Shown here piece by piece: positions 1 through 34,299 of a stretch of 34,299 nt of DNA. Under the pieces are notes generated by a model, which saw only the letters and a list, made by a program, of their open reading frames with translations, was not told the origin of the DNA and made no database searches. The DNA lies in contig JAFXHJ010000001.1 in NCBI GenBank assembly GCA_017536445.1, positions 1-34,299 on the forward strand. The letters are read 5' to 3'. A program made the translations under genes and the position numbers. Source of the stretch: Clostridia bacterium (GTDB lineage: Bacteria; Bacillota; Clostridia; TANB77; CAG-465). Positions within the stretch are counted from its first letter, which is position 1, and each line of letters starts with the position of its first letter.

Positions 1-858
1 CAAGACCTAATAGATAAAGTAACAGAAGAATTAGGAAAACAAGGAGTAACAACAGACAAATGGGATATAACAATAACAGATACAGGGGTTACAGTAGAAA
101 ATAAAAACAATGGCGGTGGAGACAACACACAATTAGGAACAGAATTAGGTTCATTAATAACAGCAGCTAACTATGGAGACAAAGTAGATTATACTGTAAC
201 AGTAAATGGAACAACATATAGCGATTGGCAAATATATTATCATAATGCAGATTATGTATATTTAATAGCAGAAAATAGTATAACAGAAACTACATTAGAG
301 AAAGGAACAACAGTATCAAGCCTAACGACAGATGAATTAGCGTTATATGAAAAATTTAGAGTAGGTAATGCAGATAAGTATACATTAATAGATACATCTA
401 CAGATGAAAATAATTATACAATGTATAACTGTCAAGCAGTAGCACAATTAATAAAAGACTATGCAAACTTTGCAAATACAGAGGCATATGGAACAAATGT
501 AGTAGGAGCAATAGGAGGACCAACACTAGAGTTATTAGTAGCAGGATGGAATGCAAAAGAGTATACACCAACAATGACATTAACAACAGATACATTTGGA
601 TACAAAATAAATGGTGATGACTATGTAGATGACTATGTAGAAGTAACAAGTGATGGATTATATGTACCATCAGACTACTGGTACTGGTTGGTGTCTCCGT
701 CTGCTTACGACAGTAACACTGTTTTGAATGCGGGCAAGGACTATGTGGGCATTGACTACTATGCCACTACTGGCGGCGTTTGTCCCGTAGTTTGTCTAAA
801 ATCTAGCATCCCTGCCACAGTGGGAACAGGAGATTATGATTTTAGCTTAACAAAATAA
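1..858 (+). CDS. Partial surface/pilin-like protein with hypervariable lectin-type C-terminus
   Basis: The open frame enters from the left edge, so the N-terminus is missing; 285 residues are visible, ending at a TAA. Residues 1-220 are rich in Thr, Val, Asp and Tyr and use A-ending codons such as ACA, GGA and ATA. From about base 675 the gene changes: codons end mostly in C, T or G, and GC rises to 65 of 130 bases at 691-820, against about a third upstream. The tail reads YWYWLVSPSAY...GGVCPVVCLKSS. It resembles the WLxSPS...GVRPVV ending of formylglycine-generating-enzyme/C-type-lectin-like domains, including DUF6273-like proteins. The composition jump and the run of Asn, Asp, Tyr, Thr and Ser codons ending in C or T suggest a variable region written by a diversity-generating retroelement. 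No reverse transcriptase or template repeat is seen in the window. Family and surface location are inferred. Confidence 0.6.
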   Translation, partial: QDLIDKVTEELGKQGVTTDKWDITITDTGVTVENKNNGGGDNTQLGTELGSLITAANYGDKVDYTVTVNGTTYSDWQIYYHNADYVYLIAENSITETTLEKGTTVSSLTTDELALYEKFRVGNADKYTLIDTSTDENNYTMYNCQAVAQLIKDYANFANTEAYGTNVVGAIGGPTLELLVAGWNAKEYTPTMTLTTDTFGYKINGDDYVDDYVEVTSDGLYVPSDYWYWLVSPSAYDSNTVLNAGKDYVGIDYYATTGGVCPVVCLKSSIPATVGTGDYDFSLTK

Positions 859-878
859 CGGTGGCAATAATGCAAGGC

Positions 879-918
879 GTGCGTAAGTGGTGGCCAATTC
901 CCACCTGCGTAAGCGCAC
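879..918 (+). repeat. Hairpin with duplicated TGCGTAAG just after the variable tail
   Basis: GTGCG (879-883) pairs with CGCAC (914-918), and GGTGG (889-893) pairs with CCACC (901-905) around a 7-base loop. The octamer TGCGTAAG occurs at 880-887 and again at 906-913. GC is high for this region. It begins 20 bases after the stop codon. Retroelement target genes often carry a hairpin at this place, but this could be a plain mRNA structure. Nothing else coding is seen from 859 to 1252 apart from the terminator and promoter listed next. Confidence 0.45.
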
Positions 919-972
919 AAAATTTACAAGATATGAAGAATACATAAAAATTAATACTTTAAATCAAAAGTT

Positions 973-1014
973 GAAGTGGGAATGTTTAATTAACATTCTC
1001 ACTTCTATTTTTTT
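973..1014 (+). terminator. Rho-independent terminator after the partial surface protein
   Basis: A 14-base stem (973-986 with 992-1005, one G-T pair) with a short AT loop is followed by CTATTTTTTT. It ends the transcript of the partial gene at 1-858. Confidence 0.85.
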
Positions 1015-1094
1015 GTGTGCGGATAAGCACAAAATGGTGTTTTAGGTGTGTCGAATTTTGTCAATGAAAAGACAAAATATTAACGCTAAAATCG

Positions 1095-1123
1095 TTGACA
1101 TACACACAACAGGTAATTAGAAT
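1095..1123 (+). promoter_or_regulatory. Sigma-A promoter for the dinD-like gene
   Basis: TTGACA (1095-1100), a 17-base spacer and TAGAAT (1118-1123). It lies about 130 bases before the start codon. An 8-bp dyad (1055-1062 with 1071-1078) and an imperfect GTGTGT...GTCAA inverted repeat lie around the -35 box and could be operator sites. I do not see a Bacillus-type LexA box (GAAC-N4-GTTC). Confidence 0.7.
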
Positions 1124-1252
1124 ATTTGTAAGGGGGAATTAAAAAGAAAGGAGGGAATAAAAAAAAGTAAAATTGTTTTTTCAGGGGGATTATATAAAAA
1201 ATACATAGATGTAAATAAAGAATAAAAGTAGATATATGAGGAGGAAAAACAA

Positions 1253-2089
1253 ATGAGTGAAAAAGAAATTGAAAAAATTGGAGAAAGTATATTTGAAAGT
1301 ATAAAGCATGTAGATGAATATGGAAATGAATATTGGTTCGCAAGGGAGTTAATGAAAATATTAGAATATAACAAGTGGGAAAATTTCGAAAAGGTTATAA
1401 ATAAATCGATAGAATCTTGCAAAAATAGCGGAATATCAACATTTGATTGCTTTCCTGACGTCAGGAAGTCAATAATTACAGGCAAAGGAAAAGAGACTAT
1501 AATAAAGGATTACAAACTGACACGTTATGCTTGTTATCTAATAGCACAAAATGGAGATCCTAGAAAAGAAGTAATAGCATTAGCACAAACATATTTTGCG
1601 GTGCAAACTAGAAAGCAAGAGTTAAGTGAAAAGGAGTATTTAGCTTTAACGGAAGATGAAAAAAGACTATACCAAAGAGATTTAACAAGAAAGGGTAATT
1701 ATTCACTTAATCAGACAGCTAAAAAAGCAGGAGTTAAAGATTTTGCAAAGTTCCACAACTCAGGATATAAAGGGCTGTATAACGGTGAAACAGCAGATGA
1801 TATAGCCAAAAGAAAAGGCTTAAGATATAGAGAAGATATTCTAGATAATATGTGTAGTGAAGAACTTATAGCAAATCTATTTAGAATATCTCAAACAGAA
1901 CAAAAGCTAAAGAGAGACAAAACAAATAATGAACCAGAAGCGTGCGATACTCATTATATAGTAGGTAAGCAAGTAAGAAAAGCAATAGAAGAAATAGGTG
2001 GAACAATGCCAGAAGATTTGCCTACGCCAGATAAGTCTATTAAAGAACTGGAAAAAGAGAAAAATATACTTAAATTAACAGAAGAATAA
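1253..2089 (+). CDS. dinD: DinD-family DNA damage-inducible protein D
   Basis: 278 residues. The N-terminal part matches the BRO-N/DinD fold: IFESIKHVDEYGNEYWFARE at about residues 14-33, then the typical KDYKLTRYACYLIAQNGDP and EVIALAQTYFAVQTR. The C-terminal part carries other DinD hallmarks: GYKGLYNGETADDI, KRKGLRYREDILD, and an ending with GGTMPEDLPTP. In E. coli DinD is SOS-induced and inhibits RecA-mediated strand exchange; BRO-N proteins are also common on phages and mobile elements. The start is fixed by GAGGAGG (1238-1244), 8 bases before ATG. It is a single-gene unit with its own promoter and terminator, next to a possible retroelement target gene. The family call is firm; the exact role here is not known. 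Confidence 0.88.
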   Translation: MSEKEIEKIGESIFESIKHVDEYGNEYWFARELMKILEYNKWENFEKVINKSIESCKNSGISTFDCFPDVRKSIITGKGKETIIKDYKLTRYACYLIAQNGDPRKEVIALAQTYFAVQTRKQELSEKEYLALTEDEKRLYQRDLTRKGNYSLNQTAKKAGVKDFAKFHNSGYKGLYNGETADDIAKRKGLRYREDILDNMCSEELIANLFRISQTEQKLKRDKTNNEPEACDTHYIVGKQVRKAIEEIGGTMPEDLPTPDKSIKELEKEKNILKLTEE

Positions 2090-2127
2090 TTACCAAGTTG
2101 TTTTTTGTTAAATAACATATAAACGCA

Positions 2128-2164
2128 AAATATCCGTAAGTTGTTACTTACGGATATTTGTTTT
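2128..2164. terminator. Bidirectional terminator between dinD and a convergent membrane gene
   Basis: A perfect 13-bp stem (2128-2140 with 2147-2159) with a 6-base loop is followed by GTTTTG on plus. On minus it is followed by TTTTGCGTTT, so it can serve both converging genes. Confidence 0.8.
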
Positions 2165-2189
2165 GTCTGGTTATGTAATTTAGGTGTGG

Positions 2190-2501
2190 TTAGCCTAAAT
2201 AACGAAGACTAAGATAGAAAGCTCCAGCTGCAATAGCAAACCAACCAATGGTTGTGAGAATGTCTATTACAATTCTTTGTTTCTGGTAGCTTACCATTTC
2301 TTCTTTAAGTTTACCAGCGTACTGCTTGTTTAGTTTAGCAATTTCTTTAGCATTTTTAACACAGTCCTCTACAATCTGTAAAATTGAAAATACAATAAGG
2401 ATTGCAAGAATAGGATGAAGTGCTTTAAACACTAAAGAAAGCGCTAAGGAACCAAAGATAATGATGCTAGCCCGGACTAAAGAATACAGTTTGGTTGTCA
2501 T
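2190..2501 (-). CDS. Small three-helix membrane protein, unknown
   Basis: 103 residues. I do not recognise a family. Two hydrophobic stretches lie near the N-terminus (about residues 8-26 and 29-46). A charged, probably helical segment follows (about 47-77, rich in Lys and Glu, including KNAKEIAKLNKQYAGKLKEE). A third hydrophobic stretch lies at about 80-100. This predicts a membrane protein with a cytoplasmic or external helical loop. The start is supported by AAAGGAGA eight bases upstream of ATG on the minus strand. It is a single gene, divergent from mutS, with its own promoter. Codon use is like the neighbouring chromosomal genes. Confidence 0.7.
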   Translation of the reverse strand: MTTKLYSLVRASIIIFGSLALSLVFKALHPILAILIVFSILQIVEDCVKNAKEIAKLNKQYAGKLKEEMVSYQKQRIVIDILTTIGWFAIAAGAFYLSLRYLG

Positions 2502-2554
2502 TTTCTCTCCTTTACAACAAATTTGTTAGTAGTCTAAATGTTTACCACGAATAT

Positions 2555-2583
2555 ATTATACCATATATTAGGTAAAAAAACAA
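2555..2583 (-). promoter_or_regulatory. Promoter for the small membrane protein
   Basis: On the minus strand: TTGTTT (2583-2578), 17-base spacer, TATAAT (2560-2555). Confidence 0.65.
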
Positions 2584-2605
2584 TGTGGATGAAGTGGACA
2601 GTGTG

Positions 2606-2634
2606 TTGTAAACTTCGACTTTTTGTGATATAAT
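2606..2634 (+). promoter_or_regulatory. Promoter for mutS
   Basis: TTGTAA (2606-2611), 17-base spacer, then TATAAT (2629-2634) preceded by TGA, an extended -10. The mutS ribosome binding site AAGGGGGAT follows 10 bases later. Confidence 0.75.
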
Positions 2635-2657
2635 TCGGGAAAATAAGGGGGATAAAT

Positions 2658-5240
2658 ATGGCACTTTCACCAATGATGCAACAATACCTAGATATACGTG
2701 AAAAGTATCCAGATACAATAATATTATTTAGACTAGGAGACTTCTATGAGATGTTCTTTGACCAAGCAGAACTTTGTAGCCGTGAATTAGAACTTACTCT
2801 TACAGGAAAAGAGTGTGGACTAGAAGAAAGAGCTCCAATGTGTGGTATTCCATTCCATGCAGTTGAGGGATATATAGTAAAGCTTGTAGACAAGGGATAT
2901 AAAGTTGGAATATGTGAACAAGTAGAAGATCCAAAAGAAGCAAAGGGACTAGTTAAAAGAGATGTAATTAAGGTAATAACACCTGGTACAATAACAGAAA
3001 ATACAATGCTAGATGAGCATAAAAACAATTATATAGCAAACATTTATATGGTTGGGAAACAATATGCGTTATCTTATGCAGATATTTCTACTGGTGAGTG
3101 CTTTGTAACTCATGCAGATAATCTAGATGGTGTATACAAAATTATAGATGAAACATTAAAGATAAGACCTAAAGAACTAGTATTAGAAGATTTAATCTTA
3201 AGTGATAGTGAAGTAGTAAATAGACTTGTGAAGAAACAAGAAATATATATTTCAAGATACTTAAATCAAGATGAATCTTTAGTAAATGATATGCCAATGA
3301 TGTCTGAAGCATTTACTCTAGCAGAAAGAAAAAGTTTAACACTTCTTCTAAATTACATAGCAGATACACAAAAGCAAGTGGTATCTCAATTAAATAAAAT
3401 TACACCATATGATATAGAAGCAAGTATGAGGCTAGATGTAAATACAAGAAGAAACCTTGAGATTACAGAATCTAACCGTGAAAGAACTAAAAGAGGAAGT
3501 ATTCTTTGGGTATTAGATAAAACTACTACAGCTATAGGTGCAAGACAAATTAGAAAATGGGTAGAAAGCCCAATGCTTTCTAAAAAGAATATAGATGAAA
3601 GATTAGATGCGGTAGAGAGCCTAAAAAATGATGTGTTTGTACGTGAAGATATTATAGAACTTCTAAAAAATGTCTATGATATAGAACGTTTAGCATCTAA
3701 AATGTCTAATGCAAATACTAATGCTAGAGATTTGGTAGCACTTAAGAATTCATTTAAAGTATTACCAAGTCTTAAAGCTACTATTGCAAGACTTCTTACT
3801 GGAGATAAACATCAGTATTTATCTAAAATTTATGATAGTATAGATGAACTTAAAGATATGTGCAACTTAATAGATACAGCAATAGTAGATGATCCACCAA
3901 TAACTATTAAAGAGGGCGGATTAATTAAAAAAGGATATAATGCTGATGTAGATGAATATAGATCTGCAAGTACAGAAGGTAAGAACTGGCTTATGGAACT
4001 AGAGGCAAAAGAAAGAGATATTACTGGTATTAAAGGGCTTAAAGTTGGATTTAACAGAGTCTTTGGATATTACATAGAAATAACTCGTTCAAACTATTCT
4101 CAAATACCGGAAGATAGATATATACGTAAACAAACATTAGCAGATAAAGAAAGATTCATAACACCAGAACTTAAAGAGTTAGAAAATAAAATTCTTGGTA
4201 GTGAAGAAAAACTAGTGGATTTAGAATACAAGTTGTTTGCAGATGTTCGTGAAAAAGTAGCACATGAGATTGTTAGAATACAAAAAACAGCTATGGCAAT
4301 TGGCGTAATAGATAGCCTTTGTAGCTTTGCCAAAGTAGCTGAAGAGATGAACTATGTAAGACCAAATATAACTCATGATGGAATAATTAATATTAAAGAT
4401 GGAAGACATCCTGTTGTAGAAAAAACAATAAAAGGTTCAGAGTTTATACCAAACGATACATACATAGATTCTAATACAAGATTCCATATAATTACTGGAC
4501 CTAATATGGCAGGTAAATCTACATATATGAGACAAGTTGCAGTAATTACATATATGGCTCAAATAGGAAGTTTTGTTCCTGCGACTGAAGCAAGTATTAG
4601 TATTGTAGATAGAATATTTACACGTGTTGGTGCAAGTGATGACTTAGCAGGTGGAGAATCTACATTTATGGTAGAAATGACAGAACTATCTAATATATTA
4701 GAAAACGCAACAAGCAACTCATTAGTAATACTAGATGAAATAGGTAGAGGAACATCTACATATGATGGTATGGCTATTGCTTGGGCAACTGTAGAACATA
4801 TGGCAGATAAAGAAAAGGTTGGGGCAAAAACATTATTTGCAACACATTATCACGAGCTAAATGAGTTAGAAGGAACTCTTGAAGGAGTTAAAAATTACTC
4901 AGTAGCAGTTAAAGAAAGAGGAGACGATGTAATCTTCTTAAGAAAAATAGTTGAAGGTCCTGCAGATGAATCTTATGGTATATATGTTGCTAAACTTGCC
5001 GGTGTACCAAGTTCTGTAGTAGGTAGAGCAAAGAAAATACTAAACAAATTAGAAGAAGATACAATAACTAAAAAAGCAAAAGCGAATACAACTAAAGTAA
5101 TAGATAATAACAATCAAATAAATATGTTTAACTTTAAGCTTGCTGAAGTTGGTAGAATGTTAGATAAACTTGCTTTGGATGAACTTAGCGCTAAAGAGGC
5201 ACTAGATGTGTTATATAAGCTTAAAGAAAAAATGGAATAA
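2658..5240 (+). CDS. mutS: DNA mismatch repair protein MutS
   Basis: 860 residues, a normal MutS length. MutS binds base mismatches and small loops, then recruits MutL using ATP. The mismatch-wedge motif FYE is at residues 29-31 (RLGDFYEMFF). The ATPase has Walker A GPNMAGKST at 614-622 and Walker B LDEIGRGTSTYDG beginning at Leu692, with ATHYHEL after it. The C-terminus ends in a helical dimerisation segment. ATG at 2658 sits about 6 bases after AAGGGGGAT. mutL lies two genes downstream, with a DUF2207 gene and a phospholipase C-like gene between. mutS has its own promoter. Confidence 0.98.
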   Translation: MALSPMMQQYLDIREKYPDTIILFRLGDFYEMFFDQAELCSRELELTLTGKECGLEERAPMCGIPFHAVEGYIVKLVDKGYKVGICEQVEDPKEAKGLVKRDVIKVITPGTITENTMLDEHKNNYIANIYMVGKQYALSYADISTGECFVTHADNLDGVYKIIDETLKIRPKELVLEDLILSDSEVVNRLVKKQEIYISRYLNQDESLVNDMPMMSEAFTLAERKSLTLLLNYIADTQKQVVSQLNKITPYDIEASMRLDVNTRRNLEITESNRERTKRGSILWVLDKTTTAIGARQIRKWVESPMLSKKNIDERLDAVESLKNDVFVREDIIELLKNVYDIERLASKMSNANTNARDLVALKNSFKVLPSLKATIARLLTGDKHQYLSKIYDSIDELKDMCNLIDTAIVDDPPITIKEGGLIKKGYNADVDEYRSASTEGKNWLMELEAKERDITGIKGLKVGFNRVFGYYIEITRSNYSQIPEDRYIRKQTLADKERFITPELKELENKILGSEEKLVDLEYKLFADVREKVAHEIVRIQKTAMAIGVIDSLCSFAKVAEEMNYVRPNITHDGIINIKDGRHPVVEKTIKGSEFIPNDTYIDSNTRFHIITGPNMAGKSTYMRQVAVITYMAQIGSFVPATEASISIVDRIFTRVGASDDLAGGESTFMVEMTELSNILENATSNSLVILDEIGRGTSTYDGMAIAWATVEHMADKEKVGAKTLFATHYHELNELEGTLEGVKNYSVAVKERGDDVIFLRKIVEGPADESYGIYVAKLAGVPSSVVGRAKKILNKLEEDTITKKAKANTTKVIDNNNQINMFNFKLAEVGRMLDKLALDELSAKEALDVLYKLKEKME

Positions 5241-5252
5241 AAATGTAAAAAA

Positions 5253-5290
5253 CAATAAGAAAGTGTAGTGTTTACTACACTTTCTTATTG
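5253..5290 (-). terminator. 17-bp perfect hairpin after mutS, T-tract only on the minus strand
   Basis: 5253-5269 pairs perfectly with 5274-5290 around GTTT. On plus the stem is followed by C and an A-run, not a T-run. On minus it is followed by TTTTTTAC, as expected for a leftward terminator. No minus-strand gene lies nearby to the right. It may protect the mutS mRNA 3' end, or insulate mutS from antisense transcription. Confidence 0.5.
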
Positions 5291-5316
5291 CAAAAAAAAT
5301 AAATATATTATAGTAT
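5288..5316 (+). promoter_or_regulatory. Probable promoter for the DUF2207 gene
   Basis: TTGCAA (5288-5293), 17-base spacer, TAGTAT (5311-5316). The -35 box overlaps the foot of the mutS hairpin. Confidence 0.45.
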
Positions 5317-5343
5317 TATTGTATATATATTAGGGGTGAACAT

Positions 5344-7227
5344 ATGAAGAAAAACGTAAGGGTGTTAATATGTTTAGTCGCTTTAATTTTTGTATTACCA
5401 GTATGTGTATTTGCGGGTGCTTATCCAGAAAAAATGGATATAGTAGCAAATGTTAATCATGATGGTTCTATGACAGTTGAAGAAACTATTACATGGACAA
5501 TAGAAGAAAGTATAAATGGAGTATATAGAGACGTACTTTGCTTTAATCCTGAAAATGAATTAAATAGTGCAAATGAAATATTTGTGCACAAAATTTTAGT
5601 AGATGGAAAAGAATTCGGTTATTCAGAAACGACACTAGAAAATGGCGATGAAGGAATGTATAACATTAATAGAATTGAGGGTGGAGCACAAATAAAGATA
5701 TTTCATCCAACAGATGCATATCGTGTAACGACAATGACTCGTTATACATTAACAGATGTAGTTGTAGAGTATGCAGACGTAGCTGAGCTGTATTGGAATT
5801 TTATAGGTAAAGGCTGGGCTGGCGGAGTTGAAGATGCGAAGATAACTATAAAATTACCAGATATAAGCGATAGATTAGAAATATTTGGTCACGGGCCATT
5901 AGATGGTTACTCAGAAAAAATAGATAATCAAACATCAGTATTTCATATACCATATTTAAGAAGTGGAGAAGCAGTTGATACAAGGATACTTTTTGATACA
6001 GATATTGTTTATGCAGAAAAATTCCAAGATAAGAATATGCATGAAACAATAATGGCGAAGGAGTTGGAATTAGCAAAAGAAGCCGATGCAAGAAGAGAAC
6101 GAGCAGAAATGTTTGCATATATTTGTTGGGGACTAACAGGAGTTATAGTTATAGTAATTATTGCTACATATATTTGGGCAATTAGTAAGGCAAAAAAATC
6201 TAATGTAGAATATAGATATTTTAGAGAATTACCAGAAGATTATGGCGTGCCTGTAATGAACTACTTGTTATATAAATACCATAAGCCTAATGAAAATATG
6301 TTAGCAACTCTTATGGATTTAGTAAGAAAGAAATATATTAAAATCTACCCAGTGACAAAAGAAGGTAAAGAAAAGCCAGTAGATTATGAATTAAAACTAA
6401 TAAATGAAGATTTATCTAAACTTAATAAGGTAGAACAGCATTACATAGAAAAATTAATATTTGTAGACTGTACTTCTATCAGATTAAAAGAATTAAAGAA
6501 AAAGAATACAGCTTCAGTTTCTGCTAGAGAAAAGGCTGGTAAGGCTTTTGATAAATGGCAAGATATTATTGAGAAAGAATATAAAGCATATAAGCTTGAA
6601 AGAAAAGACACTAAGAAGGTTATAACTAAAGCAACGGTAATATTATCTTTATGTTTTGTACCGTTATTTATAATATTCTTAGTAGCAAGTATAATGGAAA
6701 ACTTCCATGCAGCAATACCAGCAGGATTAGTTTTATTCCCATATATTTTTGTGTTTATATGGATGGTTATGAAACTACCTGCTAGACTTTCAGATAATGA
6801 AAAAGCATTAGAACATAAAGCTAAATGGAAGGGCTTTAAAAGGTTCTTAAAACACTTTAGTAAAATGGAAGAAAAAGATTATGGTTCAATTGTTTTATGG
6901 GAACACTATCTTGTATATGCAATAGGGCTTGGAATAGCAGATAAAGTATTAAAACAGTTAAAAGATATTTATCCAGAAATAACAGAATTAGATGACACAT
7001 ATTCTGGAATATATCACAGTAGTACGTATCATTCATTTAGCAGTTCATTTAACAGCGTTTCTACAGGAGCATTCACATACTCATCATCAACAGGCTCTGG
7101 CGGTGGCTTCTCAGGTGGAGGAGGCGGCCGGAGGCGGCGGTGGCGGCGGTGGTGGATTCTAATACGCCAAAGCAAACAAATAATAAATATAAGAGAAGAT
7201 ATTTTAAAAGTATCTTCTCTTTTTTAA
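5344..7227 (+). CDS. DUF2207 membrane protein with a 3'-terminal frameshift
   Basis: As read, 627 residues. Residues 1-24 form a signal peptide, followed by an extracellular beta-rich domain with GVYRDV and WNFIGKGWAGG motifs typical of DUF2207. A membrane helix lies at about 258-280, a cytoplasmic region follows, and a pair of helices lies at about 430-450 and 456-478. The family normally ends in a glycine-rich tail closing with GGF. Here the glycine run changes at residue 596 into RRRRWRRWWIL and reads on through a terminator to 7227. Removing one C at 7128/7129 restores nine further Gly-type codons, then Phe and a TAA at 7160-7162, before the terminator. The open frame therefore carries a +1 insertion, real or a sequencing error in a GC-rich repeat. 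The biochemical role of the family is unknown. Confidence 0.85.
   Translation: MKKNVRVLICLVALIFVLPVCVFAGAYPEKMDIVANVNHDGSMTVEETITWTIEESINGVYRDVLCFNPENELNSANEIFVHKILVDGKEFGYSETTLENGDEGMYNINRIEGGAQIKIFHPTDAYRVTTMTRYTLTDVVVEYADVAELYWNFIGKGWAGGVEDAKITIKLPDISDRLEIFGHGPLDGYSEKIDNQTSVFHIPYLRSGEAVDTRILFDTDIVYAEKFQDKNMHETIMAKELELAKEADARRERAEMFAYICWGLTGVIVIVIIATYIWAISKAKKSNVEYRYFRELPEDYGVPVMNYLLYKYHKPNENMLATLMDLVRKKYIKIYPVTKEGKEKPVDYELKLINEDLSKLNKVEQHYIEKLIFVDCTSIRLKELKKKNTASVSAREKAGKAFDKWQDIIEKEYKAYKLERKDTKKVITKATVILSLCFVPLFIIFLVASIMENFHAAIPAGLVLFPYIFVFIWMVMKLPARLSDNEKALEHKAKWKGFKRFLKHFSKMEEKDYGSIVLWEHYLVYAIGLGIADKVLKQLKDIYPEITELDDTYSGIYHSSTYHSFSSSFNSVSTGAFTYSSSTGSGGGFSGGGGGRRRRWRRWWILIRQSKQIINIREDILKVSSLF
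7191..7226 (+). terminator. Terminator of the DUF2207 gene
   Basis: An 11-bp stem (7191-7201 with 7211-7221) is followed by a T-run. The frameshifted reading of the preceding gene runs through it, while the restored reading stops 28 bases before it. Confidence 0.8.
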
Positions 7228-7248
7228 GTATAACATTATTGTATTTCC

Positions 7249-7277
7249 TTGAAAAATACTTGCAAAATATATATAAT
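7249..7277 (+). promoter_or_regulatory. Promoter for the phospholipase C-like gene and mutL-miaA
   Basis: TTGAAA (7249-7254), 17-base spacer, TATAAT (7272-7277). It excludes the longer reading of the next gene that would begin at 7249. Confidence 0.8.
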
Positions 7278-7311
7278 ATACTCGAATAATAATACAAAGG
7301 AGCAGCACAAA

Positions 7312-7938
7312 ATGGGATCATATTTAATGCACATAGGAATAACGGAAAAAGTAAGAAGAAAATTAAAACTTTCTTCGAAGTTTATATATGGGAGTATATT
7401 ACCAGATCTTATAAAAATGGAAACTGGAGATAGAACAGGCACACACTTTTTAAAAACAAAGGTTGATGAATATGGCATAAAAAGATTACCTGTAATAGAT
7501 GATGCAATAACAATGCTAAATGGGAAATTAGATAAAGAAGTGAGATTAGGATATATAGCTCATTTAATTCAAGATCTTCTTTGGTTTGAAAAATATATAC
7601 CAAGTTTTGCTACTAATTTGGAAGAAGGAAGAAAAGCATATTTAGCAGATAACAGTGTACACTCTGCTGAAGAATTTAGTGAAGATATATATGAAGATTA
7701 TGTTAAGATTAATGCATATATGGTAGAAGTATGCAAGTTAGACTATGATGCTTTAAAGCAAGAATTAGCTAAGCTTATGACGGAAAATGAAATGAGTTTT
7801 TTAAGCAACAATGATAATATGCGAGATGTTAAAGAAATACATGCAACAAAGATAATTACAAAAGATAAATTAGATGAATATATAAAAGAAGCAGAGGAAA
7901 AGGTAATAGTAGTTATTAAAGAATTGTTAGGAGAATAA
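7312..7938 (+). CDS. Zinc-dependent phospholipase C-like protein
   Basis: 208 residues from ATG 7312, which follows AAAGGAG (7296-7302). The frame is open further upstream, but that part is the promoter. Motifs near the N-terminus are HIGITEKV (His7), YGSILPDL (Asp32) and THFLK. GYIAHLIQDLLWF follows in the middle, with further His residues after that. Spaced His/Asp residues in an alpha-helical protein fit the zinc-dependent phospholipase C/S1-P1 nuclease fold. No signal peptide is visible, so it probably acts inside the cell, and substrate cannot be deduced. It ends one base before mutL and appears to be the first gene of a mutL-miaA operon. The family call is moderate because I rely on motif shape only. 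Confidence 0.6.
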   Translation: MGSYLMHIGITEKVRRKLKLSSKFIYGSILPDLIKMETGDRTGTHFLKTKVDEYGIKRLPVIDDAITMLNGKLDKEVRLGYIAHLIQDLLWFEKYIPSFATNLEEGRKAYLADNSVHSAEEFSEDIYEDYVKINAYMVEVCKLDYDALKQELAKLMTENEMSFLSNNDNMRDVKEIHATKIITKDKLDEYIKEAEEKVIVVIKELLGE

Positions 7939-7939
7939 T

Positions 7940-9868
7940 ATGGGATTAATTGCAATTTTAGATGATAATACAATTAACAAAATAGCAGCAGGTGAGGTTG
8001 TAGATAGACCGGCATCAATAGTTAAAGAGTTAGTAGAAAACTCTATAGATGCAGGAGCTACACATATATCTGTTGAGATAAAAAATGGTGGAATAAGCTA
8101 TATTAAAATATCAGATAATGGTAAGGGAATAGCAGCAGATGATGTTGAGATTGCCTTTGAACGTCATGCAACAAGTAAGATTAGAAAAGAAACAGATATA
8201 TTAAGAATAACATCCCTAGGGTTTAGAGGAGAAGCTTTAGCTTCTGTAGCAAGTATTGCTAAAGTTACTATGGAAACTAAGACAAAAGATGAACCTACTG
8301 GAACTAGAATTGTAATTGAAGGTGGAAAAACGCTAGAATTAGAAGAAATAGCATCTAATAAAGGAACAACAATAGTAGTAGAAAATGTATTCTTTAATGT
8401 GCCTGCAAGATATAAATTTTTAAAGAAAGATTATACTGAAGCGGGATATATAGAAGATGTAATTACTAGAATGGCAATAATACATCCAGAAATATCTTTC
8501 AAGTTTGTAAGTAACAATAAACAAGTAATAAATACTACAGGAAATGGAGATATTAAACATGCAGTATACAACATATTTGGTAAAGATATTGCAAATGAAT
8601 TAATACCAGTAGAATATGAATATAAATCTATGCATGTATCTGGAGTAATAGGTAGTCCTAAAACTTCTAGATCAACTAGACAATACGAATTTACATACAT
8701 AAATGGAAGATATGTAAAAGATAAAACGTTAATGACAGCTTTAGAAAAAGCATTTGAACAAAACTTAAATATTGGTAAATTCCCATTTGCAATACTTAAT
8801 TTGGAATTATCTCCAAGTGAAGTTGATGTAAACGTACATCCTGCTAAACTTGAAGTTAAGTTTGAACATGAATCGGATGTTTTCGATATAATTTACCACG
8901 GGGTAACTAATGCGCTTTTAGATTATCACAAAAGGACAAGCCCATTTGCTGTGGAAATTAAACCAGATGTTACAACAGTACCAGAAGTTAAAATTGAAAC
9001 AGTAGTAACACCAGTTAGAACAGAAATCCCTCAAAGCATTACCACACCAACATTTGTTGTAGATACTGTGGATAAAGAAGAAGAAAAAGAATTAGCTTCA
9101 GAACAAATTGTGGAAAAACAAGAAAGCAAAGAAATAAATACAGTTAATATTCCAACATACACAGCACTGGAAACAGTTTATGAACGACCAAAAGAGTTAC
9201 AACAAGTGGAATATGTGGATGATAAAGATATTTTAGAGATAAAAGACGTAGTGAATGCTGTAAGTGAAGAAGTTAAAAAAGAATATGAGACAAAGATAAA
9301 CTATAAATATATAGGTTCGTTATTCGATACATATATACTTATAGAAATAGAAGAAAAATTGTATATAATAGATCAACACGCAGCACATGAAAGACTATTA
9401 TATGAACAAATAAAAGAAATGTATTATTCTAAATCTAAAGAAACTCAAATGTTACTTATTCCATCATTAGTGGAACTTAAACATAATGAACAAGAACTTG
9501 TATTAAGAAATAAAGAACTTTTTGAAGAAACAGGATTTATGTTAGAAGAGTTTGGAGATAATATGATAAAAATATCTGGTGTTCCGAACATTGGATATGA
9601 TATGGACTATGTAGAATTATTTAAAGATACATTAGATGAACTTAGAATGGAATCTAAAACAACTAAAGAGGAAAGAGAAAACCGTTTCTTAGCAACTATG
9701 GCATGTAAAGCAGCGGTTAAAGGAAATATGAAATTAACACATACAGAACATATTGCGTTAATAGATAAAATGGTTAAACTAGATAGACCATTTACTTGTC
9801 CTCATGGTAGACCAACTGCTTATGAGATAAGTAAGTATGAAATAGAAAGAAGATTTGCAAGGAAGTAA
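7940..9868 (+). CDS. mutL: DNA mismatch repair protein MutL
   Basis: 642 residues. The N-terminal GHKL ATPase carries AAGEVVDRPASIVKELVENS (general base Glu30, Mg-binding Asn34), DNGKGI and GFRGEALASV. A low-complexity acidic linker spans roughly residues 335-440. The C-terminal domain has DQHAAHERLLYE starting at Asp478, the DQHA(x)2E(x)4E endonuclease motif, and CPHGRP near the end. MutL is therefore a nicking type, as in Gram-positives that lack MutH. QMLLIP fits the QxxLxP sliding-clamp binding motif. AGGAGA inside the end of the preceding gene precedes ATG 7940, so the two genes are translationally close. miaA follows with a 1-base gap. Confidence 0.98.
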   Translation: MGLIAILDDNTINKIAAGEVVDRPASIVKELVENSIDAGATHISVEIKNGGISYIKISDNGKGIAADDVEIAFERHATSKIRKETDILRITSLGFRGEALASVASIAKVTMETKTKDEPTGTRIVIEGGKTLELEEIASNKGTTIVVENVFFNVPARYKFLKKDYTEAGYIEDVITRMAIIHPEISFKFVSNNKQVINTTGNGDIKHAVYNIFGKDIANELIPVEYEYKSMHVSGVIGSPKTSRSTRQYEFTYINGRYVKDKTLMTALEKAFEQNLNIGKFPFAILNLELSPSEVDVNVHPAKLEVKFEHESDVFDIIYHGVTNALLDYHKRTSPFAVEIKPDVTTVPEVKIETVVTPVRTEIPQSITTPTFVVDTVDKEEEKELASEQIVEKQESKEINTVNIPTYTALETVYERPKELQQVEYVDDKDILEIKDVVNAVSEEVKKEYETKINYKYIGSLFDTYILIEIEEKLYIIDQHAAHERLLYEQIKEMYYSKSKETQMLLIPSLVELKHNEQELVLRNKELFEETGFMLEEFGDNMIKISGVPNIGYDMDYVELFKDTLDELRMESKTTKEERENRFLATMACKAAVKGNMKLTHTEHIALIDKMVKLDRPFTCPHGRPTAYEISKYEIERRFARK

Positions 9869-9869
9869 A

Positions 9870-10811
9870 ATGAGAAATAAAGTAATAGTAATAACAGGGC
9901 CAACGGCTTCAGGTAAAAGTGGAATTGGTATAGAGCTTGCTAAAAAACTAAATGGTGTAGTTATTTCGGCAGACTCTATGCAAATATATAAAAAGCTGGA
10001 TGTAGGTACAGCTAAAGTAACGGAGTCTGAGGCTGACGGAATTAAGCATGAATTAATAGATATTATAGACTACGATAAAAACTTTAGTGTAAGCGATTAT
10101 AAAGATTTGTGCTATGAAAAATTAGATGAAATATTAGAGCAAGGTAAAACCCCAATAATAGTTGGTGGTACAGGACTATATATTAACGCTGTAGTAAATA
10201 ATATGGAGTTTAATAAGTTTGATGAAATTTTAGAAAATGAAGTAAATGTTAAACTAGAAGAATTAACAAATGGTAAAACCTCAGATGAAATTTATGAACT
10301 ACTATACAGTATGGATAAAGAAGCTGCATTAAAAATTGGAAAAGGAAATGGAAAGAGACTTGTTAGAGCAATTAAACTAAATCTGTTGGGGGTAGAAAAG
10401 AGCAGTATAGATGCAAAGAACGACTTATGGCACAAAAATCCAAGCAAATACAATTTTTTAACCGTATTTCTTGATATGCCAAGAGCTTTGTTATATGATA
10501 GAATAAATAAAAGAGTAGATATAATGCTTAAGGAAGGAATACTAGATGAAGTTAAGTTACTTTATCCATTAAAGGACGAAAAGCTAACTGCGGTACAAGC
10601 TATAGGATATAAAGAATTTTTTGCATATCTAGACGGATCTTCTTCGCTAGAAGAATGTACGCAAATTCTAAAACAAAAATCTAGAAATTATGCTAAGAGA
10701 CAAATAACATGGTTTAAAAAATTAGACGACAAAGTTATTATAGATGCTTCTAAATCAAAAGAGAAAATTGTAGAGGAGATTATAGATAAATATAATGAAG
10801 AAAGTAAGTAA
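9870..10811 (+). CDS. miaA: tRNA dimethylallyltransferase MiaA
   Basis: 313 residues from ATG 9870, served by AAGGAAG overlapping the end of mutL; an alternative in-frame start at 9855 lies within mutL and lacks a site. MiaA adds a dimethylallyl group to A37 of tRNAs reading UNN codons. The P-loop GPTASGKS is at about residues 10-17, followed by DSMQIYKKLDVGTAK, GGTGLYI, and the late QAIGYKEF and KRQITWFKK motifs. mutL-miaA is a common gene pair, often with hfq, which I do not see here. The 3' end overlaps the next gene by 17 bases, suggesting coupling. Confidence 0.97.
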   Translation: MRNKVIVITGPTASGKSGIGIELAKKLNGVVISADSMQIYKKLDVGTAKVTESEADGIKHELIDIIDYDKNFSVSDYKDLCYEKLDEILEQGKTPIIVGGTGLYINAVVNNMEFNKFDEILENEVNVKLEELTNGKTSDEIYELLYSMDKEAALKIGKGNGKRLVRAIKLNLLGVEKSSIDAKNDLWHKNPSKYNFLTVFLDMPRALLYDRINKRVDIMLKEGILDEVKLLYPLKDEKLTAVQAIGYKEFFAYLDGSSSLEECTQILKQKSRNYAKRQITWFKKLDDKVIIDASKSKEKIVEEIIDKYNEESK

Positions 10812-12027
10812 GATTAAGAGAATGGATGTGAAGCTGAATCCTGCAGGATATGTTGCAGGAGTGCTTTTCATCGCTCTAATAATACTTGCTTTATTTTTTG
10901 TGTTGAAACCAAAAGATGAAAGAATGTTGTTAGAAATAGGAAATATAGAAAAAACGGGATTATATACTGCCTTTGTAGTAAAAAAAGAAGCAGTCATAAA
11001 TCAAGATCCATCTAAGATAATGGTTCCTGTAACAGGGGAAGGGTCAAAAGTACCTAAAGGTGGAATCGTTGCAACATATCGAGGTGAAGAATATACTAAT
11101 TATGAAGAAACTTTAGCCAGAATGGATAAAGAAATTTTAGATTTAATGCAGGATTTACCGCCAATATATTCGAGCGAAATAGATACAATAGATAAAACAA
11201 TATATTCATTAATAAAAGAGAGTATAGATGAAACTTCTTATTCTAAAATGCAAGAATATAAACAACGCATAAATTCATATATAAATAAAAGAGCTGGAAT
11301 AATAGGGGAATTAAGTCCTGCCGGAGCAGAAATAAAAGAACTTATTGAAGAAAGAAATAAATATGAAGCAAAAGCTAAGAAATCAAATGATAATATTTTA
11401 GCCCCGATTACGGGTCTTGTATCATATAAAACAGATGGATTAGAAGAAAAATTAAAAATAGACGATATCGAAAAATTAAGTTATGCTTTAATAAAAAACT
11501 ATATAGATGAAGACATTATAACAAACACATCAGAAATAAAGGTTGTAAATAACTATGAAGCATACATTGTTACTAAGGTGGGCTTGGAATTAAAAGATTA
11601 TATAAAAAAAGGATACGATTATGAAATAAGACTTATAGAAAGCAATAATCAAACGTTAGAAGCCGAGTTAACAAAGACAGTTGAAGTAGAAGACGGCTAT
11701 GAATTATACTTTAAAATTACAAACGGAATAGAATATATAGTAGATTTAAGAAAGATTGAAATAGAAATTGTTTGGTGGAAAAAAACAGGACTTGTAGTAA
11801 TGAATGAACTTCTAAATAAATACGATAACAAAGATGCGAATTATATTTATGCAGTTAAATATTCAGAAGTTGTAAAAGTACCTGTAAAAGTAGTAAGACA
11901 AAACGATAAATATAGTGTAATAGACAATTATTCTAAAGAGGAGCTTAAGGAATTACAAATAGAAACGGATTATAAAATAAAACTTCACGATAGAATAATA
12001 TTAAAGGCAAATAAGGAAAAGAAATAG
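10795..12027 (+). CDS. HlyD-like single-pass membrane protein
   Basis: 410 residues. One membrane helix lies at about 18-37 after a basic cytoplasmic tail. Then come a short lipoyl-like beta region with VPVTGEGSKVPKGG, a helical hairpin at about 95-200, the second lipoyl half beginning ILAPITGLVSYKTDG, and a beta-rich C-terminus. This is the layout of HlyD/membrane-fusion-like proteins found beside sepF and divIVA in Clostridia. No efflux pump is adjacent, so transport is doubtful and a cell-envelope or division role is inferred from context. The start overlaps miaA; ATG 10822 is an alternative. Neither has a clear ribosome binding site. Confidence 0.75.
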   Translation: MKKVSKIKRMDVKLNPAGYVAGVLFIALIILALFFVLKPKDERMLLEIGNIEKTGLYTAFVVKKEAVINQDPSKIMVPVTGEGSKVPKGGIVATYRGEEYTNYEETLARMDKEILDLMQDLPPIYSSEIDTIDKTIYSLIKESIDETSYSKMQEYKQRINSYINKRAGIIGELSPAGAEIKELIEERNKYEAKAKKSNDNILAPITGLVSYKTDGLEEKLKIDDIEKLSYALIKNYIDEDIITNTSEIKVVNNYEAYIVTKVGLELKDYIKKGYDYEIRLIESNNQTLEAELTKTVEVEDGYELYFKITNGIEYIVDLRKIEIEIVWWKKTGLVVMNELLNKYDNKDANYIYAVKYSEVVKVPVKVVRQNDKYSVIDNYSKEELKELQIETDYKIKLHDRIILKANKEKK

Positions 12028-12037
12028 GAGAATGAAA

Positions 12038-12499
12038 ATGAACAAAATGAAAAGAGGTATTACAGTATCAACATTAAGTGTTGCGATAGCAATCATGTTA
12101 ATATTAGTATCTGTTTCTTCAGTAGCTGGAATAAGAGCAATAAAAACGGCAGCATATGAAGAATTTACAAGTAAAATAGTAAGATTGTCAGATGATGTAA
12201 ATATATATGTAAAAAAGAATGGTAAACTTCCTGTAAAAAACGAAATAGTATCTCGTGCGGGAATGAACTCTGATTTGAAATCGTTGCTTACAAACAATGG
12301 CGATGAAAATAATATGCTATACGTAATAGATTTAAGTAAACTCACTACGGAAGGCATCAATATGGGAGAAGGAACAACGGAAGATTTAGATGTTTTCTTA
12401 GTTGCGGAAAATACATATAATGTATATTACTTAAAAGGATTTGAATATAGAGGAGAAAAGTATTACGGATTTAAGGGTACAGATATTTCAGATTTGTAG
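12038..12499 (+). CDS. Type IV pilin-like protein of the sepF region
   Basis: 153 residues from ATG 12038, 7 bases after AGGAG (12026-12030); ATG 12032 is too close to that site. A short basic leader ending KMKRG precedes a hydrophobic helix beginning ITVSTLSVAIAIM, then a small soluble domain with many Tyr near the end (TYNVYYLKGFEYRG). This looks like a class III signal of pilins and pseudopilins. The usual Glu at mature position 5 is replaced by Thr, so classical pilus packing is uncertain. It follows the HlyD-like gene by 10 bases and probably shares its transcript. I do not recognise a named family. Confidence 0.65.
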   Translation: MNKMKRGITVSTLSVAIAIMLILVSVSSVAGIRAIKTAAYEEFTSKIVRLSDDVNIYVKKNGKLPVKNEIVSRAGMNSDLKSLLTNNGDENNMLYVIDLSKLTTEGINMGEGTTEDLDVFLVAENTYNVYYLKGFEYRGEKYYGFKGTDISDL

Positions 12500-12570
12500 A
12501 CGCAAATTTTGTAGAAAAATGTAACTTTATATAAATTTGTAAAAGTTTTGAAAAAAACGCAAAAAATATA

Positions 12571-12599
12571 TTGCAATTTAATATTTTATATAGTATTAT
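12571..12599 (+). promoter_or_regulatory. Promoter for sepF
   Basis: TTGCAA (12571-12576), 17-base spacer, TATTAT (12594-12599), about 28 bases before the start codon. Confidence 0.65.
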
Positions 12600-12627
12600 A
12601 ACGATATATGATGAGAGGGGTTATGTA

Positions 12628-13143
12628 ATGAGCGCAGCAGTTATTAACAAATTTATGGGGATGTTAGGTTTAGCAGAACCGATTGATGATGAAGAAGAAT
12701 ATATGGAAGAAGAAGCAGTTGAAGAAACTGTAGAAGCGAGACAACCAGCAAGAGTTGGATATTTCGCAAATAGATTTACAAATAGAGAGCAAAGTGAAGA
12801 AAAAATTACAAGAAGTGCAAAAGTGCTTCCAATGACAGGGGCAAGTCCGGTCGTTACATCTTCAAAAATGGTTATAACTGAACCACAATGCTTTGATGAT
12901 GTTAAAGAAATAAGCGAGCATTTAAAAGAGAGAAGATCAGTAATAGTTAATCTTGAAACTGTAACTAAAGATGATCAAAGGAGAATAATAGATTTCTTAA
13001 GCGGTGCTATATATGTTATAGATGGAAGTATGCAAAAGATATCATCTTTAATATATTTAATAACTCCAAAGAACGTTGAAATACAAAATGATATAGAAAA
13101 AGCACAATATAGAAGCAAACTTTCATTCTCATGGATGAAATAA
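12628..13143 (+). CDS. sepF: Cell division protein SepF
   Basis: 171 residues from ATG 12628, preceded by GAGAGGGG. SepF links FtsZ filaments to the membrane at the division septum. The N-terminal AAVINKFMGMLGL is an amphipathic membrane-binding helix. An acidic linker follows (EEEYMEEEAVEE). The C-terminal SepF domain begins near residue 80 with VITEPQCFDDVKEI, followed by VNLETVTKDDQRRIIDFLSG and YLITPKNVEI. divIVA is next, the usual Gram-positive arrangement, although the ylmE/yggT genes seen elsewhere in this cluster are absent. The upstream in-frame TTG at 12571 falls within the promoter and is not used. Confidence 0.96.
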   Translation: MSAAVINKFMGMLGLAEPIDDEEEYMEEEAVEETVEARQPARVGYFANRFTNREQSEEKITRSAKVLPMTGASPVVTSSKMVITEPQCFDDVKEISEHLKERRSVIVNLETVTKDDQRRIIDFLSGAIYVIDGSMQKISSLIYLITPKNVEIQNDIEKAQYRSKLSFSWMK

Positions 13144-13158
13144 TAAAACAAATGAAGA

Positions 13159-13189
13159 GTGGTAGGCAATATGCATACCACGCTTTTTA
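13159..13189 (+). terminator. Probable weak terminator after sepF
   Basis: GTGGTA (13159-13164) pairs with TACCAC (13176-13181), with GC pairs inside the loop, then GCTTTTTATT. The stem is short, so read-through into divIVA is likely. Confidence 0.5.
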
Positions 13190-13224
13190 TTAACAGCATA
13201 AATGAAGTATAGGAGGAATATAAA

Positions 13225-14109
13225 ATGGTAACACCATCAGATATAGAAAACAAAGTATTTAAAAAAGCAACAATTGGAGGATATGACGTAAATGATGTTG
13301 AATCGTTTCTAGAAAAAGTATTAGTAGATTATGAGGCTTTAATAAAAGAGAATAGCGATCTTAAAGATGAAATAGAAAAAGGTAATGAAAAAATAGCATA
13401 TTATAAATCTCTAGAAGATGGAATAGAAAAGACTTTAGAAAATGCTAAACAAGAAGCAAATGCAATGAAATATACAGCTAATTCGGAAGTTAGCCAAATA
13501 AAAGAAAAAGCTATTCTTGAAGCGAATGAAATGAAAGCAAAAACAAACGAAGAATTAAAGGCATTAAGAGAGAGCACAATAGAAGAAGTAAAAAACTTTA
13601 AACAAAAAGAATTAGATGATGTAAAAGAGGTAAAAAATAAAACAATAGCAGAAGCAAAGGCAAAGAAAGAAGAAGAAATAGCAGAAGCAAAAGCATTTAA
13701 AGAAAAAACATTAGAAGAAATAAAGATAGCTAAAGAGACTGCAAAGGAAGAAGCGAAAGCGTTCAAAGAAAAGACGGTAGAAGAAACAAGACTTGCTAAA
13801 GAAAAAGTAGCTAAAGAGTGGGATGAAATAAAAGAAAGAAAAGAAGAAGAATGCAAAAAAAGAGTTTCAGAAATAAATGAAGAGCTAGCAGAACAAGAAA
13901 AGAAGTTTAAAGAATTTTTAGATGAACTAGCAGAAAAAATGGCGAAGAAAGAAAAAGAATTTGAAGAAACTAAAGAATCTGTAGAAGAAAAAATAGAAGA
14001 GTATAAAGAAAGAATAGAAAAGAAGAAGATAGAGTATAAAGAATACAAGAAAAAATTCAAAGAATTATTAGAAGGACAAATTAAAGCATTAGACAATGAA
14101 GAAGATTAA
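13225..14109 (+). CDS. divIVA: DivIVA-domain coiled-coil protein
   Basis: 294 residues, preceded by TAGGAGG. The N-terminus has the DivIVA signature: TPSDIENKVFKKATIGGYD then VNDVESFLEKVLVDYEAL (residues 3-38), a membrane-curvature sensing and tetramerisation region. The rest is one long Lys/Glu/Ala coiled coil from about 40 to 285. A unit of about 22 residues (EAKAFKEKTxEExxxAKE) repeats near residues 150-195. DivIVA proteins mark poles and septa. The protein is longer than B. subtilis DivIVA (164 residues) because of the extended coil. A long minus-strand open frame over it is only a mirror of the biased codons. Confidence 0.9.
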   Translation: MVTPSDIENKVFKKATIGGYDVNDVESFLEKVLVDYEALIKENSDLKDEIEKGNEKIAYYKSLEDGIEKTLENAKQEANAMKYTANSEVSQIKEKAILEANEMKAKTNEELKALRESTIEEVKNFKQKELDDVKEVKNKTIAEAKAKKEEEIAEAKAFKEKTLEEIKIAKETAKEEAKAFKEKTVEETRLAKEKVAKEWDEIKERKEEECKKRVSEINEELAEQEKKFKEFLDELAEKMAKKEKEFEETKESVEEKIEEYKERIEKKKIEYKEYKKKFKELLEGQIKALDNEED

Positions 14110-14119
14110 CATATAAATA

Positions 14120-14153
14120 AAGAGCGGAAAGCAAGTCTTGCCGCTCTTCTTTT
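14120..14153 (+). terminator. Terminator after divIVA
   Basis: AAGAGCGG (14120-14127) pairs with CCGCTCTT (14141-14148), followed by CTTTT. Confidence 0.8.
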
Positions 14154-14164
14154 GAGCATATTCC

Positions 14165-14193
14165 TTGACCTTTAAACCCTTCTGTGGTAATAT
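14165..14193 (+). promoter_or_regulatory. Promoter for the 56-residue gene and valS
   Basis: TTGACC (14165-14170), 17-base spacer, TAATAT (14188-14193). No other promoter and no T-box-like leader is seen before valS, so valS is probably transcribed from here. Confidence 0.65.
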
Positions 14194-14219
14194 ATTATAT
14201 ATAATTTTGAGGGTAAAAA

Positions 14220-14390
14220 ATGGACATAATAATAGCACTAATAATATTAGTAATAGCAATCATGATAATATTTTTTAAATCAGATATATTGGATAAAGAC
14301 ACTAGTTTAAACAAAATAAGTGGAACTAGTGGTTTTGTCGTCTGCGTCGTCGCTCTAGTGGCGATATATATAATTAGAATGAATAAATAA
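14220..14390 (+). CDS. 56-residue two-helix membrane protein
   Basis: A short reading frame, ATG 14220 to TAA 14390, preceded by GAGGGT. Residues 3-19 (IIIALIILVIAIMIIFF) form one membrane helix, a polar loop of about 20 residues follows, and residues 39-52 form a second. I do not recognise a family. It has its own promoter and ends 48 bases before the valS start, so it is the leading gene of the valS transcript. Support is the promoter, ribosome binding site and hydrophobic pattern. Confidence 0.6.
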   Translation: MDIIIALIILVIAIMIIFFKSDILDKDTSLNKISGTSGFVVCVVALVAIYIIRMNK

Positions 14391-14438
14391 AAAGAAAATT
14401 TGAATATAAAATAGTAGATGATTAAAGGAGAATATAAA

Positions 14439-17042
14439 ATGAATTTAGATAGTAGATATAATCCCGAAAGTATAGAGGAAAGAATATATAAGAATTGGGA
14501 AGAAAAAGGTTATTTCAAACCAGTAATAGATAAAACAAAGAAACCATATACAATAGTTATACCACCACCAAACGTAACTGGTAAACTACATATGGGACAT
14601 GCATTGGATAATACAATACAAGACATATTAATAAGATATAATAGAATGAAAGGTGTACCTACATTATGGGTACCTGGAACAGACCATGCAAGTATAGCTA
14701 CTGAAGTTAAAGTAGTTGAAAAACTAGCAAAAGAAGGAATTACAAAAGAACAACTAGGACGTGAAGGATTCCTTAAAGAAGCTTGGAAGTGGAAAGAAGA
14801 ATACGGTGGAAGCATTACAACACAACTTAGAAAATTAGGTTGTTCTTGTGATTGGTCTCGTGAGAGATTTACTATGGACGAAGGACTAAGTTATGCAGTT
14901 GAACATGTATTTGTTAAACTTTATGAAAAAGGACTTATCTACCAAGGTAAGAGAATAGTTAACTGGTGTACACATTGTAGAACTTCTATATCAGATAACG
15001 AAGTTGAATATGAAGCAGATAAATCTAACCTATGGCATATTAGATATAAAGTTGAAGGAACAGAGGATCAATATGTTATAGTTGCAACAACAAGACCTGA
15101 AACAATGCTTGGAGACACAGCAGTAGCTGTTCATCCAGAAGATGAAAGATATGCGGATATTGTAGGAAAGAATGTTATTCTTCCAATAATAAACAAGCCA
15201 ATACCAGTAGTAGCCGACACATACGTAGAAAAAGAATTTGGTACAGGTGCGGTTAAGATAACTCCGGCCCACGATCCAAACGACTATGAATTAGGACTTA
15301 GACATAATCTAGAAGTTATATCTGTAATTGGAGAAGATGGAATAATCTCAGAAGGTTACGGTAGATTTAGTGGTCTTACTCGTGAAGAAGCGAGAGTAGA
15401 AATAGTTAAAGAACTTGAAGCAATTGGCGCTTTAGTTAAAACAGAACCATACGAACACAATGTTGGTAAATGCTATAGATGTCATACAATAATAGAACCT
15501 TATGCATCTAAACAATGGTTTGTTAAAATGAAACCTTTAGCAGAACCAGCTATAAAAGCAGTTAAGAATGGAGAAACAAGATTTGTTCCTGAAAGATTTG
15601 AAAAACTATACATGAACTGGATGGAAAACATCAGAGATTGGTGTATCTCTAGACAATTATGGTGGGGACATAGAATTCCAGCATACTACTGCGATAAATG
15701 TGGTGAAACAACAGTATCTACAGAACATCCTATAACATGTAAATGTGGCGGAAATCTTACTCAAGATGAAGACTGTCTAGATACATGGTTTAGCTCAGCA
15801 TTATGGCCATTTAGTACATTAGGCTGGCCAGAAAAAACAGAAGACTTAGAATACTTCTATCCAACAAATACACTTGTTACAGGATATGATATTATAACAT
15901 TCTGGGTATCTAAGATGATATTTAGTGCTATTGAACATACAGGAGAAGTACCATTTAAAGATGTATTTATCCACGGTTTAGTTAGAGATGCATTAGGTAG
16001 AAAAATGTCTAAGAGCTTAGGTAATGGAATAGATCCACTTGAAGTTATGAAAGACTATGGAACAGATGCATTAAGATTTTCATTAATCCAAAACATAGCT
16101 CCGGGAAATGATATTCGTTACATACCAGAAAAAGTTGAAGCAGGACGTAACTTTGCAAACAAATTATGGAACGCAAGTAGATTTAGCTTAACATATATTG
16201 AAAAGAATAAAGATGTTGAGATAGATGAAAATACACTTTATCCAGAAGATAAATGGATACTAAGTAAATTATCTAAAACAATAACTGAAGTTAGAAATAA
16301 TATAGAAAATTATGAAATAGGAGTTGCATTAAACAGCATATATGATTTTGCTTGGTCAGACTTCTGTGACCTTTATATAGAAATGGCAAAACCAAGACTA
16401 TACAACGAAGGAAGCGAAGGTTACCTAGCAGCAGTAGCAACATTAAAATATGTACTTACAGATATTCTTAAATTGTTACATCCATATATGCCATACATAA
16501 CAGAAGAAATCTACTCTAATCTATTAACAGATAAAGAGGCACTTATGATTTCAAGTTATGCAGAACCTAAATATAACTTTGAAGAAGATGAAAACTTTGA
16601 AGAAGAACTTATAGAAGTAATTCGTGAAATAAGAAATATTAGAGCAAATGCAAACCTTACAAATTCTAAGAAAATAGATATGACTATGTATAGCAAAAAG
16701 TATACAGCAAATCTTGAAAAATCTATAGAAATGTTAAAGAAACTTGTATCTGCAGAAAACATTACATTAAAGGATACAGCAGGATTAGAAGGAACAGCAA
16801 TACATACACATAATATAGATGTAGTATTAGATATGTCTGGAGCTATAGATAAAGAAGAAGAAAAAGCAAAATTAACTGCAGAGCTTAAGAAAGCAGAAGG
16901 CGAACTTAAGAGAGCAGAAGGAATGTTATCTAATGAAAAATTCGTATCAAAAGCCCCAGCAGCTTTAATAGAAGCAGAAAAAGAAAAGGTTACAAAATAT
17001 ACAGAAATAATAGCTAAATTAAAAGCAAGCTTAGATATGTAA
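14439..17042 (+). CDS. valS: Valyl-tRNA synthetase
   Basis: 867 residues from ATG 14439, 8 bases after AAAGGAG; an earlier in-frame ATG at 14418 precedes the ribosome binding site. It charges tRNA-Val. The class I signatures are present: GKLHMGHALDNTIQD (HIGH-type, about residues 47-61) and GRKMSKSLGNG (KMSKS). The editing domain lies between them, with TTRPETMLGDTAVAVHP. Two Cys pairs (CDKCGE, CKCGG) may bind zinc. The C-terminus has the coiled-coil arm typical of ValS (KAEGELKRAEGMLSNEKFVS). A terminator follows immediately. Confidence 0.98.
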   Translation: MNLDSRYNPESIEERIYKNWEEKGYFKPVIDKTKKPYTIVIPPPNVTGKLHMGHALDNTIQDILIRYNRMKGVPTLWVPGTDHASIATEVKVVEKLAKEGITKEQLGREGFLKEAWKWKEEYGGSITTQLRKLGCSCDWSRERFTMDEGLSYAVEHVFVKLYEKGLIYQGKRIVNWCTHCRTSISDNEVEYEADKSNLWHIRYKVEGTEDQYVIVATTRPETMLGDTAVAVHPEDERYADIVGKNVILPIINKPIPVVADTYVEKEFGTGAVKITPAHDPNDYELGLRHNLEVISVIGEDGIISEGYGRFSGLTREEARVEIVKELEAIGALVKTEPYEHNVGKCYRCHTIIEPYASKQWFVKMKPLAEPAIKAVKNGETRFVPERFEKLYMNWMENIRDWCISRQLWWGHRIPAYYCDKCGETTVSTEHPITCKCGGNLTQDEDCLDTWFSSALWPFSTLGWPEKTEDLEYFYPTNTLVTGYDIITFWVSKMIFSAIEHTGEVPFKDVFIHGLVRDALGRKMSKSLGNGIDPLEVMKDYGTDALRFSLIQNIAPGNDIRYIPEKVEAGRNFANKLWNASRFSLTYIEKNKDVEIDENTLYPEDKWILSKLSKTITEVRNNIENYEIGVALNSIYDFAWSDFCDLYIEMAKPRLYNEGSEGYLAAVATLKYVLTDILKLLHPYMPYITEEIYSNLLTDKEALMISSYAEPKYNFEEDENFEEELIEVIREIRNIRANANLTNSKKIDMTMYSKKYTANLEKSIEMLKKLVSAENITLKDTAGLEGTAIHTHNIDVVLDMSGAIDKEEEKAKLTAELKKAEGELKRAEGMLSNEKFVSKAPAALIEAEKEKVTKYTEIIAKLKASLDM

Positions 17043-17065
17043 TTTAAATTAAATAGTAAACAACA

Positions 17066-17094
17066 AAAAGGCATCCATTTGGATGCCTTTTGTG
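17066..17094. terminator. Bidirectional terminator between valS and the minus-strand genes
   Basis: A perfect 11-bp stem AAAAGGCATCC (17066-17076) with GGATGCCTTTT (17081-17091), loop ATTT. T-rich on both strands, so it ends both convergent units. Confidence 0.9.
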
Positions 17095-17096
17095 TG

Positions 17097-17330
17097 TTAA
17101 TAAAGAGGACACTTAGAAAGCGGAGGTTTTGTAGGATTATTGTATTCCTCAACTTCCAGTATTACATGTCCAGCACAGAAGATGACCTCAACAACTTTAT
17201 AGGTTGTATGACTTACGAAATCTATAAGGTCGCCTCTTCTGGGAACGCAGTCTGCGGTGAAAGAGAAGAGCTCTTTTGCTATTTGCTCTTTGTTTTCTCT
17301 TTTCACTCTCAACATTACTTTTACGTGCAT
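17097..17330 (-). CDS. Small conserved-looking protein, paralogue of the upstream gene
   Basis: 77 residues, unknown family. The middle reads VPRRGDLIDF, then YKVVEVIFCAGHVILEVEEY. The same pattern (PRxGxxI...YxVxxV...VEV) occurs in the gene immediately upstream, so the two are paralogues, probably small beta-barrel or SH3-like domains. A proline-rich tail ends in NNPTKPPLSKCPLY. AAAGGAGAT precedes the start and overlaps the end of the upstream gene, giving a 1-base gap and tight coupling. It shares the terminator of valS. Confidence 0.7.
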   Translation of the reverse strand: MHVKVMLRVKRENKEQIAKELFSFTADCVPRRGDLIDFVSHTTYKVVEVIFCAGHVILEVEEYNNPTKPPLSKCPLY

Positions 17331-17331
17331 A

Positions 17332-17550
17332 CTATCTCCTTTCAGCCTTTTTTACTTCTACGACAATCTTGTCGCCGCCGTTAGCAAGTGTGTGGACTAC
17401 ACGATCGACCACATACGGAACATGCCCGTTTACTTCAATGTATTCGCCAGTGCGGGGATGTGTAGACGCAGTATATGTGTAAACATGCTTTACGGAGCCT
17501 TCGGGAATAGTAGGATCATCTGTCCTAACAATTGTAATAACATTTGACAT
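17332..17550 (-). CDS. Small conserved-looking protein, first of a paralogous pair
   Basis: 72 residues, unknown family. HPRTGEYIEVNGHVPYVVDR followed by VVHTLANGGDKIVVEVKKAE aligns by eye with the neighbouring 77-residue protein. Mostly short beta strands are expected; there are no membrane segments or cysteines. AAAGGAGAAC sits about 6 bases before ATG. It is transcribed from a perfect consensus promoter that starts inside the end of yabG. The higher GC and C-ending codons here differ from the AT-rich genes on the plus strand to the left. Confidence 0.7.
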   Translation of the reverse strand: MSNVITIVRTDDPTIPEGSVKHVYTYTASTHPRTGEYIEVNGHVPYVVDRVVHTLANGGDKIVVEVKKAERR

Positions 17551-17600
17551 TTTGGTTCTCCTTTAAATTTATTCATTGGATTTTGTTTTTAGCCGCACAT

Positions 17601-17629
17601 ATTATACCATTTTACTATGTTTATGTCAA
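17601..17629 (-). promoter_or_regulatory. Perfect consensus sigma-A promoter for the small paralogous pair
   Basis: On minus: TTGACA (17629-17624), 17-base spacer, TATAAT (17606-17601). The -35 box contains the TGA stop codon of yabG. Confidence 0.85.
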
Positions 17630-18501
17630 CTTAGTTGAAGGCTAGGCATACCTTCACGGTATTGACCTCTTGTTTGTACACCACCGATTCCTTTTAATCC
17701 TTCTCTTGTATTAGAGATTATGCTAGCAAGAGGAGCAAATTTATCTACTGGAGTATATGCAACCGTTTGTGCCACTATAATAGGGTCTAGCATATCAATT
17801 AAGACTCTTTTTGGCGCGCTAGCAAAGTTAGCTCCTGCACTTAAAATAGCCTCGTAGTATGACTGACAGGCGCCTGCAAATATAACTAAATTATCTAATG
17901 AGTGTTCATATCTTCTTGCTTCTAAAACACTTTCTATGTAATATCTAGAATTTTTGTAATTATCTATATTATATATGTCGTTCCTTTTTCTAATAAACGC
18001 ATCATGCCCAGTAAGGACAAGTATGTTTGGTCGTATCTTTGTTAAAAGATTATATACATATTTAGGTTGGTCTTGTTCTTTAATGTTATATACATGAGCA
18101 GTTATTCCCATCTTTTTATATACATCTTTACATTTGTTTGCATATTCTGCATCTCCATCTATGTGAAGAACAACACCTGGCTTTTTAAACACGGCTTCTT
18201 TAGTGTATGTTGGAATTGTTTGATCATAAGAAGTATAGTTACTTCTTAAGTTAAATCTATTTTTTACACCAGTGTAAGTTCTAGAGAGTCTAGAGCTAGT
18301 ATTCTTTTCTATAATCTTCATTCTATTCTTTATTTCATCTGGTGGGACAAGTTTAAGGTCATATATTGGAGCGTCTGCAATTATTCTAACAGTTATTCCT
18401 ATTAAATCTACCATTTCACCATATACTTTGGTTACTCTAAAAAGCACATCATAACCATAAGATTTTCTTGCCACAATATCTCCTGTATTAAATGTTTGCA
18501 T
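17626..18501 (-). CDS. yabG: Sporulation-specific cysteine protease YabG
   Basis: 291 residues from ATG 18501, which follows GGTGA at a usable distance; an in-frame GTG at 18510 overlaps that site. YabG trims spore coat proteins late in sporulation, and in C. difficile it processes germination proteins. Hallmarks are GDIVARKSYGYDVLFRV at the N-terminus, VVLHIDGDAEY, NILVLTGHDAF with NIDNYKNSRYYIESVLEARR, FAGACQSYYEAILSAGANFA (candidate catalytic Cys and nearby His from GHD), and the C-terminal GIGGVQTRG. It implies a spore-forming host. A sequence like a sigma-K -10 box lies just upstream. Confidence 0.95.
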   Translation of the reverse strand: MQTFNTGDIVARKSYGYDVLFRVTKVYGEMVDLIGITVRIIADAPIYDLKLVPPDEIKNRMKIIEKNTSSRLSRTYTGVKNRFNLRSNYTSYDQTIPTYTKEAVFKKPGVVLHIDGDAEYANKCKDVYKKMGITAHVYNIKEQDQPKYVYNLLTKIRPNILVLTGHDAFIRKRNDIYNIDNYKNSRYYIESVLEARRYEHSLDNLVIFAGACQSYYEAILSAGANFASAPKRVLIDMLDPIIVAQTVAYTPVDKFAPLASIISNTREGLKGIGGVQTRGQYREGMPSLQLS

Positions 18502-18516
18502 ATTATTCACCTATGG

Positions 18517-18525
18517 TAGTATATG
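18517..18525 (-). promoter_or_regulatory. Candidate sigma-K -10 element for yabG
   Basis: On minus the sequence is CATATACTA, matching the sigma-K -10 pattern CATANNNTA. An AC about 16 bases upstream, in the right arm of the preceding terminator, could be the -35 contact. yabG is sigma-K controlled in B. subtilis. Confidence 0.45.
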
Positions 18526-18528
18526 CAA

Positions 18529-18564
18529 AAAAAGAAAAAGGTGTTAGCATTTGCTAACACCTTT
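18529..18564 (-). terminator. Terminator of the 121-residue gene
   Basis: A 12-bp stem (18564-18553 with 18548-18537 on minus), loop AAAT, followed by TTCTTTTTTT. Its sequence is closely related to the terminator at 29145-29174. Confidence 0.9.
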
Positions 18565-18571
18565 AATGGAA

Positions 18572-18937
18572 TTACTCCTCGGGGGTATTGTTTTCCTCGG
18601 TGGAGTCGGTTTCAGATTCGGGAGTTTCCTCGGGAGCCTCGGGCTCAGGCTTGGGAGCGTTAAGCTCATCTACCAGCGCTTTACACTCGGCGACTACGAT
18701 AAGCTGGGCGTCGATTTCAGCACGGATAACTGTGCTGGTTCTACCTGCTGTAAGAGGTCTTCTCTTGTGAGCAGTCTTGCCAAGCTCGAGGTAGAGAGCG
18801 GTGAGTTTCATCTGAGCATCTTCCAAAGCTTTGTCTGCTTTGAACTTTTTCTGCTTATCCGAAATAAAGTCCGCGGTCTTGTTGAAGATTTCGGAATTTC
18901 CGATCGCTTTTGAGATAGTTTCTTTAAATCCTGACAT
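18572..18937 (-). CDS. Small helical protein with acidic tail, paralogue of the 29179-29445 gene
   Basis: 121 residues, unknown function. The N-terminal SGFKETISKAIG and the core KLTALYLELGKTAHKRRPLTAGRT match, position by position, the 88-residue protein encoded at 29179-29445 (KLSALFNELGKVTYYGAPIVTGRD). The first 90 residues should form coiled-coil helices. The last 30 are a Pro/Glu/Ser/Thr-rich acidic tail that the paralogue lacks. The LYxELGK region recalls small Clostridia proteins that carry a zinc ribbon after such helices, but no cysteine pairs are present here. AAGGAGG precedes the start. It follows the giant kinase gene and has its own promoter. GC is higher than in chromosomal neighbours. 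Confidence 0.72.
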   Translation of the reverse strand: MSGFKETISKAIGNSEIFNKTADFISDKQKKFKADKALEDAQMKLTALYLELGKTAHKRRPLTAGRTSTVIRAEIDAQLIVVAECKALVDELNAPKPEPEAPEETPESETDSTEENNTPEE

Positions 18938-18988
18938 GGATTTAATCCTCCTTAAATTTAATTTAGACTTAATTTTGTAGTGGATATA

Positions 18989-19017
18989 ATTATATCACTA
19001 GAGTGGGTGGTTATCAA
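18989..19017 (-). promoter_or_regulatory. Promoter for the 121-residue gene
   Basis: On minus: TTGATA (19017-19012), 17-base spacer, TATAAT (18994-18989) with an upstream TG. The -35 box contains the TGA stop of the kinase gene. Confidence 0.75.
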
Positions 19018-22000
19018 GATTTCTCGTAAATATACGCAGAGTCAGTATTGGTAACTATAAACTTGTTTCCAAATCTGTAGATACTAGAATCCTTTCTAGC
19101 ATACTCACATTCAATACTCTTAAACGAACCAGAGTTTACGTTGTAGAAATAGATGTTGCCATTTCCAACATAGTACAGGGTGCTTCCATAGAAGGAAAGC
19201 GATGGACTCAAGGAACGATTAAGTGTAAATTCGGTAACCTGATCGGAATCTTTTTCTATAATGATACCTCTTGTAATGTTTTCCTCTTTGAAGACTACAA
19301 GACGTTTTCTTGAGATATCATCATAGCAGATACCAAGTCTTAAGTTACCAGTAAACTTACCTTTAGAAATAGAGTATACCTTTCTAGAATTACAATACAC
19401 ATCATATGTGTTTTTGTTTGTGTTCTCTTCTATGAAGACAAATTTATCTCCTTCGTCTACACTAAGATTAAGTATAGGGAAGCTTGTGGGCTTCTTAATC
19501 GTGTGAGTTTTTATCTCTCCAGTTTCAGGATTAAATTCGTCTACAAAAAGTTCACACTTGTCCACCGAAGTGTAATAGAGAGCATTAGGATTAATTTCAA
19601 TAGCACCATTTGGATAGCGCTTATTAATTCTGTATTCTTTCTCAGACTTGATGTCGAAGAAGTAAGACATACTTCCTACTACAACCAAAATACCAAACTC
19701 ATTCACACTTAATGTATCGTAGTTTCGGATATTTACCAAGACTCTTTCTTTGTATAACAAGTTGAGCTCGTTATCCAAATACACATCTGGTGAAATAATG
19801 GATTTTACCGGCCGTTCATACTGTTTAGGTATAAACATGTTATCGCATTTCTTAAGGTGTTCAAGGTACGCTTCAAGAATGCTAAGCATACTTTCGCGTC
19901 TCTTTCCTTCAAAAGTTTCAAGGAAATACTTAATAAGCGTTCCGGGCAGAAAATCCCAACCAATGCTAATGCTTGGCGGTACAATATGATGTTCACCAAG
20001 AACCGATAAACCTTGCTTCATACGTTCTGTTTCATTTGCAGGAACCTTATCCATATTTGAAATACCCCTAAAAGGATGGGAGTAAGTAAGGTAATAGAAA
20101 GACTGAACTGCAAGAGAATACCAGTCATCGCTAGAGGTAATGTTACCACTTTCAGCAGATGGCGGATAAATGTACATATTGGTGTACATACAGTTTTTTA
20201 CGTTATCGAAGCTCATTCCGTCGATATCTATAATAAACACATCTGTACCACGAATTAGGATGTTTCCACCGTTAAGGTCGCCTATGAATCCACCAATAGA
20301 ATGGAGAAATTCAATTCCTTTACAAACCTTAATTAGAATCTCTACCACTTGTTTTCTTGTATAGCCGTGTTCCTTAACAAACTCCTTATCTTTAAGATTA
20401 GAAATTTTATACGAGTCTTTTACAAACTCTTGAACAAAGCCTTTAAGAGTAACATTACCACCGTCCTTTAAGTAAAGGAGGGTAGAAGCAGAGATAATGT
20501 GAATGTCTGAGTGCGTGTTGTTAAACTCATCAATGAGTGGGTTCTTTTCAAGAGCTTTAGCAAGTATTTTAGATTTAAATGCTAAGTCTACATGACTCTT
20601 AAAAATCTTTTGGACAGTTCCTTCTTCGTAAGGATAGATATCTGCTTCACCACCATCGAAGTCTGAATCACGCGAACTAAGCTTAGTAAAGTGCGCCTTG
20701 TCCAAAAAGAGAACTTGCTTAGGCTTAATGCCATCCTGGCTACAAATAGGGCAGAGCGCTCTAGATGTAGCGAAGGGTTGCATATGTGTAAAACAGAAAT
20801 TCTTGTATGTTTCAAGAGCGCTCTTGATAAGCGACTCATCAAAGTTACAAGCCTTTATATCCTCCACAATAGCCACAAATTTCTTAAGTCCAAGAGAATG
20901 CACCTTAGATAAGTATTCGTCAGCAAAGATATACTCCAAAAGGTAGTTCTTAAATATATCAAGAGTTTTTTCAGCCTTAGCCTTCTTAAATGCTTTATCT
21001 GTTCCAAGTATAACACTAGACTCTAGCATAGCAAGGTTAGGTATTAAAATTTCACCCTTGAAATCTTTATGCATCATCATCGTTTCGAAGATTTGCTTTG
21101 ATGTGCAGATAAATGACTCGTCTTGAATCTTAGGTAGAACCTTTTTGTACATAACTAGAATTGCTTTTAGCCTTTGTATATGCTTGAAGCTATCTAGCGG
21201 TATAATGCTTTGCACATTAATGCTTGTAAGCATTAGTTTGTTAGGAATCATACCACTAGGAAGTTGCACCAGTCTTTCGGGTTTTATACCCGCAAAACTA
21301 TCATAAAGATTATTTTCTAGAGCAAGTCTAACTTCATCTACAAAACTGTTAGGATGTACATTCTTGTTTGCAGAATACAAAATGTGACTACCTGCAATAT
21401 AATATTTGGCGGTTTTATCCTCAAACGCGACATTCTTTTCGTAGTCATCTGTGTCTACTAACATAAATGTCTTTTTGCAGATAGGGCAGAACTCGTCCTT
21501 AAGGTGCCAATGTTTGTGGAATTTGCATTTCTGCATTCCAAGAACAGCACCAAGGAATTGGCTAGCTTGATTAGAATAACTTGTTCTGTTTCTTTGAGTA
21601 ACAAGGTCATTGTACTCGAAAACATCATAGTTTACTCTAAATTCAGCAGCGCCTTCTAAGAGTCCTAAAAAGTACAAATAGTATTCTCGAGGATTGTATC
21701 CATTTGCTTTGTACGTGTTGTAGTAAAGTCTATCCTCGTAGAGAACAGGCATCTTAGAGTCTAAGGAAATAAGAAGATGATTGCTTGTAGGAGAAATAGA
21801 AAGTACACTTCTGTCATACTGAACATACATTTCCAGTACACTGTGAATGAAAACATATACCTCTTGAGTATGCAGGGTGTTAGACTTTATTACCTCATAA
21901 GCATTCTTAAGTCTTCCATAATTCCAAATAACCCCAATAACCTTGTAATTGCCTGCTATTGTTACATTTTTTGAAACAATAACTTTAGTAGGAGCAAGGA

Positions 22001-23714
22001 AGCCTTTACCACGAAGGTTAGGGTTTGCAAAGATATTCTTAAGAGAATTCTTTGAAATCTCTCGACTATCTATGTAGCCAAGACAATCTTCCAAGGCCAT
22101 ACAGCCTTCAGCAGCTTCTTTAGACTTTACCGTTTTAAGAGCTGCTTTTAGAGCACCTTCAGGAGTGTAATCCTTAAAGAGTGCAACCCTAGAAAGAAGA
22201 GCGGAGTCTTTTGATGAAAGGTTTTCTACAAACTCTACCTGGTTTACTTCAAGACCGTTAAACGTATCATCCTGGGGGGTAATAGTAACAATACCATCTT
22301 CCAAGAAATTAATTAATGCCTTCATAAACGTAGGGTGCAAGATTTTTACAAACTCACACTTATAAATATCCTTAACATCAATTTGGTTGTTAGTAAGGTA
22401 TTCACGTATTACCAAGAACATTACATACTTGTAGTTAAACAGTTCACTTGCTTCAGTTGCGTTAAAAGAAATAGCAAGCGGATCTCCGAATGTAGGGTAG
22501 TATTCTATCCTATCCATCAAAATAGTGTTTAGGAAGTCTGTGTTCTTGTAGAACCAGAACCTCTTTATTTTACCTTTGTATCTGCCCCAGTCATCCAAGG
22601 TTTTAATAAGAGTGATGAGATTATTCTCCGAGGTATAACAATAAGAAACAGCACCTTTAAGTGTTCTACTTGTGCTCTTACCAAAGTAAATATATCTGCC
22701 GATGTTCGTAGATACGAGTACAGAGTAGCTAGAAAGATTAGCTATTTCGTCAAGTTCTTTAAGCTTACCCAAAATCATATCAAAATCTTTGTCGTTTTTT
22801 ACTTTTGCAAAAGTAATATCGTCATTGTCCTCGAAAATTATGAAATCATCATTTTCTCTAACTTGTTTAACAGAAGCCAAAAATCTTTGTTCGTCGATAA
22901 CGAACGCGGTGTGATGTCGGTCATAATTCTTGAAGTTAAGCACATCTTCGCCGTAGTTAAATAGGTCATGCAAATCCGTAATATAATTATTGTTCAAGGT
23001 ATACCGTATGATGTTAATCTCAAGCTCAAAAGGGATATTGCTAGAATATCTTCTGCCGCTTTCAATGAACACACCCATTCTAAGCCATTCATAAAATGTA
23101 GAGTTAGAATTTGTAATGGAATACTTGAATTCTTTGTAAGAAGTATAATAGTTCATCTTAACAAAGATTATACTAAGGATAATGTCTATATCGCTTGGAG
23201 CGAGAGTCACAGGCTCAAACACCATTGCCATGAACAGTGCATTAATCCAGTGATCGTTTTCAGACAAAAGATACAAGGTGGGGTAGTGTATGTATACATT
23301 TTCCCCAGATGCTCCAAGAAAATCTTTGAAGTTATCTGCAAGAGATACAAGACTTTCAAAGATGTATCTTGGAGTTTGATCAATTATACGACCGTCATAT
23401 ACGGCAAAGACAGCTTTTTCTGCTTTGTCCACTGTAATAAACTTAAGGTTTTGGTATTCTGAAGAAATAGTTGCTCCAGATTTAATAGCCTTATATATGA
23501 TTCTTGAAAGTCTTTCATCCGTTATATGGAGTACAATTCTTTCAAGACCATCATAAGTGTATACAGTTACAAGAGAATTAGAACGACCTTTACACCACTG
23601 CTTATCCATTTTGTGAAGAAGTTTTTTATACTTGCTTTCACGAATACCGATGCTGCTTTCAGATTTGTATGTAGCGCTCTTAAAAACAGCGGTTGGTTTA
23701 AGTAGTGTAAACAT
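19014..23714 (-). CDS. Giant multidomain protein with divergent kinase domain and two zinc fingers
   Basis: 1566 residues from ATG 23714, 6 bases after GGAGG. Residues 1-720 are unassigned, mixed alpha/beta. Two similar CxxH...CPIC zinc-binding motifs follow: Cys730/His733/Cys743/Cys746 and Cys974/His977/Cys988/Cys991. A protein-kinase-like domain spans roughly 1020-1290: GGEADIY as a glycine-loop remnant, Lys1036 in VQKIFK, catalytic loop GDLNGGNIL (Asp1146, Asn1151) instead of HRD, and DID-Gly (Asp1163/Asp1165) instead of DFG. This resembles YegI/TerY-P type kinases. Residues 1300-1566 are short beta strands with a propeller-like rhythm. It is the last gene of a PP2C-VWA operon, so it probably phosphorylates partners in that pathway. 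Substrate is unknown. No membrane helix is obvious. Confidence 0.75.
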   Translation of the reverse strand: MFTLLKPTAVFKSATYKSESSIGIRESKYKKLLHKMDKQWCKGRSNSLVTVYTYDGLERIVLHITDERLSRIIYKAIKSGATISSEYQNLKFITVDKAEKAVFAVYDGRIIDQTPRYIFESLVSLADNFKDFLGASGENVYIHYPTLYLLSENDHWINALFMAMVFEPVTLAPSDIDIILSIIFVKMNYYTSYKEFKYSITNSNSTFYEWLRMGVFIESGRRYSSNIPFELEINIIRYTLNNNYITDLHDLFNYGEDVLNFKNYDRHHTAFVIDEQRFLASVKQVRENDDFIIFEDNDDITFAKVKNDKDFDMILGKLKELDEIANLSSYSVLVSTNIGRYIYFGKSTSRTLKGAVSYCYTSENNLITLIKTLDDWGRYKGKIKRFWFYKNTDFLNTILMDRIEYYPTFGDPLAISFNATEASELFNYKYVMFLVIREYLTNNQIDVKDIYKCEFVKILHPTFMKALINFLEDGIVTITPQDDTFNGLEVNQVEFVENLSSKDSALLSRVALFKDYTPEGALKAALKTVKSKEAAEGCMALEDCLGYIDSREISKNSLKNIFANPNLRGKGFLAPTKVIVSKNVTIAGNYKVIGVIWNYGRLKNAYEVIKSNTLHTQEVYVFIHSVLEMYVQYDRSVLSISPTSNHLLISLDSKMPVLYEDRLYYNTYKANGYNPREYYLYFLGLLEGAAEFRVNYDVFEYNDLVTQRNRTSYSNQASQFLGAVLGMQKCKFHKHWHLKDEFCPICKKTFMLVDTDDYEKNVAFEDKTAKYYIAGSHILYSANKNVHPNSFVDEVRLALENNLYDSFAGIKPERLVQLPSGMIPNKLMLTSINVQSIIPLDSFKHIQRLKAILVMYKKVLPKIQDESFICTSKQIFETMMMHKDFKGEILIPNLAMLESSVILGTDKAFKKAKAEKTLDIFKNYLLEYIFADEYLSKVHSLGLKKFVAIVEDIKACNFDESLIKSALETYKNFCFTHMQPFATSRALCPICSQDGIKPKQVLFLDKAHFTKLSSRDSDFDGGEADIYPYEEGTVQKIFKSHVDLAFKSKILAKALEKNPLIDEFNNTHSDIHIISASTLLYLKDGGNVTLKGFVQEFVKDSYKISNLKDKEFVKEHGYTRKQVVEILIKVCKGIEFLHSIGGFIGDLNGGNILIRGTDVFIIDIDGMSFDNVKNCMYTNMYIYPPSAESGNITSSDDWYSLAVQSFYYLTYSHPFRGISNMDKVPANETERMKQGLSVLGEHHIVPPSISIGWDFLPGTLIKYFLETFEGKRRESMLSILEAYLEHLKKCDNMFIPKQYERPVKSIISPDVYLDNELNLLYKERVLVNIRNYDTLSVNEFGILVVVGSMSYFFDIKSEKEYRINKRYPNGAIEINPNALYYTSVDKCELFVDEFNPETGEIKTHTIKKPTSFPILNLSVDEGDKFVFIEENTNKNTYDVYCNSRKVYSISKGKFTGNLRLGICYDDISRKRLVVFKEENITRGIIIEKDSDQVTEFTLNRSLSPSLSFYGSTLYYVGNGNIYFYNVNSGSFKSIECEYARKDSSIYRFGNKFIVTNTDSAYIYEKS

Positions 23715-23749
23715 ATTTTCCTCCAATAAATAGAATATTGGTTAGGAAC

Positions 23750-24463
23750 TTATACGTTGAAGAAGTCGTCATCAACGATAGCCTGATCGGCTGCGGTATC
23801 TGCCGCATTGTCCTTGCTTGCCTTAGAGAAGAACTCAGACTTCAAGGAGTAAGAACTTCTAGACTGCTCCTTGCAGCTCTTAGAAAGTTCGCTGCCAAGA
23901 CACGCTACAAGTTCCTTTACGGTAGTGATGTTTTTAGTGCATGTGAATCCAAGCTTTTCTCCAGCGCCGGTAGCAATTGCATCACCGAATGCAACAAATA
24001 CCGTAGTAGCATCAAGCGAATTGAGCTCGGTAATTGCAGCCTTGGCGTTGTTCATATATCTGCCGTAATCTTCGTTGTCTTCGCCGTCGGTAAAGACGAG
24101 GAAGGTAATGCGTGCACGCACATTGAGTCTCTTTATGAGTTCGTTGTAGTATGCAATTGTAGATTCTACAGTTCTTACGATAGAAGAGTAGAGGTGAGTT
24201 GCACCATCGGCATGATAGCTTGTATTAAAATGTTTAACCTCTTTAAAAGCGCTCATCCAGTAGTTGCCGTTGAATGTTGCTTTGGAAATTGCGATGGAAC
24301 CCTTTTCTTCAAACTTAGAAAAGTCATCGTAGAATGCATTATTTGCTTTCTGCATTGCATATACATGCTGTTCCATTGAGCCGGATTCATCATAAAGCAA
24401 TGCGATGATGTTGATGTTGTCTGAAGAAAAGTCGTATTTGCTATCAGATACAATGTAATTCAT
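23750..24463 (-). CDS. VWA-domain protein with intact MIDAS (TerY-like)
   Basis: 237 residues from ATG 24463, 8 bases after TTGGAGGAT; it begins one base after the stop of the upstream gene. The von Willebrand A fold carries a full metal-ion site: DESGSM (Asp25, Ser27, Ser29), Thr89 in DGATHL and Asp126 in FTDGEDN. The C-terminal 45 residues are Ser/Lys/Ala-rich, ending DDDFFNV. TerY proteins of tellurium/chemical-stress systems have this domain and are encoded with a PP2C phosphatase and a kinase, as here. It is probably cytoplasmic, since no signal peptide is seen. A role as a metal-dependent adaptor or phosphorylated scaffold is inferred. Confidence 0.85.
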   Translation of the reverse strand: MNYIVSDSKYDFSSDNINIIALLYDESGSMEQHVYAMQKANNAFYDDFSKFEEKGSIAISKATFNGNYWMSAFKEVKHFNTSYHADGATHLYSSIVRTVESTIAYYNELIKRLNVRARITFLVFTDGEDNEDYGRYMNNAKAAITELNSLDATTVFVAFGDAIATGAGEKLGFTCTKNITTVKELVACLGSELSKSCKEQSRSSYSLKSEFFSKASKDNAADTAADQAIVDDDFFNV

Positions 24464-24464
24464 A

Positions 24465-25952
24465 TTAAATATCCTCCAATAATTTATATTCTCCAAAATT
24501 TGTTTCAAGATTTTTGAAACCGTTAAAGTATGAGTGGTTCAGATAAACTCTGTTACCTGATACATGGAAATCTAAATACAGATTTCTAAGTTCGTATGTT
24601 ACGGTTAGAAGATTGTTATCCTCACATTCCATAAAGAGAATGTATTTCTTTTTCTTGCTACCGTGATACGAAAGAAGTTTCTGCTTTTCAGACCTAATGA
24701 AGAAGTCTGAGTATTCTGTGTACTTGCTGCTTAATGTTACAAACTTGCTATGAACAAAGTTGAATATCGTGTTTACAGACACCTTGAGCACATCGTCATA
24801 AAGCTCAAAGATTTTTGTAAGAAAGAAGAACTCTCTCCAAGAAATATCTTCCTTAAATCCTCTTAAAACATCGGTTAGTATTTTAGCACGATTTGTTTCA
24901 AGCATCGAAAGAAGAGATACGGCGGTGTTCTTCACGCTTACATTATTCTCAGGATTGCAACATGAGATAAAAGAGGGGAGTGGAAATACAAATTCCACAC
25001 CGCTATTATCTGCGATGTTGTCTACCGTGTTTTCAAATTGAATAAGCTCTGTAAAGAAAGCTGAATCAGAGAAAGTGGTAGTGTAGTTCCTAAGTCTAGC
25101 TTGGAGCTTTTGACAACAAGAAATGATATGACCATCCTTGATGTTAGCTGTAACATAGTTTTGGTAATGCTCCAAATCTTCAATGAAGTATTTGAAAACC
25201 AAATCATCATACTCGGATTCTATAAACAAGTTATAGAACTTAGAGTTAGATTTTTTGTACTCATCAAAAGTGTCTGTTAGCCTACATCTTAAAGAAGATT
25301 TGAAGAAAATGTATTCTGCGTATATAACATAGTTTAGAAATTCTTCCTTCTTTCTGGTATCGGCTAAAAAGAAACGTTCACCTTTTGCTTTGTTAAGCAA
25401 ATTGCTAAGCGAAGTAACAGCATTGTTAAGTTGAGATGCCACTACGTGATTTTCACGGTTGGTATCTAAAAGTGCATTGTAGAACTGATTCAGTTTCATC
25501 ATCAGCTTCGAGAACTTATCTTTGTAAAGGTTGTAATTAACAACTAACTCTACAAAATCTTTAATCTCTATTTCTAAGTTAGAAACTGCAATAAGTCTAC
25601 CAGACTCACACTCCGGATCAATAGCGAAAGTGAGCTCGCCGCTTAATCCATCGGAGTATTTTGAAAGTTCTGTTTCGTATTCCTTGCGTTCTGCGGCTAT
25701 CCTTTCAAGATAGTGTAGATATTCACTTGGGAATTGAAGAGAGAAAACTTTTATGTATTGCTCAAGATAGTTCAATTTTTCATAAACTATATTGCGCATT
25801 TTGAATTTTTCTACTTCTTCTAATTCCTTTGAAAGTTCCTCTACAGAGGGAGTATCATCTACAACTGTCTCTTTTTGAGGTTCCTCAGAATTTTTAGGCT
25901 TTATGCGAAACACTTTCTTAAAGAATTCTTTAAGTTTTTCAAAGAATCGCAT
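24465..25952 (-). CDS. Unknown 495-residue protein of the VWA-PP2C-kinase operon
   Basis: No family recognised. The N-terminus is basic and amphipathic (MRFFEKLKEFFKKVFRIKPK), which could touch the membrane. An acidic segment (VEELSKELEEVEKFK) follows, then long mainly helical stretches with many Tyr, Phe and Asn. The last ~80 residues look beta-rich (KKKKYILFMECEDNNLLTVT). No catalytic motif, signal peptide or membrane helix stands out. It lies between the two VWA genes, spaced 10 and 1 bases from its neighbours, with AAGGAG before its start, so it is surely co-expressed. It is a candidate core component specific to this version of the system. Confidence 0.8.
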   Translation of the reverse strand: MRFFEKLKEFFKKVFRIKPKNSEEPQKETVVDDTPSVEELSKELEEVEKFKMRNIVYEKLNYLEQYIKVFSLQFPSEYLHYLERIAAERKEYETELSKYSDGLSGELTFAIDPECESGRLIAVSNLEIEIKDFVELVVNYNLYKDKFSKLMMKLNQFYNALLDTNRENHVVASQLNNAVTSLSNLLNKAKGERFFLADTRKKEEFLNYVIYAEYIFFKSSLRCRLTDTFDEYKKSNSKFYNLFIESEYDDLVFKYFIEDLEHYQNYVTANIKDGHIISCCQKLQARLRNYTTTFSDSAFFTELIQFENTVDNIADNSGVEFVFPLPSFISCCNPENNVSVKNTAVSLLSMLETNRAKILTDVLRGFKEDISWREFFFLTKIFELYDDVLKVSVNTIFNFVHSKFVTLSSKYTEYSDFFIRSEKQKLLSYHGSKKKKYILFMECEDNNLLTVTYELRNLYLDFHVSGNRVYLNHSYFNGFKNLETNFGEYKLLEDI

Positions 25953-25962
25953 GTGTTTCTCC

Positions 25963-26910
25963 TTATTTATAGAAATTAGATTCGATGTGACCTATAACAG
26001 GGAAACCTAAGGCGGCAGCCTTAATTGTATGAATGTCTTTAAGACAGAAATACTTTACAGCTTTAACCTTCTTTGTTTTTGTTATGGTCTTCAAAAGAAT
26101 GCGAGGATTGTGCTTGCATTCATCAGTTCTTGCCGTTCCGATAAAAATAATACGAACTTCTTCGAGCATATATTGCTTAGAATCTACATCAAACGTTTTG
26201 TAAAGAGTAACATAGTCCTTTACAAAGTTGTTAATGTGAGTGAGCGTAGAATAGATATCGAATTTGGTTTCAGCTTTTTCATCAAGAGTAAGCAGGGGAG
26301 ATACAATATCTTTACCTTTAAGAGTATCTCCTTTAATAAGCTCAGAATGTTTTGTAGCATTGCCAAAGCGGATAAACATAAAGAACTCATCAGCATTGTC
26401 TGTAACAATTTTATTGATAAGTCTTGTAATTTCCGTCTTGTAACCTACAGTTTCTTCAGATGCTTCAACTACGATGATGATACCGCTTCTTTTTTCATAT
26501 AACGGTTTTGGTGTATACACTTTGTACCAAGGCTCGGGTTTCTCGCCGGGTCTTAGTGGTTCAGCAGGACCTTTGTATGCATCGGGTTTGTCACCAATTT
26601 TAGAAGGTGTAACCGGTGCTTGGTAAGGTGCGGAAGGACCAATGTGGTTTTCCGGAAATGCTGGACCATCATAAAAATCTGTTTCTTCAGCGCCATATCC
26701 ATAAGCCTGTGGAGGCGGATATGAAACTTGTTTGACAGGTGCTTTCTGCACTGGCTTTTGTGCTGGCTTTTGAGCGGGTGCAGGAGTAACTGGTGTCACT
26801 TTGGTTACACCAGAAGGTTTCTTTGGTTGCACGCCAAATACTTGTTCTATGGGATCAACCACAGGACTTTGTATTTCGTCAGGCTTTTTCTTCTTGTTAA
26901 ATAATCCCAT
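25963..26910 (-). CDS. VWA-like protein with proline-rich arm and degenerate MIDAS
   Basis: 315 residues from ATG 26910, 6 bases after GGAG; an ATG directly before it is too close. Residues 1-8 are basic (MGLFNKKK). Residues 10-140 are a disordered Pro/Lys/Gln arm with PAQKPAQKPVQKAP, SYPPPQAYGYG and LRPGEKPEPW. Residues 142-315 look like a VWA fold: IIIVVEASEETVG where DxSxS would stand, ETKFDIYSTL at the Thr position and RIIFIGTARTDE near the third motif. The metal-binding residues are not conserved, so it probably serves as a structural partner of the intact VWA protein. It is the second gene of the operon and starts 10 bases after the phosphatase stop. Confidence 0.7.
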   Translation of the reverse strand: MGLFNKKKKPDEIQSPVVDPIEQVFGVQPKKPSGVTKVTPVTPAPAQKPAQKPVQKAPVKQVSYPPPQAYGYGAEETDFYDGPAFPENHIGPSAPYQAPVTPSKIGDKPDAYKGPAEPLRPGEKPEPWYKVYTPKPLYEKRSGIIIVVEASEETVGYKTEITRLINKIVTDNADEFFMFIRFGNATKHSELIKGDTLKGKDIVSPLLTLDEKAETKFDIYSTLTHINNFVKDYVTLYKTFDVDSKQYMLEEVRIIFIGTARTDECKHNPRILLKTITKTKKVKAVKYFCLKDIHTIKAAALGFPVIGHIESNFYK

Positions 26911-26920
26911 CATGTTCTCC

Positions 26921-27577
26921 TTATATAAGAATAGTAATGTCATCAAAGAACTGGCTTTGATTAGAGCGGATGATGCCTTCAGGAGAATACTTAGTATCCG
27001 TTCCCAAAACTAAAGCATCGAAATCCACATCGAGTTTTTTGTCTGCGATTGGTGCAATACCATCCGAAGCAATACCTACAAGCTTAAAGTCTTTCTTTGG
27101 ATATTCGAAAGTCTTAAACTTAAGGGGCTCCTCATAGGTTGTTGTTGGAATCTTAGTGTATGCAAAGTACGGGGGAGTTTTGCCATAGAAGAGGCGAGTG
27201 TAACTCACAACATCTTCGTGGTTAACGGTTATTATATAACCATCTCCGATGAACTTTACGATAAACTTATCTTCAGTTTCAAAACAAGCTATGATGGTAA
27301 AGAGTAAATTGTTTGCGATGAAATCGTTTGCATCTTCTGGGTTTGTAATAGAAAGAATAGATTCAAACGCCTTACGAACGTTTTCTTCAAATTCATTTAC
27401 ATCAAACCGGTTGGGAAGCTTAGCGAAAGCCTGCACAAAAAGTCTTGTTCCTACCTCAGAAAATTCGGCGGAACTGCAACCATCTGTAACAAGTTTCAGG
27501 TTGTTTTCCATGTAACAGAAATCTTGATTGTTTAGGCCATTTAAATAATGACCATTTCCTTGTCTACATATTCGCAT
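26921..27577 (-). CDS. PP2C-type serine/threonine phosphatase
   Basis: 218 residues, at the short end of the PP2C family. Metal-site motifs are visible: NNQDF (Asp19), VTDGCSS (Asp32, Gly33), FIGDGYI near residue 110, ASDG near 168 and the final FDDITIL. It should remove phosphate from Ser/Thr of proteins phosphorylated by the operon's kinase. It is the first gene of the operon, served by TAGGAGGTG and a strong promoter 55 bases upstream. The phosphatase, VWA and kinase set matches the TerY-P triad. The N-terminal RxxNxD motif is slightly altered. Confidence 0.88.
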   Translation of the reverse strand: MRICRQGNGHYLNGLNNQDFCYMENNLKLVTDGCSSAEFSEVGTRLFVQAFAKLPNRFDVNEFEENVRKAFESILSITNPEDANDFIANNLLFTIIACFETEDKFIVKFIGDGYIITVNHEDVVSYTRLFYGKTPPYFAYTKIPTTTYEEPLKFKTFEYPKKDFKLVGIASDGIAPIADKKLDVDFDALVLGTDTKYSPEGIIRSNQSQFFDDITILI

Positions 27578-27631
27578 ATAGACACCTCCTAAAATTTAAT
27601 TAAATTTGCTATTAATATAAATTGCGGAAAA

Positions 27632-27660
27632 ATTATATCATAAAACGCTCAAAAATTCAA
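27632..27660 (-). promoter_or_regulatory. Promoter of the PP2C-VWA-kinase operon
   Basis: On minus: TTGAAT (27660-27655), 17-base spacer, TATAAT (27637-27632) with an extended -10 TGA. It drives 27577 down to 19014 in five genes without an obvious internal terminator. Confidence 0.8.
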
Positions 27661-27755
27661 TATTATGTAACCTTAATTTGAAATAAAATAGAAGAAATAA
27701 ATGTAAGCAAGAATTAGTATCTAAAATATATTAAAATAAAAAGAAAAAAAGTCGC

Positions 27756-27793
27756 AAAAATGAAAGAAGCACAGTATTTTAATACTGTGCTTC
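27756..27793 (-). terminator. Terminator of the telA gene
   Basis: An 11-bp stem GAAGCACAGTA (27793-27783 with 27776-27766) with a 6-base loop, followed on minus by TTTCATTTTT. It separates telA from the operon downstream. Confidence 0.85.
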
Positions 27794-27808
27794 AAAGGGA
27801 ATCTCGCC

Positions 27809-29026
27809 TTAGAACTTAAGGCCGGGTGAGCTTGTTGATGTAGAATCAGGAAGCGCATCCTTAACTTCACCTTCAGACTTGAGTCTGGTAACAAAAGGAG
27901 CAATCTCTGTTAAGAGGGTCTCAAGTTTACCAAGCTCGGTCTCGATGTTTGCAGCTCTTTCTTCACGTGCTTTCTTGATAAGATCGCAACCTTCGATAAC
28001 TGTCTTAGCAGCCTCCAAAGCAGCTTCAACACTGTATACACCGTTTAAGAGAATCTTTTCAGATTCTTCAGCGGTAAGAACTGTGTTTTCGCTAACCTTT
28101 TTCATAAGCTCATTGTTAAGAGCCGAGAGAGACTTCTGGCCTTCGAGAGCAATCTTGGTCTTTGCATTAAGAACAGCGTTTCTAAGCTGCTGGGATGCAA
28201 GCGCCATGCTGTGGCTCTTCTGGGTGCGAACGGCAATCTGTGTGTTCTTGTTGGCCTTTGCCTGAAGGAAAAGTTGACCGATGCTGATAACGAATGCAGC
28301 GCGGGATTTTTCAAGGTTGAGAAGAACAACCTGCAAGGTTTCGTAACCATCTTTCAGGTTATCATACTTTTCTTTGTCTGCAATGAGACCGGAAAGTTCG
28401 TAGTCCAAACGTGCCTGTTCAACTTCGGCGGCGATTCGCTGCTCTGCAATACGGCCGGCAACAATGTACTTCTCCAGTTCTTCGCAACTGAGTTTGTCTT
28501 GCATAGCAGATGTGTGGATTTTGGTCCAACCATCTTTTAAAAGCTCGACCCAGTTATCGCAGGAATGCATAAGCTGTTCCAACAGTTTATAGTTGGTAAT
28601 TGCTTTGTATTTTACATCTGCATCGTACTTGTCTTTGGCGCCTTTAGAAAGCTTCAAGAAGATTTTTTGGATAAAATTAGGTTCTTGAAGAACCAAGTTG
28701 AAATCTTCGTAGCTGTCGTTGGCTTGTTTGGAAAGCGCAACAACTTCGCGGATTACTTGCTGGTCTGCCTGAGAACCGGCTTCGTCCTGAAGAATTCTTC
28801 CTGCCTGTTCGAAAGAACGAAGAAGGGGAATAGAACCATAGGACATAACGTTCTCAATTTCTGTAACATTGATTTGTTCGGAAAGAGCTATAATATCCCG
28901 CTGAACGTCAGCAGGGAAGCTCGAAAGCGAACTGGTACTAAGCGGTGCAAGCTCCTTTGTAGGAACTGCGGGTTTGTTCTCGTCGCTAGACAGAACCTCG
29001 GGAACGATTGCTGTGTTTTCTGTCAT
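27809..29026 (-). CDS. telA: TelA-family toxic anion resistance protein
   Basis: 405 residues, preceded by TAGGAGGA. The ENVMSYGS motif (about 58-65), a stretch of long helices with KYDADVKYKAITNYKLLEQL, and QLFLQAKANKNTQIAVRTQK agree with TelA/KlaA (toxic anion resistance, PF05816). It is soluble and coiled-coil rich. TelA proteins are linked to tellurite and cell-envelope stress resistance; the mechanism is unclear. It has its own consensus promoter and terminator, but lies directly upstream of the PP2C-VWA-kinase operon, so a common pathway is likely. Codons are more GC-rich than those of mutS or valS. The Pro/Ser/Thr-rich ends are probably flexible. Confidence 0.9.
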   Translation of the reverse strand: MTENTAIVPEVLSSDENKPAVPTKELAPLSTSSLSSFPADVQRDIIALSEQINVTEIENVMSYGSIPLLRSFEQAGRILQDEAGSQADQQVIREVVALSKQANDSYEDFNLVLQEPNFIQKIFLKLSKGAKDKYDADVKYKAITNYKLLEQLMHSCDNWVELLKDGWTKIHTSAMQDKLSCEELEKYIVAGRIAEQRIAAEVEQARLDYELSGLIADKEKYDNLKDGYETLQVVLLNLEKSRAAFVISIGQLFLQAKANKNTQIAVRTQKSHSMALASQQLRNAVLNAKTKIALEGQKSLSALNNELMKKVSENTVLTAEESEKILLNGVYSVEAALEAAKTVIEGCDLIKKAREERAANIETELGKLETLLTEIAPFVTRLKSEGEVKDALPDSTSTSSPGLKF

Positions 29027-29079
29027 TTCTTTAATCCTCCTAATTATTTAATTATGGTATACAGAATAAACGCACACAT

Positions 29080-29108
29080 ATTATATCACCTCTAAAGATT
29101 ATTGTCAA
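29080..29108 (-). promoter_or_regulatory. Perfect consensus promoter for telA
   Basis: On minus: TTGACA (29108-29103), 17-base spacer, TATAAT (29085-29080) with an extended -10 TGA. Confidence 0.85.
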
Positions 29109-29140
29109 CTAATTATGGTAATTAGTAGAATGGTTAGATA

Positions 29141-29174
29141 GAAAAAAAGGTGCTAGCATTTACTAGCACCTTTT
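29141..29174 (-). terminator. Terminator of the 88-residue gene
   Basis: Stem 29174-29163 with 29156-29145, 6-base loop, then a T-run on minus. It resembles the hairpin at 18537-18564, with a compensated base pair. Confidence 0.88.
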
Positions 29175-29178
29175 ATAG

Positions 29179-29445
29179 TTAGGCTCCGCTTTTTTCAGAA
29201 AGCTGTAGGTTAAGGCTTTCAATGTTATTCTTACATACAGTGATTTCGTCTTTGATCACTTGAGCATCTCTGCCGGTAACGATAGGGGCACCGTAATAGG
29301 TTACTTTACCCAATTCGTTAAACAGGGCGCTGAGTTTTGCGTTCTCATTGTCCAATGATTCTTTTAGACGATACCGTCTTTGCTGTTCGTTTACGAAGCT
29401 GTTTGCTTTGCCAATACCTTTCGAGATAGAATCTCTAAGTCCCAT
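29179..29445 (-). CDS. 88-residue coiled-coil protein, paralogue of the 18572-18937 gene
   Basis: Unknown function. GLRDSISKGIG, then SLDNENAKLSALFNELGKV and PIVTGRDAQVIKDEI align with the 121-residue protein at the far end of the TelA-kinase region. The shorter form lacks the acidic tail. Helical coiled coil is expected throughout and there are no cysteine pairs. AGTCCTCC on plus gives a ribosome binding site about 8 bases before ATG. It is a single-gene unit with a perfect promoter and its own terminator, so it is highly expressed. It lies directly upstream of telA. I infer a small partner of the stress system. Confidence 0.72.
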   Translation of the reverse strand: MGLRDSISKGIGKANSFVNEQQRRYRLKESLDNENAKLSALFNELGKVTYYGAPIVTGRDAQVIKDEITVCKNNIESLNLQLSEKSGA

Positions 29446-29497
29446 TTTTTAGTCCTCCAAATTAATTAATTTTTTGTAGTGAAGCATCACTGTTTTT

Positions 29498-29526
29498 ATT
29501 ATACCATAAAGCAAATATTATGTCAA
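29498..29526 (-). promoter_or_regulatory. Perfect consensus promoter for the 88-residue gene
   Basis: On minus: TTGACA (29526-29521), 17-base spacer, TATAAT (29503-29498). Confidence 0.85.
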
Positions 29527-29531
29527 TTTTG

Positions 29532-29558
29532 CATAAAAAAGCCCCGGCTAAACCGAGG
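29532..29558 (-). terminator. Terminator of rpsT
   Basis: CCTCGG (29558-29553) pairs with CCGGGG (29547-29542), followed by CTTTTTTAT on minus. Confidence 0.85.
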
Positions 29559-29564
29559 TTATAA

Positions 29565-29816
29565 TTATTTTGCTAAAAGTTTTGCAAAGTGAGCTTTTTT
29601 TCTATCTGCTGTATTTCTTTTTAATACACCTTTAGACCAAGCTTTATCTACTTCAGAAACAGCTTTTTTGTAAAGTTCTTCTGCATTTTCGCCGTTTGCT
29701 ACTGCAGTTTCGAATGCTTTAACAGCTTCTCTGTAAGCTTTTTTAACTTTTATATTTTCAAGTCTATTAGCATCGTTTACTAATACTCTTTTCTTAGCTG
29801 ATTTAATATTTGGCAT
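29565..29816 (-). CDS. rpsT: 30S ribosomal protein S20
   Basis: 83 residues, a normal S20 length. It begins PNIKSAKKRVLVNDANRLEN and continues with SEVDKAWSKGVLKRNTADRK, both family hallmarks. S20 binds 16S rRNA early in small-subunit assembly. GGGAGGG precedes the ATG on minus. It is a single gene with promoter and terminator. Codons are AT-rich like the housekeeping block, unlike telA just downstream. Confidence 0.98.
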   Translation of the reverse strand: MPNIKSAKKRVLVNDANRLENIKVKKAYREAVKAFETAVANGENAEELYKKAVSEVDKAWSKGVLKRNTADRKKAHFAKLLAK

Positions 29817-29860
29817 GTTTTTCCCTCCCTTTTATATGAGCATAATATTTTACAGTAACC

Positions 29861-29889
29861 ATTTTAACATAATAATTTAGTAAAATCAA
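29861..29889 (-). promoter_or_regulatory. Promoter for rpsT
   Basis: On minus: TTGATT (29889-29884), 17-base spacer, TAAAAT (29866-29861). It is back to back with the plus promoter at 29897, with seven bases between the -35 boxes. Confidence 0.65.
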
Positions 29890-29896
29890 GTAGGAA

Positions 29897-29924
29897 TTGA
29901 AAAAAATAAAATTTGTGGTATAAT
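29897..29924 (+). promoter_or_regulatory. Promoter for the 62-residue Cys-rich protein
   Basis: TTGAAA (29897-29902), 16-base spacer, TATAAT (29919-29924). Confidence 0.75.
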
Positions 29925-29969
29925 ATGTCCAGCTTTAATAAAAAATCCAAAAATAATTAGGAGGATATC

Positions 29970-30158
29970 ATGAAATTTGAATTAAGCAAAGAAGAAGAAA
30001 AAAAGGTCAGGGAGTGGGAAGAAAACCACAAATGCACTGAACGGAACAAATCCTGTTGCGGTGGCGAGATTACATATTCTTTTACTCCGACGAGTATTGG
30101 AACCGCGGTTGATGCTACATGCATCTGCGGTCAAACTTTAGCCGTAAGAGAGTTGTAA
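29970..30158 (+). CDS. 62-residue cysteine-rich, probably zinc-binding protein
   Basis: Unknown family. A charged helix (residues 4-20, LSKEEEKKVREWEENHK) is followed by Cys22, Cys29-Cys30, and a C-terminal CICG (Cys51, Cys53). Between them lies a beta-like stretch, GGEITYSFTPTSIGTAVDAT. The cysteine spacing suggests one metal site. TTAGGAGG precedes ATG 29970. It is its own unit with promoter, between rpsT and the dTMP cassette. It is short, but the promoter, ribosome binding site and composition support it as real. Confidence 0.7.
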   Translation: MKFELSKEEEKKVREWEENHKCTERNKSCCGGEITYSFTPTSIGTAVDATCICGQTLAVREL

Positions 30159-30163
30159 TTTTA

Positions 30164-30192
30164 TTTACACCAAATATCCTATGTGATATAAT
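30164..30192 (+). promoter_or_regulatory. Promoter for the tmk-thyA-folA cassette
   Basis: TTTACA (30164-30169), 17-base spacer, TATAAT (30187-30192) with upstream TG. Confidence 0.7.
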
Positions 30193-30253
30193 TCCTTTAG
30201 CAAAAAAGGTAAGCAAAAATTATTAAAAATATTAAAGAAATGTGAGGTTTAAA

Positions 30254-30946
30254 ATGTCATTAAAAGGTAAAATTATTGTTATTGAAGGAACTGATGGCAG
30301 CGGTAAACAAACACAGGCTAAAAGGTTAAGAGAAAAATTAACCGAAGCAGGGTATACCGTTTATGCAAGTTCTTTCCCGAATTACGAAAGTGATTCATCA
30401 GCAGCTGTAAGAATGTATCTTAAGGGTGAGATAAAGGAAAAGGCAGAAGATGTAAGTGCTAAAGCAGCCTCTATCTTTTACGCTGTAGATAGATACATTA
30501 CCTACAAGAAGGAAATGGAAGCAGTACATTCTAGTGGAGAACAAGTAATTATCCTTGACAGATATGTTGCTTCTAACATTATTCACCAAGGTGCTAAACT
30601 TATTAAGAGCGAAGGCGAACATGGACTTCATGAGTTCATTAACTGGCTTTCGAATCTTGAACATGGAGATTTTGGAATCCCCAAAGCAGATGTTACTATA
30701 TATCTGAATGTTCCTGTAGATTACACGATTAAGCTTAGAGAAAATCGTGCAAATAAAATCACGGGCGGAGAAAAACAAGATATCCATGAAGCAAGCGAAT
30801 CTCACTTAAGAGATGCTTCTACGTCTGGTCTTACTGCAGCCAAACTTTTGGGCTGGAATGTTATAGAGTGCGTTAAGGATGATACGATGCGTACGATCGA
30901 AGACATTGCAGATGAAATTTGGTCTGTGGTAGAAAATATTAAATAA
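30254..30946 (+). CDS. tmk: Thymidylate kinase
   Basis: 230 residues from ATG 30254; GTGAGG at 30242 is the ribosome binding site, though GTG there is also in frame. It phosphorylates dTMP to dTDP. P-loop EGTDGSGKQTQ (11-21), with Gln19 where Ser/Thr is usual after the Lys. SFPNYESDSSAAVRMYL and the DRYVASN motif follow, then a LID region with RENRANKITGGEKQDIHE. The LID-type Lys/Arg placement suggests the variant class of Clostridia rather than the E. coli type. It is followed by thyA and folA, making a complete dTMP-to-dTDP cassette, which is unusual because tmk is mostly found near holB. Confidence 0.9.
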   Translation: MSLKGKIIVIEGTDGSGKQTQAKRLREKLTEAGYTVYASSFPNYESDSSAAVRMYLKGEIKEKAEDVSAKAASIFYAVDRYITYKKEMEAVHSSGEQVIILDRYVASNIIHQGAKLIKSEGEHGLHEFINWLSNLEHGDFGIPKADVTIYLNVPVDYTIKLRENRANKITGGEKQDIHEASESHLRDASTSGLTAAKLLGWNVIECVKDDTMRTIEDIADEIWSVVENIK

Positions 30947-30962
30947 TTGGAGGATAAAACAT

Positions 30963-31820
30963 ATGTCTAAATGGGATCAAGAGTATCTGAATCTTTGCGA
31001 AAAGATTATTAACGAAGGCAAAGTGCATCACAACAGAACCGGCGATGATACGATAAGAATTATCGGTCATACATTTGAGCTGGACATTGCAGAGGAATTT
31101 CCTGTGCTTTCTGTGAAACAAGTTGGTATCAAAGGCCCGCTTATCGAGCTTTTGTGGATATACCAAGCTCACAGCAACAATGTTCAGTGGCTTCGTGACA
31201 GAGGCGTAACAATTTGGGATGAATGGGAAGTGGATACTGACGGTGTATATCGTCAAGGTGGAAATAACCGTTTCATCGGTAAAGAGTACGCCGGAACTAT
31301 CGGTACAGCATACGGCTATGTTACCGGTCATTTCGGATGGCCTGAAAACAACATCAAGGAAATTCTGGAACATCCGGAAAGCAGAAGAAACATCATTGAT
31401 CTTTGGCAGCCGCAGTTCTTTGATACTGCTGTTTTGCCTCCTTGTGTATATGGCAGCCAATTTATCGTTGACGGTGATACTCTTCATATAAGAGTAACTC
31501 AACGTTCTTGCGATGTGGGTCTTGGACTTCCTTACAACGTAACTCAGTATGCAGGTCTTGCATATATGATTGCACATGTAACTGGTCTTAAGCCTGGCAA
31601 GATGCTTTACCAAATCACAGATACCCATATTTATTGCAAGCATCTGCCTGCAATCAAGGAAATGATCAAGAGACGTGACCTTGCTAAACCTGCGCCTAAG
31701 CTTTGGATCAACCCTGAAGTTAAGGATTTCTTCCAGTTCGATAACTCAAGAGAACTAAAGGACTTCAAACTTATTGGGTATGAACACCTTGGCAAGGTGC
31801 CTATGGAGGTGTCTATATGA
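30963..31820 (+). CDS. thyA: Thymidylate synthase (divergent ThyA)
   Basis: 285 residues; GGAGGA precedes ATG 30963. It methylates dUMP to dTMP with methylene-tetrahydrofolate. N-terminal NRTGDDT and GHTFELDI, then WDEW. Catalytic Cys161 lies in LPPCVYGSQF; E. coli has CHAFFQ here, so the His after the Cys is Val. QRSCDVGLGLPYN keeps Asn192, which selects uracil, so it is not a dCMP hydroxymethylase. DTHIYCKHL replaces DTHLYSNH. The overall order fits ThyA. It overlaps folA by 4 bases (ATGA). Codons are GC-richer than those of mutS. Confidence 0.93.
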   Translation: MSKWDQEYLNLCEKIINEGKVHHNRTGDDTIRIIGHTFELDIAEEFPVLSVKQVGIKGPLIELLWIYQAHSNNVQWLRDRGVTIWDEWEVDTDGVYRQGGNNRFIGKEYAGTIGTAYGYVTGHFGWPENNIKEILEHPESRRNIIDLWQPQFFDTAVLPPCVYGSQFIVDGDTLHIRVTQRSCDVGLGLPYNVTQYAGLAYMIAHVTGLKPGKMLYQITDTHIYCKHLPAIKEMIKRRDLAKPAPKLWINPEVKDFFQFDNSRELKDFKLIGYEHLGKVPMEVSI

Positions 31821-32308
31821 TTAAGATAATTGCTGCAGTCGGCAAAAATCTTGAACTTGGAAAAAACGGCGGCCTTATCTGGCATCTGCCTAACGACCTT
31901 AAGTTCTTTAAGAGTCAAACGGTAGGATGTATGGTGGCTATGGGACGTAATACCTATAACTCTCTTCCTAAGAAGTTGCCCGGCAGAAAGCATTTGGTTA
32001 TAACCGATGTTGATGATTTCAATAAATCTGTTGATGATGTTGATATCTTCTATAACATGGAGGATATGTTGAAAGAAATCAAGAAACACTCGGAAAACGA
32101 AGATGTATTCATTATCGGAGGAGCGAGCATTTACAGACAATTTGTGCCTTTTGCGGATGAGCTCATTCTTACCGAAGTTGATGCAGAAGCACCAGATGCC
32201 GACGTGTATTTCCCTGTTTTTGATAAAGCTCAGTATGTAAGAGAAGTTGTTGCTTCAAATGAGGACAACGGTATCAAATACGAGCATGTAAGATATGTAA
32301 GAAAATAA
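31817..32308 (+). CDS. folA: Dihydrofolate reductase
   Basis: 163 residues. The ATG overlaps the thyA stop, so translation is coupled. DHFR restores tetrahydrofolate used up by ThyA. Catalytic Asp27 is in WHLPNDLKFFK. GRNTYNSLPKKLPGRKHLVIT carries the NADPH-binding motif, and VFIIGGASIYRQF (Gly-Gly) and the late DADVYFP are typical. A terminator follows at once. Confidence 0.97.
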   Translation: MIKIIAAVGKNLELGKNGGLIWHLPNDLKFFKSQTVGCMVAMGRNTYNSLPKKLPGRKHLVITDVDDFNKSVDDVDIFYNMEDMLKEIKKHSENEDVFIIGGASIYRQFVPFADELILTEVDAEAPDADVYFPVFDKAQYVREVVASNEDNGIKYEHVRYVRK

Positions 32309-32325
32309 CTGACAGACAAAAAATT

Positions 32326-32353
32326 AAGCGAGTACTTTGTACTCGCTTTTTTC
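32326..32353. terminator. Terminator after folA, usable from both sides
   Basis: A 10-bp stem AAGCGAGTAC (32326-32335) with GTACTCGCTT (32339-32348), loop TTT, then a T-run on plus. On minus it is followed by AATTTTTT, so it can also stop leftward RNA from the promoter at 32517. Confidence 0.85.
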
Positions 32354-32510
32354 TTTAGTATGTTTTCTGTATAAGACATACTTGCCGGTAAAATAAAGTT
32401 TTATTTTAACTGTCCGACCTATTCCAAGAAGTTTGCTTTTTTGGCAAGGGTAACACCAAATTGCAATGACTTTTATTTATGCGCATAAGAAAGTTTTTTC
32501 ATCTTGGTAT
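32326..32510 (-). ncRNA. Candidate small RNA opposite the folA-WG gap
   Basis: A leftward promoter (32517-32545) and the folA terminator outline about 185 nt. On minus the RNA would hold a 12-base palindrome TTATGCGCATAA (32477-32488), a stem-loop with CTTG...CAAG, TCGG...CCGG and TAAAATA...TATTTTA pairs, a GTATGT...ACATAC hairpin and the terminator stem. No start codon with a ribosome binding site and useful length is seen. I do not recognise an RNA family. The plus strand of 32354-32620 shows no gene. Confidence 0.4.
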
Positions 32511-32516
32511 ACTAAA

Positions 32517-32545
32517 ATTCTACCCCTAGTAAAATGGATTGTCAA
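32517..32545 (-). promoter_or_regulatory. Consensus promoter pointing left into an empty region
   Basis: On minus: TTGACA (32545-32540), 17-base spacer, TAGAAT (32522-32517). No protein gene lies downstream before the folA terminator. Confidence 0.6.
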
Positions 32546-32623
32546 TGACAGTAAAATTAAAAAAGTGTTACAAAACTGTTACAAATACTAAGAAAAGTCG
32601 ACAATAAAAAACAAAAGCCGTAG

Positions 32624-32652
32624 TTGACACTAAATATTATATGTGGTAATAT
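32624..32652 (+). promoter_or_regulatory. Promoter for the WG-repeat protein
   Basis: TTGACA (32624-32629), 17-base spacer, TAATAT (32647-32652). Confidence 0.75.
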
Positions 32653-32705
32653 TTAGAAACCTTTAAAGCCAAAACAAAAATATTAATATATTAAGGGGGA
32701 GAATT

Positions 32706-33158
32706 ATGCAGAAGAAACGTGTAGTACGTGACAAAAAGATTAAGACTATGAATGTTATGGGTAGCCCGCATTACGAGACAGTAGAAGGCAAACGACGGTT
32801 GATATACAACAGAAAATACGGCATTGCAATTATGAAGCACCCTGAAAAGGAAAAGTATGGCCTGGTAAATATGTGGAACGAAGTTCTCGTAGATACCAAG
32901 TATGATTTCTGTTGTTATCCTAAAATGGGCATTGCTTTTGTACAGAAAAAAGGATTGTGGGGATTTGTAAACCTAAGAGGTGATCTCATCTGCGATTGCA
33001 ACTATACTCACATCTATTCTTTCAAGAAAAAAATCGCGCTTGTAAGAAGAGAAAACCAATACGGGCTTGTCGGCATCGATGGAAATATTGTTCTTAAGTG
33101 TAAATACACAAGAGAACAGGCGCTCTATGAACGGAGGATAATCCTTCATAGAATGTAA
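32706..33158 (+). CDS. WG-repeat protein
   Basis: 150 residues; AAGGGGGAG precedes the ATG. About three WG-type beta repeats are visible: KYGLVNMWNEVLVDTKYDF, GLWGFVNLRGDLICDCNYTHI and QYGLVGIDGNIVLKCKY. Each has the YG/WG-x-V-x2-x-G pattern of WG_beta_rep. Such repeats probably mediate protein binding; the function is unknown. The N-terminus is strongly basic (QKKRVVRDKKIK). It has a single-gene layout with promoter and terminator. Confidence 0.85.
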   Translation: MQKKRVVRDKKIKTMNVMGSPHYETVEGKRRLIYNRKYGIAIMKHPEKEKYGLVNMWNEVLVDTKYDFCCYPKMGIAFVQKKGLWGFVNLRGDLICDCNYTHIYSFKKKIALVRRENQYGLVGIDGNIVLKCKYTREQALYERRIILHRM

Positions 33159-33163
33159 CAAAA

Positions 33164-33192
33164 AAAGGCTTCACAGTACGTGGAGCCTTTTA
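33164..33192 (+). terminator. Terminator after the WG-repeat gene
   Basis: An 11-bp stem (33164-33174 with 33180-33190, one G-T pair), followed by a short T-rich AT stretch. Confidence 0.75.
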
Positions 33193-33312
33193 TATATATA
33201 GGTAGAAATATTAAAAAAGATGAAACGAATAAATACATAAATAGTAGAATGTTGATTTTTCGGCCTTTTCTAAAACTTTGTAAAAAAAGCGTAATATTTT
33301 TGTAAAAAATAC

Positions 33313-33341
33313 TTGCAAAAAAATATGTTGTATGTTAAAAT
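33313..33341 (+). promoter_or_regulatory. Promoter for the S10 operon
   Basis: TTGCAA (33313-33318), 17-base spacer, TAAAAT (33336-33341). Nothing else is seen from 33193 to 33312. Confidence 0.7.
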
Positions 33342-33347
33342 ATTGAT

Positions 33348-33571
33348 GTTGATTTGCGTAGAAGTGGTAGATGGCTATGCTTAGACATAGGGAACTTCCA
33401 TGGAGCATGTCTGATTTTAAATCGGGCGGCAAGTATAAAATTGTATTTGCCAAGTATATATTTTTGAAAAAAGGTATGTTTATTTGGCATTATATTATAC
33501 GACAATTTTGAAACACACGGGGTAGTGTAAAACTTGCGAGTCCTTGAAATTATAGTAAAGGAGTGAAATTT
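33348..33571 (+). promoter_or_regulatory. Long structured leader upstream of rpsJ
   Basis: About 224 nt of untranslated leader without an open frame. It holds nested helices: GAAGT...ACTTC around CTATG...CATAG (33360-33407 region), a GATTT...AAATC hairpin, an imperfect GGCAA...TTGCC stem near 33430-33452, and ACAC...GTGT around GGGGTA near 33515-33528. S10 operons in other bacteria are controlled by L4 binding to the leader. I do not recognise a named motif, so autogenous control is an inference from length and position. Confidence 0.55.
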
Positions 33572-33889
33572 ATGGCAAAAACAAATGTATCAAAAATGAG
33601 AATAAGACTTAAATCTTATGACCACGTAGTGCTAGAACAAACTGCACTTAAGCTAGTTGAAGTAGCTAGAAATTCAGGAGCTGAAGTATCAGGACCTGTA
33701 CCTCTACCAACTAGAAAAGAAGTTGTAACTATTCTTCGTTCTCCACACAAACACAAAGATTCAAGAGAACAATTTGAGTTAAGAACTCACAAGAGAGTTA
33801 TAGACGTTAAAGCACCTAATCAAGCAACAGTTGATGCGCTTATGGCAATCGATATGCCAGCTGGTGTTGAAATCGAAGTTAAACTTTAA
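33572..33889 (+). CDS. rpsJ: 30S ribosomal protein S10
   Basis: 105 residues from ATG 33572, 8 bases after AAAGGAG (33557-33563); an upstream in-frame GTG overlaps that site. [44 protein letters not shown] and [11 protein letters not shown] are S10 hallmarks. S10 is part of the 30S head and, as NusE, of the antitermination complex. It opens the S10-L3 ribosomal operon that continues out of the window. The 115-base gap before rplC holds a CCTTAA...TTAAGG hairpin at about 33907-33923 and a GGGAAGTGCAATACCC hairpin. Confidence 0.98.
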
Positions 33890-34004
33890 TAATATTTAGT
33901 AGCAATCCTTAAGTAAATTAAGGGAAGTGCAATACCCTATACTGAATATGACATTAGAAGTAAACAGAAAAGTTTAGTAAATTTTTAAAGGGAGGAAATT
34001 CAAA

Positions 34005-34299
34005 ATGAAAGAAGTTTACGGTAAAAAACTAGGTATGACTCAAATCTTCAACGAAGATGGAACAGTAGTACCAGTTACAGTAATCGAAGCTTACAAATTA
34101 GTAGTTGTTGGAAAGAAAACTTCAGATAAAGAAGGATACAACGCTATAGTAGTTGGTTTTGGTGATGTAAAAGAAAACAGAGTAAACAAACCTGAAAAAG
34201 GTGTGTTTGCAAAAGCAGGGGTACCTGTTAAAAAATACATAAAAGAAATCAGAGTAGAAAACGTTGACGAATATACAATTGGTCAAGAATTATCACTTG
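34005..34299 (+). CDS. rplC: 50S ribosomal protein L3, partial
   Basis: The first 98 residues; the gene runs off the right edge. AAAGGGAGG precedes the [23 protein letters not shown] is the conserved L3 N-terminus; the sequence ends in [14 protein letters not shown]3 helps form the peptidyl transferase region of the large subunit. It follows rpsJ, as usual in bacterial S10 operons. Confidence 0.97.

Follow-up and report, generated by a model that had tools for sequence, protein, structure and literature searches.

Organization of the locus

The window, the whole 34,299-nucleotide stretch of Clostridia DNA that was analyzed, carries on its minus strand five genes running from position 27577 to 19014, which encode in the order of transcription a PP2C-type phosphatase, a VWA-like protein, a 495-residue protein, a VWA protein and a giant kinase (Table 1). 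Junctions between successive genes are about 8, 10, 1 and 23–35 nt, the probable ATG start of the VWA-like gene being 26913 or 26910. The initial annotation had described five ORFs of the same sizes as a single operon, and all of them were recovered on this strand with short junctions. It had also claimed a strong promoter; a promoter-like site, identified as a consensus match only, is indeed present and recurs at the equivalent position before the PP2C gene in 27 of 31 related loci (see below). Adjacent to this site is a copy of the box TTACATAA, possibly an operator. The box occurs at ≤130 nt upstream of the PP2C gene in 23/31 loci compared with 15/225 other ORFs (6.7%), counts that are not independent since the 31 loci are related, and its three copies in the window are not above chance. 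The operon encodes nothing that is obviously an effector, such as a nuclease or a transporter.

Upstream of the operon lies telA, whose product exceeds the Pfam TelA cut-off. With a promoter and a terminator of its own, the telA gene of the window is, as read from the DNA, a separate transcription unit. The region is flanked by mutS, mutL, valS and yabG on one side and by rpsT, tmk, thyA, dfrA and an S10 leader on the other (neighboring gene names were read from sequence, save yabG, telA and the S10 leader), and the surroundings of the operon are core chromosome. The leader is an S10-Clostridia ribosomal protein leader (Rfam RF03136) at 33351–33432. Two small, similar helical proteins of 121 and 88 aa are encoded on either side of the telA–kinase region (18572–18937 and 29179–29445); the gene for the 88-aa protein is provided with a perfect promoter and a terminator of its own, and its product was otherwise seen only in the sister species. 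Both were rejected as operon members because they have no clear counterpart beside the operon in other genera. In two loci, a different small zinc-ribbon protein follows the kinase.

Table 1. Features of the operon and of the adjacent telA gene in the window
Feature	Position	Strand	Details
PP2C-type Ser/Thr phosphatase	26921..27577	-	218 aa; Pfam PP2C_2, 52 bits
VWA-like protein, MIDAS absent, Pro-rich variable N-terminus	25963..26946	-	327 aa as TTG ORF
495-residue mainly helical protein, new family	24465..25952	-	31-member family
VWA protein, intact MIDAS, TerY/YegL-like	23750..24463	-	ATG start
Giant kinase	19014..23726	-	1570 aa from TTG, 1566 from ATG at 23714; Pfam Pkinase
Kinase residues ~255–470: weak kinase-like repeat without zinc motif, tentative	22317..22964	-	hhalign score 27
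Kinase residues ~480–755: weak kinase-like repeat and zinc ribbon 1	21462..22289	-	C734, H737, C747, C750
Kinase residues ~755–1000: degenerate kinase unit and zinc ribbon 2	20727..21464	-	C978, H981, C992, C995
Kinase residues ~1010–1290: active-type kinase domain	19857..20699	-	GGE, K1040, GDLNGxN, DxDG
Kinase residues ~1300–1570: C-terminal all-beta region	19017..19829	-	All-strand AlphaFold2 model
Operon promoter-like site	27632..27660	-	TTGAAT-17-TATAAT, TG-extended; 10/12
TTACATAA box, candidate operator at operon promoter	27663..27670	-	Upstream of PP2C in related loci
TelA-family protein, divergent	27809..29026	-	405 aa; Pfam TelA 51.1 bits (cut-off 30), E 1.4e-13
telA promoter-like site	29080..29108	-	TTGACA-17-TATAAT with TG; 12/12 consensus
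Terminator-like stem-loop after telA	27766..27793	-	12-pair stem, T-rich tail

Conservation and distribution of the module

A protein search of 56 relatives showed that the gene neighborhood recurs at 22–57% identity outside the genus. Scanning GTDB genomes with a PP2C profile yielded 31 loci, all from Clostridia metagenome genomes, some of them named for animal guts. The PP2C, 495-residue and VWA proteins are encoded in 31/31 loci and the VWA-like protein in nearly all, and a kinase of 1408–1707 aa is found in every locus whose contig continues. The five-gene set proposed by the initial annotation thus co-occurs elsewhere, and its order is kept in all loci but L046, where the PP2C gene has moved between those for the 495-residue protein and the VWA with the set intact. 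Since set and order are kept although the proteins are mostly only 17–57% identical to those of the window, the arrangement is beyond chance.

As the 31 loci were ascertained by PP2C, a count of co-occurrence independent of PP2C was taken from a survey of 238 genomes of the window's order with a profile of the 495-residue protein. This profile matched 21 genomes (about 1 in 11), and in 21/21 a PP2C gene lies within ~3 kb on the same contig. The initial annotation had asked whether the 495-residue protein occurs only with the other genes, and this result supports that it does. A chance neighborhood is excluded by this result together with the 31/31 loci. The PP2C profile matched 27 of 238 genomes of the order. 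With a sample of the class, 2/391 genomes matched, both from the window's order, and with a sample of the phylum 1/398, the window itself. Most of these genomes are metagenome assemblies, and contig ends truncate several loci. We conclude that the module is real, patchy and, as far as sampled, restricted to one order.

The module does not occupy a fixed place. In G002 (L105), the yabG–rpsT slot, which corresponds to positions 17626–30946 of the window, is filled by ABC-transporter-like genes and holds no operon. In each of six other loci, the upstream neighbor is a large gene from a single family, identified as secA in the one member tested, and in several loci the downstream genes likewise belong to a single family, whose tested member is prfB. 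The operon is therefore an accessory module found at different chromosomal sites. Phage or plasmid cargo was rejected, as no plasmid match was found and the one 'bacteriophage' contig bears compact-type genes only (see below).

The initial annotation had placed telA beside the operon as a neighbor. The adjacency stands, but telA is more than a neighbor: a divergent telA with its own promoter adjoins the operon upstream in 25/31 loci, and 24 of these 25 have a promoter-like site before it. The gene is not beside the operon in 5/31 loci, and one further locus is cut by a contig end. Full-length TelA matches in the operons score 51–69 bits compared with 385–401 bits for the ordinary TelA that three operon-bearing genomes (G024, G030, G049) hold separately, and we conclude that the TelA of the operon is a divergent paralog.

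Several variations were noted among the loci. In L052 and L128 there are two intact-type VWA genes, the 495-type protein is shorter, at 347 aa, and the kinase has 1707 aa. The PP2C ORFs of L029, L030 and L035 exceed the usual ~230 aa with lengths of 344–412 aa; in L030, the added portion follows the phosphatase domain. A 619–653-aa protein with a weak DnaB_C match takes the place of telA upstream of the PP2C gene in L031 (7722–9599), with equivalents in L033 and L051. Matches to yabG are in pieces in G006, G008 and G012, and none was found in G010 and G013; such broken or missing matches suggest a loss of sporulation in some relatives.

The phosphatase, the two VWA proteins and the 495-residue protein

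In the PP2C alignment, D19, D32, G33, D112, D172, D212 and D213 are invariant (22/22), and the catalytic residues are, by this measure, intact. An hhalign comparison with E. coli PphC did not reach significance, although both proteins match Pfam PP2C_2. The MIDAS of the VWA protein is equally well preserved, with D25, S27, S29 and D126 in 29/29 sequences and T89 in 28/29, and the protein matches E. coli YegL with an hhalign probability of 90.5%.

When profiles are compared, the VWA-like protein and the intact VWA match co-linearly but at a low level (34%). At the position of the DxSxS motif it has 'ENT', and since the Glu (E161) is invariant (25/25), the loss of the MIDAS is itself conserved. 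A degenerate second VWA, as had been supposed, is therefore present with its MIDAS lost in 25/25 sequences. Its Pro-rich N-terminus varies among loci.

The 495-residue protein had been reported as unrecognized and it remained so, no known family or fold being matched. It gave no Pfam or NCBIfam match over the cut-off, the Pfam matches to FAD_SOX and MLD falling below it. An AlphaFold2 model (pLDDT 79, pTM 0.54) consists of helices and a small C-terminal alpha-beta part and had no Foldseek match at E ≤ 0.001. Translin, the best match on a second look (Z 8.1), was rejected as the fold because helical bundles can be expected to score as high.

Domain structure of the giant kinase

The kinase matches Pfam Pkinase at 31.7 bits (E 1.3e-7), exactly at the cut-off, so that the kinase assignment made earlier is supported by a profile. 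K1040, D1150, N1155 and D1169 are invariant in 25/25 kinases, and the GGE, GDLNGxN and DxDG motifs are nearly invariant in the alignment; its description as a divergent 'GDLN' kinase fits well, D1150 being present in 25/25 and the L and N nearly so. The modeled domain superimposes on BRAF (6u2h_D) over 255 residues with Z 19.8 and an rmsd of 3.8 Å, and hhalign matches it to E. coli YegI over 245 columns (probability 96%, E 3e-9; hhalign E-values here and below are those of single comparisons). Taken together, the alignments indicate that the kinase domain is intact and belongs with those of YegI and TerY-P.

The enlargement of the kinase, also claimed at the outset, is a conserved property (~1,410–1,710 residues). 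Inspection by eye had raised the suspicion of kinase-like repeats, and three segments upstream of the active domain, when compared with it, gave hhalign scores of 27, 31 and 36, while 29 controls scored ≤19. Residues 755–1010 match the kinase–zinc profile of the compact kinases described below with a probability of 97.1% (216 columns, E 5e-11), and zinc ribbon 1 matches the compact profile at 93.5% (E 2.3e-7); reversed-profile controls gave 0.3%. Both zinc motifs are of the form CxxH...CPxC and are N-terminal to the active domain, the ribbon 1 residues being present in at least 24/25 sequences and those of ribbon 2 in 25/25. Given the 97.1% match and the ribbon match, the giant kinase contains one or more degenerate copies of the kinase–zinc-ribbon unit and a second zinc ribbon, and, as far as profile comparison can tell, it grew at least in part by tandem copying of this unit. 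The kinase-like stretches at residues 255–470 (14.5% with the compact kinase domain) and 480–735 (30% for the kinase-like part) are tentative. When only the C-lobe halves were compared, no repeat score was significant, and structural proof of the repeats from the AlphaFold2 model failed because of low confidence over most of the region, most of residues 371–840 being under pLDDT 50 and residues 1–370 outside the model. The weak repeat scores of residues 255–735 and the low model confidence there could also be read as an unrelated multi-domain fusion with no tandem kinase–zinc units, an explanation that we find improbable in the face of the co-linear match of residues 755–1010 and that of the first zinc ribbon.

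The top Foldseek matches of the whole kinase model are LRRK2 kinase-WD40 structures (E 9e-13), and the C-terminal all-beta region, which is common to giant and compact kinases, is modeled as a probable beta-propeller.

A compact sister operon

Extra PP2C hits were traced to a second type of operon within the order, consisting of a gene for a protein of ~300–337 aa, a VWA gene, a PP2C gene and a gene for a ~590-aa kinase (L114–L119, L121–L123 and L125). The kinase comprises a kinase domain, a zinc ribbon and a region matching the beta region of the giant, in that order. The product of the first gene matches Pfam Isochorismatase with E 0.005, below the cut-off, and with its motifs as seen by eye reads as an isochorismatase/nicotinamidase-like hydrolase. 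The compact operon thus resembles the giant one in its homologous VWA, PP2C and kinase, but it has a far smaller kinase and a nicotinamidase-like gene and lacks the 495-residue protein, the MIDAS-less VWA and TelA. At least six genomes carry both. Trees of the PP2C (support 100/99), the VWA (97/94) and the kinase domain (99/97) each split giant from compact by one branch, which argues that the parts travelled together.

L057 (MT837596.1) is a 6.6-kb contig labelled 'Bacteriophage sp.' that holds a VWA gene, a PP2C gene and the 5' part of a kinase gene of compact type; it is probably bacterial DNA or cargo. In L118, L119 and L125, compact operons lie beside serine-recombinase-like genes.

Relation to TerY-P triads and other known systems

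A TerY-P triad is defined by a TerY-like VWA, a PP2C and a kinase with a C-terminal zinc ribbon (PMC11090510). The giant operon has three of the four structural features tested: a TerY-like VWA with a MIDAS (28–29/29; YegL 90.5%), a PP2C-family phosphatase and a Ser/Thr kinase. The fourth, a zinc ribbon fused at the kinase C-terminus, was not found; the two ribbons precede the active domain and the beta region follows it. The TerY-P-like core recognized by the initial annotation, namely a VWA with an intact MIDAS, an intact PP2C and a YegI-like kinase domain in one operon, is therefore present, and since the ribbons precede the active domain we file the operon as a variant and not as a standard member. 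By the definition of PMC11090510 it is a TerY-P triad variant that is new and, as far as sampled, limited to one order. Like the triad it joins a VWA, a PP2C and a zinc-ribbon-bearing Ser/Thr kinase in a single operon, but it adds the degenerate kinase unit(s), the propeller, the MIDAS-less VWA, the 495-residue protein and TelA, and it lacks adjacent restriction or DNA-processing genes. The compact operon, in contrast, fits TerY-P descriptions well.

TerY-P triads accompany restriction systems, and forms with a kinase C-terminal OB-fold defend against phages, T7-like ones (PMC11090510, PMC7699616). The C-terminus of the giant kinase is modeled as all-beta with propeller matches. In E. coli, YegI autophosphorylates and is dephosphorylated by PphC, as PMC13232886 states on the basis of earlier work. 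The YegI–PphC–YegL set resembles the operon in its homologous kinase domain and VWA and its same-family phosphatase, but YegI has 648 aa and another C-terminus, and TelA, the 495-residue protein and a second VWA are absent there. The GTPase-centered systems of PMC7159879 combine, as the compact relatives do, a kinase, a zinc ribbon and a beta-rich region with PP2C and VWA; they are described as restricted to actinobacteria and include GAP1-N2 GTPases, and the giant form goes beyond them by its additional units. In some CoCoNuT operons, too, there is a second VWA whose MIDAS is broken (PMC11090510). Type III-A CoCoNuT likewise has one VWA with a full MIDAS and one without, but only the middle Thr is missing there, whereas the whole MIDAS is missing here, and no CnuH, McrBC or HEPN components were seen among those window genes that could be identified.

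Searches of the host genome and of nine operon-bearing relatives found neither TerC nor TerD, which extends to the whole host genome what the initial annotation had reported for the window; another relative, G012, has a TerD on a different contig. A Ter tellurite-resistance operon was rejected on this ground, and reading the locus as a tellurium system is unsupported.

Two further sets were noted. L142 (7533–12682), from another Clostridia family, has a TerY-P-like set of a kinase, two VWAs and a PP2C beside type I restriction-modification-like genes. In L143 (5211–13778), the neighbors of a VWA, a PP2C and an 872-aa kinase are a protein of 1113 aa and two small ones whose size is WXG100-like.

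Discussion

By homology, the operon probably works like a TerY-P switch. On balance, our analysis favors an enlarged phosphorylation switch of the TerY-P type, in which a kinase would sense a partner or ligand, the PP2C would reset the system and the output would be protective. What we observe is that the enzymes are present, intact and co-conserved; the signaling steps are all ones that we infer and might run as follows. The zinc-ribbon/pseudokinase array and the propeller would hold and sense a ligand or partner. On a signal, the giant kinase would phosphorylate itself and its operon partners, the likeliest targets being the VWA proteins, the 495-residue protein and TelA. Phosphorylation would alter how a complex assembles in which the MIDAS VWA acts as the bridge and the MIDAS-less VWA has a structural role, and the PP2C would reset the switch. 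TelA and the 495-residue protein are candidate output parts, and the output would most likely protect against envelope, toxic-agent or phage stress.

The initial annotation had suggested that this may be a distinct stress or defense-like system, and the output might belong to a stress response or to phage defense. A plausible if tentative reading is an envelope or toxic-anion stress pathway with TelA as the effector under phosphorylation control. The divergent TelA paralog upstream in 25/31 loci behind a conserved strong promoter, the ordinary TelA held separately by three of those genomes and the lack of mobile genes around the window copy are consistent with such a pathway. However, TelA is missing beside the operon in several loci, the molecular role of TelA itself is unproven and the genome is without TerC and TerD.

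We are more doubtful of an anti-phage system, in which the kinase would detect infection and an abortive or blocking output would be delivered via the 495-residue protein and/or TelA. Related modules in which the kinase C-terminus differs do give protection from T7-like phages, and triads are found with restriction systems (PMC11090510, PMC7699616), as is the L142 set with its type I restriction-modification-like neighbors. The patchiness of the module (21/238 genomes, varied chromosomal sites) and the serine-recombinase-like genes beside some compact relatives (L118, L119, L125) would also suit defense. Yet the giant operons examined sit among core genes with no recognizable defense islands, the PADLOC TerY-P models match no operon protein, the kinase matches other defense kinases only over the kinase domain, and there is no recognizable effector.

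Returning to the enlarged TerY-P-type switch, a bolder version of it, which at present we would rather doubt than expect, is that the tandem pseudokinase–zinc-ribbon array, the active kinase and the propeller (an arrangement partly like the kinase-WD40 part of LRRK2), with the 495-residue protein and TelA, make up an undescribed phosphorylation-gated defense or stress machine of one gut Clostridia order.

TerY-P modules occur in both stress and anti-phage systems. The operon brings to light a new protein family, that of the 495-residue protein, which is bound to a single operon type. It also points to an uncommon way in which a bacterial kinase can become very large, namely, at least in part, the copying of a kinase–zinc-ribbon unit. 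Since compact and expanded forms exist within one order, swaps or deletions could ask what the added parts, namely the zinc ribbons, the MIDAS-less VWA, the 495-residue protein and TelA, contribute.
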